Shown: piece after piece, positions 1 to 56,458 of the stretch
How the letters are laid out: each line of letters opens with the position of its first letter
Numbering within the stretch: the first letter of the stretch is position 1
NCBI GenBank assembly: GCA_029260655.1
Contig: JAJDCU010000050.1
Location: 1-56,458, forward strand
Reading direction: 5' to 3'
Length of the DNA stretch: 56,458 nucleotides
DNA from: Phycisphaeraceae bacterium
GTDB lineage: Bacteria > Planctomycetota > Phycisphaerae > Phycisphaerales > Phycisphaeraceae
Program-made: the position numbers and the translations under genes
Notes under the pieces: model-generated
Seen by the model: only the letters and a program-made list of their open reading frames with translations
Database searches by the model: none
What the model was told of the DNA's origin: nothing

Positions 1-37
1 TAAGAGTCAGCTGCTCTGCCAGTTGAGCTAGGGAGGC
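1..37 (-). tRNA. tRNA-Lys (CUU), 5' part, cut by window edge
   Basis: Read on the minus strand from position 37, the sequence gives a 7-base acceptor arm GCCTCCC, a D-arm GCTC-AACTGGCA-GAGC, and an anticodon stem GCTGA followed by the loop start CTCTTA. That places CTT (lysine) as the anticodon. The gene runs off the left edge of the window just after the anticodon, so the rest of the cloverleaf cannot be checked. Confidence 0.85.
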
Positions 38-90
38 GGCGGACGGGTTATCTGGACAATCTTAGAGTTGGACGGCTTGGAGTGTCAAAC

Positions 91-219
91 GGGGATTGGG
101 GATTGGGGGTTAGGGGTTCGGGTTTTGGGATCGGATGGCAGTGGTAGGGTAGTTCGTCGTGCGTGTTGATAGCAGCGTCATGTGTGTTACTCATCCCTAA
201 CCCCCGATCCTCAATCCGG
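91..219. repeat. G-rich inverted repeat with G-quadruplex potential
   Basis: Positions 91-117 carry four runs of four or five G separated by ATT/TTA spacers. Positions 192-219 carry an imperfect reverse complement of the same unit (TCCCTAACCCCCGAT...). The two arms could fold as a long hairpin. The first arm alone satisfies the simple four-G-run quadruplex rule. A related G-rich tract occurs at 23924-23962. The repeat sits between the tRNA gene and the bamD-like gene, and I see no convincing gene in positions 38-297. Confidence 0.6.
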
Positions 220-297
220 GATCTTTGCCGACCCACCGAGCCTGGCTTATGATCTGTCCGTCCCGGCCGTGGTTCGGCGTGGGGCCGGAGTAGACCG

Positions 298-1512
298 ATG
301 CGGATATGCCGGCGGAACGATCAGGGATGCGGTGGGGCGTGGCGTGGGGTGCTGGTGTGTCTGTTGGCCCTTGCGCTGACGGCCCCGGCCTATTCACAGC
401 AGCGCCACGAGCTGGAAGACGGTCAGTGGGTCCAACAGCCGGCCTACGACCCCGGCTCGCCGGAGGGTGAACTGGCTGCGATCCGCAAGCTGATCGCCCA
501 AGACCGGGGTAAGAAGGCCAAGCACCGGGCGGATGACTGGATCGAGCAGCACGACGACCACCCGCTGCTGGCCGAGGCCTACCTGGTCCGCGGCGACGCC
601 AACGTCACACGCAAGCACTTTTTCAAGTCTTTGTTCGACTACGAGTTTGTGATCCGTGAGTTCCCCTCGTCTGAGCAATTCCACACAGCGATGCAGCGTG
701 AGTTCGAGTTGGCCAAGCTGTTCATCGGTGGGACCAAGCGTCGGCTTTGGGGGATGCGGATCCTCCCGGCGTCGGGCGAGGCGGAAGAAGTCCTCGTGCG
801 CATCCAGGAGCGCAGCCCGGGAAGCGACCTGGGCGAGTTGGCGAGCATCACGCTGGCAGATTTCTATTTCAACAAGCCCCAGATGGACAGCGCCGCCGAG
901 GCCTACGACCTGTTCCTGATCAACTACCCACGCAGCGAGCGCCGCGAGTGGGCGATGCTGCGATTGATCCAGGCCAACCTGGCGCGGTTCAAGGGCCCTC
1001 GGTTCGACGCGACGGGCCTGATCGACGCCGGCCAGCGCCTCAAGACGTATCGCCGGGAGTACCCCGCCTCGGCCGAGCGCATCGGGGTAGGTGCGCTGCT
1101 GATCCGTATCGACGAGTCGCTGGCGATGCGTGACATGGTGACGGCGAACTGGCACGAGATACGCAAGCAGCCGCTGAGCGCGATCTACCTGTATCAGCGC
1201 GTGGTGTTGGACTACCCCCAGACCGCCTCGGCGCAGGACGCGATCCGCCGGCTCGAAGCGCTGGGGGCTCCGGTCGTGCCGCCGGTTGACTCGCCTTACG
1301 CCTGGTCCAACAAGCCCCGGCCTGCCGGCGCCTTGGCAGACCAGCCGCCGCCCGCCGCCCAGGACGTGCCCAGCACGCCGACCCAACCCGACCCGCCGCA
1401 GGCCCAGCCCAAGTCGTCGCAAACACAGCCGACCCAGACGCCGGCGCAGACCCAGCCTCAAGAAGTCGAGCAGGTAGACCCCGCGCCCCAGACCCAGCCG
1501 GAGAAGCCCTGA
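298..1512 (+). CDS. BamD/YfiO-like TPR outer-membrane assembly protein
   Basis: A 404-residue exported protein. A short basic N-terminus is followed by a hydrophobic segment (about residues 17-30, LVCLLALALTAPAYS) typical of a signal peptide. From about residue 60 to 330 there are TPR-like helical repeats with the pattern seen in BamD/YfiO (DYEFVIREFPSSE, AYDLFLINYPRSE, LYQRVVLDYPQT). BamD is the lipoprotein scaffold of the beta-barrel assembly complex. Here no clear lipobox Cys is visible, and the protein ends in a Pro/Gln/Thr-rich low-complexity tail of about 80 residues, which is unusual for BamD. The stop codon overlaps the start of the LptE-like gene, so the two are probably co-translated. 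It could instead be a general TPR cell-envelope protein. Confidence 0.75.
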   Translation: MRICRRNDQGCGGAWRGVLVCLLALALTAPAYSQQRHELEDGQWVQQPAYDPGSPEGELAAIRKLIAQDRGKKAKHRADDWIEQHDDHPLLAEAYLVRGDANVTRKHFFKSLFDYEFVIREFPSSEQFHTAMQREFELAKLFIGGTKRRLWGMRILPASGEAEEVLVRIQERSPGSDLGELASITLADFYFNKPQMDSAAEAYDLFLINYPRSERREWAMLRLIQANLARFKGPRFDATGLIDAGQRLKTYRREYPASAERIGVGALLIRIDESLAMRDMVTANWHEIRKQPLSAIYLYQRVVLDYPQTASAQDAIRRLEALGAPVVPPVDSPYAWSNKPRPAGALADQPPPAAQDVPSTPTQPDPPQAQPKSSQTQPTQTPAQTQPQEVEQVDPAPQTQPEKP

Positions 1513-2036
1513 TGGATCTATTCGTAAGCCGGCTGCGGCGGACGGTTCTGATGCTGGCGCTGGCGGCGACGGCGGGGGGGCTTATCGGCTGCGGGTACGC
1601 TTCCAAGGAGCTTTTCCCCACCGAGTACCGGACGGTGTCGGCCCCGATATTCGAGAACCGAACGTTCTACCGCGGCGTCGAGTTTGAGCTGGCAGAGGCC
1701 CTGACCAAGCAGATCGAGTCCCGCACGCCCTATAAGGTGGTCGCCCCCGGCGTGTCTCAGACGATCCTGGAAGGCACGATCACGCGGATCCAGCAGACCC
1801 AGATCAGCCGGCGTCGACCGGGGGGCGTGCCCCAGGAGGTGGAACTGACGGTCACCGTGGACTTCCGTTGGAAGGACCTGATCGCGGGCAAGCTGATCCG
1901 CGACCGCCGGGGTTTCCAGGCGGTGGGCCGATATATCCCGACATCAGGCATCGGTGAGCCGTTTGAGGTCGCCCAGCACCAGGCGGTGCAGCGGCTGGCG
2001 CGGGATATCGTCTCCACGATGCAGGCGGACTGGTGA
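1512..2036 (+). CDS. lptE: LptE-like LPS-assembly lipoprotein
   Basis: A 174-residue protein with a lipoprotein signal: basic start, hydrophobic stretch, then lipobox LIGC near residue 27. The segment after the Cys (FPTEYRTVSAPIFENRTFYRG, then ELTVTVDFRWKDL) follows the layout of the planctomycete LptE family (LPS assembly lipoprotein): an early beta hairpin containing the FENRT-type motif, and a C-terminal helix. LptE plugs the LptD barrel that inserts lipopolysaccharide in the outer membrane. The ATG overlaps the TGA of the upstream BamD-like gene (TGATG), indicating translational coupling in an envelope-biogenesis operon. Assignment is from family pattern only. Confidence 0.75.
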   Translation: MDLFVSRLRRTVLMLALAATAGGLIGCGYASKELFPTEYRTVSAPIFENRTFYRGVEFELAEALTKQIESRTPYKVVAPGVSQTILEGTITRIQQTQISRRRPGGVPQEVELTVTVDFRWKDLIAGKLIRDRRGFQAVGRYIPTSGIGEPFEVAQHQAVQRLARDIVSTMQADW

Positions 2037-2202
2037 ATTATCCGGCGTTTGTGACCGTTAATCGGTCCGGACGGCGGTTTTAGCCGATACAAACCTGTGT
2101 AGGCGCGGCGACGGGCCTACAATGCTCCATCCACCGCTGTATAACGAGGTATTATCCGGCGGCGGTGATCCCTAAGCCTTCTTTCAGACAGAGACACGCC
2201 TG

Positions 2203-2937
2203 ATGCCCGAACCGAAAGACCCCAACAACGCCGGCCCGGATCCTGACAGCGGCGATAAAGGCAAGCCGCCCAAGACGCCCAACCTCATGTCGCGTGGCGT
2301 CGTGAGTTGGATGCTCCTGGGCGGGCTGATGATCGCGTTGCTGTTGATGTTCAAGTCCCAGCAGCAACGGCCCATGGACATCACCTGGCCCGAGTTCATG
2401 AGCTTCGCCGAGCAGGGGTCGTTCGAGGACAAGGTGGTCATCGAGTCGTCGCGCGTGGTCGGCAAGCTCAAGGAATCGGTGGCTGGCACCCTTGCCGAGG
2501 GCGCCCCGGGTGGTCGTGTGGCGGTGGTGATCAACGCCGAGGCTCAGCTCTTGTTCATCGCGGAGCTGCGCGAGATCGGCCAGCCGTTTGAGATTAATAC
2601 AGGTAGCGGCCTGCTGCTGCACATGCTCATCAGTTGGGGCCCGTTCTTCCTGATCGCGTTCCTGATCTACTTCTTCGTGTTCCGGTCGCTGCGCAACGCC
2701 GGCGGGGGCCCGGGGATGCTCGGGAACTTCGGGCGGTCACGGCACAAGGTGGTCAACAAGGAACACTCGACCGTGACGCTCCAGGACGTCGCGGGTGTCG
2801 ACGAGGCGAAGGACGAGATCGGGGAGATCATCGAGTTCCTCAAGAACCCCAAGAAGTTCCAGCGTTTAGGCGGCCGGGTGCCGCGCGGCGTGCTCTTGAT
2901 CGGTTTGCCGGGCTGCGGCAAGACGCTGCTGGCTTAG
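2203..2937 (+). CDS. ftsH: FtsH AAA+ protease, N-terminal part ending at in-frame TAG
   Basis: Encodes the first 244 residues of an FtsH membrane protease: a cytoplasmic lead, TM1 (about 34-47), a periplasmic domain, TM2 (about 145-165, [14 protein letters not shown]), the AAA+ entry motif [14 protein letters not shown], and a Walker A, GLPGCGKT. The reading frame stops at TAG 2935-2937, exactly where FtsH proteins carry the Lys of LLAKAxAGEA. One base change from AAG would explain it. The sequence continues in the same frame at 2938 with perfect FtsH homology, so this is one gene interrupted by a single nonsense codon. The Walker A also has Leu in place of the near-invariant first Pro of GPPG. 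No frameshift is visible. Confidence 0.85.
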
Positions 2938-2940
2938 GCG

Positions 2941-4236
2941 ATGGCGGGCGAAGCGGACGTCCCGTTCTTCTCGATCAGCGGCTCTGATTTCGTCGAGATG
3001 TTCGTCGGCGTAGGCGCGTCGCGCGTGCGTGACCTGTTCAAGCAGGCCAAGGATTCCTCGCCCTGTATCATCTTCCTCGACGAGATCGACGCGGTCGGCC
3101 GACGCCGGGGCAACGGGTATTCCTCCGGCGGGCACGACGAGCGGGAGCAGACCCTCAACGCCATCCTCGTCGAGATGGACGGGTTCGAGTCCAACGACCA
3201 GGTCATCGTTGTCGCGGCGACCAACCGCGCCGACGTGCTGGATCCGGCGCTGACACGCCCCGGGCGTTTCGACCGGCAGATCCACGTCCCCCTGCCGGAT
3301 ATCAAGGGCCGGATGGACATCCTCAAGGTCCACAGCCGGCGGATCAAGATCAGCCCCGACGCCGACATGCAGAAGCTCGCACGCGGCACGCCGATGTTCT
3401 CAGGCGCAGACCTGGCGGCGATCATCAACGAGGCCGCCATCGGCGCGACGCTCCAGACCAAAGACTTCGTCGAGCAGGACGACCTCGAGGAGGCCCGCGA
3501 CAAGGTCAAGTGGGGGCGCGCCCGCAAGAGCCATAAGATCGAGGAAGACGAGAGAAAGGTCATCGCCTATCACGAGGCCGGCCACGCGATTGTCATGTAT
3601 TTCGACGACGACGCCGACCCGCTGCACAAGGTCACGATCATCCCGCGCGGGCAAGCCCTGGGCGTCACCTTTATGCTCCCGGAGAAGGACCGGCACATCT
3701 ACACCAAGAAGCAACTGCTCGCGCAGCTGCGCGTGACCTACGGCGGACGGATCGCGGAGGAAATTTTCTGCGGCGATATCTCCAGCGGCGCGGCGCAGGA
3801 CATCCGGCAGGCCTCATCCATCGCCCGCGCCATGGTCACCGAGTACGGCATGAGCGACAAGCTCGGCTTCCAGCTCTACGGGATGGACGAAAACCGTCAG
3901 CCCTGGGAGCAGCCGGACAAGGTCTTCAGCGATCAGACCGCCAGCCTCATCGATGAAGAGGTCAAGGGCCTGATCGACCGGACCTACGGCGAGACACGCG
4001 ACCTCATCCAGGAACACCGCGACCAACTCGAGGCCTTGGCCCAGGCGCTGCTCAAGTACGAGACCCTCACCAAGGAAGAGGTCGACAAGGTCATGCAGGG
4101 CGAGCAGCTCTCCAAGGCCACCGTCAGCGAACTCTTGCAAGCCGAGAAGACCAAGGCCAAGCCCGAGCAGTCCGCGCCCGCCAAGGACACGCCCCTGGAA
4201 GACGACCCCCCCGGCGTCATGCCCAGCCCCGCGTGA
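2941..4236 (+). CDS. ftsH: FtsH AAA+ protease, C-terminal part after the TAG
   Basis: The remaining 431 residues of FtsH, in the same frame as the upstream half. The first ATG lies one codon after the TAG but has no Shine-Dalgarno sequence. Visible motifs: pore loop region [17 protein letters not shown], Walker [10 protein letters not shown], second region of homology TRPGRFDR, zinc motif HEAGH (about residue 217 of this part), and the distal SGAAQDI segment supplying the third ligand. The protease half is fully conserved, with a charged, Pro-rich tail. Its integrity argues that the stop is recent, strain-specific or a sequence error rather than old decay. Without the N-terminal half this part has no membrane anchor and no Walker A. 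Confidence 0.85.
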
Positions 4237-4265
4237 TCCGTCAGACAGCTGTACCCAAGGCATCC

Positions 4266-4297
4266 AGACCCACCGGGCACGATCCGGGTCTTTGATC
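4266..4297 (+). terminator. possible weak terminator after ftsH
   Basis: About 30 bases past the ftsH stop, AGACCC and GGGTCT pair around a GC-rich interior, followed by a short, interrupted T-tract (CTTTGAT). The hairpin is weak compared with the other terminators in this window. The rest of 4300-4410 shows nothing I can identify. Confidence 0.3.
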
Positions 4298-4417
4298 CCC
4301 AATCCATGCCGTGACCCGTAGCCTCGGACTCGACTTCTATCGATCCGACCCCGGGCTCACGGGTCCACCATTTCAGGGGATTGGGCGTGCTTGGAGCGAT
4401 TTCGGCTCAGCGGGGTA

Positions 4418-4446
4418 TTGACCGGGTAACACACCCCGGCTAAAAT
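4418..4446 (+). promoter_or_regulatory. sigma70-type promoter of the SAM-riboswitch operon
   Basis: TTGACC at 4418-4423 and TAAAAT at 4441-4446 are separated by exactly 17 bases, a near-consensus housekeeping promoter. Transcription would start near 4453, about 15 bases before the first riboswitch helix. This is the best promoter match I can see in the window, and its position fits the riboswitch leader. Confidence 0.75.
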
Positions 4447-4466
4447 GACCGGTTACAAAATCCAGC

Positions 4467-4582
4467 GTCTTATCCAGAGTGGCAGAGGGAATGGGCCCTG
4501 TGAAGCCACCGCAACCGTCTTGGCGAGAGCTGAGGGCAGGTGCGAACTCCCGCCCGGCCGATTGGCTGGGGAAGATAAGAGG
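4467..4582 (+). ncRNA. SAM-I (S-box) riboswitch aptamer
   Basis: The segment matches the S-box consensus in order: P1 5' strand CTTATC (4469-4474), AGAGTGGCAGAGGGA, GGGCCCTGTGAAGCC, the conserved GCAACC, a variable stem, then GGTGCGAACTCCC and the closing GAAGATAAG with the P1 3' strand (4574-4579). S-box RNAs bind S-adenosylmethionine and usually turn off methionine and sulfur genes when SAM is plentiful. It lies directly after a good promoter and upstream of the threonine-synthase-like gene, so the whole downstream run is probably SAM-repressed. Confidence 0.93.
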
Positions 4583-4611
4583 CGGCTACACTTTACCTCG
4601 TAAAGCACTGC

Positions 4612-4642
4612 CCCTTCTTGTCTTTGATGAGAAGGGTTTTTT
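4612..4642 (+). terminator. riboswitch expression-platform terminator
   Basis: CCCTTCT (4612-4618) pairs with AGAAGGG (4630-4636) and is followed by six T. The P1 3' strand and its neighbours (4572-4582, AAGATAAGAGG) can pair instead with 4613-4624, using one bulged T and one G-U pair, which would break both P1 and the terminator. With SAM bound, P1 holds 4574-4580 and the terminator forms. Without SAM the antiterminator wins. This is a complete transcription-attenuation switch readable in the sequence. Confidence 0.9.
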
Positions 4643-4661
4643 GTTGGGGTTTTCGTGCGAG

Positions 4662-4721
4662 CCGACACGTCCGCGTGTCGGACATGACGGGCGGACCGTA
4701 GGGTGCCAGGGCGAGGTCCGC
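4662..4721 (+). promoter_or_regulatory. two extra leader hairpins after the attenuator
   Basis: CCGACACG (4662-4669) and CGTGTCGG (4674-4681) form a perfect 8-bp stem closed by a TCCG (UNCG-class) tetraloop. A second stem pairs GCGGACC (4691-4697) with GGTCCGC (4715-4721). Both lie between the riboswitch terminator and the threonine-synthase start at 4779. Their role is unknown; they could protect the 5' end of read-through mRNA or space the start codon from the terminator. Confidence 0.55.
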
Positions 4722-4778
4722 CATGGGGAAGCGGCGGCTCGCGCGGCGGTATGAGAACGAAATAAGCGGAACAGGATT

Positions 4779-6050
4779 ATGAGCTACGTCAAAGCGTTGC
4801 AGTGTAAAGAGTGTCACGCGGAATACCCGCTAAAGCCGTTGACGGTCTGCGACCACGACTTCGGACCGTTGGAGGTGGCGTATGACTACGAGGCGATGAT
4901 GGGGAAGGTGACGCGCGCCTCGATCGAGGCGGGGCCGCGGTCGCTTTGGCGTTACAGGGACCTGTTGCCGATCGAGGGCGAGCCCAAGGCCGGGTTCAAC
5001 TCCGGGTTCACCCCGTTGATCAAGGCCGACCGGCTCGCGGCGGAGCTGGGCGTTAAGGAACTGTACATCAAGGACGACAGCGCCAACTACCCGTCGTTTT
5101 CCTACAAGGACCGGGTGGTGTCGGTCGCGCTCACCAAGGCGATCGAGTTCGATTTCGACACGGTCGGCTGCGCCTCGACCGGGAACCTTGCGCACAGCGT
5201 CGCGGCCCACGCCGCCGCCGCCGGGCTGCGGGCGTTTGTGATGATCCCCCACGACCTGGAAGAGGGCAAGATCGTCGGCTCGCTGGTCTTCGGGCCCCGC
5301 ATGGTCAAGATCAAGGGCAACTACGACGACGTGAACCGGCTGTGCTCGCAGATCGCGGACAAGTACGACTGGGCGATCGTGAACGTCAACCTCCGGCCAT
5401 ACTACACCGAGGGGGCCAAGACACACGGCTTCGAGATCGCCGAACAGATGGGTTGGCGGCTGCCTAAGCACACCGTTTCCCCGGTCGCCGGCGGGACGAT
5501 CCTGCCGAAGATCTACAAGGGCTATCAGGAATTCATCAAGCTGGGTCTGGTCGAGGACAACAAGCCGAAGATCCACGGCGCCCAGGCCGACGGCTGCAAC
5601 CCGGTGGTCAAGGCGCTGCGTGAAGGCCAGGAGCTCTTCCACCCGCAGAAGCCCAACACCATCGCCAAGAGCATCGCGATCGGCAACCCGGCCGATGGGT
5701 ACTACGTCATCAAGGTCATCCAGTCATCCGGCGGGTGGGGTGATTCGGCCAGCGACCAGGAAATCCTCGATGCGGTCAAACTGTTGGCCCGGACCGAGGG
5801 GATCTTCACCGAGCCGGCAGGCGGCACGACCCTGGCCTGCGCGATCAAGCTGATCCAGTCCGGGAAGATCCCCCGCGACGAGTCCATCTGCGTCTGCATC
5901 ACCGGCAACGGGCTGAAGACCGTCGAGGTCATGCAGGACCAGTTCGCCACCAGCCCCGCGATCAACGCCAAGATGGGCGAGTTCGACGAGCTGGTCAAGC
6001 AATTGGAAGAGACACACACCCAGACGAATCCCGCGTCGGCCACCCGCTGA
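4779..6050 (+). CDS. thrC: threonine-synthase-like PLP enzyme (fold type II)
   Basis: A 423-residue enzyme of the threonine synthase family, which converts O-phosphohomoserine to threonine with PLP. The N-terminus carries a zinc-ribbon-like CKEC...C segment (residues 9-27) as in the long bacterial/plant-type branch. The PLP lysine lies in SYKDRVVSVALTKA (about residue 109), followed by the ASTGNLAHSVAAHAA phosphate/substrate loop. A Gly-rich VAGGT and a late CITGNGLK segment complete the fold. It is the first gene after a SAM-I riboswitch and is followed by a sulfur carrier gene. This context suggests either ordinary threonine synthesis tied to SAM levels or, by analogy with CysM/CysO, use of a protein thiocarboxylate as sulfur donor. 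Family assignment is strong; the sulfur reaction is inference. Confidence 0.9.
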   Translation: MSYVKALQCKECHAEYPLKPLTVCDHDFGPLEVAYDYEAMMGKVTRASIEAGPRSLWRYRDLLPIEGEPKAGFNSGFTPLIKADRLAAELGVKELYIKDDSANYPSFSYKDRVVSVALTKAIEFDFDTVGCASTGNLAHSVAAHAAAAGLRAFVMIPHDLEEGKIVGSLVFGPRMVKIKGNYDDVNRLCSQIADKYDWAIVNVNLRPYYTEGAKTHGFEIAEQMGWRLPKHTVSPVAGGTILPKIYKGYQEFIKLGLVEDNKPKIHGAQADGCNPVVKALREGQELFHPQKPNTIAKSIAIGNPADGYYVIKVIQSSGGWGDSASDQEILDAVKLLARTEGIFTEPAGGTTLACAIKLIQSGKIPRDESICVCITGNGLKTVEVMQDQFATSPAINAKMGEFDELVKQLEETHTQTNPASATR

Positions 6051-6104
6051 ATCGACGCAACGCTAGCGAATCATCAACCTTCGAAGCAAACAGAGAGAGC
6101 CGCT

Positions 6105-6386
6105 ATGTCAGACACCGTCACCGTCCGCATCCCCACCGCACTGCGTCCGCAGGTCGGCGATCAGGAATCCCTGGAAGTCGCAGGCGGGACCGTCGCCGAC
6201 GTGCTGGGGTCGCTCAACAGCCAATACCCCGAGTTCGGCAAACGGCTGTACAAGGCCCAGGGCGAGCTCAACCGGTTCATTAACGTCTACGTCAACGACG
6301 AGGACATCCGCTTCATGGATAACCTCGCCACGGCGCTCAAGGGCGGCGACGAGGTCTCGATCGTCCCCGCCATCGCCGGCGGGTGA
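6105..6386 (+). CDS. MoaD/ThiS-family sulfur carrier protein (CysO-like)
   Basis: A 93-residue ubiquitin-fold protein ending exactly in the diglycine (PAIAGG) that the family adenylates and converts to a thiocarboxylate. The spacing FINVYVNDEDIRFMD...LKGGDEVSIVPAIAGG is close to that of CysO, the carrier that delivers sulfur to CysM in mycobacteria. No C-terminal extension is present, so no JAMM protease would be needed to expose the GG. It follows the threonine-synthase-like gene by 54 bases and shares its operon with a ThiF/MoeB-type activating enzyme (7357) and a cysteine desulfurase (9560). No other molybdopterin or thiamine genes are nearby, which argues against those pathways. Confidence 0.9.
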   Translation: MSDTVTVRIPTALRPQVGDQESLEVAGGTVADVLGSLNSQYPEFGKRLYKAQGELNRFINVYVNDEDIRFMDNLATALKGGDEVSIVPAIAGG

Positions 6387-6393
6387 GTGGGGG

Positions 6394-6562
6394 ATAACCA
6401 CAGAGGCGCAGAGACACAGAGAAGAAAGGGATATAATCCACAGATTACACAGATGACACAGATTTATGGCAGGCGTGGTGTCTCCGCACTCATAATCTGC
6501 GACATCTGCATAATCTGCGGATACCCTCATGTTTTCTATGCAACCTTTGTGGTGAGATAACC
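6394..6562. repeat. nested palindromic intergenic repeat, copy A
   Basis: The left part reads ACCACAGAGGCGCAGAGA then ATCCACAGATTACACAGAT. The right part carries the complements (CATCTGCATAATCTGCGGAT, then a decayed TTTGTGGT). Related copies lie at 28083-28234, 39962-40133 and 56060-56198. This copy is inside the sulfur operon, between the carrier gene and the NIL gene. Its right end supplies the GGTGAG (6551-6556) that is the only Shine-Dalgarno-like sequence for the NIL start codon. Confidence 0.8.
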
Positions 6563-6563
6563 A

Positions 6564-6818
6564 ATGCCAAAGATTACGAATAAATCCTGGTTGACCTTTG
6601 AGGGCGGGCGGCAGAACGAGCCGTGCCTGTGGAAGATGGCGACGCGATTCCCGGGCGTGTTGTTCGACATCCGCCAGTCCAGTGTGCAGGCGGACATCGG
6701 GATCATGGCCGTCCTGTTCGAGGGCGAGGAGGACGAAGTTAAGGCGGCGCTGGATTACCTTGTTGAGCTAGGCGTCCGCGTCGATCCGGTCGAGGGCGGC
6801 AGCAACGTCGCCGGGTAG
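6564..6818 (+). CDS. NIL-domain protein
   Basis: An 84-residue single-domain protein matching the NIL domain (ferredoxin-like fold) known from the C-terminus of the methionine importer ATPase MetN, where it senses methionine. The central phrase GVLFDIRQSSVQADIGIMAVLFEGEEDEVKAAL fits the family, including the variable NIL-like triplet region (DIG). Free-standing NIL proteins also occur with homocysteine-forming enzymes in methanogens. Here it lies between the sulfur carrier and a YpeA-type acetyltransferase under a SAM riboswitch, pointing to a methionine-binding regulatory role or participation in the sulfur relay. The start at 6564 directly abuts the palindromic repeat. Confidence 0.85.
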   Translation: MPKITNKSWLTFEGGRQNEPCLWKMATRFPGVLFDIRQSSVQADIGIMAVLFEGEEDEVKAALDYLVELGVRVDPVEGGSNVAG

Positions 6819-6911
6819 GTCCGGTGGATTCCCGGGTCAGGCTCCGGGGGGGATTCCGGGGGTGGACTCCGGGGACGGGTCAGGGGTTACACCGACAGAA
6901 GGAATCGAGCC

Positions 6912-7346
6912 ATGGCATTTGAGATCAGGCCGTATCAGGAGCCGGACATCACGAGCGTCGTTGCGCTGTGGGAGCGATGCGGACTGGTCGTGCCGCACAA
7001 CGATCCGCACAAGGATATCGAGTTGAAGGTCCGTTTCCAGCCCGAGCTATTCCTGATCGCTCAACTGGACTGGCAACTGGTCGGCACGGTGATGGCCGGC
7101 TACGAAGGCCACCGCGGCTGGCTGAATTACCTGGCCGTCGACCCCGAGCACCAGCGCAAAGGTTACGGCCGGCGGCTGGTCGACGCCGCGGAGAACCGTA
7201 TGCGTGAGCTTGGCTGCCCTAAGGTGAATTTACAGATACGCGGGACTAACAAGCAGGCCCTGGCGTTTTACCGGGCCATCGGTTACGTCACCGAGGACCG
7301 CATCGGGATGGGCAAGCGCGTCGAACAGCCCGAATCGTCCGAGTAA
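6912..7346 (+). CDS. ypeA: GNAT acetyltransferase, YpeA family
   Basis: A 144-residue GNAT N-acetyltransferase. Its layout follows enterobacterial YpeA closely: VALWERCGLVVPHNDPHKDIELK at the start, VGTVMAGYEGHRGWLNYLAVDP before the acetyl-CoA site, and the motif A loop HQRKGYGRRL (Q/RxxGxG/A). It ends with the helix-strand LAFYRAIGYVTED. The substrate of YpeA is not established. An AT-rich-free 93-base spacer with a GGGGGGATTCCGGGGG-like run precedes it, and the ThiF-like gene follows after about 10 bases. Membership in the sulfur operon is positional; an acetyl acceptor in amino-acid or thiol metabolism is possible but not shown. Confidence 0.88.
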   Translation: MAFEIRPYQEPDITSVVALWERCGLVVPHNDPHKDIELKVRFQPELFLIAQLDWQLVGTVMAGYEGHRGWLNYLAVDPEHQRKGYGRRLVDAAENRMRELGCPKVNLQIRGTNKQALAFYRAIGYVTEDRIGMGKRVEQPESSE

Positions 7347-7356
7347 GAAGATTGAT

Positions 7357-8511
7357 GTGGATACGATGAGTCAAGATCTGGAACGCTACCACCGACAAAT
7401 GCTCCTGCCCGGCTTCGGCGAAACGGGGCAGCGCAGACTCATGGACGCGAAGGTCCTGGTCGTCGGCTGCGGCGCGCTGGGTACGGTGATCGCCAACATG
7501 CTCGCCCGCGCCGGCGTCGGGCACCTGGTCATCGTCGATCGTGACTTTATCGAGATCACCAACCTTCAACGGCAGGTGCTGTTCGATGAGAGCGATGTGA
7601 CAGAGGGCATCCCCAAGGCCGAGGCCGCCAAGCGTAAGATCGCGGGGATCAACTCGCAGGTCACCGTTGAGGCGATTGTCGATGATGTGAATCATACAAA
7701 CATCGAGAAGCTCGCCACCGGGCTTGAGGGTGTCGGCAAGGTCGACCTGATCATGGACGGAGTGGACAATTTCGAGACGCGGTATCTCGCCAACGACGTC
7801 GCGGTCAAGCACGGGATTCCCTACATCTACGGCGGGGCGGTCGGGACGGTCGGCGCGTCGTATGCGATCCTGCCCCACACCGCGCCGCCGGGCGAGACCG
7901 GCGATACACCTTGGGAAAAGGCCGAGCGGGCTACGCCGTGCCTGCGCTGTATCTTTGAGCAGGCCCCGCCGCCTGGCGTGAACCCGACCTGCGACACCGC
8001 CGGCGTCATCGGGCCCGCCGTCTCGATCGTCGCAAACTACCAGGTCGCCGAGGCCTTGAAGGTCCTCACCGGGAACCTCGACGCGGTCAGCCAGACCATG
8101 CTGAACATCGACCTGTGGGCTAACGTATTCAAGCAGTTCAAGGTCGCACGGGCCTACGACGTCGGCGAATGCGAGTGCTGTAAGAAACGCAACTTCGAGT
8201 TCCTCGACGGCAAGTTCGGCAGCTCGACCACGACCCTCTGCGGACGCAATGCCGTGCAACTGAACCTGAAATCGGCGGACGACGATTCATCGGCCGCAGG
8301 CAACGGCCACAAGCTCGACTTCACCGAGATCGCCAAGCGCCTCGAAGCGCACGGCAGGGTTACCGCTAATAAGTTCATGCTCCGCGCCGATATCACCGAC
8401 AACGGCGAGCCTTATGAACTGACCCTCTTCAACGACGGCCGGGCGATCGTCAAGGGCACCAAGCACGCCAATGTCGCCAAGAGCATTTACGCGAAATACG
8501 TAGGGGCGTGA
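7357..8511 (+). CDS. ThiF/MoeB-type E1 sulfur-carrier adenylyltransferase
   Basis: A 384-residue E1-like enzyme that would adenylate the C-terminal glycine of the carrier and transfer sulfur to it. Visible features: the RYHRQMLLPGFGETGQ start typical of MoeB/ThiF, nucleotide loop GCGALG (about residue 38), NLQRQVLF with the key Arg, and DGVDNFETR. Zinc Cys pairs are CLRC (about 195) and CECC (about 270). There is no rhodanese domain; instead an approximately 100-residue C-terminal domain ends KHANVAKSIYAKYVG, resembling Bacillus-type MoeB/ThiF. The missing rhodanese fits a cysteine desulfurase (9560) as the direct sulfur donor. Start GTG 7357 has AAGAAG upstream; ATG 7366 is an alternative. 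Confidence 0.92.
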   Translation: MDTMSQDLERYHRQMLLPGFGETGQRRLMDAKVLVVGCGALGTVIANMLARAGVGHLVIVDRDFIEITNLQRQVLFDESDVTEGIPKAEAAKRKIAGINSQVTVEAIVDDVNHTNIEKLATGLEGVGKVDLIMDGVDNFETRYLANDVAVKHGIPYIYGGAVGTVGASYAILPHTAPPGETGDTPWEKAERATPCLRCIFEQAPPPGVNPTCDTAGVIGPAVSIVANYQVAEALKVLTGNLDAVSQTMLNIDLWANVFKQFKVARAYDVGECECCKKRNFEFLDGKFGSSTTTLCGRNAVQLNLKSADDDSSAAGNGHKLDFTEIAKRLEAHGRVTANKFMLRADITDNGEPYELTLFNDGRAIVKGTKHANVAKSIYAKYVGA

Positions 8512-8554
8512 ATCGTATTTTTGTGGGGATCATCATCAGTAAGGAGTATCGGAT

Positions 8555-9046
8555 ATGGCTATCGACAGCACCGTGAATCACAGCTTCCATTTCAGCGTCG
8601 GGTTTCTCAAGAGCCTGCTGGAGGGGATCGACACTGACAAGATGGCGCACCAGCCCAGCCCCGGGATGAACCACCCGGCGTGGATCGTGGGGCACTTGGT
8701 GACCGCGATGGAGTTCGGCGCGAAGCTCGCCGGCGCAACGTACAAGGCCCCCGACGGATGGAGCGATCTGTTTGGGATGAAGTCCGAGCCCAGTGACGAC
8801 GGCTCGAAGTATCCAGACATGACGACTCTGCTGGCGGAATTGGATAAATCAGTGGCGGCTGTGATGCCTTCGCTGGAGTCGATCGGTTCCGATGCCTTGG
8901 CGGCGCAGATGCCCGACGAGGGCTTCCGCAAGATGATGCCGACGGTCGGCGACGGGCTGACGTTCCTCATCAACGGCCACATCGCGATGCACGTCGGCCA
9001 GCTCTCGGCCTGGCGCCGCGCCTGTGGGATGCCGGCTTTGTTTTAG
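8555..9046 (+). CDS. DinB-fold (YfiT/DinB_2) protein 1
   Basis: A 163-residue four-helix-bundle protein of the DinB superfamily. The metal-binding histidines are visible in NHPAWIVGHLV (about residue 50) and in NGHIAMHVGQLSAWRR near the C-terminus. Characterised members are often thiol-dependent transferases (bacillithiol, mycothiol), and the fold also forms the N-terminal part of EgtB. This is notable because the gene sits in a sulfur operon next to a second DinB-fold gene sharing HPAW and HxGQLSAWRR. It follows the ThiF-like gene by 44 bases. The substrate is unknown. It is unrelated to the DNA polymerase IV gene dinB at 40167. Confidence 0.85.
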   Translation: MAIDSTVNHSFHFSVGFLKSLLEGIDTDKMAHQPSPGMNHPAWIVGHLVTAMEFGAKLAGATYKAPDGWSDLFGMKSEPSDDGSKYPDMTTLLAELDKSVAAVMPSLESIGSDALAAQMPDEGFRKMMPTVGDGLTFLINGHIAMHVGQLSAWRRACGMPALF

Positions 9047-9074
9047 ATCTTGATCTTTCTTTTAGGAATGCATT

Positions 9075-9563
9075 ATGTCCAGCGCGATCGAAGGGCTGCT
9101 GTTTGGTTGGAACAAGAACCTTGATTACGGCCAGAAGCTGGTCGCGGACCTGTCTGACGAGCAGATGGGTGTGCAGCCCGGTCCGGGTATGAACCACCCG
9201 GCGTGGGTTCTTAGCCACCTCAACGCCTACCACCCGGTGATCGAGCACGTGGTCAAGGGCGAGTTGTTCGACGACCCCAAGGATCATCCGTTTGGGATGA
9301 AGAGTAAGCCGCAGGCCGACCGTTCGGTGTACGCCTCGAAGGATGAGTTGGTGGCTGACTTTGTGTCCGGCCATGAGCGGGTCGAGCGGGCGCTTCGTGA
9401 GGCGTCGGATTCGGTGTTGGATCAGGCGGTGGTGTTGCCGCGTTGGCAGCAGTTCATGGCCACGGCCGGGATCGCGCTGCCGTACCTGATGCTGGTCCAT
9501 GAGAACACGCACTTCGGCCAGCTCAGCGCCTGGCGGCGCGTGCAGGGGCTGCCCAGCGTATGA
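9075..9563 (+). CDS. DinB-fold (YfiT/DinB_2) protein 2
   Basis: A 162-residue paralog of the preceding gene. It keeps the PGPGMNHPAWVLSHLNAYHPV motif around residue 40 and the terminal HENTHFGQLSAWRRVQGLP, so the metal triad is intact, but the middle helices differ strongly. The two genes are 28 bases apart and may form a heterodimer or act on related thiol substrates. Its stop overlaps the ATG of the cysteine desulfurase by four bases (ATGA), which ties it to sulfur handling by translational coupling. The exact function is not predictable from sequence. Confidence 0.85.
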   Translation: MSSAIEGLLFGWNKNLDYGQKLVADLSDEQMGVQPGPGMNHPAWVLSHLNAYHPVIEHVVKGELFDDPKDHPFGMKSKPQADRSVYASKDELVADFVSGHERVERALREASDSVLDQAVVLPRWQQFMATAGIALPYLMLVHENTHFGQLSAWRRVQGLPSV

Positions 9564-10750
9564 GTGACGCGATGATCTACTTCGACAACGCCGCGACGAG
9601 TTTTCCCAAAGCGCCGGGCGTGAACGAGGCGATGAGTAAGTTCCTCGCCGAGGACGCCGCCAACCCCGGGCGGGCCGGGCACCGGATGGCGGTCGCCGCC
9701 GAGCAGATGCTCGATAACGTCCGGCTCAAGCTGACGCGGCTTTTTGTTGGCGACGACCCCAGCCGGATGGTCTTTACGCTCAATGGGACCGACGCGCTGA
9801 ACATGGCGATCAAGGGCGTGCTCGGCGAAGGCGGCGGCGCGCACGTCATCACCACAGAGCTGGAGCACAACTCGGTCAGCCGACCGCTGCAGGCAATGAC
9901 GGACCGCAAGACGATCGAGCTGACGCGCATCGCATTCGACGACGACGGCTTCATCGACCCCGATGATGTGTGCAAGGCGATCAAGCCCAATACCCGGCTG
10001 ATCGTGATGACCCACGCCTCGAACGTGCTGGGGACGATCCAGGACGCCAAGGCGGTGGGCGCGATTGCGCGCGAGCATGATCTGTTGTTCTGTCTGGATG
10101 CGGCGCAGACGGCGGGGGTGCTGCCGATCTCGATCAAGGATTTGCAAATCGACCTGCTGGCGTTCCCCGGGCACAAGTCGCTGCTGGGCCCGACCGGGAC
10201 CGGGGCGCTGTATGTCGGGGAGCGTTGTCCGGTTTCTTCTTTAGTAGTCGATGATGAAGCCCGACTGAATCCCTGGCGGGAGGGCGGCACCGGCGGAGAC
10301 TCTTCGACCCCGACGCAGCCGGCCGAGTTCCCGCACTACCTGGAAGGCGGTACGCCCAATACCGTCGGCATCGCCGGCCTGGGCGCGGGCGTCGAATACG
10401 TCAACCAGCAAGGCATCGGCAAAGCACTTGCCCACGAGCAAGCGATGGTCCAGACGCTGATCGACCGCTTCGCCGATGACGAGCGCTTCACTGTCTTCGG
10501 CACACGCGACGCCAAACGACGGGTCGGCACGCTGTCCTTGAACATCACCGGCTACGACGCCCCGGATGTTGGGTCGATATTGGATGATAGTTTCCAGATC
10601 GCGGTCCGCCCGGGTTTGCACTGCGCGCCTTACACGCACCGCCGTCTGGGCACGTTTCCCGACGGCGCGGTCCGTGTTAGTCCGGGTGCATTTAATACAG
10701 ATGAGCAGATCAACCAACTCATCGAGGCGCTCGATCAGATCGCGGGGTAA
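9560..10750 (+). CDS. cysteine desulfurase family enzyme
   Basis: A 396-residue class V aminotransferase-fold enzyme that removes sulfur from cysteine as a protein persulfide. It starts IYFDNAATSFPKAP, as in desulfurases. The PLP lysine is in FPGHKSLLGPTGTGALY (about residue 202) and the reactive Cys in RPGLHCAPYTHRRLGT (about 353). The overall form matches the IscS/SufS-related cysteine desulfurase family rather than IscS itself. It is the last gene of the run starting at the SAM riboswitch, overlaps the upstream DinB-fold gene by four bases, and is followed by a strong hairpin. No Fe-S scaffold genes are adjacent, so supplying sulfur to the local ThiF-like/carrier pair is the simplest reading. 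Confidence 0.92.
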   Translation: MSDAMIYFDNAATSFPKAPGVNEAMSKFLAEDAANPGRAGHRMAVAAEQMLDNVRLKLTRLFVGDDPSRMVFTLNGTDALNMAIKGVLGEGGGAHVITTELEHNSVSRPLQAMTDRKTIELTRIAFDDDGFIDPDDVCKAIKPNTRLIVMTHASNVLGTIQDAKAVGAIAREHDLLFCLDAAQTAGVLPISIKDLQIDLLAFPGHKSLLGPTGTGALYVGERCPVSSLVVDDEARLNPWREGGTGGDSSTPTQPAEFPHYLEGGTPNTVGIAGLGAGVEYVNQQGIGKALAHEQAMVQTLIDRFADDERFTVFGTRDAKRRVGTLSLNITGYDAPDVGSILDDSFQIAVRPGLHCAPYTHRRLGTFPDGAVRVSPGAFNTDEQINQLIEALDQIAG

Positions 10751-10775
10751 GCGTGCTGCTATGAATACACAAAAA

Positions 10776-10804
10776 GAAGCCCACGTTGTAACAACGTGGG
10801 CTTC
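10776..10804. terminator. strong hairpin terminator, bidirectional
   Basis: GAAGCCCACGTTGT (10776-10789) is followed after one base by its complement ACAACGTGGGCTTC (10791-10804). The minus strand continues with a T-rich run (from AAAAA at 10771-10775), serving the convergent barrel gene. It also closes the sulfur operon. The arm GAAGCCCACGTT is nearly identical to the terminator at 51233-51259. Confidence 0.85.
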
Positions 10805-10840
10805 GGTGGTTTGTATAGATGTGTGAGTTTCTGAACCGTC

Positions 10841-11749
10841 TTAGAAGCTGGTGCTGATCCCGATTGTCGCGTAGACCGTGCTGCTGTCGTTGCCTGTGCC
10901 GAACGCGGCGCTGATGTTCTGTGCGGTGTCGCCCAGGTACAAGTAGTGGACGCCGAAGCTGGCTTCCCACGAGCCCAGGCCCGCAGGGATCAGCCCGTCC
11001 AGAGGCGTGCTCGCCACCACGCCGATGTCCAGGTACCCGAAGGTATCGTCATCATCACCGCCCATGCCGTCCTCGTAGTAACTGTCCAGGCTCAAACCAA
11101 GTGTCACGGGGACGGCCACATCGACGGGGAGGCTTTCGCTGCCGAGGATGTCGGCTAATGCCGGCTCGATCCCGATCTCCAGGTAGACCCCCTCGTCGCC
11201 GCCGGCATCGGAGCCGCCATCGACCTCGACCGCCAGCAGGATGTAGGGGCTCAGACCCATGCCTCCGAATCTTTCGGAGTCGTCGATCGCGTAACTCAGA
11301 TCGATCTCTTCAGCAAAGATCCCGTTCCCCGCGGGGTTGTACAGGTTGATATACGACAGGTCGATCGAGTCGCCGTTTGGCAGGGCAATATTGAACCCGC
11401 CGATCATGTCCGATTCGAACCACTCGTTGCCGGCGGTCGCGTCCTGGTAGCTGTTCCACGAGCCGACATAGCCAGTGACGGCGGCGCCGCCGCTGGTCTC
11501 GAACAGGTCGAACGTCAGCGTCGCGCCGGGCTGAACGATCAGGCCCTCGTTTTCCTGACCAATCCCGCGGAACCAGTACTCGCTGACGAAATCGATAGTG
11601 ATATCCAGCGTGACGCCGCTGCCTGGCGCTTCGGCAGGTTCATCGGCCAGTGCCGGTGTGGGCAGCGCCGCCGCGCCAGCGACGGCCAGTGTCGCGAGTG
11701 TGCGCATCCGTGTGCGATGGGTGTATGACATACGTGTGAGTTCCTTCAT
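10841..11749 (-). CDS. outer-membrane beta-barrel protein
   Basis: A 302-residue exported protein of unknown substrate. A signal peptide ends at about residue 35 (AAALPTPALA-DEP). The rest is alternating beta-strand sequence rich in Gly, Asp and aromatic residues (DFVSEYWFRGIGQENEG, VTGYVGSWNSYQD, VHYLYLGDTAQ). It ends in STSF, the terminal Phe signature recognised by the Bam machinery. The FVSEYxFRG opening resembles the TIGR02001/TorF-like putative porins. Acidic Asp runs (GGDDDDT) suggest surface loops. The gene converges on the sulfur operon at a shared terminator. The start MSYTHRTRMRT six codons in is an alternative. Confidence 0.75.
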   Translation of the reverse strand: MKELTRMSYTHRTRMRTLATLAVAGAAALPTPALADEPAEAPGSGVTLDITIDFVSEYWFRGIGQENEGLIVQPGATLTFDLFETSGGAAVTGYVGSWNSYQDATAGNEWFESDMIGGFNIALPNGDSIDLSYINLYNPAGNGIFAEEIDLSYAIDDSERFGGMGLSPYILLAVEVDGGSDAGGDEGVYLEIGIEPALADILGSESLPVDVAVPVTLGLSLDSYYEDGMGGDDDDTFGYLDIGVVASTPLDGLIPAGLGSWEASFGVHYLYLGDTAQNISAAFGTGNDSSTVYATIGISTSF

Positions 11750-11999
11750 GCGTTGTTAGTTGTCGAGGGTGAGACCCCTGACCGTCGCGTGACAGTCTGC
11801 ATCTGTCATATTGCAATCGCCGTGCCGGAGTTGCTACAGCGGCTGAGAACCGTTGCTATCAGGCATCAAGGGACAAATGTCACATCGCGTGTGATGATGG
11901 GTGCCCAAGAAATAGGCGCGCCGGGCCGGTAAGAGGTGGCTTTGCTTAGTAAGGCGGCGCTGCCCGGTGTCGATTCACCCGACGTTTGGGTCGGAGAAA
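11750..11999. other. intergenic region with small inverted repeats
   Basis: Two inverted repeats stand out upstream of the barrel gene: TGACAG-N7-CTGTCA at 11790-11808, about 45 bases from its start, and TCACA-TCGCG-TGTGA at 11879-11893. Either could be an operator. No gene is recognisable here. Confidence 0.35.
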
Positions 12000-13601
12000 C
12001 TACGCCGGCGAAAGGCCCCGGTGAAGGTCCTGGACCCGTTGGGCCTGTGCCCGGCGGACATTGTCCAGCGTGATCCGTGCGATCCGGTAGCTGGGCTCTT
12101 CCTCAGGGCTCAGCCGACAATGCTCCTGGATCAGGCCGTAGAGGAACTTGAAGGCGTCGCGGGGCTGCTGCATCTGGTCCAGCGCATCGATCACCGCGTC
12201 GCGCGAGACGTCCGGCTGAAACAGGTCCATCAACTGGATCGGTTTGCCGGGCCCGGGCTGATGATCGCTCGCCGGGTCACGGTGATCCTGGCCAGGTTCG
12301 CCCTGGGCTGAGTCATCGCGCTGGCAGGCGCGCAGCCGGCTGGTACACAGGTCGTACAGCGTCGGTCCCGACCAGGTCAGCCGGTCGACCAGGTTCTGCT
12401 TGTCCAGGCGCGCCTCCTCGAAGAACCTGGGCGATTCGCGGTGGACCTGGTGGCGCAGCTCGATCGGCAGCAGCAGCTTGACGCCCACGCCTTGCTGCTG
12501 CAGGAACTTGTTGTCGAGCATCGGCCAGACCAGGGCACGCATCCGGTCGGCCCGGCCGTGGATCAGCGTCGGCTCGTCGACCCGGTCAACCAGCACGACC
12601 ATCCCGACATAGCCCAAGGCCCCAAGCACCTCGATCAGTCGGCGGGTGAGCTGATACCGGCTGTCGCTGGCGGAAGGGTCGGCCCCGCGCGCCGTCGGCA
12701 GGGGTTGCCCGGCCAGGTCGGACCATCCCAGGTCTTCGAACATCTGCGAGAGCTGGGATGCTGGACGGTCCACCGCCGGCATCTGCGCATTGACGCGCCG
12801 GCAAAGCGACCAGCGACGCCAGGTACACCCCAGCCACCCCAGCCATAGAATCACCATACCGGCCAGACACACCCCCAGCGTGGGCAGGAGCCAGACCGGC
12901 TGATCGTCCGCCCCCCGCATCCATCCCAGGGTGAACCCGAACCCCGCCGAGGCAATTGTTGCCAGCGACGCCCCGACCCACAGCCACGGGATCGGCTCCG
13001 CCCAGCCCAACTTGAGCTTTCGGCGAAGCCTCCGCCATCGGCTTAGCGCCGAGCCGGTCTGGGGTTGATCGTACAGCGCCGCTAATACCGCCAGGTCGAC
13101 GCGCGATTGGCGCGGTATCTGCTTTAGCCGCGATTTCAGCTCTTTGTTCGTCCAGGCCGGCTCGTCCTCGCCGGGCTGTTCGTTCAGTAGCGCATCGGTC
13201 AGCCGCGTCACCGCCACGGACAGGATCGCGTCCTGATGGTCCTCCAGGCGCAGGCCATCCAGCACGGTCTCAACGTCCTGCCTGCCGGCGCGCCGCAGGT
13301 TATCCAGCACCGGGTTCAGCTCATCGTAAGGCACGACCAAGACCCGGCGGTCCCTATGCTGTTGGTTGTGGCGGGCGATCTGATTGGCGACCATCAATCG
13401 GATCGCCGTCTTGCCGCTGCCTTTTTCGCCGAAGACGACGCTGGTCCCGGGCCGGTCGATCTGACCGAGGATCTTGGCGAAATCCGGGTGGGTCAGGTCC
13501 TGCTGGATCAGGCGATCGAACACCGGGTCGTGGCGGGCTTCTTCCGCGCCGAAGGGGTTCTCGCCGATCCGGTAGTGGGCTAGGAAGGTGTCGATGTTCA
13601 T
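12000..13601 (-). CDS. membrane-anchored P-loop ATPase, KAP-like
   Basis: A 533-residue ATPase. It begins YRIGENPFGAEEARHDPVF, like ExeA/TniB-type AAA proteins, followed by Walker A GEKGSGKT (about residues 58-65). Two hydrophobic helices (about 203-225 and 233-258) are inserted before Walker B GMVVLVDRVDEP (about 335). A transmembrane hairpin between Walker A and B is the hallmark of KAP NTPases, some of which act in phage exclusion. A charged Asp/Gln/His-rich insert lies near residue 430. It stands alone between an outer-membrane gene and trpE, with no toxin or effector neighbour, so a housekeeping role in planctomycetes is also possible. Confidence 0.6.
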   Translation of the reverse strand: MNIDTFLAHYRIGENPFGAEEARHDPVFDRLIQQDLTHPDFAKILGQIDRPGTSVVFGEKGSGKTAIRLMVANQIARHNQQHRDRRVLVVPYDELNPVLDNLRRAGRQDVETVLDGLRLEDHQDAILSVAVTRLTDALLNEQPGEDEPAWTNKELKSRLKQIPRQSRVDLAVLAALYDQPQTGSALSRWRRLRRKLKLGWAEPIPWLWVGASLATIASAGFGFTLGWMRGADDQPVWLLPTLGVCLAGMVILWLGWLGCTWRRWSLCRRVNAQMPAVDRPASQLSQMFEDLGWSDLAGQPLPTARGADPSASDSRYQLTRRLIEVLGALGYVGMVVLVDRVDEPTLIHGRADRMRALVWPMLDNKFLQQQGVGVKLLLPIELRHQVHRESPRFFEEARLDKQNLVDRLTWSGPTLYDLCTSRLRACQRDDSAQGEPGQDHRDPASDHQPGPGKPIQLMDLFQPDVSRDAVIDALDQMQQPRDAFKFLYGLIQEHCRLSPEEEPSYRIARITLDNVRRAQAQRVQDLHRGLSPA

Positions 13602-13816
13602 CCGTGGGGCCTCAACGCGGCGCGGGGTCGATTGGGTCTGCTGGCCGCCGGTCGGTCGGGCGTGCGACCTGCTGGCGGTCCCTATAGACTATCGGCCATA
13701 GACCGGGCACCCAAATCGTCCTGGGTGCAAAACTTCCAGCCTCGACGCATCCCCCGGCCCAGGTGGTCGGACTGGTCCGGCTGTGAGGGTGATTGGGCAA
13801 CCACGCGGCCGTGACC

Positions 13817-15427
13817 ATGACGCAGAATCAACCCGACCTGCCAACCTTCATTGGGCTGACCCAGGCCAAGCCCGCCCCGGGCGGACGCCTGCTGGTGCCG
13901 ATGTACCGCCGGCTGTTTAGCGATACGCTGACCCCGGTGCTGGCGTACCGCAGGCTGGTCAGGCCCGATAGCCGGATGGCGCCCAGCTTCCTGCTGGAGT
14001 CGGTCGTCGGGGGCGATCAGATCGGCCGGTACAGCTACCTGGGCGCCAGACCGATCGCTGAGCTGATCGCACACGGCCACGACGTGACGTACCGCGACCA
14101 CCGGGACGGCTCGCTATCCCGAACATTTCGCAGTGACGACCCGCTGACGGAGATGGACCGGGTGACCTGTGCCTGGAAGCCCGTGGAGGTGCCGGGCCTG
14201 CCGGAGTTCACCGGCGGGTGGGTCGGCTACGCCGGGTACGACACGGTGCGTTACCTGGAAGGTGAAAAACTGCCCAAGCCCCCGCCGGATGACAGGGGTC
14301 TGCCCGATCTGCACATGCAGTTGTACCTGGACGTGGTTGCGTTTGATCAGGCCCAGAAGGCCGTGCTGGTGATCACCCATGTCCTGGTGGATGAGCACGA
14401 TTCGCCGGAGTCGGCGTACGCGCAGGGCCAGGCCCGGCTCGACGGGTTGTGCGGTTTATTGCTGCATCCCCACGCCGATGAGCAGGGGATGGAGCTGCCC
14501 GCCGGTCACATCGATCTCGCTTCGCCGCCTCGCAAGCTGCCGGTCAGCACGCTGGGCGAAGGCGGGTATCAAAAGGCCGTAATAGCATGCAAGAAATACA
14601 TCGCCGATGGCGACGCCTTCCAGATCGTCCCCAGCCAGCGCTTTGACCTGTCTACCGGGGTTGATCCGTTCGACATCTACCGTTCGCTGCGCGTGGTCAA
14701 CCCATCACCGTACATGTTCTACCTCCAGATCGACGGGGGGATGCTCGTGGGTTCCAGCCCGGAGATCCTCTGCAAGGTCGAAGACGGCCTGGTGACCAGC
14801 CGGCCGCTTGCCGGGACACGCCGCCGCGGTCGTGACCAGGCCGAGGATGTAGCGTTGGAGCAGGAGCTGCTGGCCGACCCCAAGGACCGGGCCGAGCACA
14901 TCATGCTGGTGGACCTAGGGCGCAACGACGTTGGCCGGGTCGCACAGCCTGGCTCGATCGAACTGCCGGAGCTGATGACGGTTGAGCGATACAGCCACGT
15001 GATGCATATCTCCTCGATGGTGACCGGCGAATTGCGCGACGGGCTGGGGGCCTGGGATGCGCTGCGTGTGACCCTGCCGGTCGGTACGGTCAGCGGGGCG
15101 CCGAAGGTGCGAGCGATGCAGATCATCGACGAGCTGGAAGCGACCCGCCGGGGCCCCTACGCCGGGGCGGTGGGTTACGCCGACTTCTGCGGAAACCTGG
15201 ATATGGCGATCGCGCTGCGGACGATGGTAGTCACCCCCGCAGCGTCCCCCGGTGCGTCTCCTTCAGATGCGTCCGACGGCCCGAGGCGGTGGAACGTACA
15301 CCTGCAGGCGGGCGGTGGGATCGTCGCCGACAGCGACCCGGACGCCGAGCACCAGGAGACGGTCAACAAGGCCGCCGCGCTGGCCAAGGCCGTGGACCTC
15401 GCCGAGAAGGCCTTCGGGGGCGATTAG
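13817..15427 (+). CDS. trpE: anthranilate synthase component I
   Basis: A chorismate-utilising enzyme of about 536 residues that makes anthranilate with glutamine-derived ammonia. The N-terminal FLLESVVGG (tryptophan feedback site, LLES) is intact, so the enzyme is probably inhibited by Trp. Catalytic-domain motifs follow: PSPYMFYLQ, GSSPEIL, RPLAGTRRRG, HIMLVDLGRNDVG, GTVSGAPKVRAM and GPYAGAVGY. ATG 13817 is chosen; a TTG at 13793 extends the frame by eight unconvincing codons. No trpG or other trp gene is adjacent, so the amidotransferase partner must be elsewhere. A short Pro/Ser-rich insert (residues about 475-490) precedes the last strand. Confidence 0.93.
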   Translation: MTQNQPDLPTFIGLTQAKPAPGGRLLVPMYRRLFSDTLTPVLAYRRLVRPDSRMAPSFLLESVVGGDQIGRYSYLGARPIAELIAHGHDVTYRDHRDGSLSRTFRSDDPLTEMDRVTCAWKPVEVPGLPEFTGGWVGYAGYDTVRYLEGEKLPKPPPDDRGLPDLHMQLYLDVVAFDQAQKAVLVITHVLVDEHDSPESAYAQGQARLDGLCGLLLHPHADEQGMELPAGHIDLASPPRKLPVSTLGEGGYQKAVIACKKYIADGDAFQIVPSQRFDLSTGVDPFDIYRSLRVVNPSPYMFYLQIDGGMLVGSSPEILCKVEDGLVTSRPLAGTRRRGRDQAEDVALEQELLADPKDRAEHIMLVDLGRNDVGRVAQPGSIELPELMTVERYSHVMHISSMVTGELRDGLGAWDALRVTLPVGTVSGAPKVRAMQIIDELEATRRGPYAGAVGYADFCGNLDMAIALRTMVVTPAASPGASPSDASDGPRRWNVHLQAGGGIVADSDPDAEHQETVNKAAALAKAVDLAEKAFGGD

Positions 15428-15536
15428 AGCGGATGTGCGATGTCCGATCGGCGATGTTCAGCCCGTGATCTGCGGTCCTGAACGATCCAAGATTGTAGAT
15501 CGAAGATTGACCATCCACTTTGCCGATAACAGCCCT

Positions 15537-15821
15537 ATGACGACAGATATCGATACGATCCTCAAGCTCCATGTCCCGCTGCTGGTGATGGTGGGTCGGC
15601 GCCAGATGGCGGTGGACGACGTGTTGTCGCTTGGGCCCGGGGCGATCCTGGAGCTGGAGCGGCCGGCGGACAGCGACCTGACCCTGATGGTGAACAACAA
15701 GACCGTCGGGACCGGCCAGGCCGTCAAGGTCGGTGAGAACTTCGGGGTCAAGATCACCGAGATCGATAAGGCGCAGGACCGGATCACCGCGTTGGGCGGT
15801 GACGCGGGCGGCGCATCATAA
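15537..15821 (+). CDS. fliN: FliN-like flagellar motor switch protein
   Basis: A 94-residue protein consisting of a single SpoA domain: LHVPLLVMVGRRQMAVDDVLSLGPGAILELERPADSDLTLMVN followed by VGENFGVKITEI. This is the pattern of FliN, the C-ring protein that forms the flagellar switch with FliM and FliG. The frame is open far upstream into trpE, but ATG 15537 gives the normal short FliN and the homology begins just after it. No other flagellar gene lies nearby, which is unusual since fliN normally follows fliM. A type III secretion SpoA protein is the alternative. Confidence 0.85.
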   Translation: MTTDIDTILKLHVPLLVMVGRRQMAVDDVLSLGPGAILELERPADSDLTLMVNNKTVGTGQAVKVGENFGVKITEIDKAQDRITALGGDAGGAS

Positions 15822-15942
15822 AGCAAACTCATCGCATGGGTGGCGTTAGCCAATCTGTTTAGCACGGGCGTCACCCCGGGGCCGACGCCGTATGACCGCG
15901 CGGCGGTAATAATCTCGGCCGATGCCCGTTGAAGAAGCCTGC

Positions 15943-16578
15943 TTAAGCCAACCGGACCTTGATCTGCATCCCGTCTGCAAAGACCACGGACACGTCGGAC
16001 CCCGCCGGGATGACATCCGATTCGGACAGACACTCGCACCGCTTGCCGTCCAGCAGGCACACACCCACCGGGCGCAAGTCAGTCAACGCCTTGCCGCGTG
16101 TGCCGACCTCCACGCTCGATTCGTGTGTCGGCGCCGGCGGGGGGACCTGCTCGTCGTAGGCCGATTCCATTTCTTCGTCGATCGACCCGAGCGTCAGCGC
16201 ACGTCCGACCGGGGTGTGGGGCCATATCTTCATCGCACCGTACAGGGCAAACGGGATCGCCAACACCGAGAGGATCGCCCCGATCAGCCCCAGCGTTGTG
16301 TCGATCCGGAACAACATCACGATCCCGCCGATCAGGCTCAACGCGGCGCAAGCTCCCAGCAACCCGCCGGAGGGAACAAACAACTCGGCAAAGAACAGCG
16401 CCACCGCCACGCCGATCAGCACCACCGCCCAGAGGATCAGCTCATTCGTACCCGGGGCCGGGGCGTTGGCGGGTGCCTGCGCCAGTGTGGTGAAACCAAA
16501 GATGAGTCCCGAAGTATGCATCGCGCCGGTATTATCCTCCAAACCCGGGCCTACGCCAAGCCCAAGCAAAACGGTCAC
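15943..16578 (-). CDS. NfeD-family membrane protein
   Basis: A 211-residue (192 from the internal ATG at 16521) membrane protein with three to four hydrophobic helices ([54 protein letters not shown]) and a C-terminal OB-fold NfeD domain ([42 protein letters not shown]). NfeD proteins partner stomatin-like or ClpP-class membrane proteases; none is adjacent. The GTG at 16578 overlaps the stop of the isomerase gene by four bases, suggesting coupling, but ATG 16521 with an upstream GGAGG is the more usual start. Confidence 0.85.
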
Positions 16579-17609
16579 CGATCAAACTGGGCGTCGAACG
16601 CCAGGCCCGACGGCTTGAAGTCGATGGCATTGACAAAATCACAGGCCTCCGCCGCCCCGTGTTCGCGGTCCATCCGGCTGTCCTCCCACTCCACGCTCAA
16701 GGGCCCGGCATACCTTGCGTCGTTCAGTGCCACGATGATGTCTTCGAAGTCCACATCCCCGTGGCCCAAAGAGCGGAAGTCCCAGTAACGCCTGGGGTCC
16801 GCGAAGTCCGTATGCCCGCCGAACACGCCCACGCTCCCGTCGCCGTGGCCCCACCACACGTCCTTCATATGAACGTGGTAGATCCGGTCGGCGAACCGGC
16901 GGATGAACCGGATGTAGTCGACCCCCTGGTACGCCAGGTGCGACGGGTCGTAGTTGAACCCGAACCGCTTGTGGTTTTTGACCGCCTTGAGCGCTCGCTC
17001 GGCGGTGGCGATATCAAACGCGATCTCCGTCGGGTGGACCTCCAGCGCGAAGTTGACGTTGACCTTGTCAAAGGCATTGAGGATCGGCGTCCACCGCTTG
17101 GCGAAGTCGGCAAAACCCTTATCCCAGTAGGCCTGGTCGGTCGGGGGGAAGGCATAAATCGTGTGCCAGATGCTCGACCCGGTGAACCCATTGACGACGG
17201 CGGGATAGTCGTCCTTCTTCTTGCGCCCGGGCTTGCAGTCGATAAAGTTCCGGCAGGCCTTGGCGGAGGCGATCATCTTTCTGGCCGCGCGTTTGCGCAC
17301 GCCCTCGGGCTTACCGTCGCCCCAGACATCCTTCGGCAGGATCGATTTGTGTCGGGCGTCGATCAGGTCGCAGACCGCCTGCCCGACCAGGTGGTTGGAG
17401 ATCGCAAACGCGGTCAGCCCGTGGTCGGCGAGGATCTCCCACCGCTTCTTGCAGTACGCCTTGCTGCGCGCCGCCTGGTCCACATCGAAGTGGTCGCCCC
17501 AGCAGGCCAGCTCCAGCCCGTCGTACCCGAACCCCGCCGCCTTGGCGCAGAGGGTCTCAAACGAAAGGTCGGCCCACTGGCCGGTGAACAACGTAACGGG
17601 GCGCGGCAT
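16575..17609 (-). CDS. xylose-isomerase-like TIM-barrel sugar phosphate isomerase/epimerase
   Basis: A TIM-barrel protein of about 344 residues of the AP endonuclease 2/sugar isomerase family. It starts [21 protein letters not shown] with a GGAGG seven bases upstream, so 17609 is preferred over 17636. Metal and substrate residues appear in [10 protein letters not shown] (Glu), [13 protein letters not shown] (Asp/His), [10 protein letters not shown] and [10 protein letters not shown], the usual order for the family. These enzymes interconvert sugars or inositols and often accompany oxidoreductases, none of which is here. An approximately 160-bp copy of its 5' end lies beyond the peroxidase gene at 19941-20101. 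Confidence 0.88.
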
Positions 17610-17869
17610 CGGGCTTCCTCCAGGTTTCAGTATCAATTAATGTCACGAACAGTCGTCTAGTGTGGTCGGCCTGACCAATCTTGGCAAGCCACGGTATATG
17701 GGATGTCTGGGTGTGGTCATGGATCGGTTCAGAGAGCGACCACCCAAGTTTATCCTTGTGTTTTTTGAGATAACGAAATAGGATTTACATAGGTGCGCGA
17801 AATTGTGAGTGGCGACGGTCCTCGATTATGGGGCAAGCCGCGTACCTGGGGCTAGGGGGGCGGATTCAA

Positions 17870-17891
17870 CATCACACAACGCGTTGTGATG
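17870..17891. promoter_or_regulatory. palindromic operator-like site upstream of peroxidase
   Basis: CATCACACAACGCGTTGTGATG is a near-perfect palindrome (core CAACGCGTTG, arms CATCACA/TGATG), about 80 bases upstream of the preferred peroxidase start at 17973. The surrounding 17610-17972 region contains no gene. It includes the isomerase promoter region (17610-17694), which is duplicated at 20102-20186. Confidence 0.4.
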
Positions 17892-17972
17892 CCTAAGTGG
17901 CGGTTGGGAATATCCAGCGGGCGGTTCTCATGCAAAGTGGGTGGTTTATTACATGATGATGGAGGTGCGTCC

Positions 17973-19916
17973 ATGAAGTCTGCCCCCTTCCTGTCAGTCT
18001 GGGGAGCATCTTTGATCGCAGCCGCGGTGCTGCTGCCGGTGGGGATAGTCTTCGCGGTCGATGCTCGGAGCATTGACGGGACGGGCAACAACCTTCTAGT
18101 CGCTTCCCAGGGTTCGGCCCAGACGCAGGTCATCCGTTGCTGCTACCCCGCGGCATACCCCGACGGGTTCGGCGATTCCATCGCAAGCATCTTCCAGCCT
18201 AACGCCCGCGATGTCAGCAACGCTGTGAACGCCCAGACCGGGGATCTTTTCAATGACCGCGGCCTCTCAGATTGGGTCGTCCAGTGGGGTCAATTTCTTA
18301 CGCACGACATGGACCTGACCGGAAACAGCGCCTCCAACAACACGCTCTCAACCGGCGCTCTAGGTGACTTCAGCATCGCGATCAACGATCCATCGGACCC
18401 GCTTGGGCCCAACCCGATCCCCTTCAACCGCTCTAATTACGACCCCGCGACCGGGACCCCTGACGTGATCATGACGCCTAACGGGTCTGCGCTCAACGTT
18501 CGGCAGCAGATGAACGCGGTGACTTCCTACATCGACGCGTCCAACGTCTACGGGTCAGGCAATACACGGGCGTCGGCCCTGCGGACTTTCAGTGGTGGAG
18601 AGATGGCAACATCTGCGGGCGGGCAGCTGCCGCCGCTGAACACTGCGGGCCTTGACAACGACGATCCGTTCGGGCTCGGAGCCTCTCTGTACCTCGCCGG
18701 TGACGTCCGGGCTAACGAGCAGGTCGGGCTTACCGCGACACACACACTTTTTGTCCGAGAGCACAACCGATTGGCCGACCTGTTCCAGGCGCAGGCCCCG
18801 GCGATGTCCGACGAGGATATTTACCAGACGGCACGCAAGATTGTCGGTGCCGAGATCCAATCGATCACCTACAACGAGTTCCTCCCGGCTCTGTTGGGGG
18901 CCTCCGCGCCGAGCGCCGGAGACTACGTGTACGACGACCAGGTCGACGCCTCGATCACCAACGCCTTCTCGACCGCGGCCTTCCGCTTTGGGCACAGCAT
19001 GCAATCACCACAGCTCAAGCTCGTGAACAACGGCGGCGAATCTGTCGGGGCCCTGTCGCTCAGAGATGCTTTTTTCGATCCGACCATCCTGGGCAACAAC
19101 CCATCGAACGTCGAACTCGTCCTCAAAGGGCTCGCCGCTCAGACATCACAGGAACACGACGCGGCCCTGGTCGACGACATCCGCAACTTCCTGTTCGGCC
19201 CGCCCGGCGCAGGCGGGATGGACCTGGCGGCGCTGGACATCCAGCGCGGCCGGGATCACGGCTTACAGAGGTACAACACCGCGAGGTTTTTCTACGGGTT
19301 GCCCACGATAGGTAGTTTTGCCGAGCTCACCTCAGACACCGACCTGCAGGCCGCGCTGGCATCGGTCTATGGCTCGGTTAATCAGATCGACTTGTGGGTC
19401 GGTGTCATCTCCGAAGATCATCTTGCCGGGTCGAGCGTCGGCGCCCTGACCCACGCGATCATCGCGGATCAATTCACCCGCCTGCGCGATGGAGATCGCT
19501 ACTTCTATACCGGGGACACGGACCTGCAAAGTCCGCTGGTCACATCTGTGATCGATCTGAACGGGGTCACTTTGTCACAGATCATCCAGCTCAACACCGG
19601 GCTGACCAGCCTGCAGGATAATGTGTTCTTCGCGTACGATGCGCTGGTGGGTGATTGTAACGGCGACGGGTTTATCGGGATCGAAGACCTGAGCATCATC
19701 CTCGGCGCTTGGAATATGAGCGTGACCCCCGGCAACCTGCTGGAGGGCGACACGAGTGGTGATGGGTTCGTCGGGATCGAAGACCTCAACGCGGTGCTGG
19801 GCAACTGGAACGCGGGCGCGCCGCCAGCTTCAGGGCTGCTCACCACCGTCCCGGAGCCCGGTACGCTGATGTATCTCATGGCGGGTCTGCTGGTAGCACG
19901 CAGGCGAGGCGTTTAG
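17973..19916 (+). CDS. secreted animal-type heme peroxidase with dockerin-like repeat and PEP-CTERM tail
   Basis: An exported heme peroxidase of about 647 residues. ATG 17973 has GGAGG seven bases upstream and starts a normal signal peptide; the frame is open further up but without a ribosome site. Peroxidase landmarks: distal His in [12 protein letters not shown], Arg in [12 protein letters not shown], proximal His in [10 protein letters not shown], and [10 protein letters not shown]. After the catalytic domain come two calcium-loop repeats ([14 protein letters not shown] and [14 protein letters not shown]), then [20 protein letters not shown], a PEP-CTERM sorting signal. It would be exported, cleaved by exosortase and surface-bound. 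It lies between the isomerase gene and a duplicated isomerase fragment, suggesting it arrived by insertion or rearrangement. Confidence 0.9.
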
Positions 19917-20101
19917 AATCCCCGCCACACCCACCGGCCCTTGCAGTACGCCTTGCTGCGCGCCGCCTGGTCCACATCGAAGTGGTCGCCCCAGCAAGCC
20001 AATTCCAGCCCGTCGTACCCGAAACCCGCCGCCTTGGCGCAGAGGGTCTCAAATGGAAGGTCGGCCCACTGGCCGGTGAACAACGTGACGGGACGCGGCA
20101 T
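19913..20101 (-). pseudogene. duplicated 5' fragment of the isomerase gene
   Basis: Positions 19941-20101 repeat 17449-17609 at a constant offset of 2492 bases with about eight differences. They encode the first about 53 residues of the isomerase ([21 protein letters not shown]...), then leave homology and stop after WVWRGF next to the end of the peroxidase gene. The homology continues upstream at the same offset, more diverged, to about 20186. It cannot encode a TIM barrel and is a truncated copy. Confidence 0.9.
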
Positions 20102-20153
20102 CGGTAACTCCTGGCGTTTGGTAGGGGATCAAACCGGACAACTCCCGGCTAGT

Positions 20154-20165
20154 TTGGTCGACCAA
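20154..20165. promoter_or_regulatory. palindrome TTGGTCGACCAA, operator candidate
   Basis: A perfect 12-bp palindrome in the duplicated upstream region of the isomerase. The equivalent position near the intact gene (17661-17676) reads TGGTC-N5-GACCA, again symmetric. Retention of TGGTC/GACCA arms in both copies suggests a regulator site, possibly GntR/FadR-like, but chance is not excluded. Confidence 0.35.
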
Positions 20166-20218
20166 GCCGGTCTTGGCAAGCGACGATCAGCTTGAGGGGA
20201 TACGGCCATGCATGCGGC

Positions 20219-22009
20219 CTACTTCCGAGCGTTGTTCCATCTCAGACGAAGTGTATGCGCCGCCATTTTGGGCTGGCGCTGCCGGGTGAATACCCCCTTG
20301 CGGTTACCCAGCACGCGGTTGGGGCCCTGCTTGGTGGCAAAGTCCGCGAAGTTCCAGACGTGCTCGCCGATCAGGAAGTCCAGCCGATCAAAGACACTTG
20401 CGGTAAGACTTATCAACTCCGATTGATACTCTTCACTGAACATCGCAGGGGGCTGCTGGTGGAACCCGGCGATCGTGTCGGCGCCGAACTCGGTCACAAG
20501 GATGGGCTTGCCGAAAACCTCGTGCAGCTCGCGCAGGTCGTGCTCGATATCCCGCTGGATCGATCCCAGGTCGCCGGGGTTCTCGTACCAGCCCTTGTAC
20601 CGGTTGACCCCGATCACATCGAACAGGTGCTCGACCTTGGCGCTGCGGGCGGGTCGGAAAGTGACGATCGAGATCGGCCGGGTCGGGTCACACTTGCGTG
20701 TTTCCTCTGCGACGGCGGTGAAGTAGGGGACCGCCGCGTCCTCACCGGTGCTGGCCTCGTTGGCGACGCTCCACATCACCACGCTCGGGTGGTTCCTGTC
20801 ACGCTCGATCAGATCGCGCATCACCTGGAGATGATGCGCCAGGGTCTTGTCGTTGACCCGTTGCTCGCAGAATATCTTCTCGCCGGCCTGATCGCCGCCG
20901 AAGAAGTTCATCCCCACCGCAGGCGCTTCATCGATCACCACGATCCCCTCACGGTCGGCCATCTGCATGATCTCTTCGCTGTAGGGATAGTGAGAGGTGC
21001 GGAAGGAATTGGCGCCGATCCATTTCATCAGGTTGAAGTCGCGGACATTCGTGGCGTGATCCAGCCCTCGCCCGCGCAGGTCGGCGTCTTCGTGCTTGCC
21101 GAAACCCCGGAAGTAGAACGGTTTGTCGTTGATCAGGAACTTTCCACCCTCGATCCTGACCGTCCTGATCCCGACCGGCAGGCGGTAAACGTCCGGTTGT
21201 CCCCCGGTGAAAGACGCGCTCACTTCCAACCGGTACAGGTAGGCGTTGCCCGGCTTCCAAAGCTTCGCGCCGTGAACGACGAGTCCGCCGCTTGGGCCGG
21301 TCGCCTCGGCCACGACCTGTCCCTCGGCATCGTGCAGAACGGCGGTAATACGGTCAGGGTTGCCATGTAGATCTGTCTCATAGCGTACGATCCCGTCTCG
21401 GCCATTAATCTCGGTCGTGACGCTGATGTCGCGTATGAAATACTTTGGCGTGCGGGTCAGGTAGACCGGCCGGTGGATGCCCGCGAAGTTGAAGAAGTCA
21501 AAGTGATAGGTCTGCCTGCGGGTCTTTCCCGATGGGTTTGCGGGGTCGTTCTTGTACGTCAGCTCTCCGGGCGGGAGGGTCGTCCAGTCCAGGATGTTGT
21601 TGACGCGAACGGTCAACCGGTTCGATGCCCCTATGATCGCCACATCCGAGATGTCCGCCTCGAAGGGCAGGAAGCCGCCGCGGTGCTCGGCCACCCGCCG
21701 GCCGTTCAACCAGACCTCGGCGTGATGCGTCACGCTCCCGAAGCGAACAGCGAGACGGCTGTCACCCCATGACGCCGGCACAAAGAACTCGCGTTGATAC
21801 CACACATCGCCGACGTGGTCACGGACCGCTGGGTCGGTCGAAATATCGTTGTAGCTGGCGGGTACGGGCATCGCCGTCGCCCCCTTCAGCGGCGACAAAT
21901 GCCAGCCCCGGTCGATACCCCGGTCGTCGGGGTCGATGATGAAGTCCCAAACGCCGCTTAGGTCCTTGGCTTCACGGGATTCACTGTCGATAGGGTAGAG
22001 GCTGCTCAT
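20219..22009 (-). CDS. uidA: glycoside hydrolase family 2, beta-glucuronidase-like
   Basis: An enzyme of about 596 residues with the GH2 plan: sugar-binding domain (LSGVWDFIIDPDD..., WYQREFFVP, NGRRVAEHRGGFLPFEADI), Ig-like domain, then a TIM barrel. The acid/base Glu is in WSVANEAST and the nucleophile Glu in ILVTEFGADT. FNFAGIHRPVYL, SHYPYSEEIMQMADREGIVVIDE and NRYKGWY match beta-glucuronidases. Start MSSLYPIDSESREAKDLSG (22009) matches the length of known enzymes; nine extra codons upstream are possible. No signal peptide, so it is probably cytoplasmic and acts on imported glucuronides. It follows the MFS-acyltransferase gene on the same strand. Confidence 0.9.
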   Translation of the reverse strand: MSSLYPIDSESREAKDLSGVWDFIIDPDDRGIDRGWHLSPLKGATAMPVPASYNDISTDPAVRDHVGDVWYQREFFVPASWGDSRLAVRFGSVTHHAEVWLNGRRVAEHRGGFLPFEADISDVAIIGASNRLTVRVNNILDWTTLPPGELTYKNDPANPSGKTRRQTYHFDFFNFAGIHRPVYLTRTPKYFIRDISVTTEINGRDGIVRYETDLHGNPDRITAVLHDAEGQVVAEATGPSGGLVVHGAKLWKPGNAYLYRLEVSASFTGGQPDVYRLPVGIRTVRIEGGKFLINDKPFYFRGFGKHEDADLRGRGLDHATNVRDFNLMKWIGANSFRTSHYPYSEEIMQMADREGIVVIDEAPAVGMNFFGGDQAGEKIFCEQRVNDKTLAHHLQVMRDLIERDRNHPSVVMWSVANEASTGEDAAVPYFTAVAEETRKCDPTRPISIVTFRPARSAKVEHLFDVIGVNRYKGWYENPGDLGSIQRDIEHDLRELHEVFGKPILVTEFGADTIAGFHQQPPAMFSEEYQSELISLTASVFDRLDFLIGEHVWNFADFATKQGPNRVLGNRKGVFTRQRQPKMAAHTLRLRWNNARK

Positions 22010-22081
22010 GGGCTCGTGCTCAACAGCATAGCTCAAACCATCGCTCCGGGTCGTTGCAACTTTAGTCTGGCGGGCCTCTCG

Positions 22082-23965
22082 TCAGCCTTTGAAGCTGTGT
22101 GAAAGGTCTTGCAATCTTCGCCGCAGGTCCTCGGTGATCTGCTTGGCATCATCCTGTTCATCGGGCCGGTACGGCTCGCCGAACACGACGACCGATCGGC
22201 TGGGCTGGAGTATGTGCAGGACCATGCTGTCGCGCAGCGGGGTGCCTTGTATCCAGACCGGGACGATGGTTGCGCCGCTGCGCTTGGCGATCATCCCGAT
22301 CCCCGGCTCCATCGGCCTAAGCTCGCGCTTCGTCCGCTGAAGACCGCCTTCCGGGAACAGCCCGACGACCTCGCCCTGTTTGAGGGCATCGACGATCTGA
22401 CGGATATTGGCGATGTCGCCGCCGTTGCGCTCCAAGGCGATCGGCTTGATCGCCCGCCACAGGAACCAGGCGATCGCTAACTGATACTCCCTGAGCATCA
22501 CCCATCGCACGATCCGCTGCGAGCCGGCCTGCATGATGAACGGGTCCAGCGCGGTGGTGTGGTTGGCCGCGAGGATGACCGGGCCCTTAGCGGGGACGTG
22601 GTGTCGCCCGACGACGGTCAGCCGATGCCAGACCAGGCACACCAACCGCCCCAGACGCCAAAGCGCGTTGGCTAAACGGTTGGGCATCGGGCCGTGGATC
22701 AGGTAGTTCACCAGGCCGATCACGCCGATGAAGATCAGTGACGCACCCAAGGCGTACAGGGCGTAGATGATGTTCCGGTCGGCGTCCTTGAGACGCCAGA
22801 TCATGAAGTAGGTCGCCACACTGAAGATCGTGTTGACCATCGAGTTGATGCCCATAACCCGACCGCGCATGTAGTTGGGGGTCACCGACTGAAGCAGTGT
22901 GAGCACGGTGATGATGACGATGTTTCCGAAAAAGCCGATGAGGAATGCCGCCGCGTACGTGGCGGGTTTCCACGGCACCAGCGCAAACAGCAGCACACAG
23001 ACGCCGACCGCCGCCAGTGCGCTTAGGGTCAGTACCGACGATTCCCTGCGTGTCCTGATGATGACGACGAACACGGCCCCGGCCAGCAGACCCACACCTA
23101 TGGCGGTACTGAGTGTCGTAAACGCGGTCTTCAGATTATCTCCCTGTAACCCGTAGTGGCCCTTGACGACCCCGGGGATGCCACTGGTGACCGTAGCCGC
23201 GGAGGACCACACCAGCACCCCCAGCACGATCAAGGTGACCACCCGCCTGTGCCGGGAAACGTAACGCGCCGCCTGCCAGAAACTCCTGGGCGCCGCTTTC
23301 GCGCCAGCCGGTCGCTCCGCGGTCGGGCGCAGGAAAGCGAAGAACGTGCCGGAGACCAGGTAGAACAGCGCCCCCATCAGCAGACCGTTACGGACACTGG
23401 TGGCCTGATCGGCCTTGATGATCCAGCCGCCGACAAGAAAACCGATCATCGAGGCGACGACGTTGATGACGAGGATCACCGCGTTGCCGGATTGCAGTTG
23501 CGCGGTCGGGATGATCTGGGGGATGATCGCGTTGCGTGTGGGGTTGAAGACTGCGGCGAAGCATCCGATGGCGGCCAGCGCCAGATAGACTTTCCAGTGA
23601 TGGTCGTGGGGGATGTCGGCCGGGCCGCCCGCCTGGGCCACAGCGAAGAAAGCCAGAAGCAGGATCAGGCCGCGCGCCTCGTCACAACTCAACAGCATCC
23701 ATTTCCGCGGCAGGCGGTCGGCCAGCCAGCCGCCGGGGATGCTGAAGAAGATGTAAGGCAGGAAGAAAAAGAACTGGGTGGACGCCTGGATCGAGGTTGA
23801 GTCGGTCGACCCGTGGATCATGCCGCCCAAGAGCGCCCAGGCTCCGAGCATGATCATCCGGTCACCGAACCCGCTGGCGGCGGTGCTGGTCCACATCAGC
23901 GTGAAGCTGAGGTTACGCCACAAGGGGGATGGGGGATTGATGGCTGGGGATTGGGGGGTGGGCAT
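22082..23965 (-). CDS. MFS transporter fused to 1-acylglycerol-3-phosphate acyltransferase
   Basis: A 627-residue fusion. Residues 1-420 form a 12-helix major facilitator similar to the lysophospholipid flippase LplT (GDRMIMLGAWALLGG, IFFSIPGGWLADRLPRKW, AVFNPTRNAIIPQIIP). Residues 430-627 form a PlsC-type acyltransferase with NHTTALDPF (HX4D) and GLFPEGGLQRT. LplT and Aas are separate or fused proteins in other bacteria; together they return and reacylate lysophospholipids. No acyl-CoA/ACP synthetase domain is present, unlike full Aas. The first about 14 residues (MPTPQSPAINPPSP) are encoded by a G-rich intergenic-type repeat, so the true start may be a little downstream. Confidence 0.9.
   Translation of the reverse strand: MPTPQSPAINPPSPLWRNLSFTLMWTSTAASGFGDRMIMLGAWALLGGMIHGSTDSTSIQASTQFFFFLPYIFFSIPGGWLADRLPRKWMLLSCDEARGLILLLAFFAVAQAGGPADIPHDHHWKVYLALAAIGCFAAVFNPTRNAIIPQIIPTAQLQSGNAVILVINVVASMIGFLVGGWIIKADQATSVRNGLLMGALFYLVSGTFFAFLRPTAERPAGAKAAPRSFWQAARYVSRHRRVVTLIVLGVLVWSSAATVTSGIPGVVKGHYGLQGDNLKTAFTTLSTAIGVGLLAGAVFVVIIRTRRESSVLTLSALAAVGVCVLLFALVPWKPATYAAAFLIGFFGNIVIITVLTLLQSVTPNYMRGRVMGINSMVNTIFSVATYFMIWRLKDADRNIIYALYALGASLIFIGVIGLVNYLIHGPMPNRLANALWRLGRLVCLVWHRLTVVGRHHVPAKGPVILAANHTTALDPFIMQAGSQRIVRWVMLREYQLAIAWFLWRAIKPIALERNGGDIANIRQIVDALKQGEVVGLFPEGGLQRTKRELRPMEPGIGMIAKRSGATIVPVWIQGTPLRDSMVLHILQPSRSVVVFGEPYRPDEQDDAKQITEDLRRRLQDLSHSFKG
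23924..23962. repeat. G-rich quadruplex-capable tract overlapping the MFS gene start
   Basis: The plus strand shows runs of 5, 5, 4, 6 and 3 G with short spacers, including GGGGATTGGGG as in the repeat at 91-117. It covers codons 2-14 of the MFS-acyltransferase gene as annotated. It may be the same repeat family, captured as coding sequence or as the 5' leader. Confidence 0.55.
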
Positions 23966-24045
23966 GCGGATGGTCTGCTACCGTTGAAGGGACGACGGAT
24001 AGTCTACATCCGTCATCGACCCTCGACCATTCCCCTTGCCACTGC

Positions 24046-24858
24046 TTAGTCCCGCTTGTCACGTTCGATGAAGGCGTAGGCGTTGTGGTTGTGGATCGAC
24101 TCGTAGTTGGTGCTGTTGATCTGATACCAGCAGATGCGGTCTTCGTCGTCCAGCACCAACGCCAGGTCACGGACGATGTCCTCGACGAACTTGGGGTTCT
24201 CGAAGGCGTCCTCGGTGACAAACTTTTCGTCAGGCCTCTTGAGGACGGCGAAGACCTGCGTGCTTGCCGCCTGCTCGACGATCTGGAACAGGTCCTCGAT
24301 CCACATGCTCTTGCCGGGGCAGAAGCGCACCTGGGCCTCGATCTCACACCGCTGGTTGTGCGCTCCGTACTTCGAGATCTCCTTGGAGCAGGGGCACAGG
24401 CTGGTCGCCGGGACCTTGATCCCCATCACAAAGTCGTCCTTAGCGTTGCTTGTGCATGCGAACGACACCTCGATGTCGATCTTCCCGACCTGCCCGGTCA
24501 CCGGGGCCTTCTTGTCGATGAAGTAGGGGAACGACAGCTCCAGGTGGGCCTCCTCGGCCTCGAGCCGGTGCTTGATATCGTGGCAGATCTCCATCAACTG
24601 ATCGGAGCGCATCGAGTCGTGGTGGCGGTTGAGCACCTCCAGAAACCGGCTCATATGCGTGCCCTTCTGGTGGTGGGGCAGGGAGACATACATGTTGACG
24701 TTCGCGACCGTGTTCTGTCCGCCGCCGGTGGCCGGACAGTGCAGCCGGATCGGGTAGCGGATATCCTTCACCCCGACCTTGTCGATGGCGACTTTACGGT
24801 GGTCCTGGCTGCCCTGTACATCGGGCATGCCTTTGTCAACGGCGTTTTTCACGGTCAT
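24046..24858 (-). CDS. folE2: GTP cyclohydrolase FolE2 (type IB)
   Basis: About 270 residues of the FolE2/MptA family, which makes dihydroneopterin triphosphate from GTP for folate. Start MTVKNAVDKGMPDVQ (24858) matches the family; the open frame runs 71 codons further upstream into non-homologous sequence. Diagnostic segments: VGVKDIRYPI, VSLPHHQKGTHMSRFLEVLN, the metal Cys in SLCPCSKEISKYGAHNQR, and the late NYESIHNHNAYAFIE. FolE2 enzymes tolerate several metals and often replace FolE under zinc limitation. No folate genes are adjacent; the MFS fusion follows after 80 bases on the same strand. Confidence 0.95.
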   Translation of the reverse strand: MTVKNAVDKGMPDVQGSQDHRKVAIDKVGVKDIRYPIRLHCPATGGGQNTVANVNMYVSLPHHQKGTHMSRFLEVLNRHHDSMRSDQLMEICHDIKHRLEAEEAHLELSFPYFIDKKAPVTGQVGKIDIEVSFACTSNAKDDFVMGIKVPATSLCPCSKEISKYGAHNQRCEIEAQVRFCPGKSMWIEDLFQIVEQAASTQVFAVLKRPDEKFVTEDAFENPKFVEDIVRDLALVLDDEDRICWYQINSTNYESIHNHNAYAFIERDKRD

Positions 24859-25040
24859 GATGGATCCTGGCGGTCGGGGGTGGGGACGGGTGCCCGTCCG
24901 TATCGGCAATATTAGGCAGGCTAACGCCCGCAGGCAATTACCGGCCAAATGGCCTGTATGCACATCAGCCGGGGCTGGGCCTGCCTGGCCAAGGTCGGTT
25001 AGCATAGACTCTCGCAGACACGGCGGCCTTGGAGCGCGGC

Positions 25041-25490
25041 ATGGCAAGCAAAAAAAAACCGAGCCGATCAAGCGGCCACGTCGGCGTGGTGGTCGATCAC
25101 GCGGTCTACCGCAGCTTCAGCCAGTTCGCCGGGGCTCAGGCTTGGTCTCCGGCGGTCAACGTCTATGAGGTCGGCAGTCAACTGCAGGTCTGCGTGGACC
25201 TGTCGGGGATCGACCGCGAGAAGATCGACGTGCGGATCGAGCCCGGCCGGCTGACGGTCAGCGGGGTACGCCATGCGCCCGAACCGCAGGCGGAATCCCC
25301 CGGCTCCGGCCTGGCCCCCCCGGCTTCTGATTCTGATGACGCGGCCCGACAGATGAAGATCCTAACCATGGAAGTCGACTACGGCGCGTTTCAGCGGGTG
25401 ATCCAGATCACACAGCAGATCGACCTGGACCGGGTCCGCAGCGAGTACCGCCGGGGCCTGCTGTGGATTGTCTTGCCGTATAAAAAATAG
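25041..25490 (+). CDS. Hsp20/alpha-crystallin small heat shock protein
   Basis: A small heat shock protein of about 149 residues that holds unfolded proteins. The alpha-crystallin domain is seen as WSPAVNVYEVGSQLQVCVDLSGIDREKIDVRIEPGRLTVSGVR, then after an acidic Pro/Ser insert, YGAFQRVIQI and the end RRGLLWIVLPYKK. It begins with a Lys-rich MASKKKPSRSS. ATG 25041 follows GGAGCG; TTG 25029 is less likely. The lon gene starts 71 bases downstream on the same strand, a sensible proteostasis pair. Confidence 0.9.
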   Translation: MASKKKPSRSSGHVGVVVDHAVYRSFSQFAGAQAWSPAVNVYEVGSQLQVCVDLSGIDREKIDVRIEPGRLTVSGVRHAPEPQAESPGSGLAPPASDSDDAARQMKILTMEVDYGAFQRVIQITQQIDLDRVRSEYRRGLLWIVLPYKK

Positions 25491-25560
25491 TTGTGTTACG
25501 AGATGATACAGACGCCCTCCGCATCCCAGCCCACGACCGACAGCCAGGGGAAACCCGACA

Positions 25561-28083
25561 TTGAGTAAGACAACCAAACCCAAGACCGCCAAGCGCAAGA
25601 CAGACAAGCGCAAAACCGTCAAGCGCAAGACCACTAAGCGCAAGACTACAAAGCGCAAGACCGTCAAGCCCAGCCGGCCCGAAGAAGGCTCGGCCCAAGC
25701 CGCTTCCGTCGCCGTTGCGCCGCTGGACGCCAGCCAGTCCGCGATCCCCGAGGTCTTGCCGGTCCTGCCCGTCCGCGGGTCGGTGATGTTCCCCGGGACG
25801 ATCATCCCCCTGGGCGTCGGCCGGCGCGCCAGCCTGCGGATGCTCGACGAGTCGCTGCCGAAATCAAAGATCATCGGCCTGTTCTCACAGAAGGACGAGG
25901 AGATCGAGGACCCCACCGCCGAGGACCTCTACACCGTCGGGACCGCGGCGATGGTGCTCAAGCTCATACGTCAGCAAGACGACACCGTCTCGCTGATCGT
26001 CCATGGGCTCGGGCGTATCCGGCTCAAAAAGCTGCTGCGGGTCAAGCCGTATTTCAAGGCCGCCGTGGACACCCCCGCCGAGCGTCCGGGATCGGGCAAG
26101 AAGTTTGACGCCGAGGTCGGTCAGCTCCGCGAACGCGCCAACGACCTGATCGACCTGTCGCCGACCGCACCCGAGCAGGCGCAGACGGTGATGATGAACA
26201 TCGACGAGCCCGGGGCGCTGGCCGACTTCCTGGGCGCGAACCTGGCCCTGGACGTGGCGCAGAAGCAGGACCTGCTTGAGGAGTACGACGTCGCCAAGCG
26301 CGTCCGCATGGTTCACGTCCACCTGTCCAGCCAGCTGGATATCCTTCGGCTCCAGGAAAAGATCTCCGAAGATGTTCAGAGCTCGATCGGAGACACCCAA
26401 CGGCGGTTCTATCTCCGCGAACAGATCAAGGCGATCCAGAAGGAGCTGGGCGAAGACGAGACGGGCTCGGGCCAGATGATCACCGAGCTCGCCAAGCGGC
26501 TCGAAGAGGCCTCGCCGCCTGAGAAGGTGATGAACGAGGCCATGCGCGAGCTGGATCGGCTCGACCTGATCCCGCCCGCCAGCCCCGAGTACTCGGTCAT
26601 CACCAGCTACCTCGAACTGATCGCCGACCTGCCCTGGGTCAAGGCCAGCCAGGACAACCTCGACCTCGAACGCGCACGCAAGACATTGGACCGCGACCAC
26701 TACGGCCTGGACAAGGTCAAGCGTCGTCTGATCGAGTACCTCGCTGTACGCAAGCTCAACCCCGAAGGCCGCGGCCCGATCCTCTGCCTGGTCGGCCCGC
26801 CCGGTGTCGGAAAGACCAGCCTCGGCCAGTCCATCGCAGACAGCCTGGGCAGACAGTTCGCGCGGATATCCTTAGGCGGCATACGTGACGAGGCCGAGGT
26901 GCGCGGGCACCGGCGGACCTACATCGGAGCGATGCCCGGCCGGATCATCCAGGAGCTGCGACGTGCCGCTACCAACAACCCTGTCATGATGCTCGACGAG
27001 GTCGACAAGCTCGGATCAGATTTCAGGGGCGACCCGTCCAGCGCGCTTTTGGAAGTCCTGGACCCACGCCAGAACAACGCCTTCGTCGACCGCTACCTCG
27101 ACGTGCCGTTTGATCTCTCCCAGGTCTTCTTCATCGCCACCGCAAACTACATCGGCAACGTGCCCCCGGCATTGCGCGACCGGATGGAGATCATCGATAT
27201 CCCCGGCTACACCGACCCCGACAAGCTAGCCATCGCACGCAGGTACCTCGTCCCCCGCCAGGTCAAGGAAAACGGGCTGACCCGCGCCAAGTGCAAGTGG
27301 ATGTCTTCGGGGATCAAGAAGGTCATCGAGAGCTACACCCGCGAGGCCGGCGTCCGCGAATTGGAACGGCAGATCGGATCGGTCTGCCGAGGCGTCGCCG
27401 CCCAGGTCGCAGGCGCGACCAACGGAAAAAAACGCCGCAAGGCCGCCACGATCGACGAAGACTTCGTCCGTGACGTGCTCGGGTCCGAGAAATACGTCCG
27501 CGACCTGGACACGCGCACCACCTCGCCCGGCGTCGCTCTGGGGCTCGCCTACACACCTGTCGGTGGCGAGATCCTTTTCATCGAGGCGACCAAGTACGCC
27601 GGCAAGGGCAACGTCACCCTCACCGGGCAGATCGGCGACGTGATGAAAGAATCCGCCAGCGCCGCGCTGTCGCTATTTAAGAGCCGCGCCGACGAGTTGG
27701 GATACGACGCGAAGAAGCTGGCCGAACTCGACCTGCACATCCACGTCCCCGCCGGCGCCGTGCCCAAGGACGGCCCAAGCGCAGGGACCGCCATGTACAC
27801 CGCCATCACCTCGCTGCTCTTGGATGTCCCGGTGAAGCAGAAGCTGGCGATGACCGGCGAGATCACCCTCCGCGGCAAGGTCTTGCCCATCGGCGGGGTC
27901 AAGGAAAAAACCCTCGCCGCCGCCCGGGCAGGGGTCAAGACCATCCTCCTGCCCGAAAAAAACCGTTCGGATATGGAAGAGGTCGACGCCCAGGTCAAGA
28001 AAAAGTGCACCTTCCACTTCGTCGACAACGTCGAGCAGGTACTCAAGCTCGCGCTGGGTAAGATCAACAAGCGGAAGAAGTGA
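25561..28083 (+). CDS. lon: Lon protease with basic KRKT-repeat N-terminus
   Basis: An ATP-dependent serine protease of 840 residues. After a Lys-rich tail (residues 1-40, repeated KRKT units) comes the LON domain (VLPVLPVRGSVMFPGTIIPL), coiled coil, AAA+ module with Walker A GPPGVGKTSLGQS and Walker B PVMMLDEVDKLG, and the protease domain with catalytic Ser in KDGPSAGTAMY and Lys in GGVKEKTLAA. The start is TTG 25561 with AGGGG ten bases upstream; no suitable ATG exists before the conserved LON domain. The tail resembles histone-H1-like DNA-binding tails and is not typical of Lon. It follows hsp20. Confidence 0.95.
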   Translation: MSKTTKPKTAKRKTDKRKTVKRKTTKRKTTKRKTVKPSRPEEGSAQAASVAVAPLDASQSAIPEVLPVLPVRGSVMFPGTIIPLGVGRRASLRMLDESLPKSKIIGLFSQKDEEIEDPTAEDLYTVGTAAMVLKLIRQQDDTVSLIVHGLGRIRLKKLLRVKPYFKAAVDTPAERPGSGKKFDAEVGQLRERANDLIDLSPTAPEQAQTVMMNIDEPGALADFLGANLALDVAQKQDLLEEYDVAKRVRMVHVHLSSQLDILRLQEKISEDVQSSIGDTQRRFYLREQIKAIQKELGEDETGSGQMITELAKRLEEASPPEKVMNEAMRELDRLDLIPPASPEYSVITSYLELIADLPWVKASQDNLDLERARKTLDRDHYGLDKVKRRLIEYLAVRKLNPEGRGPILCLVGPPGVGKTSLGQSIADSLGRQFARISLGGIRDEAEVRGHRRTYIGAMPGRIIQELRRAATNNPVMMLDEVDKLGSDFRGDPSSALLEVLDPRQNNAFVDRYLDVPFDLSQVFFIATANYIGNVPPALRDRMEIIDIPGYTDPDKLAIARRYLVPRQVKENGLTRAKCKWMSSGIKKVIESYTREAGVRELERQIGSVCRGVAAQVAGATNGKKRRKAATIDEDFVRDVLGSEKYVRDLDTRTTSPGVALGLAYTPVGGEILFIEATKYAGKGNVTLTGQIGDVMKESASAALSLFKSRADELGYDAKKLAELDLHIHVPAGAVPKDGPSAGTAMYTAITSLLLDVPVKQKLAMTGEITLRGKVLPIGGVKEKTLAAARAGVKTILLPEKNRSDMEEVDAQVKKKCTFHFVDNVEQVLKLALGKINKRKK

Positions 28084-28234
28084 ACCACAGAGACACAGAG
28101 AAGAACTTAGAAAGATCAACAGATGGACAGGATGATCAGGATGTAAAGCATTGGATAAGGCTCTTTGAATCTGATCCTGCCCATCCTGTTCATCTGTGGA
28201 TTACTCTTCTCCGTGTCTCTTTCTCATAGTGGTT
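28083..28234. repeat. nested palindromic intergenic repeat, copy B
   Basis: The outer arms are AACCACAGAGACACAGAGAA and its near-complement ending in GTGGTT. The inner arms, ACAGATGGACAGGATGATCAGGAT and ATCCTGCCCATCCTGTTCATCTGT, also pair. It fills the gap between lon and the cobalamin adenosyltransferase gene. Confidence 0.85.
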
Positions 28235-28256
28235 ATCCCCGATCGAGGGCGTGAAC

Positions 28257-28808
28257 ATGAAGCTCTACACCAAACGCGGCGACGACGGCGGGACCGACCT
28301 GTTCGCCGGTGGGCGCACCACCAAGACAGACCCACGCATCCACGCGATCGGCGAGGTCGACGAAACCAACGCCGCGATCGGCCTGGCTGTCTCGGCCTGC
28401 GATGACGGCGACCCCGGAGAACTCAAAGACATACTGCTGGACTTGCAACGCCGCTTGTTCGACCTGGGCGCGGACCTCGCCACACCCGGCGACTCAACAC
28501 CACGGCGCATCACACAGACGCACATAGATGAGCTAGAACATCAAATCGACGCCATCTGCGACAAGCTCCCCGAGATGAAGCACTTCATCCTCCCCGGCGG
28601 CAGCGATCTCGCCGCACACCTGCACCTCGCCCGCACCATCTGCCGACGGGCCGAACGCGCCTGCGTCGCTTTGTATGACCTGGACCCCGCCCCTCGGAAA
28701 GATTCCCACGCCATGGCCTACCTCAACCGCCTAAGTGATTTACTCTTCGCCCTTGCAAGGCTCGCTAACCAGCAGGCCGGCGTCGATGATGTGCCCTGGG
28801 CCGGGTGA
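28257..28808 (+). CDS. PduO-type ATP:cob(I)alamin adenosyltransferase
   Basis: An enzyme of about 183 residues that adenosylates cob(I)alamin to coenzyme B12. It starts MKLYTKRGDDGGTDLFAGG, the family's ATP-binding N-terminal motif, and has RIHAIGEVDETNAAIGLA, FILPGGSDLAAHLHLARTICRRAER and NRLSDLLFALAR, all typical. ATG 28257 fits the family; GTG 28251 adds two residues. No B12-dependent mutase, B12 transporter or cobalamin riboswitch is nearby. The leader is occupied by the palindromic repeat. Confidence 0.95.
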   Translation: MKLYTKRGDDGGTDLFAGGRTTKTDPRIHAIGEVDETNAAIGLAVSACDDGDPGELKDILLDLQRRLFDLGADLATPGDSTPRRITQTHIDELEHQIDAICDKLPEMKHFILPGGSDLAAHLHLARTICRRAERACVALYDLDPAPRKDSHAMAYLNRLSDLLFALARLANQQAGVDDVPWAG

Positions 28809-28848
28809 TATCGCGGCGACCACATCACGTGAACGAGGCCCTCAGATC

Positions 28849-29958
28849 TCAGCCCGACTCACTGTCCGCCTCAGCCGTATCCCCGCAGTTCTGGCAGGTC
28901 GGCAGCATGCTGTGGCGGACTTCTCCGCACTTGGCGCACTTCTCATACAGCCGGGTCGAACAGGCCGGGCAGGCATAGGGCTCGTCGGGTTCATCGGTAG
29001 CGGCGGGGCGCGACGCCAGCTTGCGGATGCTGCGCCGGTCCCAGTAGAGATACTTCATCGGCCCGCGCCGGATCGGGTAGGCGCAGACGGGACAGACAAA
29101 GGCCTCATACGCTTCGCGGTACTGCTTGAGCAACCACGACCGTTGCGGCCGAGCGAGCACGCGGATGAGGTAGAAAAGGGCCCGCAGCACGATCAGCAGG
29201 CAGACACCGATCAGGATGTACTTGAAGTACCGCGAGGGGAAGTACTCGTGCATCACCAGCACAACCTTGACCAGCACCGCCGCGCCGACCGCGTAGGCAA
29301 GGATCGCGTAAGGCCCCCCACGCAGCTTGATAAACAGCACCAGGGCTACAATCAGCAGTGGCAGCAGCACAGCCATCTTCAACCCGGCCATCCGCAGGTC
29401 GTGCCCGCGCTGCAGCTGCCGGTGCTCGGCTCGGATCGGTATGCGTGCCTCGTTGAGTGTCGTCTTTAGCTCGCGTTCCTGCGCTTCCAGCCCGTCGAGA
29501 TGGTCGGTCAGTTCGCTGATCCGTTCGTTCAGATCCTGGTACGCCTTCTGGTTCGATAGGAATAGTCTTTGGCTTTCTGCCAATGCCTGCTGTTCCTCGA
29601 CCGAGGGCGCGACATCTTTTTCGAGGCTCAGCTTCTGGAACGCCAGCAACTGATTCATCGTCCGTTGTGAGTTCGATGTGCTATCCCTGAGCAGGGTCTG
29701 GCGTTTCTGCTGCTCGCCGATCGTCCGCTTCGTATCGCGGATGCTGTCTTTCAGCGCCCCGTAACGCTCGACCAGTGACTGATCGAGCATGCGCTCTTCC
29801 ATCTCGATGTAGTTTGGCCCCGGCAGATGGCCAAGGTCGTTGACAACGAACCCGATCAGCCAGAAGCACAGCAGCGCCAAGGCAACCCCCAGCAACTTGA
29901 TCAGGAAGCGGTGGAACCAAGGGCCTTTGTTATGTTGCGTTTCAGACATGGCCGACAC
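28849..29958 (-). CDS. membrane coiled-coil protein with C-terminal zinc ribbons
   Basis: A 369-residue protein I do not recognise as a named family. TM1 (about 19-42), then an Gln/Glu-rich coiled coil (about 55-190, e.g. IRDTKRTIGEQQKRQTLL), then three hydrophobic helices (about 197-275), then Cys pairs: CPVCAYPIRRGPMKYLYWDRR and CPACSTRLYEKCAKCGEVRHSMLPTCQNCG, three likely zinc knuckles. It is presumably an inner-membrane protein with the zinc ribbons in the cytoplasm. It stands alone, with neighbours facing away or convergent. MSETQHN three codons in is an alternative start. Confidence 0.75.
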   Translation of the reverse strand: MSAMSETQHNKGPWFHRFLIKLLGVALALLCFWLIGFVVNDLGHLPGPNYIEMEERMLDQSLVERYGALKDSIRDTKRTIGEQQKRQTLLRDSTSNSQRTMNQLLAFQKLSLEKDVAPSVEEQQALAESQRLFLSNQKAYQDLNERISELTDHLDGLEAQERELKTTLNEARIPIRAEHRQLQRGHDLRMAGLKMAVLLPLLIVALVLFIKLRGGPYAILAYAVGAAVLVKVVLVMHEYFPSRYFKYILIGVCLLIVLRALFYLIRVLARPQRSWLLKQYREAYEAFVCPVCAYPIRRGPMKYLYWDRRSIRKLASRPAATDEPDEPYACPACSTRLYEKCAKCGEVRHSMLPTCQNCGDTAEADSESG

Positions 29959-30024
29959 CCCTTTCTAATCGGCAGTATACCGGTACGATCCCGGGCCCGC
30001 TTCCCCACCTTCTGGCGTCGAGTA

Positions 30025-31257
30025 CTAATCAATCGCCTTCTCAAGATCCAGATACACGCCATCCTTGACGACCGTGCCTTGTTCCGGCCGCTTGCGTAGC
30101 TCGGCGATCAGGTTGCTTAACGGGCCGTGCACCGGGGCGGTGAAGGTCATGGGCTCTTTGGTTTCCGGGTGGTGCATGCGCAGCAGTGCGGCGTGCAGGG
30201 CGGGGGTGGGCATGAGCATGTCGTCGCGCTCGGCAGCCTGGGCTTCCATGCGCTGGCCTTCCTGCTTGTCGCGCGCATAGGTCAGGTGTGGGCGCGAAGC
30301 GGCGGGGCGTGGCGGGTTGTTTATTTCCGGGTGGCCGACCGGCTCGCCGCCGTAGATGATGTCGCCGACCAGGGGGTGGCCGATGTAGGACATATGCACG
30401 CGGATCTGGTGTGTACGCCCTGTCTTGAGTTCCAGCTCGACCAGTGAGAAGCCCTTGTACCTTTCGCGGACCCGGTAGAGGGTGACGGAGTCACGGCCGG
30501 TCGAGTCATGGCGGACGGCCATGGCTTCGCGGATGGTCGGGTGCTTGCCGATCGGTTGGTTGATAACCCCGCCGGGCGGGTCCGGGCAGCCGTGGACCAC
30601 GGCGAGGTAGACCTTGAGGTTGGTACGGTCCTCGAACTGCTTGGCGAGCTTCCAGTGCTGGTCGTCCCGCTTGGCGACGATGATGACGCCGGTGGTGTTC
30701 TTGTCGAGCCGATGGATCACGCCGGGGCGAGCGTGTTTCTTACCGACTTTGCTGAGTGCGCCCGTGTCGTCGGAGTCCGTGTTCTGGAAGTGATACGCCA
30801 GCGCGTTAAGCAGCGTGCCGTTTAGGTGGCTGCGCGCCGGGTGGACGATCAGGCCGGCCTGCTTGTTGACGACGATGAAGCCGTCCTCTTCGTGCAGGAT
30901 TTCAAGGGGGATCGGCTCGGGCGAGAGGTCGACAGCGGGGCGGGGGGGGATCAGGATGTCGACGACATCGCCCTTGCGGAGCTTGGTGCTGGGCTTAGGG
31001 GTCTTGTCGTTGACGGTGACGCCGCCAAGGCCGATCAGCCTCTGGATCTGGTGCCGGCTGAATCCTTTGATGCGGTTTTGAAGGTACTTGTCCAGTCGGT
31101 GATTGGAATTTTTGGAGAGGATGTATCGCTGCGGCTCAACGCCCGGGTCCCGAAGGATTTCCGGCAGGTCGTTGAGGCCATCGGCGGGGGACTGGTCGGG
31201 GTCGGCTGGGGGATCGGCGCCGGGGCCTAGGTCCGGGTTTATCGGTGGGGGTGTCAT
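30025..31257 (-). CDS. rluD: RluA/RluD-family rRNA pseudouridine synthase
   Basis: A 410-residue enzyme. An S4 RNA-binding domain (LDKYLQNRIKGFSRHQIQRLIGLGGVTVNDK) precedes the pseudouridine synthase domain, with HRLDKNTTGVIIVAK containing the catalytic Asp and LELKTGRTHQIRVHMSYIGHPLVGD as the second motif. This architecture is that of RluC/RluD, acting on 23S rRNA. A Pro/Asp-rich N-terminal extension of about 45 residues and an insert before LLRMHHPETKEPM make it longer than RluD. Its ATG overlaps the stop of the TPR gene by four bases, so the two are coupled. Confidence 0.92.
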   Translation of the reverse strand: MTPPPINPDLGPGADPPADPDQSPADGLNDLPEILRDPGVEPQRYILSKNSNHRLDKYLQNRIKGFSRHQIQRLIGLGGVTVNDKTPKPSTKLRKGDVVDILIPPRPAVDLSPEPIPLEILHEEDGFIVVNKQAGLIVHPARSHLNGTLLNALAYHFQNTDSDDTGALSKVGKKHARPGVIHRLDKNTTGVIIVAKRDDQHWKLAKQFEDRTNLKVYLAVVHGCPDPPGGVINQPIGKHPTIREAMAVRHDSTGRDSVTLYRVRERYKGFSLVELELKTGRTHQIRVHMSYIGHPLVGDIIYGGEPVGHPEINNPPRPAASRPHLTYARDKQEGQRMEAQAAERDDMLMPTPALHAALLRMHHPETKEPMTFTAPVHGPLSNLIAELRKRPEQGTVVKDGVYLDLEKAID

Positions 31258-32012
31258 GACCCGGGGTCGGCCGGCGCTACATCGACGGCGCCGGGCTCGG
31301 CTGGGGATGCGGGGGCGGCGTCAAGCTCGTCTGCGGCAGCGTCGGTGGCCGGGTCGTTTGCCGTTACTTCGTCGGCCGCTTCCTCTGAGGGCGCTTCCTC
31401 GGGTACCGGTTCGCCGAAGATGATCGGCGTCTGGAGGCTTTCGATCATGTCCATGCGGATCTGCGCCTGTGTGACGATCGCGCTTAGCCGGGCTTCGTCC
31501 GCGATCTGCTTGGCCTGGTCCCAGTACCCGGCGGCGGCCTCGAAGTCGCCGCGCGTCTCGGCGACGTTCGCCAGCCCCAGCGCGGCGTTGGCGCGGAACA
31601 CCGGCAGCTCGTCCGCATCCAGCACCCGCTTGTACAGCGATTGGGCGCTGTCCAGCGCTTCGTCAGGAGACATCCCACCTTCGTTGTCTTCCTGGACCAG
31701 CTTGTTGGCCTGCTGGTGGAACTGATCTGCGCCGCGGAGCAGGGCCTGGGCGCGGATAGATGGGAAATCGTCGTATTCATCGGCGATCCCCCGGTAGCCG
31801 GTGGGTGAGGTCGTCGCCGCAAGGTCCGCCCAGGCGTGCTCATTCGCCAGCGCACGGGTCTGGTTGATGTATCGGTACCCGAACCAACCGGCCAGGGCCA
31901 GGATCACGACGATCATCGTGAAGTTGCCGTTCTTGCTCCACCATTCGCCGAAGTTATTCAGAAACTCGGCCAGGTCGTTGTCTTTAAGCTCGTGTCGTTC
32001 CTTGGCGTCCAT
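31254..32012 (-). CDS. membrane-anchored TPR protein (YfgM-like)
   Basis: A 252-residue protein with a cytoplasmic head (LAEFLNNFGEWWSKNG), one TM helix (about 31-48, FTMIVVILALAGWFGYRY) and a periplasmic TPR region (DSAQSLYKRVLDADELPVFRANAALGLANVAETRGDFEAAAGYWDQAKQ). It finishes in an Ala/Glu/Pro-rich acidic tail. This layout matches YfgM-like ancillary proteins of the secretion machinery. The following RluD-like gene overlaps by four bases. Confidence 0.8.
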   Translation of the reverse strand: MDAKERHELKDNDLAEFLNNFGEWWSKNGNFTMIVVILALAGWFGYRYINQTRALANEHAWADLAATTSPTGYRGIADEYDDFPSIRAQALLRGADQFHQQANKLVQEDNEGGMSPDEALDSAQSLYKRVLDADELPVFRANAALGLANVAETRGDFEAAAGYWDQAKQIADEARLSAIVTQAQIRMDMIESLQTPIIFGEPVPEEAPSEEAADEVTANDPATDAAADELDAAPASPAEPGAVDVAPADPGS

Positions 32013-32088
32013 CGGGTGGGGTGTCTCTCGTGGTGGTGCGGGCGTCAGGCGGTGTTGCTTGTGTTAACTTTTGCGTGTGTCGGGGGGG

Positions 32089-32562
32089 TCAGCGTGGGGT
32101 GATAAAGATTTCGATGGTCGTGACCTTGAACCGTTCGCTTAGGCGCACGCCCAGGCTCTCGGCGCCCTTGACGAAGTACAGGCTGGTCGATCCGTCCTCA
32201 TGCACCTGCTTGTCGACCGGCCGCCAGTTGGAAAGCGGCAACTGCTGGCGGTAGAAAAGCACAGCCTCGACGGCGCGTGCCCGGCCCTGGTAGACGTGGG
32301 TCACCGTCCGGGCGACGCCATCAAACGAGCTGCTGCACTGGGTCACGACCGGCTTGAACCCGACGGGCATCGGCACGTCCGGGATCGGCGCATCCGGCTG
32401 TGCGACCAGCCCCGGGCCCACCCGATTGGGCAGGTAGGCCCCATCATCGGTGAACGCGACGACCGGCACGCTGAACGGAACCCGTCGAACCGGGTTGCTG
32501 TTACACCCAGCCAACAACGCTGCGGCGGTCAGTATCAGTATGGGTAAGGCTTTATCGATCAT
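32089..32562 (-). CDS. small lipoprotein of unknown function
   Basis: About 157 residues from MIDKALPILILTAAALLAGC, a clear lipoprotein signal with lipobox LLAGC near residue 20. The mature part has a Pro-rich linker and a domain with YQGRARAVEAVLFYRQQLPLSNWRP...STSLYFVKG, resembling the small lipoprotein domains of planctomycetes that keep a paired strand-helix fold. The longer frame from 32619 lacks sense before this signal. No function can be given. It lies upstream of the TPR-rluD pair on the same strand, 77 bases away. Confidence 0.75.
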   Translation of the reverse strand: MIDKALPILILTAAALLAGCNSNPVRRVPFSVPVVAFTDDGAYLPNRVGPGLVAQPDAPIPDVPMPVGFKPVVTQCSSSFDGVARTVTHVYQGRARAVEAVLFYRQQLPLSNWRPVDKQVHEDGSTSLYFVKGAESLGVRLSERFKVTTIEIFITPR

Positions 32563-32720
32563 GGCTTTTCCCGTCTTAATAGCAGGCAAGAGTGTATTCG
32601 CCCATCTCCCGGCGGGCAAACAGGCGGGAACCGGCCCGGGTCACCGCCTGCCTGCCGGTTTTCGAGGAGCCTGAATCATGAGGCAGATTCAATTCCACAG
32701 CGAAACGCGAGGCCAGTGGG

Positions 32721-33776
32721 CTACTCATGCGGCGCCGCCCCGTCCATCGCTAACAAGGCCCGTTGGGCTATTGTCGAATAATCCAGGTCGTCGCCATTGG
32801 CGTATTCAGTCAGTATCGGCGTGGCTTTGTGTTCGCGCCGAAGCCCCAATAGCGCGATAGCGCCTCTGACCCGAGTGATCGAAGCGTTTGGCTCAGAGCC
32901 GTCAACATACGAGATCAACACATCCACCGGGATGTTCGGCCGATGGAACTGCACCAGTGTCGCGGTAATCCAGATTCCGCTATCGGGCATATGGTGCCCG
33001 GTCACGTTAGACCCGGCCTCTTGAAGAATGTCCGCGTACCGCGCCGCGCGTTCGATGGCGGCGTCATCCATCCCCGCTTTGGTCTTGATCGTGGCGATGG
33101 CATCTTCAATATAGTTGATCTCCTCCGGCGTCTGGGCAAGACCCTCCGCCACCCGTTGCAAGACCGGGATCGAATCTTCATCTCCCACCAGCGACAGCGC
33201 CTCCGCCAGCCTCACCGCGTCAAGATGCTCAGGCTTACTCCCCTCTGATCCAACCCAGTCCGCCGCCCATTGCTCCAAGAGCGATCGTCTGTGCTCGACA
33301 TGCATGAATCTGATGGCGATCCATGCGGTTTCCGCTTCATAACGATTCCCCTCGCGAAACAGCCGGTCCACCACCTCCCTTGCCTGCGGGTCGGTACGTC
33401 CCAGATAACCCAGACAGGCCGCATCGAGGTCGAATGACCCAACAGGACTATCAAAGCCGCCGTTACGCGATTTGATGTGTTCTGCCAGGAACCCGATCGC
33501 CCCATCTGGGCTCATTTCAGCAAACCCATGTACCGCAGGCTCAAGCACCACACGCAGGACTGCCCGATGGCCTTGTGCCCCCATCAGGAAATGCAGATCC
33601 GTGATCGCCCGCTCGTAGGCCGTCGCCGCGGCCACGCCCTTCTTTTTAGCTTCGCCCTCAACGTGTGTTTCAGCCCAAGCGCCCAAGGGAGAAGCCGACA
33701 TCGCGCAACAGGCCATCACCAGCCCGGCTACCAGGGACCTGCATCCGGTGCCACATAAGTTAAACCTGGTCATCAT
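32721..33776 (-). CDS. secreted HEAT-repeat-like protein
   Basis: An exported helical-repeat protein of about 351 residues. ATG 33776 has AGGAG just upstream and begins MMTRFNLCGTGCRSLVAGLVMACCAMSASPLGAWA, a signal peptide. The mature part is alpha-helical with weak HEAT-like units (EHIKSRNGGFDSPVGSFDLDAACLGYLG, EDSIPVLQRVAEGLAQTPEEINYIEDAIATI, EHKATPILTEYANGDDLDYSTIAQRALLAM). Such proteins usually serve as binding scaffolds. No catalytic motif is visible and no partner is adjacent. Confidence 0.7.
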   Translation of the reverse strand: MMTRFNLCGTGCRSLVAGLVMACCAMSASPLGAWAETHVEGEAKKKGVAAATAYERAITDLHFLMGAQGHRAVLRVVLEPAVHGFAEMSPDGAIGFLAEHIKSRNGGFDSPVGSFDLDAACLGYLGRTDPQAREVVDRLFREGNRYEAETAWIAIRFMHVEHRRSLLEQWAADWVGSEGSKPEHLDAVRLAEALSLVGDEDSIPVLQRVAEGLAQTPEEINYIEDAIATIKTKAGMDDAAIERAARYADILQEAGSNVTGHHMPDSGIWITATLVQFHRPNIPVDVLISYVDGSEPNASITRVRGAIALLGLRREHKATPILTEYANGDDLDYSTIAQRALLAMDGAAPHE

Positions 33777-34098
33777 GAACGCTCCTACGAATGTTGTCGC
33801 GGGGTATCGCACACCATGTCTGTCCCCAAATGGGGGAACTGGCAGTTATTGTGCCAGAAAATGGGAGACGTGTTTATATCTGGTTTGGCGAGGCAGTCAG
33901 GAGCCTTATACGAGTAGATAGACCGCAGGACGGTGCGGTTGACGTCTGAACCGATCCGGTAGAACGGGCACGTCCACACCGATAGGGCGGGCAAGGCCAC
34001 CCGGGCTTGCGGGGATTAGAAGTTGGGAATCGGGCGGCTGGGCGATCTGTGGTTTCAGATGGCAGATCGGGGACCGCTGATTTCTTTGACGTTGCGGC

Positions 34099-35058
34099 TC
34101 AGGCGGCGTCGGCTGCGGATTGTTTTTGTATCCAGCCGTCGACGATCTGGACGAGCTTGGGCAGTTCGGGTTTGGCGACCTGTTGGTTGGCGCCACAGGC
34201 CTCGCCCTTGTGGCGGGTGTCGTCGGTGATCAGGGAGCTGAACAGCAGGATGGGGATGTCTTCCAGCCCGGACGTGGCGCGGACCTTGCGGGTCAGGTGC
34301 AGGCCGTCCATCTGGGGCATCTCGATGTCGGTGATCAGGATGTCGGGCGTGGGCTTGCCGGTGCGGACGGCGTCGTCGATCGCCTTCCAGCAGTCGCCGC
34401 CGTTGGTGAACGCGGTGACTTTTTCGTAGCCGCTGTTGCTCAGCACGCTCTGCATGATGTTGCGGATGAAACGCGAATCCTCGGCGATAAAAACATTGAA
34501 GCTGCCACGGTCAACGCCCAGCTCGTTCTCGACCTCGGTGATGTGCAGCGTGTTCTGCATCGAGATATGGTCGAAGATGGATTCGAAATCGAGCATGAGG
34601 ACCAGCTTGCCATCGATCTCGGTGATCCCGGTGACGGACATGTGTTCGCTGCCGGTCTCGTCGGGTACGCTGCGGACCTCCTGCCAGCTCATGCGGTGGA
34701 TGTGTTCGACGCGCTCGACCTTGAACGCGGCCTGGGCCCCGTTGAACTCCGTGACGATGATCCGATGGCTCTGTGGATCGCTGTCGACCGGGTCGATCTT
34801 GAAGTAGCTGTGCAGGTCGACCAGCGGCAACACCGCGCCGCGGAGGTTGAACATCCCCATCACGTTCGGGGGCTGGCCTGGGCTTGCGGCGATGGTTACG
34901 GTCTGGATGACCTCCCGGACCTTGGCGACGTTGACGCCGTAGGATTGCTCGCCTAGGCCGAAGATCAGGACCTCCAGCTCGTTGGTGCCGGATTCGAGGA
35001 GGATATCGTCTCGGGTGTTCTTGGCGGGCGTGGGTGTGTCATCGCCTTGTGATGCCAT
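34099..35058 (-). CDS. cheV: CheV chemotaxis coupling protein (CheW + receiver)
   Basis: A 319-residue protein. Residues about 25-165 form a CheW domain (EVLIFGLGEQSYGVNVAKVREVIQ, GMFNLRGAVLPLVDL), and residues about 185-310 a response-regulator receiver (FIAEDSRFIRNIMQSVL, phospho-Asp in ILITDIEMPQMDG, LLFSS, VAKP). CheV couples receptors to CheA and adapts by phosphorylation. No CheA, CheY or receptor gene lies next to it. The 286 bases downstream, to the HEAT-like gene, hold nothing I recognise. Confidence 0.95.
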   Translation of the reverse strand: MASQGDDTPTPAKNTRDDILLESGTNELEVLIFGLGEQSYGVNVAKVREVIQTVTIAASPGQPPNVMGMFNLRGAVLPLVDLHSYFKIDPVDSDPQSHRIIVTEFNGAQAAFKVERVEHIHRMSWQEVRSVPDETGSEHMSVTGITEIDGKLVLMLDFESIFDHISMQNTLHITEVENELGVDRGSFNVFIAEDSRFIRNIMQSVLSNSGYEKVTAFTNGGDCWKAIDDAVRTGKPTPDILITDIEMPQMDGLHLTRKVRATSGLEDIPILLFSSLITDDTRHKGEACGANQQVAKPELPKLVQIVDGWIQKQSAADAA

Positions 35059-35208
35059 GGCGGGGCTCCGAAGGGTGCAGATGTGATCAACATCGACACA
35101 ACCCCTGCGGTGCTTAACCGCCTAAGATGCCCCGGCCGCCTGCGTTGGGGGTTTGACAGTATTTCCGGGCTGTCTTACCCTCTGCCCAGGCCGGTTAGGC
35201 CGATAAAT

Positions 35209-35282
35209 GGTGGCCATAGCTCAATTGGTAGAGCACCGCGTTGTGGTCGCGGGGGTTGCGGGTTCAAGTCCCGTTGGTCACC
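35209..35282 (+). tRNA. tRNA-His (GUG)
   Basis: Acceptor GTGGCCA/TGGTCAC, D-arm GCTC-AATTGGTA-GAGC, anticodon stem CCGCG/CGCGG with loop TTGTGGT (anticodon GTG), and T-arm GCGGG-TTCAAGT-CCCGT. The extra G at 35209 pairs with C at 35282, the tRNA-His identity element. CCA is not encoded, and a T5 run follows. Confidence 0.95.
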
Positions 35283-35488
35283 CTTTTTATGTTGGCGCTG
35301 CTCGTGGCGCAGCGGGCCGACCGCCCGGTAAGGCAGATGCGGATGGCGGGTATTTCCCGGCGGATCGCGCCCGGTTCGCACCGCCAGCCCGGATGGCCCC
35401 GGGGTAGCCTCCCGTATGCCCCCGGTGACCTGCCGGGACGCCCGATCATGTCGGTCAGATCATTGGCCTTGAAAACGGATGTTCACGG

Positions 35489-36316
35489 ATGATTGCGGAT
35501 CAGATAGACACGGTCGGTCGTGCGGTGCAGCAGAACCTCGAGGGGTTTGGCCGGTTCACGCAATTCTCCCTGGCGACCGCCGGATGGGCCCTCCGCGGGG
35601 CGGGGGGTTACGGCCGACTGAGGCTGCTGGTCCCCCAACTCTTTCAGGTCGGCACCCGCAGCATCCCGGTGGTGGCTCTGGTCGGCGCGTTCGTCGGCGC
35701 GGTCCTGGGCGTGGAGATGTTCGCCCAGTTCCAGGCGTTCGGGCAGGAGACCCGGCTGGGCGGGGTAATCCATATCTCTGTGGTCAAGCAGATCGGCCCG
35801 GTGCTCGCGGCGGTTATGATCGCCGGACGCGTCGGCGGCGCGGTCAGCGCCGAACTGGGCAGCATGCACGTCACCGAGCAGCTCGACGCTCTGCGCGTCA
35901 TGGGTAGTGATCCGATCCGGCACCTGGTTGTCCCCCGTGTGTTGGCCTGCCTGATCATGGTCCCCGTGCTGACGGTCTTTAGTGATCTATTGGGCATCGG
36001 CGGGAGTTGGCTGGTCGTTGTCCAGGGCTTCGGCGTCGACTCTGAAGAGTATTGGAAGTTCTCCAGCCAGTTCGTCGGGAACTGGGATGTCTTCACCGGG
36101 CTGGTCAAGAGCGTCTTCTTCGGGCTGGGGATCGGGCTGATCAGTTGCTACAAGGGCTTTAACTGCGGCACCGGCGCTTCGGGGGTCGGCCGGGCGGCCA
36201 CCGACTCGTTCGTTGTCAGCTTTATCACCATCATCGTCGCCAACTTCTTCCTCGCCAAGTTCATGAACGACCTGTACACCGTCATCTACGGGCACGTCTC
36301 ACTGGGGCTCGGCTGA
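35489..36316 (+). CDS. mlaE: MlaE-family ABC transporter permease
   Basis: A 275-residue permease with the conserved MlaE core: VALVGAFVGAVLGVEMFAQFQAFGQE, ISVVKQIGPVLAAVMIAGRVGGAVSAELGSM, EQLDALRVMGSDPIRHLVVPRVLA and FGLGIGLISCYKGFNCGTGASGVGRA. Five to six TM helices. MlaE transports phospholipids between inner and outer membranes with the ATPase MlaF and substrate protein MlaD. Neither partner is adjacent: downstream the strand switches to sppA. GTC/ATG choices upstream are limited; 35489 is preferred. Confidence 0.93.
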   Translation: MIADQIDTVGRAVQQNLEGFGRFTQFSLATAGWALRGAGGYGRLRLLVPQLFQVGTRSIPVVALVGAFVGAVLGVEMFAQFQAFGQETRLGGVIHISVVKQIGPVLAAVMIAGRVGGAVSAELGSMHVTEQLDALRVMGSDPIRHLVVPRVLACLIMVPVLTVFSDLLGIGGSWLVVVQGFGVDSEEYWKFSSQFVGNWDVFTGLVKSVFFGLGIGLISCYKGFNCGTGASGVGRAATDSFVVSFITIIVANFFLAKFMNDLYTVIYGHVSLGLG

Positions 36317-36359
36317 TAGGTAGGCACAGCAAGCGTCACCAGGCAAGTCCTCGGACTCA

Positions 36360-37379
36360 TCACGGCAGGTCCGGCCGCCAGAGGTAATACACGCCCACCG
36401 GCGCATCAAAGCCCGGCAGTGATCCGGTCAGGTTCAACTGCATCAGGTTGACCTGTGTAGCCCCGTTTACCGAACCTGACGGGCTCTGCGCATAGGGTGA
36501 GCCGACATACTCAAGCCGGCGGTGGTACACGATCAGGTCAGCCGAGTTGATCCCGGCAAGCTCACAGGCCAGATCGCCCGCGTCGTAGATGTCTCCGGCC
36601 CGGTCCGCCAGCCCAAACGCCACCGCCTGATCGCCGCTTACCACGCGCCCGTCGGTCAGCTCCGCGAATCGGTCTTGCGGGATGCCCGGCCGCGCCTCGC
36701 GCACCACCTGAACGAACCGGTTGTAGAAGTCATCGACCAGCCCCTGCAACACACGCCGATGGTCATCCGTCAACGTGCTTAACGGCGAGCCCGCGTCCTT
36801 GTTCTTGCCGCTGGTCAAGGCCTCGGCTTGAATACCGATCTTCGATAGCGCCGGCTTGATGCTGATCGTCTGCACGATCACCCCGATGCTCCCGACCACC
36901 GATGTCGGGTACGTCACGATTCTGTCCGCAGCGCAGGCGACGTAGTACCCGCCGCTGGCGGTCACGTCCATCATCAGCGCGACCACCGGCTTGCCGGAGT
37001 CTTGCCTGAACCGAAGCACCTCCCGGTACATCGCGTCGCTGGCTGTCACCCCGCCGCCGGGCGTGTTCAGCCGAAGCACCACCGCCTTGACACGGCGGTC
37101 CTCCGATGCTTCCTGTAGTTTCTCGTGCAGCGCGCTGACCGGGTTCTCCCCGCGCTGGATCAGCCCCGGTTTCTGAGCGTTGACGATCAGGCCCGACACA
37201 TCAATCACCGCGACCCGGCTGCTGAACCATCGGCCGTCCCGGTACGCCACCGTCGACTTGAGCTTCTGATCGCCCGGCGAAACCCCGACCGCGAATTGCA
37301 CGGGCCCGCAGCCGCCTACACATATAGACGCCACGATCAACCCTCCAGCCCATATCGCCGTTGCCAAGCGTCTGTTCAT
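36360..37379 (-). CDS. sppA: signal peptide peptidase SppA-like lipoprotein (S49)
   Basis: A 339-residue serine peptidase of family S49. The N-terminal lipobox VGGC at about residue 24 suggests membrane attachment by lipid rather than a TM helix. Core motifs: VVLRLNTPGGGVTASDAMYREVL, catalytic Ser in DVTASGGYYVACAADRIV, GSIGVI, and Lys in TSGKNKDAGSPLSTLT. It ends with a short extension after the Ser/Lys core, about half the length of double-domain SppA. It converges on mlaE with a 43-base gap. Confidence 0.92.
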   Translation of the reverse strand: MNRRLATAIWAGGLIVASICVGGCGPVQFAVGVSPGDQKLKSTVAYRDGRWFSSRVAVIDVSGLIVNAQKPGLIQRGENPVSALHEKLQEASEDRRVKAVVLRLNTPGGGVTASDAMYREVLRFRQDSGKPVVALMMDVTASGGYYVACAADRIVTYPTSVVGSIGVIVQTISIKPALSKIGIQAEALTSGKNKDAGSPLSTLTDDHRRVLQGLVDDFYNRFVQVVREARPGIPQDRFAELTDGRVVSGDQAVAFGLADRAGDIYDAGDLACELAGINSADLIVYHRRLEYVGSPYAQSPSGSVNGATQVNLMQLNLTGSLPGFDAPVGVYYLWRPDLP

Positions 37380-37565
37380 CGCGGTGGACTCCCGAATCGC
37401 CTTGCCGGCAGTATCCAGACCCAGGCAGACATCCTACCATCGGATGCACACGGTTGTAGAAGACCGTTAAAGAAACACTGGCACGGGTATGAGGCTGTCG
37501 GGTACAATCCCAGGCGTTGTCACATCCAGGATCGCACTCGAAAAGTTCATTTGCGGGGCTACAGG

Positions 37566-38921
37566 ATGGCTAGCGACACGGTTTACAGTTTACGGGTTCT
37601 GGTGCATGTAATATTCGCGGGCTTGTTGTCGGCGGTGCTGCTGATTCCCAGCGTGACCGCCTGGGGGCAGGCCACCCAGCCAGCCCCTTCCGGTCAATCT
37701 GCGCCGGACGGCGAGGACACCGCTGATACTTCGGACGCCCCGGAAGCCGCAGACACCCCGGACGACCCGATGGCGGATCTTCGTAAGCAGGCCGGACAGG
37801 CCTACGAAGACCTGGTCAAGTCATACCTGACCAACGACTGGGACGCCGTGAAGGAGCAGGCCCGGATGATCCGCCGGCATCAGCGCTTCCTGGACCGGGA
37901 CCAGCGCCGCGATGTCATGTACATCCAGAAAAACTACAAAGACTTCAGCCCCAAGTGGTGGTACAAGTGCGCAAGCTCATCGAACATCAGCTTCAAAGCC
38001 AGGCTCTGGAACCGCCCGCTGATGGCCAACTATGTCCCCACCCGCCAATTGGGGGCGCAGGCGGTTCAGGCGGTGTACGAAGTCAGGCAGATCCGCGGGG
38101 TAAGGAGGCGGGTCCTCGTCAGGCTCAACGTCCTGCTGACCTGGAAGCCGAACCTGATCGACAGCCCCCAACCAGGCGCCGGCAAGCTCGCCGAGATCCA
38201 CGGCATGCGGCTGGGCGATCTCGGGGAGGTCATCGTCTGGCACGAGATGGGCCACAGCTACATCACCAACTACCTGCCGCTGAACCATGTCGTCGAGTTG
38301 TACAACGATCATGCCATGCTCTTTAGCCATCTCCAGGAGTTCTACGCCGATATCACCGCGCTGTACCACGCAAGCCCCCGCGCACGACGGGTCACGCTGA
38401 TGCTGCGGCTGGAAGGGATGGACCGCTACGATGAGTCCGAGCAGCACGCCCGCGCCTCACACGCTCTGGGCGCGCTGGTCCTTCACGAGGTCCTGGCGAA
38501 TCCAGACGACTGGCCCAGCTTCCACCTCCCGCCGGCCGTCCCTAAGCAGCAGGTCGAGCTCAACACCATCATCTATATGTATGAGCACATGGACCCAAAC
38601 TGGTCGCTCGCAGAGGCCCGCGCCCTGCGCGAGCTGGCGCAGAGCTTCATCAAGCGCTCGGGCGAAAAAACCCTCCGCGCCCGCGGGGTGCTGCCGCTGC
38701 CTGACAAGCTCTCCTTCAGCCTCATGGCCGGGCAGGACCACAAACGCCAGGCCCAGCGCGACGAGCACGTCACCCAGCGTCTCGAATCACTCATCGCCTC
38801 CGGCCGAGCCGACAAACTCGAAGAGGGCGAGACCTACGACCCCCCGGTCCGCCGAGCCCTGCGAGACGGCGAGGAATACCACCTCGACCCCGAGGCGCTG
38901 CGGATTGACATCCCGATGTAG
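37566..38921 (+). CDS. secreted protein with HEMGH metalloprotease motif
   Basis: About 451 residues from MASDTVYSLRVLVHVIFAGLLSAVLL, a signal peptide, then an acidic Thr/Asp/Pro linker. The core carries VIVWHEMGHSYITNYLP (HExxH) and, about 30 residues later, LQEFYADITALYHASP, where Glu could be the third zinc ligand (gluzincin-like). No named family is recognised. The frame is open from 37125, but that part is antisense to sppA and lacks a start context. It could be an inactive scaffold, but both zinc motifs look intact. Confidence 0.75.
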   Translation: MASDTVYSLRVLVHVIFAGLLSAVLLIPSVTAWGQATQPAPSGQSAPDGEDTADTSDAPEAADTPDDPMADLRKQAGQAYEDLVKSYLTNDWDAVKEQARMIRRHQRFLDRDQRRDVMYIQKNYKDFSPKWWYKCASSSNISFKARLWNRPLMANYVPTRQLGAQAVQAVYEVRQIRGVRRRVLVRLNVLLTWKPNLIDSPQPGAGKLAEIHGMRLGDLGEVIVWHEMGHSYITNYLPLNHVVELYNDHAMLFSHLQEFYADITALYHASPRARRVTLMLRLEGMDRYDESEQHARASHALGALVLHEVLANPDDWPSFHLPPAVPKQQVELNTIIYMYEHMDPNWSLAEARALRELAQSFIKRSGEKTLRARGVLPLPDKLSFSLMAGQDHKRQAQRDEHVTQRLESLIASGRADKLEEGETYDPPVRRALRDGEEYHLDPEALRIDIPM

Positions 38922-38933
38922 TGAATCCCGCTA

Positions 38934-39938
38934 TCACGATCCTCCCGCCGGGCCAAACACCCCGCTGTGCGCCAGCAGGATCGTCAGCGTAACGGTGATC
39001 GGGGACAGCAGGGTCGAGTAGAAGACGCTGCGGGCGACGTAGGACGGGTGGTTGTCGAATTCCATGCACAAGAGCAGGCAGGCGACGGCCGTGGGCATGG
39101 AGGTGCTGATCAGCAGCACCTGCGCGACCGGGCCGGTTAAGCTCAACAGTTTCAGCAGGGTGAACCCTACGACCGGACCGGCAACCAGTCGCAGCAGCAC
39201 GCTTGTCGCCACCGGGCCACGGCCATCGCCGCGTTCGACCACCGCCAACTGGGCGCCCAGTGTGACCAGCGCGACCACGATGAAACCGTCCTTGGCGAAT
39301 ACAGCCATGTCCCAGATCGGGTGTAGGATCGCTGCGGCGTCGCCTGCACTTTCACCCAGCAGCTTCCGGGCACATACCGTTACCAGCGCCGCCGCCAGCG
39401 CGTAGATCGGTGGGAACTTGACGATGTGAATCAGGCTTCTGCGCCACTGCCCGTCCCGGACCCGCCCGGCGGTAAGGATGATCCCCAGTGTGAACGTCAA
39501 CAGGTTCTGCGTCACCAGAACGATGACCTGCAGGCCCATCGCGGCGGTCCCCCCCAAGGGTGTGGCGCGGAAGGCCAACTCCTGCACGGGCAGGCCGTAG
39601 TTCCCCGAGTTGTAGAACAGGCTGGTCATCAGCATCGCCCGCCGCTGATCCATCGGCACGCCCTTAAGCGCCGCGACCGTGTACGTCAGGCCCGCCCACA
39701 CGCACATCGCCCCGAGCGTGAACCCGACGACCATGCCTACGTCCGCTACAGACAACACCGAGTCGACCACCGCGAAATACACCATCCCCGGCACGACCAC
39801 ATAAAAATTCAGCCGGATCAGCGTCGGCATGTCCAGCCCAAGCCGCCTTTGGATCACAAACCCAAGCCCCACCAGCAGCATCACCGGCAAAACGATAAAC
39901 CACGCGATGTGCAGGATGTCCAGAAAGACCGTTGGCAT
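38934..39938 (-). CDS. AEC-family (auxin efflux carrier-like) transporter
   Basis: An inner-membrane carrier of about 334 residues with ten predicted helices in two bundles. MPTVFLDILHIAWFIVLPVMLLVGLGFVIQRR opens the first bundle; the family's MLMTSLFYNSGNYGLPVQ crossover and VALVTLGAQLA, LLISTSMPTAVACLLLCMEF in the second are typical. AEC carriers move organic acids or efflux small molecules. ATG 39938 is preferred over 39965. It is convergent with the metalloprotease gene, 12 bases away, and has no regulator beside it. Confidence 0.9.
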   Translation of the reverse strand: MPTVFLDILHIAWFIVLPVMLLVGLGFVIQRRLGLDMPTLIRLNFYVVVPGMVYFAVVDSVLSVADVGMVVGFTLGAMCVWAGLTYTVAALKGVPMDQRRAMLMTSLFYNSGNYGLPVQELAFRATPLGGTAAMGLQVIVLVTQNLLTFTLGIILTAGRVRDGQWRRSLIHIVKFPPIYALAAALVTVCARKLLGESAGDAAAILHPIWDMAVFAKDGFIVVALVTLGAQLAVVERGDGRGPVATSVLLRLVAGPVVGFTLLKLLSLTGPVAQVLLISTSMPTAVACLLLCMEFDNHPSYVARSVFYSTLLSPITVTLTILLAHSGVFGPAGGS

Positions 39939-39961
39939 GTGGGCTAGTGTAGCGGGCGGCG

Positions 39962-40133
39962 CCACAGATACACAGACCTGAGGAGAATAGGGAGAGTTAT
40001 CCGCAGATTACGCGATAGCGCAGATTTCGGATGTGCGCGGATCAACTTCTTGATCTGGAAATCTGTGCCATCTGCGGATCACGTCTTACCCATCTCTGTG
40101 CCTCTGCGTCTCCGTGTTCTCCGTGATTCATAG
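39962..40133. repeat. nested palindromic intergenic repeat, copy C
   Basis: The left arm is CCACAGATACACAGA, inner ATCCGCAGATTACGCGATAGCGCAGAT. The right side is ATCTGTGCCATCTGCGGAT, then CTCTGTGCCTCTGCGTCTCCGTG. It occupies the space between divergent AEC and dinB genes, so it overlaps any promoter there. Confidence 0.85.
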
Positions 40134-40166
40134 GTCTTGTCAGCCCGGCCCGCGTAAGATATCCCC

Positions 40167-41333
40167 ATGCCCACCATCCGCGCGATCCTGCATGTGGATA
40201 TGGACGCTTTCTTTGCGTCGGTGGTGCAGCATGATCAACCCGAGCTGCGTGGCCGGCCGGTGCTGACGGGGCACGACGGGCCGCGGGGGGTCGTGTCGGC
40301 GGCGTCGTATGAGGCGCGGGAGTTCGGCTGCCGGTCTGCGATGCCGATGGCGCAGGCCAAGCGGCTTTGTCCGGACGCGGTCGTCGTCAAGGTGCCCGGC
40401 GAGCGGATACGCCACTTCAGCGCCGCGGTGTTCGAGGTCCTTCAGAGCGTCACGCCTTTGGTCGAACCGATGAGTGTGGACGAGGCGTTTTTGGATGTGA
40501 CCGGGTCGGTGCGCCTGCTGGGCGGTGCGGTGACGATCGCCAAAGATATCCGAAAGCGCATCCAGGACGAGTTGGGCCTGACCGCGTCGGTGGGTGTGTC
40601 GTTCAACAAGTTCCTGGCGAAGCTGGCGTCGGACATGGACAAGCCCGACGGGTTGACCGTGATTGCGCCCGGGGATGTGAGCCGTGTGCTACCGGGGCTT
40701 GCGATCGAGCGGATGTGGGGCGTGGGCCCGGCGACGGCTAAACGGTTGAGGACCCGGGGCGTGCGGACGTTCGGCGACCTCAGCGCGATGACCCGCAAGG
40801 AACTAGACCAACGGTTTGGCAAGCACGGCTTGCGGTTCTACCGGTTGTCACGCGGGCTCGACGACAGGCCGGTGACGCCCGACCACGGGGCCAAGTCGAT
40901 CGGGCAGGAGCAGACATTTGATTCAGACGTTGCCGAGCGCGAGCACGTGCGCTCCGTGTTGCTTGGGCAGGTCCAGCAGGTCGGCAGGCGTCTGCGTAAG
41001 CAGGCCTTGCGTGCACGGGGCGTGACGGTCAAGATCCGCTATGGCGACTTCCAGACTATCACACGCTCCGGTACGCTGGATCGCGCCAGCGATCTGACCG
41101 ACGAGCTATGGGGTGTCGCACGCGGCTTGTTTGACGACTGGGCACGGGCGGGGTTCGCCCCGGTGCGTCTGATCGGTGTCAGCGCCGATCGTCTCGAAGA
41201 AGGCGGTGGACAGATGGACCTGTTCGCGGACCCCAAGCGTCAGAAACGGCGCATGCTGGACAAGGCCATCGATGTGATCCAGGACCGCTTTGGCGTCCAA
41301 GGTGTCAGAAGGGGGCCGGGGCGTCTGCGCTGA
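40167..41333 (+). CDS. dinB: DNA polymerase IV
   Basis: A 388-residue Y-family translesion polymerase. Palm motifs LHVDMDAFFASVVQHD and SVDEAFLDVTG hold the catalytic acidic residues; SVGVSFNKFLAKLASDMDKPDGLTV and MWGVGPATAKRLRTRGVRTFGDL (HhH) are typical. The little-finger domain ends with QMDLF, a beta-clamp binding motif (about residue 352). No LexA-like operator is evident in the repeat-filled upstream region. Unrelated to the DinB-fold genes at 8555 and 9075. Confidence 0.95.
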   Translation: MPTIRAILHVDMDAFFASVVQHDQPELRGRPVLTGHDGPRGVVSAASYEAREFGCRSAMPMAQAKRLCPDAVVVKVPGERIRHFSAAVFEVLQSVTPLVEPMSVDEAFLDVTGSVRLLGGAVTIAKDIRKRIQDELGLTASVGVSFNKFLAKLASDMDKPDGLTVIAPGDVSRVLPGLAIERMWGVGPATAKRLRTRGVRTFGDLSAMTRKELDQRFGKHGLRFYRLSRGLDDRPVTPDHGAKSIGQEQTFDSDVAEREHVRSVLLGQVQQVGRRLRKQALRARGVTVKIRYGDFQTITRSGTLDRASDLTDELWGVARGLFDDWARAGFAPVRLIGVSADRLEEGGGQMDLFADPKRQKRRMLDKAIDVIQDRFGVQGVRRGPGRLR

Positions 41334-41396
41334 TGCGGCACGCCGCACGGGATCCGCCAACGACTTAGGGTGTCCGATCGGTTAGAATGATTAGGC

Positions 41397-42764
41397 ATGT
41401 CAGGACGCATCACACGAAGGACGCTTCTTGTTTCGGCGCTGCTGCTGGGTCAGTTGGTATGTCTGCTGGCGGCGCTGCTCTGGTTCGGCGCCTGGTTGGA
41501 GCGGGGGCTCAGCTCGGTGGTTAGGCAGCGGGTGTTGGCGGCGTCGCATCAGATGGCGGTCCAGCTGATCCATCGGATCGATCTGATGGGGGTCGACACC
41601 GTGGCCCCGGGCTCGCCTGGCTGGGAGACGATGCAGAAGCTGGTCGAGGATACGCGGCTGCCGACCGATGGGTACCTGTGCATCATCAGTGATAGCGACG
41701 GGCGGGTGCTGTGTCACCCGCAATTGCGCGACCGACCCGAACTGGCGGAGACCACGCTAACACAGGTGCTGATCGACGAGGGCATCTCGGACGATGGGAG
41801 CATGCCGGCCAACGGTCAGCTGGGGCCGCAGTGGGTCAGGCTCTCGGACGGGTCGTACGTGATGGACGTGGCTGGGATCCCCAAGCTGGAGGCGCGGATG
41901 CTCGTGCACCAGCCCCGCGCGCCGATGCGGTTGGCGGTCCGGGCTTTTATTGAGCGCGTCCGTGCGATCGGGACGGTGGTCGTGGTGGTCGCGGTCGTTA
42001 TCAGCGCACTGGTCACCCTGGTGATCATCCGGCAGTACGAGAGCCGACTTACTCAGATCAACCGCGGGCTCGAGGCACAGGTCGCTCAGCGCAGCGCCGC
42101 GGTGCTGCGCAGCCGTGACGCCGTGATCTTCGGGCTCGCCAAGCTCGCAGAGTCGCGTGACGGCGAGACAGGCGAGCACCTCGAACGTATCTCCAAGTAT
42201 GTCGAGATCCTCGCGCGCCAGATATCCCAGGCCCAGACACCCGGCGGGGACGAGCAGTGGGTCCAGACACTCGCCTCGACCGCGGTGCTGCACGACATCG
42301 GCAAGGTCGGGATCCCCGACGCCGTGCTGCGCAAGCCCTCTGCCTTGACCGACGAAGAGCGCGCGGTCATCGAGAAGCATCCGTTCATCGGCGGGGACAC
42401 GTTGCTTGAGATCAAACGCCGCTGGGGCGACAGCCCGTTCCTGGTCACCGCCAGCCAGGTCTGTTTCGGTCACCACGAGCGTTGGGACGGCCAGGGTTAC
42501 CCCTTCGGGCTCAAGGGCGACAGCATCGCCATGGCCGCGCGCATCGTCTCCCTGGCGGATGTCTATGACGCATTGACCAGTGAGCGTGCTTACAAAGACG
42601 CTGTGCCTCACGAGCGCGCCAAGCAACTGATCACCGACGCCTCCGGCACGCAGTTCGACCCGATGGTCGTGCAGGCATTCCTTGTCGTCGAGCAGCAGTT
42701 CAAGGACGTCGCCCAGCGGATTCAGGTCGTGGAAACCAAGGACGGTTTGCCGACCTCGGTGTAG
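41397..42764 (+). CDS. membrane sensor with HD-GYP phosphodiesterase domain
   Basis: A 455-residue protein. TM1 (about 12-32), a periplasmic sensor of about 150 residues resembling a single Cache domain (GYLCIISDSDGRVLCHP), TM2 (about 195-217), a short coil, then HD-GYP with VLHDIGKVGIPDAVL and FGHHERWDGQGYPFGLKGD. HD-GYP proteins hydrolyse cyclic di-GMP. The metal and GYP motifs are intact, so activity is likely. It is 60 bases after dinB. Confidence 0.93.
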   Translation: MSGRITRRTLLVSALLLGQLVCLLAALLWFGAWLERGLSSVVRQRVLAASHQMAVQLIHRIDLMGVDTVAPGSPGWETMQKLVEDTRLPTDGYLCIISDSDGRVLCHPQLRDRPELAETTLTQVLIDEGISDDGSMPANGQLGPQWVRLSDGSYVMDVAGIPKLEARMLVHQPRAPMRLAVRAFIERVRAIGTVVVVVAVVISALVTLVIIRQYESRLTQINRGLEAQVAQRSAAVLRSRDAVIFGLAKLAESRDGETGEHLERISKYVEILARQISQAQTPGGDEQWVQTLASTAVLHDIGKVGIPDAVLRKPSALTDEERAVIEKHPFIGGDTLLEIKRRWGDSPFLVTASQVCFGHHERWDGQGYPFGLKGDSIAMAARIVSLADVYDALTSERAYKDAVPHERAKQLITDASGTQFDPMVVQAFLVVEQQFKDVAQRIQVVETKDGLPTSV

Positions 42765-42912
42765 GCTTTTGCGGAGAGCCTGGCACCGCGTATGTGCTGT
42801 ATTGCAGCCGAGAATCCCTCTAAATCCCTTGTATAAATAGAATTGTGTGGTAGAGTAGGGTGGGGGCGTGAACCATCCCAGTCTTTTGTGATCTACCGTC
42901 TTAGGAGCGGCC

Positions 42913-44382
42913 ATGTCTAAGTATCTGTCCGGTCTGCTTGGCGCGGGCTGTTGCGCGGCTGTTGCGGCGGCATCGTGGTTAGCACCGGCGAACTCGGCCA
43001 CGGCGGCGGTGCCGTTGTCGGGCTATCAGCCCAGGATGGCGATCGGGCTCACGACCGAAAAAGCCTCGGGTTTGCTTGAAATCGACTTCTTCGCAACCAA
43101 CACGACCAGCTACCTCAGCAACGGTGTCGCGGGCGCAGCGATGGGCGGCGGGCACGTTGATGTGGCGCTGATCGACACCGGGGCGCAGGCGCACGTGCTG
43201 ACCGACGCGAGCTTCAACACGTTCAACTTCGTCGGCGCAGGCCGGTCCGGGACGGAAACCACCTTGCTCACGGGTGTCGCCGGGTCGGAGCTTGCGAGCA
43301 TACACGATCCGATCGGGATCTACGCCGCGCCGCTTGACAGCCTGACCTCGACGACCGATCCGCTGGCGCTGAACACCAGCAGCTTCGTCGGCCAATACAA
43401 CGTGTCGGTCCTCAGCGCCGACCCGGCATCGCTGTTGCCCAACGTGGTCGGTATGCCGTTGCTGTCGCAGTTCACGACCGTCATCCAGGTCGATCAGCAG
43501 CACGAGGTCACGGTCGGGGGTGAGTCATTTGTGTCGCCCCAGGTCGACCTGCTGCCGTTCGGGGACCTGTCGATCCCGACGATGCCGCGCTTCGCTCCGA
43601 TGACCCTGGAGCCGGGCTCGGCGTTCCTGTCACCCCCGGCTTTCTTTCCTTCGCTGGACATTTTCGGCGACCTCAGCGACAACCCCACCGTCCCGACCGC
43701 GACACCCGGTGCGTTCTTCCTCCGCGCCCAACTCGCCGATGCGGGCAACCAGGCGCCTTGGGAGAAATTCTTCTTCGATACCGGGGCCGAGGTCACCGTG
43801 ATCTCCCAGGCGACCGCGTTCATGCTGGGGTTTCAGATCGGCGATGCCGAGCAGTTCATCGAGATCCAGGGCGCAGGCGGTGCGGTCGTCAACGCCCCGG
43901 TGATCACGTTGGATTCGCTGGAGCTACTGACCAACGATGGCGGGCTCACCCTCACAGACGTGCCCGTGGTTGTGTTGGACGTGCCCGACCCGCGTGACGG
44001 CGTCAACCCCGTGCCCGGGATACTCGGGACCAATCTTTTTGCCGACCGCAACCTCGTCATCAACCCCGAGCCCGGCAATGCGTTCGTGTCGATCAGCGAT
44101 ATCGTACTGCTGGCTGGTGACCTCAACCTCGACGGATTCGTCGGGATCGAAGACCTCAACCTTGTCCTTGGGTCCTGGAACCAGAACGTCACACCGGGGT
44201 ACCTCCTCAGCGGGGACCCCACAGGCGACGGGTTTGTCGGCATCGAGGACCTCAACGTCGTGCTGGGCAACTGGAATGCCGGCACCCCGCCGCCGCCGGG
44301 CTCGATCGTCCCCGAGCCGGCGAGTATGGCGCTGCTGGGCGTCACCGCGATCGCCCTGATAATTCGCCGCTACCGTGTCTGA
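42913..44382 (+). CDS. PEP-CTERM protein with two retropepsin-like DTGA motifs
   Basis: A 489-residue exported protein. After a signal peptide (to about residue 33) two DTG motifs appear: VALIDTGAQAHVL (about residue 92) and FFFDTGAEVTVISQATAFMLG (about 293). This is the pattern of aspartic proteases with a duplicated half, pepsin-like in size. A late VPGILGTNLF may be the following loop. Two dockerin-like repeats ([30 protein letters not shown]) and VPEPASMALLGVTAIALIIRRYR follow. It would be surface-anchored through exosortase. Activity is inference, since the flap cannot be judged. Confidence 0.82.
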   Translation: MSKYLSGLLGAGCCAAVAAASWLAPANSATAAVPLSGYQPRMAIGLTTEKASGLLEIDFFATNTTSYLSNGVAGAAMGGGHVDVALIDTGAQAHVLTDASFNTFNFVGAGRSGTETTLLTGVAGSELASIHDPIGIYAAPLDSLTSTTDPLALNTSSFVGQYNVSVLSADPASLLPNVVGMPLLSQFTTVIQVDQQHEVTVGGESFVSPQVDLLPFGDLSIPTMPRFAPMTLEPGSAFLSPPAFFPSLDIFGDLSDNPTVPTATPGAFFLRAQLADAGNQAPWEKFFFDTGAEVTVISQATAFMLGFQIGDAEQFIEIQGAGGAVVNAPVITLDSLELLTNDGGLTLTDVPVVVLDVPDPRDGVNPVPGILGTNLFADRNLVINPEPGNAFVSISDIVLLAGDLNLDGFVGIEDLNLVLGSWNQNVTPGYLLSGDPTGDGFVGIEDLNVVLGNWNAGTPPPPGSIVPEPASMALLGVTAIALIIRRYRV

Positions 44383-44430
44383 CGGTTAGGGGATTGGTCT
44401 ACGGGCTCATCGGGCGTATGCTCTTGGCTG

Positions 44431-46245
44431 ATGCGAGCCTTCCTGACACAACTGATCGCGGCGATTCCGATCGTGCTATCGGTCGCGCCATTGCTGGCTT
44501 CTGACGCCTGGCCCGGATTCGCCGAAAGTCCGCACTTCGGCGAGCAGGTCCGTGAGATACGGATCGAGACAGACGAACCCGCTGTCCGGCTTGTGGTCGT
44601 GGCGCCGGGTGTTGACCAAATCGACCCCGCCAAACCGTCTCGGGTCGTCTTCTTCGCCACGCCCAACGGCAACACGGTCGAGCAGACGCTGGGCTGTCAG
44701 ATGGCGGACGGGCTTGACTGGCACTACAACATCCAGCACATCGCGGCGCAGCACCGCAAGCTGCAAGAGGTCAACACGCGCGAAAACCTGGTGCTGGTCT
44801 GCCTGGAGGCGCAGGGCCTGAGTTGGCCGAGTTGGCGGGCGAAGCACGGAGATAACGCGGCGCTGATACGGGACGTGGTAGGGGAGGTGTTGGCCGTGAT
44901 CCCGCTAAGCCATCCTTCGGTCACGCTCGCTTCGCACAGCGGCGGCGGCAGCTTCATGTTCGGCTTCATCAACGGTTCAGATGCGATCCCCGATTGGATC
45001 GACCGGATCATCTTCCTCGACTCGAACTACGGATTTCAGACCGAAGATGGCCACGGCGACAAACTGATCGCCTGGCTGAGCGATGACGCAAACCGCCGGC
45101 TTGTCGTGATCGCCTACGACGACAGGGAGATCACCTACAAGGGCAAGAAGGTCGTCAGTGATACCGGCGGGACCTTCCGAGCCACACACCGGATGCTCGA
45201 CCGGTTCAAACGGGATGGCGAGATCACCGAGGCCCGGGAAGGCGAGTTCGACAGCTACGCCGCGGTTGATGGGCGGGCACGCCTGATGATCCACACGAAC
45301 CCCGAAAACCTGATCCTGCACACCCGGCTGGTCGGCGAGATGAACGGCTACCTGCACGCGATGACACTCCACACGCCGGAGCAGAACAAGTGGGGGACGT
45401 TCGGCGGGCCACGTGCTTATATGCAGTGGGTGCAGCCCCCACCGGAGGGCTACGGCGAAGCGCCCGAGGCAGATGACACTGGCGAGGATGCCGTAGGCCC
45501 CGGGGTCACGATCCCGCCCCGCCCGGCCGACGCGGTGGGGGGCCGCGACTTCATGAAAAGCGTCGCCGAACTCAGCCCGCCGAAGCGCGAGGCCGCCATC
45601 CGAGACGAACTGCTTCGCGGCAACATCCCCGGATTCCTGCGCGAGTTTGTCACGATCCACACGCTGGCGATGACCGGCGATGACGTCGAAGTCACTGCCA
45701 CCTATGAAGTCGCCCCTGACTACCTGGCTATCGGCAGCGACGACGACTTTGTCCGCGTACCGATGACGCCCATGACCGCCCAGGCCGTCGCCGACGCTTT
45801 CGGTTGCACGCTTGCGACCCGTAAAATGGTCAACGACATCTACGGCCAGGCGCAGGTCAAGCTCGGGCCGCTTCCGTTGACCGAAGACCGCACGTCGGTG
45901 ACGACCTTCCTTCAGCACCACGGTCTGATCGAATGGCAACGCGAGGGCAAGCCCCTGGGCGCTTTGGTCGCCGGGATCAAGAAGGACGTCGTCGTCAGCA
46001 ACCGTGTACAGGAAAAGCCCAACCGCGTCGCGATCTACGGCTGGCACAGACTCGACGGCAAGCCGATCCAGCCGCTGACCACCGTCCATATCAACACCTA
46101 CGTCGACTACAGCCACGGCATCCGGCTGGTCCGCCGGGCGATCCGGGTCAACGATGAACCGACGACCGTCGACTCTGTGTTGGCCGACCCCGACCTTGCG
46201 GCGCTATTAAGCGATGAGGGCACGATCGAAAGGCCGCGGTACTGA
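44431..46245 (+). CDS. secreted alpha/beta-hydrolase-like protein, unknown
   Basis: A 604-residue exported protein with a signal peptide (MRAFLTQLIAAIPIVLSVAPLLAS). The N-terminal half resembles alpha/beta hydrolases: VVFFATPNGNTVEQTLG and VTLASHSGGGSFMFGFINGS (an SHSGGGS nucleophile-elbow-like segment), then IIFLDSNYG. The C-terminal half (from about residue 380) has unfamiliar beta-rich sequence. No named family is recognised. The gene starts 48 bases after the PEP-CTERM protease-like gene on the same strand and may be co-transcribed. Confidence 0.7.
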   Translation: MRAFLTQLIAAIPIVLSVAPLLASDAWPGFAESPHFGEQVREIRIETDEPAVRLVVVAPGVDQIDPAKPSRVVFFATPNGNTVEQTLGCQMADGLDWHYNIQHIAAQHRKLQEVNTRENLVLVCLEAQGLSWPSWRAKHGDNAALIRDVVGEVLAVIPLSHPSVTLASHSGGGSFMFGFINGSDAIPDWIDRIIFLDSNYGFQTEDGHGDKLIAWLSDDANRRLVVIAYDDREITYKGKKVVSDTGGTFRATHRMLDRFKRDGEITEAREGEFDSYAAVDGRARLMIHTNPENLILHTRLVGEMNGYLHAMTLHTPEQNKWGTFGGPRAYMQWVQPPPEGYGEAPEADDTGEDAVGPGVTIPPRPADAVGGRDFMKSVAELSPPKREAAIRDELLRGNIPGFLREFVTIHTLAMTGDDVEVTATYEVAPDYLAIGSDDDFVRVPMTPMTAQAVADAFGCTLATRKMVNDIYGQAQVKLGPLPLTEDRTSVTTFLQHHGLIEWQREGKPLGALVAGIKKDVVVSNRVQEKPNRVAIYGWHRLDGKPIQPLTTVHINTYVDYSHGIRLVRRAIRVNDEPTTVDSVLADPDLAALLSDEGTIERPRY

Positions 46246-46271
46246 CTTTCAGGGCGACGGTGTGTGTCGGA

Positions 46272-47519
46272 CTATTCCAATGGCCAGTCCCGTGCTACCT
46301 GCTCCGCCCCACGCATCGCGCGCAACAGGTTGCCGCCCATGATCTTCCGCACTGATTCCGCGTCGTACCCGCGGTCCAGCAGGGCCTGTGTGATGGTGGG
46401 GTAGCTGGTCACATCTTCAAGTTGGTCGGGCAGTTTACTAACGCCGTCGTAATCTGAGCCCAGCCCGACGTGATCGACCCCGGCGAGCTTAACGATGTGA
46501 TCGATGTGATCTACAAGATCATGGACCGTGCCCGCCGGGTAAGGGTTGGCCTTGCGCCAGGCTTTCTTCGCCTGCTTGTATTCTTCTTCATCAGGGTACT
46601 TGGCGTGCAGCTCGCGTTCGACGTTGAACATCTCGGCCATCATCTTCGCGGCGGTCGACTCGACGTACCCTGAGAAGAAATTCACCATGACGACCCCGCC
46701 GTTGTCACGGACGCTTTCAAGCACATCATCGGGGACGTTGCGGTCGTGCTCGGCGATCGTGTATGCGCCGGAGTGTGATGCAATGACCGGGGCCTTGCTC
46801 ACACGCAGCACGTGCCGCATGGCGTCGGCGGAGATGTGGGAGATGTCAACGAGCATCCCCAGCCGGTTCATTTCCAATACGACCTCTTCGCCAAACGGTG
46901 AGAGCCCGCCGGAGATCGGCTCATCGGTCGCCGAGTCGCACCAACTCAGGCTATCGGCGTGGGTCAACGTCATGTACCGCACGCCCAGCGTGTAAAACAT
47001 CCGAAGCGTGCCGAGCGATTCTTCGATCGCGTGCCCGCCCTCCAGCCCGATCATCGACGCGATCTTCCCCTCCCCGTGGATGCGCTCGATGTCGTCGGCC
47101 GTGTGCGCCATCTCGAACGTTTCGGGATAACGCCGAATCATCCGGTGGATCAGGTCGACCTGCTCGAGGCCGTGCCGCGTAGCGCCGCCAAGTTCGATCC
47201 TTTCCGACGGGACGTACGCCGACCAGAACTGTGCCCCCAGTCCGCCGGTGCGCAGCCGTGGGATGTCGGTTTGCAGGTCGGGCTGGTGCAGAGCGATGTC
47301 CAGTTGGTCGAAGGATGACCCCGCGTCCTCACGCATCTGGTAGGGCAGGTCGTTGTGCCCGTCGATCACGATGCACGAAGCGTGGACACGCCGCCCCTCA
47401 TCGGTCAGTACCACGGCCGATCGGTCATCCGGCGCAGTCGCCTGTCCGTTGACGTAGGTCGCCGAACACAGGGACCACACCAACACGCCACTCGCGGCGA
47501 TCTGCAAAGTTGCATCCAT
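46272..47519 (-). CDS. membrane dipeptidase, M19 (renal dipeptidase) family
   Basis: A 415-residue metal-dependent dipeptidase. Metal site motifs: CIVIDGHNDLPYQM, MIGLEGGHAIEESLGTLRMFYTLGVRYMTLTHADSLSWCDS, DISHISADAM, PVIASHSGAY and HVGLGSDYDGV, in the usual order. An N-terminal hydrophobic stretch (IAASGVLVWSLCSATYVNGQA) indicates export. M19 enzymes cleave dipeptides and occasionally beta-lactams. It is convergent with the 604-residue protein gene. Confidence 0.92.
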   Translation of the reverse strand: MDATLQIAASGVLVWSLCSATYVNGQATAPDDRSAVVLTDEGRRVHASCIVIDGHNDLPYQMREDAGSSFDQLDIALHQPDLQTDIPRLRTGGLGAQFWSAYVPSERIELGGATRHGLEQVDLIHRMIRRYPETFEMAHTADDIERIHGEGKIASMIGLEGGHAIEESLGTLRMFYTLGVRYMTLTHADSLSWCDSATDEPISGGLSPFGEEVVLEMNRLGMLVDISHISADAMRHVLRVSKAPVIASHSGAYTIAEHDRNVPDDVLESVRDNGGVVMVNFFSGYVESTAAKMMAEMFNVERELHAKYPDEEEYKQAKKAWRKANPYPAGTVHDLVDHIDHIVKLAGVDHVGLGSDYDGVSKLPDQLEDVTSYPTITQALLDRGYDAESVRKIMGGNLLRAMRGAEQVARDWPLE

Positions 47520-47645
47520 CTGTTAACTCCTTGAATCTGTATCGGTACTCACTTGGCGCTCTACCGCACCGGCCATGGGTGATCGGTAAGCCGTCGGGCG
47601 TATTATCCTAACCTCAATCGGTTCAGGTCGTACGCAATACCAAAA

Positions 47646-47677
47646 GGAGGTGTGATGAAAACTCACCACACCTCCTG
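47646..47677 (-). terminator. terminator of the PEP-CTERM gene at 47701
   Basis: AGGAGGTGTG (47646-47655) pairs with CACACCTCCT (47668-47677), with an inner TGA/TCA extension. On the minus strand the stem is followed by TTTTGG. It lies 24 bases past the stop of the minus-strand gene. Confidence 0.8.
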
Positions 47678-47700
47678 GGTTGACCTGATGGGATCAGAGT

Positions 47701-49182
47701 TCAGCGTCTACGCCTTAGCAGCGCCACACCCGCGAGTCCCAGGACGGCAAACGCTGCGGGCTCAGGCACGGCGACCTCATCCCCGGGTGGTAGCGGCGCG
47801 CCGGCGTTCCAGTTGCCCAGGACGATGTTGAGGTCTTCGATCCCGACAAACCCGTCGCCGGAGGGGTCGGCGGACTGGCTAGCGGGTGGGACCAACTGGT
47901 TCCACACGCCTAGCACGACGTTCAGGTCGGTGATCCCGACGAACCCGTCGCCGTCGAGGTCGCCGGCCAGGAACAGGTCCAGGGCGTCCAGTTCATCGCC
48001 GAAGGGCGTCAGCTCATTGGTCTGACTTCGGACCGTGCCCAGGCCCAGCGCCTCCGCGGCGATGTAGATGCTCGGTGCGCCGTTGCCGCCGGGGATAGGT
48101 ACGCTCAGCACGTCACCCTCTTCGATCGGGACCCCGAACAGGCTGTCGGGTACACCGATGATGGCGGAACCGCGTCGGACCGAGAACAGGATCCGGTCGA
48201 TGGCAGGGTCATAGATACCGTCGCCGTCGTCCTGAAGGATCAGTGCGTCCAGGTCGTCGGTATCGAATCCAAAGAGGTCCAGCCCGAGCATGGGTGACGG
48301 GACATAAATCGCAGGGAAAGCCCCCGCACGCGAGATGAGGACATCGGCGCCCGAAACACTGTTTATAGCTGCGGTGCCCGTGTTCATCGGCGGGCCGTCC
48401 ACCGGGTCAACAAAGCCTGAGTCGAGCGAGAAGTAGATCGGCCCAAAAGCGTCATTGAGGGTGCTGTTAACGTCCAGCGCATCGAGGTTGTCGCCATTGC
48501 ACGGGAGTCCACAGGCTGGGGGCATCGGCTCAAGCAGACCCAGCCCCCACGTGCCGCCCGGGGGCGAGGGGAAGCCGTTGCCGTCGATGAATTGCTTGTT
48601 GCCCGGCCCTACGCCTCCCGCGGCGGGCGGGGGAGTGCGCATGACGGTTCCGTTGTAACTGAACACGTCGGCCGCGGCCTCATTCAGACCCGAAAGCGGG
48701 CCTTCGCTGAACACGTTCGGCGGGGCGAACGGCGCAAGAAAGTCTCCGCCGGCCCACTCGTCTACCGAGAACATCAACTGGATACCCAGGTCGTGCCCGT
48801 ATGAGAGGGCGTCCAACTCGACGCGGTTAAATGCGCCTACCGGGCCCGGTAGGATGCCTAATCCGCCGGGCACCGAACCACCGGCACCGGCAAGGGGGCC
48901 GACCATCAGCCCGGGCGTCGGCAACGGCGCAAACACGGGGACCTGCGGGACGTTCGGTCCGGGTGGTCCCGGCGGCATGACCGACAGGATCGAGCCTTCA
49001 TCCAGCGGGATACCGAACCAACCGTCCGGGATCCCCGTGTTCGGACCGGGCCCGCCCGCCGTGGCGCTCTGCACATCGACCGAGAAAGTCGGACGCACCT
49101 GGCCTTGTACGACTGACCCCAGCGCCATCGACGCGACAGCGCAACCACACACAACCCTCAAACTCACAGCACGCTTCATCAT
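47701..49182 (-). CDS. PEP-CTERM secreted protein with dockerin-like repeats
   Basis: About 493 residues from MMKRAVSLRVVCGCAVASMALGS, with GGAGG upstream of ATG 49182. The signal peptide is followed by an about 370-residue beta-rich domain rich in Gly, Pro and Asp, with repeated ESI/GDELDALDL-like phrases (VELDALSYG, NLDALDVNSTLN, DDLDALILQDDGDGIYD, DELDALDLF). These LDAL units recur about every 80-100 residues. Two dockerin-like repeats ([29 protein letters not shown]) and VPEPAAFAVLGLAGVALLRRR end the protein. Function unknown; surface attachment through exosortase is expected. Confidence 0.85.
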   Translation of the reverse strand: MMKRAVSLRVVCGCAVASMALGSVVQGQVRPTFSVDVQSATAGGPGPNTGIPDGWFGIPLDEGSILSVMPPGPPGPNVPQVPVFAPLPTPGLMVGPLAGAGGSVPGGLGILPGPVGAFNRVELDALSYGHDLGIQLMFSVDEWAGGDFLAPFAPPNVFSEGPLSGLNEAAADVFSYNGTVMRTPPPAAGGVGPGNKQFIDGNGFPSPPGGTWGLGLLEPMPPACGLPCNGDNLDALDVNSTLNDAFGPIYFSLDSGFVDPVDGPPMNTGTAAINSVSGADVLISRAGAFPAIYVPSPMLGLDLFGFDTDDLDALILQDDGDGIYDPAIDRILFSVRRGSAIIGVPDSLFGVPIEEGDVLSVPIPGGNGAPSIYIAAEALGLGTVRSQTNELTPFGDELDALDLFLAGDLDGDGFVGITDLNVVLGVWNQLVPPASQSADPSGDGFVGIEDLNIVLGNWNAGAPLPPGDEVAVPEPAAFAVLGLAGVALLRRRR

Positions 49183-49428
49183 GACAATACCTCCACCCCC
49201 CGGTGGATTTAAATGACAAGATGCGTAACTAGATGTGCGACCACCCCTGTTCCCACCCCGGCTCCCCGTCCATCGGCTCCCGATTGCGATCAGATGCACA
49301 AGCATTATCCATCGCAGCGGGACGGTTGCAAGCCTCTTTAAGAGATATTAGCGGGAATAGGTGCCGCCGAGTGTGAATCACCGGCTCTGCCTGATGGGCC
49401 GGCGGGATCGCACGCCGGGCTCGTCCAA

Positions 49429-49501
49429 TGGGAGTGGCAGGATTCGAACCCGCGACCGAGCCATTATGAGTGGCCTGCTCTAACCACTGAGCTACACTCC
49501 C
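49429..49501 (-). tRNA. tRNA with CAU anticodon, probably tRNA-Ile2
   Basis: Acceptor GGGAGTG/CACTCCC, D-arm GCTC-AGTGGTTA-GAGC, anticodon stem GGCCA/TGGCT with loop CTCATAA (CAT), and T-arm GCGGG-TTCGAAT-CCTGC. The body (AGTGGTTAGAGCAGG...GGTCGC) resembles E. coli ileX, whose CAU is modified to lysidine, more than elongator tRNA-Met. The T loop TTCGAAT and the absence of an initiator-type CCC/GGG stem exclude tRNA-fMet. Confidence 0.88.
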
Positions 49502-49650
49502 AAGGACGCCAGTATAACTGCCGATCACCGGCGGTGGGGTTCGCCCCCGATCACGGCTACAATCTCCTTGATACCCTTAAACCACCCGGCCCTTCGCTTC
49601 ACTCAGAGCCGGCGTTGCAGAATCCTGATCCCTGATACCCGAGCACCCCC

Positions 49651-50277
49651 ATGTCCAGCAGCCATCAGAAAAAGATCATCGACCGTTACTACGACAACCA
49701 CGACACGATCCAGAGCGACAAGCTCAGCCAGATCGTCTCTGACCTCTGGCTGGCTGAGGAAGGCACGAACACGACCAAGCTCTGGGGCAAGGCCCAGGTT
49801 GCGCTGATGCGGATGGGGGTCGATGCCAACCGGGTCGCTAAGGCGGTGGGGGACCGCAACGTCGAGGCGCTCGCCGCGCTGGTCGCCGAGGTGGACGCCA
49901 ACGGGAAAAAGGAACCATCCCCGGACTCCTCCGCTCAGGCTAGCGAGACGGATCACAAAGCCCGCGGCGCGGTGCCCGTGGATGAGACCCGGACGGTCAA
50001 ACAGATGCAGGCCGACAAGGCCGCCGAAGGCGGGCACGACTCGCTGGACAAAGACAACCTCAAGCGCGCGCTCAAGGCCTTCCGAAAGAAACTCAAGAAC
50101 GCCCGCCGCGACGACGAATCAAGGCTGGGCAGCCGCTACACGACCTACGGCAAAACCTCCAGCATCTCCGCCATCACCCCGCCGAACCAGTACCCCGCCG
50201 CCGTCTGGGAAAAACTCACCGAGGAAGGCCGGCTCAAGAACGCCGGTCAAGGGACATACGAGTTGCCGGAGGGGTGA
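49651..50277 (+). CDS. conserved-looking protein of unknown function
   Basis: A 208-residue cytoplasmic, charged protein. The N-terminal 85 residues (KKIIDRYYDNHDTIQSDKLSQIVSDLWLAEEGTNTTKLWGKAQVALMRMGVDANRVAKAV) form a compact helical domain; a Ser/Asp/Pro linker follows, and the C-terminal 80 residues (LKRALKAFRKKLKNARRDDESRLGSRYTTYGKTSSISAITPPNQYPAAVWEKLTEEGRLK) are highly basic and may bind nucleic acid. I do not recognise the family. It starts about 150 bases from the divergent tRNA and stands alone. Confidence 0.75.
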   Translation: MSSSHQKKIIDRYYDNHDTIQSDKLSQIVSDLWLAEEGTNTTKLWGKAQVALMRMGVDANRVAKAVGDRNVEALAALVAEVDANGKKEPSPDSSAQASETDHKARGAVPVDETRTVKQMQADKAAEGGHDSLDKDNLKRALKAFRKKLKNARRDDESRLGSRYTTYGKTSSISAITPPNQYPAAVWEKLTEEGRLKNAGQGTYELPEG

Positions 50278-50295
50278 GCCGTTCGCGGTTCACGA

Positions 50296-50925
50296 TCAGA
50301 AAAAATACCACTGGATCGCACACACCAGCATCAGTAGTGCCGAGAGCGCAAACGAGACGATCACGGAGATCAACAGGATCAGCCAGAAGATCGGGTTGAT
50401 CATCAGGGCGACCAGTCCGAACGCACCGATGATGCCGGTAGTCTCGTCCGATAGCTCCTGCATCTTCCAGAGCACCTTGCCCAGAAATAGGTATGACCGC
50501 CAACGCTTAAAGAGCGTCAGGCCACCCCTGCTCAGTTCCGTCATTTCTTCACTGTAACCCGACACCGAACGGATCGCGTCGTCGGCTGTGTCGGCGATCT
50601 GATTGGGTAATGCGGAAACCGCGCTAAGGATGTGGTGGTAGATCCAAATCACCATGGTGGGAATCAGCAAGAGGATCAGCGGCACGGGGGTCCACAGCCA
50701 GGAGTGTCCGTGATACACCACAAAATACCACTGAAAAAAAGCGAGCGAAGTGACATTGAGAAATGTCACCAGATACACAACGATCAGGCTGCCCCGTGAA
50801 GTGGCCGCCAGGGTTTCAGTGAATCCGACCAGACGGTCGCGCAGTTCAGCAATCTGCTGGGAATCCAGCGAGACAAAGTCGGTGACAGAGCTAACGGCGT
50901 CCGGAATCATAGAGGGGTTTATCAT
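50296..50925 (-). CDS. integral membrane protein of unknown function
   Basis: A 209-residue protein with two N-terminal helices (about 47-70, 78-97) and two more at the C-terminus (about 165-205), separated by a charged central loop (NQIADTADDAIRSVSGYSEEMTELSRGG). No known motif is seen. Coding is supported by the coherent hydrophobic profile and the lack of a competing frame. It is convergent with the preceding gene, 19 bases away. Confidence 0.6.
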   Translation of the reverse strand: MINPSMIPDAVSSVTDFVSLDSQQIAELRDRLVGFTETLAATSRGSLIVVYLVTFLNVTSLAFFQWYFVVYHGHSWLWTPVPLILLLIPTMVIWIYHHILSAVSALPNQIADTADDAIRSVSGYSEEMTELSRGGLTLFKRWRSYLFLGKVLWKMQELSDETTGIIGAFGLVALMINPIFWLILLISVIVSFALSALLMLVCAIQWYFF

Positions 50926-50956
50926 CTAGCCAAAGAGGCTAGAAATCAAGTAATGC

Positions 50957-51157
50957 TCAAGTCATCATCGCTATCGCAGCAAAAGAGCCGGGCAGGAGTA
51001 GCAACAGCAGCACCGGCAGACACCCGGACTTCTTCCCCTGTTTCTTCGCGTCGCGGTCGTAGGACCAGACCATGGCGGCGACGTAGAAGAGGCCGAAGAT
51101 CGTGAGGATGATGACGACGGGGATAAAGAGGATGGGGTCGCTGAAGAGGTCGGACAT
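50957..51157 (-). CDS. small two-helix membrane protein
   Basis: A 66-residue protein: TM1 (about 11-32, IPVVIILTIFGLFYVAAMVW), a short basic loop (SYDRDAKKQGKKSG) and TM2 (about 47-65). The helix-loop-helix with a positively charged loop is typical of small inner-membrane proteins. No family is recognised. It lies 32 bases upstream of the 209-residue membrane protein on the same strand and may share its transcript. Confidence 0.6.
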   Translation of the reverse strand: MSDLFSDPILFIPVVIILTIFGLFYVAAMVWSYDRDAKKQGKKSGCLPVLLLLLLPGSFAAIAMMT

Positions 51158-51232
51158 GGGGTTACTGTAATGTGTTTAGCCGCGCCTTGGAAGGGGGCAT
51201 ATTTACGCAAGTGCAGTGGTAGATAAAGAAAA

Positions 51233-51259
51233 AAGCCCACGTTTTTAAAACGTGGGCTT
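51233..51259 (-). terminator. hairpin terminator, original topA terminator candidate
   Basis: AAGCCCACG (51233-51241) and CGTGGGCTT (51251-51259) pair around a TTTTTAAAA centre that can also pair. The minus strand then runs into TTTTTTCTTT. It lies 28 bases past the stop of the topA fragment, where the native topA terminator would be, and shares its arms with the terminator at 10776-10804. Confidence 0.8.
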
Positions 51260-51287
51260 CGTTTATGGATGAAGAATGTCTTAGCAA

Positions 51288-51499
51288 TCACGCCGCCTCG
51301 GCGTCGGCACTCTCCGGCGCGGGCTGGTCGGCGACGGTGGGGGCGTGGCCCTCGTCAACCACCTTTCCTTCCACGGTCTTGATCTGGGGCACGGGGTTTT
51401 CTTTTCTCGTGCTTGCTCCAGGACTTTTCAAGCTCCGCCTGCTTGTCCTCTTCGACTGCCGACCACGCTAAACGTCCACGGCACTTGGGGAACGCCGAT
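51288..51499 (-). pseudogene. displaced and frameshifted 3' fragment of topA
   Basis: Read on the minus strand it gives FPKCRGRLAWSAVEED-AELEKSW-KHEK, then after one extra A (around the GAGAAAAGAAAAC run) ENPVPQIKTVEGKVVDEG...VADQPAPESADAEAA. This is the C-terminus of the TopA encoded at 52097-54823, clearly diverged. Homology ends abruptly at 51499. It has no start and one frameshift, so it is a remnant. Confidence 0.88.
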
Positions 51500-51526
51500 T
51501 AACTGAAGACGCTGGTTAGACCACTA

Positions 51527-51751
51527 CTACCCTTTGCTTCGTAGAATATCTACGACTCTTTTAGAAGCGACTATACACTCGGCCGCCGTCATTTCATACT
51601 TCATGCCGAATTCTTCGCAACACGGCTGGCATGCGCGAATTCCCGATGAGCTACGGGCTGCTTCGGCTTCGTTCCTCGGTGTCGGACCTGCAAAACCAGG
51701 TATCACATAGATGCTTTCAACCAGTTTGTCACAAATTGGACATGCTATCAT
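51527..51751 (-). CDS. small CxxC protein, possible zinc finger
   Basis: A 74-residue protein beginning MIACPICDKLVESIYVIPGF, with a second Cys cluster ACQPCCEEFG about 30 residues later. Four or five Cys in two pairs suggest a small zinc-binding fold. AAGGA lies six bases before the ATG, supporting real translation. Base composition of this stretch is visibly lower in GC than its surroundings. It sits between topA and a displaced topA 3' fragment, so it is likely part of an insertion. Family unknown. Confidence 0.6.
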   Translation of the reverse strand: MIACPICDKLVESIYVIPGFAGPTPRNEAEAARSSSGIRACQPCCEEFGMKYEMTAAECIVASKRVVDILRSKG

Positions 51752-52096
51752 CAGTATTCCTTTTTGGGATTGGGCAAAGGTCTCAGGAAGTTATGGAACA
51801 CTATTCTCTCCAACCGATATCCATCGAGTTACACAGACTTTGAGCATTCTGGCACAAGAATGCTTGGTGTGTGATAGACGTTGATGCAAGCTGGCTATCC
51901 TGATTTAGGCATCATCTTCAATTCGATTGCTAGATGCCTATACCTATGCCGTTGTCCGAATTGAACACAATAACTATTCTAGGCGGTTTGTGTACTGGTG
52001 GATACTGGGCATAGGTCGGTTTTTGTGAACGAGGATAGCTCCGCCTGGGAAGGCGGGATTACACGTGGGAGTTGTGATAGACAGTTCGAACAGTGT
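51752..52096. other. low-GC spacer between CxxC gene and topA, no gene seen
   Basis: This stretch contains no convincing reading frame. It is AT-richer than the rest of the window. A small hairpin CCGCC-TGGGAA-GGCGG lies near 52042-52057 without a following T-run, so the intact topA gene has no obvious terminator of its own. Confidence 0.5.
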
Positions 52097-54823
52097 TTAC
52101 GCGGCGTCGGAGGCGGTGGCGTCTGCGTCGGCGTTCTCGAGCGCGGGTTGGTCGGCGATCAGTGGGACGTAGCCCTCCTCGATCACCTTGCCGTCGGTGG
52201 TCTTGACCTGCGGGACCGGGTTTTCTTTTTCGTGTTTGCGCCAGGCCTTTTCAAGCTCGGCCTGCTGGTCTTCCTCGACGGCGGACCACGCCAGCCGTCC
52301 CCGGCACTTGGGGAATGCCGAGCAGCTCAGCCAGAGCCCGCGCTTGGAGTTTCGCATGTTCAGCGGGCTGGATTCGCACTTGGGACATTCGATGTCCGTC
52401 AGGAACGGCGGGGTCTTGGGCAGCTTGATCGTGCCCTTTTTCGGGTCGATGTTGACGATGCCCTTGCAGGTGGGGTAGTCGGCGCAGCCCAGGAACGGGC
52501 CGAAGCGTCCGGTGCGTTTGGTCATACCCTTGCCACATAGCGGGCAGAGGATGTCGGTCATCGCCGGCTCGACGGGGTTGCCCTCGCGGTCGATCGGCGC
52601 GGCGTAGTCGCAGCCCTCGCCTTTTTTGATGAACGTGCTGCACGACAGGAACCGCCCGTTCTTGCCGAACCGGTACATCGTCCCCGAACCACACTTAGGG
52701 CAGTCGTGCGGCGCAGGTTCGGTGACGGCCTTGGCGTGGTCCAGTTCCTCGTGTGCCTTGTCGAGGTTTTCCTTGAACGGTCCATAGAAGTCGGTGAGCA
52801 TCTGACGCCAGTCGTGGTGCTCTTCCTCGATCTTGTCGAGTTCCAATTCCATGTGGCGTGTGTAGGCGGTGTCCATGACCTTGGGGAACGCCTCGACGAG
52901 CATGTCAGAGACGACGAGACCCAAGTCGGTCGCCGCCAGGCGTTTGTCGCGCGGGAACAGGGGCTCGACGTACTTTCGGTCCTGGATGGTCTGGATGATC
53001 GCGGCGTAGGTCGAGGGCCGGCCGATGCCTTCTTCTTCGAGCTTCTTCTGAAGCGAGGCCTCGGTGTAGCGCGGCGGCGGGCTGGTGAAGTGCTGGGTCG
53101 GATCGACCTTGATCGGACCGAGTTGCTGTTCTTCCTGCAACGGCGGAAGGATCACATCATCGCCGCCGTTGGGCAGGCCCATCGCCTTGTAGAAGCCGTC
53201 GAACGCCAGCGTCCGGCCGGTTGCTCGGAAGGCGGCTTGAGACTTAATGCTTGGGGCTTGAGCGGTAATCGTGATCGCGGTCGAGTCCCACTTGGCCGGG
53301 GTCATCTGGCACGACACGAAGCGGCGCCAGATCAGGTCGTAGAGCCTGAACTGCTGGTCGTTGAGTTTGCTGCGCACCGATTCGGGCGTGATCGAGATGT
53401 CGGTGGGGCGGATCGCCTCGTGCGCTTCCTGCGCGTCTTTGTTGCTGGAGGAATAGAAGTTGGGTTTATCGGGGAGGTAGTCCTTGCCGTAGCGATCGCC
53501 GATGTAATCCCGCGCCATGCTCAGGGCTTCGCCGGTGAGGTGCGTGGAGTCGGTACGCATGTAGGTGATCAGGCCGGTCTGCCCGCGTGCCCCGCCCAGG
53601 TCGACGCCTTCGTAGAGGCTCTGCGCGACACGCATGGTGCGCTGCAACTGGAACCCAAGGCGGTTGGCCGCCGCCTGCTGCATCGTGCTGGTGATGAAAG
53701 GCGCCGAGGGCTTGCTGGTGGTGCGCTTGGTCTTGATCGAATCGATCTTGAACTTGGGCGCATCGCCCGCGACATGGCCGAGGTACTTGCACAGGCTCTT
53801 GGCGGGGCCCTTGCCTTTAGGGTCATCGGTTTCGATCATGTCGTCGAGCGCCATGCCCAGCATATGCGCCGCGTCGAGTGCGGCCTGGCGGTTGTCGGGT
53901 TTGAACGGCTTGCCTTCGAACTCGGTAAGCTCGGCCTTGAGGCAGGCGTTCTCACTGAGCCAGGCGTTTTGCTGCTTGATCGTCGGGTCTTTGACCTCGG
54001 CTTGCTCGGCGAGCCACTTGTCCCAGGCCTTGGTCAGCGTGGCGGTCTTTGCAGGATCGGTCGCGAATAGCCCGGTGATCTTCCAGTATTCATCCGGCAC
54101 GAAGGCGTCGATCTCACGCTCGCGCTCGACGACCAGACGCACGCCCACCGACTGCACACGGCCCGCGCTCAACCCCCCGGCGACCTTCTTCCACAGTAGC
54201 GGCGACACCTGGTAGCCGACGATCCGATCCAGGATCCGCCTTGCCTGCTGCGCGTCGACCCGGCAGCCATCGATCCCGCGCGGGTGCTCAAACGCCCGGG
54301 CGATCTCGCTCTTGGTAATCGCGTTGAACACAACCCGCTTGGCGCTCTGGAACGGCACGCCAAGCGCCTCGGTCAGATGCCAGGCGATCGCCTCACCCTC
54401 GCGGTCGAGGTCGGTCGCGAACCAGACGTCCTTGGCCTGCTTGGCCGCCTTCTTCAGCGCGGTCACGGTCGCCTTCTTGTCCTTGAGCACCTCGTAGGTC
54501 GGCTCGAAGTGGTTCTCCAGGTCCACGCCCGGGACCGGGTTTTTCACGCCCTTGGGGTTGCGCGGCGGCAGGTCGCGGACATGCCCGACGCTGGCCATCA
54601 CCACGTAGTCCGGGCCCAGGTACTTATTAATAGTCTTGGCCTTGGTCGGGCTCTCGACGATGACCTGGTGCTTGCCCGTGGCGTCCACATCCACCGGGCT
54701 GCGCCGCCCCCCGGATCGCCCGCCCGCACCGCCCTTCTTAGCCGGAGCCTTCTTCTTGGCCGGGGCCTTCTTGGCGGGGGCTTTCTTCTTCGTCTTGGAG
54801 GTCTTGGTGGTCTTCTTGGCCAT
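52097..54823 (-). CDS. topA: DNA topoisomerase I
   Basis: A type IA topoisomerase of about 908 residues that relaxes negative supercoils. ATG 54823 starts MAKKTTKTSKTKKK; the open frame begins 17 codons earlier. A histone-H1-like tail of KKAPAKK repeats (residues 1-45) precedes TOPRIM (VIVESPTKAKTINKYLG, DLDREGEAIAWHL). The active Tyr is in GLITYMRTDSTHL and EEEGIGRPSTYA is intact. Three C-terminal zinc ribbons follow (CPKCGSGTM, CPLCGKGM, CPKCESSPL) and a charged tail. A diverged copy of its 3' end lies downstream at 51288-51499. Confidence 0.96.
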   Translation of the reverse strand: MAKKTTKTSKTKKKAPAKKAPAKKKAPAKKGGAGGRSGGRRSPVDVDATGKHQVIVESPTKAKTINKYLGPDYVVMASVGHVRDLPPRNPKGVKNPVPGVDLENHFEPTYEVLKDKKATVTALKKAAKQAKDVWFATDLDREGEAIAWHLTEALGVPFQSAKRVVFNAITKSEIARAFEHPRGIDGCRVDAQQARRILDRIVGYQVSPLLWKKVAGGLSAGRVQSVGVRLVVEREREIDAFVPDEYWKITGLFATDPAKTATLTKAWDKWLAEQAEVKDPTIKQQNAWLSENACLKAELTEFEGKPFKPDNRQAALDAAHMLGMALDDMIETDDPKGKGPAKSLCKYLGHVAGDAPKFKIDSIKTKRTTSKPSAPFITSTMQQAAANRLGFQLQRTMRVAQSLYEGVDLGGARGQTGLITYMRTDSTHLTGEALSMARDYIGDRYGKDYLPDKPNFYSSSNKDAQEAHEAIRPTDISITPESVRSKLNDQQFRLYDLIWRRFVSCQMTPAKWDSTAITITAQAPSIKSQAAFRATGRTLAFDGFYKAMGLPNGGDDVILPPLQEEQQLGPIKVDPTQHFTSPPPRYTEASLQKKLEEEGIGRPSTYAAIIQTIQDRKYVEPLFPRDKRLAATDLGLVVSDMLVEAFPKVMDTAYTRHMELELDKIEEEHHDWRQMLTDFYGPFKENLDKAHEELDHAKAVTEPAPHDCPKCGSGTMYRFGKNGRFLSCSTFIKKGEGCDYAAPIDREGNPVEPAMTDILCPLCGKGMTKRTGRFGPFLGCADYPTCKGIVNIDPKKGTIKLPKTPPFLTDIECPKCESSPLNMRNSKRGLWLSCSAFPKCRGRLAWSAVEEDQQAELEKAWRKHEKENPVPQVKTTDGKVIEEGYVPLIADQPALENADADATASDAA

Positions 54824-55019
54824 CGGTATCGGGGTACTCGGTCTCGGGTCGGGCCGGGATTGCTCTGCTTTCATCGGTCCGATTATGGTGGGACACTTGA
54901 GCAGCCCAAGGCGGTATTGTCAAGTCTCTTCTCTAAATACTGTATATACAACGGAATACGGGTCGTCCCCGGAAGGCTTCGGCCAGGGAGGGTTTGAGGA
55001 TGTGACCCCGGATCGGAGC

Positions 55020-56000
55020 CTACTTGGCAAAACTAAGCGCCCGCTGGGCCATCTCAGCGGGGCTCATCGACTGGGCCGGCAGCCAGTTCACCGACTGGAA
55101 CCGACGCAGCCAGGTCCGCTGCTGCTTGGCGAACCGCCGGGTCAGGACCTTGGTCCGTTCAAAAGCCTCGTCCAGCGTCCGCTGACCATTTAGGTGTTCC
55201 AGCACCTGCTTGTAGCCCAGCGCCTCGCGCGACTGTTCGCCCAGCAGGCCCGCCTCATGCAGCCGCCGTGTCTCCGCAGGCAGGCTCTCGCCGTTAGGAC
55301 ACGCCGCCTCCGCCAAGGCCGGGTCCACCTGATCCGGGAAGAACATCGCCTTGACACGCAGGTTGATCCGGGGGTTGATCGACTCCACCGGCCAATGCAT
55401 CCCGATCATCACAGGATCAAACCGGTAACTCTGCCCCGGCCCGTCCGCCCACTGCTGCTGGTGCTTGCTGATCGGCTCGCCCGTCTGGTGATGTACTTCG
55501 AGCGCCCGCACCAGACGCTTGCGGTCATTGGGAGCAATCCGACTGGCCGACTCCGGATCAACCCCGTCCAGTCGCCGATGAAGCTCGGCGCCTTCGATCC
55601 CCTCAAGCGACGCCCGAAACGCCTCATCCTTGCCGGGCCCGTCGAACATCCCCTCCAACAACGCCTTGAGGTACAGGTTCGTCCCCCCCACGATGATCGG
55701 CGTCTTGCCCCCGCCCTGCAGCGACCCGATCAAAGCCTCCGCCCGCCTCATCCAGTCCGCGACCGTAAACCGCTGGGTCGGCTCAACGATGTCCACCAGA
55801 TGATGCGGCACACGCTCACGCAGATCCCTCGGCGGCTTGGCGGTCCCCGCATCCATCTGCCGGTACACCTGCATCGAGTCCGCTCCGATCACCTCGCCCC
55901 CGCCGGGCACGCGCTCGGCGAGCTCGACAGCCAGGTCACTTTTCCCCCCAGCCGTCGGGCCCAGGATCACGATCGGCCGGGGTGTATGCGCAGCACTCAT
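55020..56000 (-). CDS. miaA: tRNA dimethylallyltransferase
   Basis: A 326-residue enzyme that adds dimethylallyl to A37 of tRNAs reading UNN codons. The P-loop GPTAGGKSDLAVELA lies at residues 14-28, followed by IGADSMQVYRQMDAGTAKP, VPHHLVDIVEPTQRFTVADW, GGTNLYLKALLEG and RRFAKQQRTWLRRF. It is 146 bases downstream in position from topA's upstream end and on the same strand. Confidence 0.96.
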   Translation of the reverse strand: MSAAHTPRPIVILGPTAGGKSDLAVELAERVPGGGEVIGADSMQVYRQMDAGTAKPPRDLRERVPHHLVDIVEPTQRFTVADWMRRAEALIGSLQGGGKTPIIVGGTNLYLKALLEGMFDGPGKDEAFRASLEGIEGAELHRRLDGVDPESASRIAPNDRKRLVRALEVHHQTGEPISKHQQQWADGPGQSYRFDPVMIGMHWPVESINPRINLRVKAMFFPDQVDPALAEAACPNGESLPAETRRLHEAGLLGEQSREALGYKQVLEHLNGQRTLDEAFERTKVLTRRFAKQQRTWLRRFQSVNWLPAQSMSPAEMAQRALSFAK

Positions 56001-56059
56001 AGCCGGGCATTGTAATGCCGGGGGTAGATGTGTGATTTATGATGTAGGAATTGGGGAAG

Positions 56060-56198
56060 TATCCGCAGATTGCGCAGATGGCGCAGATTAAGAGCCAGCG
56101 AGCACATGCACGCCTTCCCCTCTGCGAAATCTGCGGATCACCTCTTCAAGATTTATTTCGCCTTGTCTCCTCTGCGTTCTCTGCGCCTCTGCGGTTAT
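56060..56198. repeat. nested palindromic intergenic repeat, copy D (partial)
   Basis: The inner arms ATCCGCAGATTGCGCAGATGGCGCAGAT and GAAATCTGCGGAT pair. The right outer arm CTCTGCGTTCTCTGCGCCTCTGCGG is present, but the left outer arm is missing. From 56200 to the window end I see no gene. Confidence 0.8.
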
Positions 56199-56458
56199 TG
56201 CTTCATCTTCATTTTCTGCGATTCCTGCTTTTTCAAACCCCCACGACGTTCCGGCGGTAGCGGCAGCCACGGGATCAGCGGGACCTGGTCGGGCCCGTGT
56301 ACTGATGATCGCGTATAAGCCGGGGCGGTGCGCTCCATCAAGTCCCGTCACCGGCACACGCCTTTTGAGCGCGGCTTTTTGTGGGGGCAGCCCGCGAGTC
56401 CAGGTCCTTTTAATCTTTGGATGCTCAGGGGAGTCGGTTAACCGCCATCGTGAGGTTG

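Follow-up and report, generated by a model that had tools for sequence, protein, structure and literature searches.

Prophages such as e14 and phage 21 insert into icd and supply that gene with a new 3' end, carrying both an integrase and an att core. It has also been reported that T6SS effector modules of Vibrio cholerae undergo sequential displacement, for which the parts of that study concerned with mechanism propose a process akin to homology-facilitated illegitimate recombination (PMC5361080). It has been suggested that the latter process can generate short variable segments (PMC3240628, PMC2884548).

Two topA tails around a low-GC insert

The window, that is the whole stretch of 56,458 nucleotides of a Phycisphaeraceae bacterium that was analysed, contains the following features at its topA locus.

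52097..54874, minus strand: intact topA, 925 aa (ORF list; Pfam Toprim, Topoisom_bac and Zn_ribbon_Top1)
52097..52321, minus strand: tail a, the tail of intact topA, codons 852-925 plus stop; a divergent, probably imported version (sequence comparisons)
52041..52056, minus strand: weak GC hairpin directly 3' of intact topA, with no T run (folding)
51508..52096, minus strand: low-GC insert of 589 bases, GC 0.47 (in none of 200 other genomes)
51527..51751, minus strand: 74-aa CxxC ORF within the insert, of doubtful coding status and with no credible relative
51289..51507, minus strand: tail b, a truncated remnant of the apparently native topA tail, with clear similarity over 51289-51500
51232..51260, minus strand: intrinsic terminator of the original topA (folding and congener alignment)
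50957..51157, minus strand: 66-aa membrane-protein-like gene, the downstream neighbour of topA (synteny in all four congeners with topA)

The first-pass annotation had described, along the minus strand, topA followed by low-GC DNA, a frameshifted second topA tail and a strong terminator, and this order is confirmed (topA ORF 52097-54874, insert 51508-52096, second tail 51289-51500, terminator 51260-51232). The arrangement of a second tail plus an insert is a real observation; the two tails align over 205 bases with 81% identity (window self-search, E 2e-46), which is far beyond chance. Tail b has no gene body, an in-frame stop just ahead of its start and one extra base that shifts the frame, and it abuts the insert at codon 852, upstream of which no clear topA match was seen by eye. 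The terminator at 51232-51260 folds at -19.2 kcal/mol, a value equalled by none of 200 shuffles, and hairpins occupy its position in three of four congeners, as judged by eye from the alignment; five Rfam matches, all around this terminator, fell below their gathering scores and were rejected. Intact topA had been said to lack a terminator of its own, which holds insofar as none appeared there in the terminator scan, although the weak hairpin at 52041-52056 is present. The locus may be co-transcribed.

The insert has a GC content of 0.47 versus 0.626 for the window, only 19 of 55,870 windows of equal length being lower. It appears to be absent elsewhere, having been found in none of the 200 other genomes, and the window self-search revealed no second copy. 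Within 51508-52096 the ORF list and profile searches gave no integrase or transposase, and the insert holds no tRNA; its content is a single 74-aa ORF, itself doubtful, that matched no recombinase, as fits acquired DNA lacking a recombinase of its own. The CxxC gene previously proposed here does exist as an ORF, but its coding status is doubtful, since an equal or longer ORF on either strand occurred in 611 of 2000 shuffles and its third-position GC is 0.42 versus 0.72-0.88 in four neighbouring genes. Its single-sequence fold has a mean pLDDT of 57. Weak relatives of this ORF (Yippee-Mis18, E 0.067; phrog_6504, E 0.006) were rejected as chance, as were matches in 104 other genomes out of 400 searched with an E limit of 0.1 (the best at 6.9e-6) and in 4 others out of 392 with a limit of 0.01; 23 weak-match loci submitted to realignment gave 15 alignments, and reading six frames at 5 loci disclosed no gene in common.

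Native and imported tails of topA

In all four congeners with an assembled topA the 66-aa gene follows directly, with neither insert nor second tail, so that the arrangement is not one common to all relatives, an outcome that the first-pass annotation had named as contrary to its reading; a fifth congener (G002) gave no topA match. A search with the topA tail matched 98 of 101 genomes, or 97 after exclusion of a zinc-ribbon match in G002 (E 9e-4) and 96 without the window's own, and none of these 96 contains a second topA tail at E 0.001.

Tail b looks native because it adjoins the usual neighbour of topA, retains most amino acids and is closer to the congeners than tail a, with identities of 0.775-0.828 for b and 0.746-0.775 for a. 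Over 209 shared columns, at the sites where four congeners agree, a alone differs at 14 and b alone at 5 (only P 0.03, one-sided). Unique changes over 61 codons comprise 7 silent and 3 replacement changes in b against 7 silent and 10 replacement changes in a; if replacements made up 75% of changes, P would be 0.0035 for three or fewer of them among the 10 changes of b, and these codon changes show a tail b that was under constraint until recently. Between a and b, dS is 0.90 and dN 0.117, and congener pairs have dS of 0.58-1.34, showing a divergence of species level. Of the two tails, b looks like the ancestral one by synteny and mostly by sequence, and with tails as far apart as congeners the intact tail is probably a replacement; that tail a is the imported version is well supported, if not proved, by these comparisons.

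Phylogeny gives a less clean picture. The tail tree, built with 26 relatives (L020 and L026, whose motif differs, and L028, where no ORF was found, were left out), places a and b both inside the genus (98/94), with end branches of 0.30 and 0.10, respectively. Left free, this protein tree joins a with b weakly (85/83), some character states are common to these two only, and a tree placing b with the four congeners is neither favoured nor rejected (p-AU 0.16). The weak joining and the shared states are what might remain if the topA tail had undergone a simple tandem duplication before the insertion entered and the copies diverged, and a phylogeny of this kind had been named beforehand as evidence against replacement. 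Such a duplication is nevertheless very improbable, recent or old, because the silent-site distance between a and b equals that among congeners. A recent duplication predicts near-identical copies rather than a dS of 0.90 and is counted as refuted, while after an old one b should have decayed, yet its unique changes over 61 codons include 3 replacements, and no trace is left in any of four congeners; moreover, the sequence between the copies is a low-GC insert with no second copy in the window.

Differences unique to this genome number 3 in codons 781-851 and 18 from codon 852 on, as against 25 and 24 for the four congeners pooled (Fisher P 0.007), and the rise in divergence near codon 852 has a change-point permutation P of 0.043. 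Codons 852-888, examined for a mosaic with a crossover inside the tail, are about equally divergent in a and b. A 14-base identical run lies near the start of both tails, within conserved codons.

Possible origin of the arrangement

The reading that we consider probable is that DNA of a relative was joined by homologous recombination in topA at one end and by an illegitimate join at the other. In the ancestral recipient, as in its congeners, topA would have ended in tail b, followed by the terminator and the 66-aa gene. DNA of a related lineage, comprising the topA tail of that lineage and whatever lay behind it, would have entered the cell; at one end homologous recombination would have taken place within topA, no further downstream than codon 852, which would explain why topA is in frame with the donor tail a, and the other end would have been attached, with no real homology, within the tail of the recipient. 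This would leave b as a headless scrap, with the insert between topA and the old terminator, through homology-facilitated illegitimate recombination or a close variant, the single crossover of a small circularised fragment. In this regard, topA is in frame with tail divergence rising about codon 852, as at a homologous junction, and at tail b the insert abuts codon 852, as at a non-homologous one. We infer the donor, the entry route and the exact crossover and joint; a donor carrying both tail a and the insert was not found, so that neither joint is provable. A ComEC-type competence gene is present in the genome, which says little since one also occurs in 10 of 14 control genomes.

The first-pass annotation had proposed that the old 3' end of topA was replaced and remains downstream with its terminator, which is most likely correct, and that an element had integrated there, for which support is wanting. 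In the latter scenario a site-specific integrating element brought the replacement tail to the topA 3' end and was later reduced to 589 bases, or had been mobilised in trans. The geometry would be identical, differences unique to this genome increase where the duplication begins, the genome has six tyrosine-recombinase matches (PF00589), all on other contigs, and the 14-base run could be read in its favour. However, that run sits in conserved codons, the insert has no integrase, recurrence at topA was seen in none of 96 other genomes, the 74-aa ORF has no phage, plasmid or viral match, and other scars affect heads as well as tails, in unrelated genes and with unrelated cargo; we regard such an element as unlikely.

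It is likewise unlikely that assembly or binning fused contig pieces of two co-occurring congeners. Such an artefact would suit a draft genome of 83 contigs in which the contig extends only about 5 kb on the topA side of the joint, as well as the species-level difference between a and b. For miaA and the gene at 49651-50277 the relatives rank L038, L040, L047, L039 in similarity (the L040 match at the latter being partial), and for the topA body L038 is nearest with L039 and L047 nearly equal, whereas tail b and the 66-aa gene order the four relatives otherwise, with L047 and L039 nearest. The short segment to the right of the joint may have a separate history, or 150-200 bases may be too few for such a ranking. 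On the other hand, both sides rank the four relatives alike farther out, the window contains no N, a false overlap join would require sequence common to the two pieces at the joint, where none is apparent, and a separate genome (G003) carries the same kind of scar.

Scars at other gene ends and known systems

Three more gene-end scars with the geometry of the topA case were found: a sugar-isomerase head in this window, a prfB head elsewhere in this genome and a prfB tail in congener G003. The scar in this window consists of the following features.

16575..17636, minus strand: intact sugar-isomerase-like gene (AP_endonuc_2)
17886..19916, plus strand: cargo, a haem-peroxidase-like gene (An_peroxidase)
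19930..20104, minus strand: isomerase-head remnant, 93.7% identical to 17438-17612

Compared with G002 and G004, the sequences beyond the peroxidase gene differ. The prfB head scar has OprB and MCP cargo and the prfB tail scar DUF4258 and DUF2283 cargo. The first-pass annotation had advised a search for related segments at other gene ends; the scars seen there have unrelated cargo and target genes. Scans were sorted by eye, and several classes were discounted: paralogues, intragenic and tandem repeats, repeat pairs lying wholly outside predicted ORFs (one in G000:C21, two in G005:C34 and one in G010), and protein fragments below 60% identity, including a tail-like one in G010 (43%) and one in the window behind 8555-9046 (46%). 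The prfB head was taken from the DNA scan, the protein scan having missed it because its first codons precede a frameshift. The 105-base repeats flanking a Y1_Tnp-like ORF beside recO (L113) were left out of the scar count. Outside the window, 400 kb of this genome yielded one clear scar; the sample is small and partly chosen for visible scars, the G003:C157 stretch having been retrieved once its prfB tail was known.

Scars and unrelated cargo alike can be explained without a dedicated element, since homology-anchored uptake of a relative's DNA suffices, and the scars point to a recurrent mode of DNA acquisition rather than to any special element. It is an unlikely extension that the genus regularly gains accessory DNA as gene-end cassettes, made up of cargo plus one end (head or tail) of a housekeeping gene, which would land by homology, replace the end so that the gene still works, and leave the old end as a scar, perhaps via a dedicated uptake or end-joining pathway. 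Displaced gene ends are a record of how small recombinase-free accessory segments enter the chromosomes of uncultured bacteria, and they can tell the new copy from the native one, making such events countable from genomes alone; if the rate were typical, a genome would carry roughly ten, which is a guess based on a single event in 400 kb.

As with e14 and phage 21 at icd, the new gene end lies upstream and the old one downstream at topA, but no integrase and no clear att core, such as those prophages carry, is seen here. Homology-facilitated illegitimate recombination, in the parts of the laboratory studies that describe it (PMC3240628, PMC2884548), shares with the topA case one homologous and one illegitimate end, although donors were known there and the topA joint is a reconstruction. 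The mechanistic account of the V. cholerae T6SS modules (PMC5361080) likewise has a homology anchor at a conserved stretch, an illegitimate far join and a former effector 3' end or immunity gene that has moved downstream; the displaced ends described there belong to effector/immunity modules, whereas in the present cases housekeeping or metabolic genes have had their ends displaced, with cargo unrelated to the gene. This kind of scar is thus already known from Vibrio T6SS arrays, and what is new here is its examples at housekeeping genes.

Layout of the topA 3′ end and of the same locus in relatives

The end of the intact topA gene (tail a, codons 852-925) is followed on the minus strand by an insert and by a headless second copy of the gene end (tail b).

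Features of the topA locus, in minus-strand order
52097-54874, minus strand: topA, 925 aa
51508-52096, 3′ of topA in minus-strand order: insert, 589 bases
51289-51500, minus strand: tail b, a second copy of roughly the final 70 topA codons, 3′ of the insert
51260-51232, minus strand: 13-pair terminator, 3′ of tail b
50957-51157, minus strand: gene of 66 aa, 3′ of the terminator

A self-search of the window matched the two tails at 81% over 205 bases (E 2e-46); tail b lacks a gene body, carries one extra base and has an in-frame stop just before its start. The insert, with a GC content of 0.47 against 0.626 for the window (19 of 55,870 equal-length windows are lower), is the lowest-GC region of the window. 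Coordinates, GC content and self-match therefore bear out the order described in the first-pass annotation, namely topA, low-GC DNA, a frameshifted copy of the gene end and a terminator. The CxxC gene assigned to the low-GC DNA is more doubtful, since the 74-aa ORF present there has no convincing relative and is perhaps no genuine gene. Elsewhere in this genome (G000), at C20:13877-13909, C43:115348-115376 and C50:10772-10805, hairpins match the stem of the topA terminator at 88-93% identity.

The genus was represented by the window's genome and five further genomes, four of which were found to have topA (Phycisphaeraceae bacterium OFTM29, OFTM374 and OFTM41, and Planctomycetota bacterium Dive100_bin3.48). 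All four have the 66-aa gene immediately behind topA and lack both insert and second tail, and hairpins aligned with the 51232-51260 terminator were read by eye in three (loci L038, L039 and L040). The topA tail was present in 97 of 101 genomes searched, while a second tail was found at E 0.001 in none of the 96 genomes other than the window's own, and the insert DNA had matches in none of 200 other genomes. The comparison of topA 3′ ends proposed in the first-pass annotation thus upholds its reading in part, and the shared arrangement in all relatives that it had named as counterevidence was not seen. Congener order, together with the lack of insert and second tail elsewhere, argues that a tail lying next to the terminator and the 66-aa gene is the ancestral state and that the DNA between topA and tail b is new. 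Of the four congener loci, L039 alone has a relative of the 209-aa gene at 50296-50925 (60% identity) adjoining the 66-aa gene, and the stretch behind topA is therefore variable in other ways too.

Identity (%) to the congener loci L038, L039, L040 and L047, respectively
miaA: 79.4, 75.0, 78.3, 76.7
gene at 49651-50277: 85.3, 79.8, 85.2 (partial match), 83.6
topA body: 85.6, 83.4, 85.5, 83.2
tail b: 80.6, 82.7, 80.9, 85.4
66-aa gene: 83.5, 87.8, 84.8, 87.1

It could be supposed that the junction is a fusion of two species in the assembly, a draft of 83 contigs. The window contains no N bases and, away from the joint, these identities indicate that the relatives are ranked alike on both sides. 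Against this, the order of the relatives for tail b and for the 66-aa gene is unlike that for the genes farther out. Although both stretches are short, the sequence to the right of the joint may have had a separate history, and 50957-51500, which spans the two, is possibly a further recombined stretch.

The native tail

Across 209 shared columns, tail a alone departs from four agreeing congeners at 14 sites and tail b at 5; the larger number of lone differences is expected in a long-dead copy. Tail a matches the congeners at an identity of 0.746-0.775, and tail b at 0.775-0.828. The unique changes comprise 7 silent and 3 replacement in b, and 7 silent and 10 replacement in a; the few replacements in b (P 0.0035 for three or fewer of ten, assuming a replacement share of three quarters among random changes) indicate that it was under selection until recently.

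An ordinary tandem duplication, which the first-pass annotation had named as a refuting outcome, would yield near-identical copies if recent and, if old, would let b decay and leave traces in congeners; none of these is seen. A protein tree of 26 relatives and both tails places a and b inside the genus (98/94; end branches 0.30 and 0.10, respectively) and joins a with b (85/83), as a duplication would; yet the test does not reject a tree in which b groups with the four congeners (p-AU 0.16), and tree shape alone is therefore indecisive on the native tail. The tails differ by a dS of 0.90 and a dN of 0.117, and dS of congener pairs spans 0.58-1.34. Both tails evolved under constraint (a-b dN/dS about 0.13) over a time similar to that since the species separated; the simplest setting for this is two different genomes.

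Along topA, the window's genome has 3 differences of its own in codons 781-851 and 18 from codon 852 onward, compared with 25 and 24 in the four congeners pooled (Fisher P 0.007), and a change-point scan above codon 600 gave a permutation P of 0.043. In codons 852-888 both tails are about equally odd, the bulk of a's excess lying past 888. The synteny, constraint and congener similarity of b favour the earlier proposal that the topA 3′ end was replaced and the old end left downstream with its terminator.

Further scars in the genus

Displaced second copies of gene ends, separated from their genes by cargo DNA (scars), were also found elsewhere.

Scars beyond topA
Window 17438-17612: intact head of an isomerase-like gene; second copy at 19930-20104 (93.7%), beyond a peroxidase gene
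L126 (contig C72 of G000) 6219-9954: prfB head scar; remnant at 6219-6322 (82%), beyond OprB and MCP genes
G003:C157 80445-81059 (L153, L179): prfB tail scar in a congener; the tail recurs 516 bases beyond the stop codon (92.6% over 94 bases), across DUF4258 and DUF2283 genes

The isomerase repeat is the one other direct repeat in the window that pairs a gene end with non-genic DNA; the head is doubled across the peroxidase gene, and 16575-20104 is taken as a second, supporting scar of topA-type geometry. In the stretches fetched from congeners, the isomerase occurs without peroxidase in G003 and G005 and with it in G002 and G004, and the second head is confined to the window's genome among six genomes. 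From isomerase start into peroxidase, identity to G002 is 66% over 430 bases. The intact head is closer than the remnant to G002 (0.854 vs 0.820), the remnant slightly closer to G004 (0.820 vs 0.792) and G005 (0.831 vs 0.820), and G003 is equal for both, which weakly suggests that head and cargo came together. Immediately behind the 163-aa ORF at 8555-9046 come two diverged fragments similar to it (8555-9554).

The prfB head scar came from 400 kb of other contigs of the window's genome. Its OprB and MCP cargo is absent before prfB in G003 and G004, where the remnant's neighbour, a deoxyhypusine-synthase-like gene, lies about 810 and 190 bases before prfB, respectively; in G002 the cargo is present and the contig stops within it. 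The DUF4258 and DUF2283 genes are a possible toxin-antitoxin pair. The prfB programmed frameshift site reads CTTTAAC (UAA) in four genomes of the genus (L126 about 9921-9929, L130, L132, L153); UGA is usual there. Upstream of recO, 105-base direct repeats (93%) flank a Y1_Tnp-like ORF (L113 2261-3023; G000:C43:82261-83023).

Clear scars number three in 456 kb of the window's genome, two of them inside the window itself. Two congeners gave one in 389 kb, of which the 260 kb from G005 held none, and no clear scar was seen in 400 kb from G043 and G010, which belong to two further genera of the family. Results were sorted by eye with some cases set aside, and the G003 stretch was picked knowing of its prfB tail scar. 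These counts are too small and too selected for rate comparison, but they show that the topA case is not alone.

Proposed origin and known parallels

Most likely, one end of a DNA segment from a related lineage underwent homologous recombination inside topA, its other end being joined illegitimately inside the recipient's own topA tail, so that topA would keep working with a new end and the old one would be left as a scar. The identical product would be expected if a circularised fragment had entered by a single crossover. Lying between topA and the old terminator, the insert is probably transcribed together with topA. A ComEC-type gene is present in the window's genome and in 10 of 14 control genomes.

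This mechanism has been described in naturally competent species and in E. coli conjugation (PMC3240628) and suggested as a source of short variable segments (PMC2884548). Phycisphaerae are unmentioned among the literature matches listed for natural transformation and homologous recombination, and we do not assert that such scars are new to this group. For Vibrio cholerae T6SS modules, a similar process has been proposed to explain arrays with a backward-shifted old effector 3′ end, and orphaned 3′ regions of Rhs loci are mentioned too (PMC5361080). Whereas the displaced ends in those arrays belong to effector and immunity modules, here they belong to topA, an isomerase-like gene and prfB. These scars add a set of new cases to a known kind, and what stands out is their recurrence at housekeeping genes.
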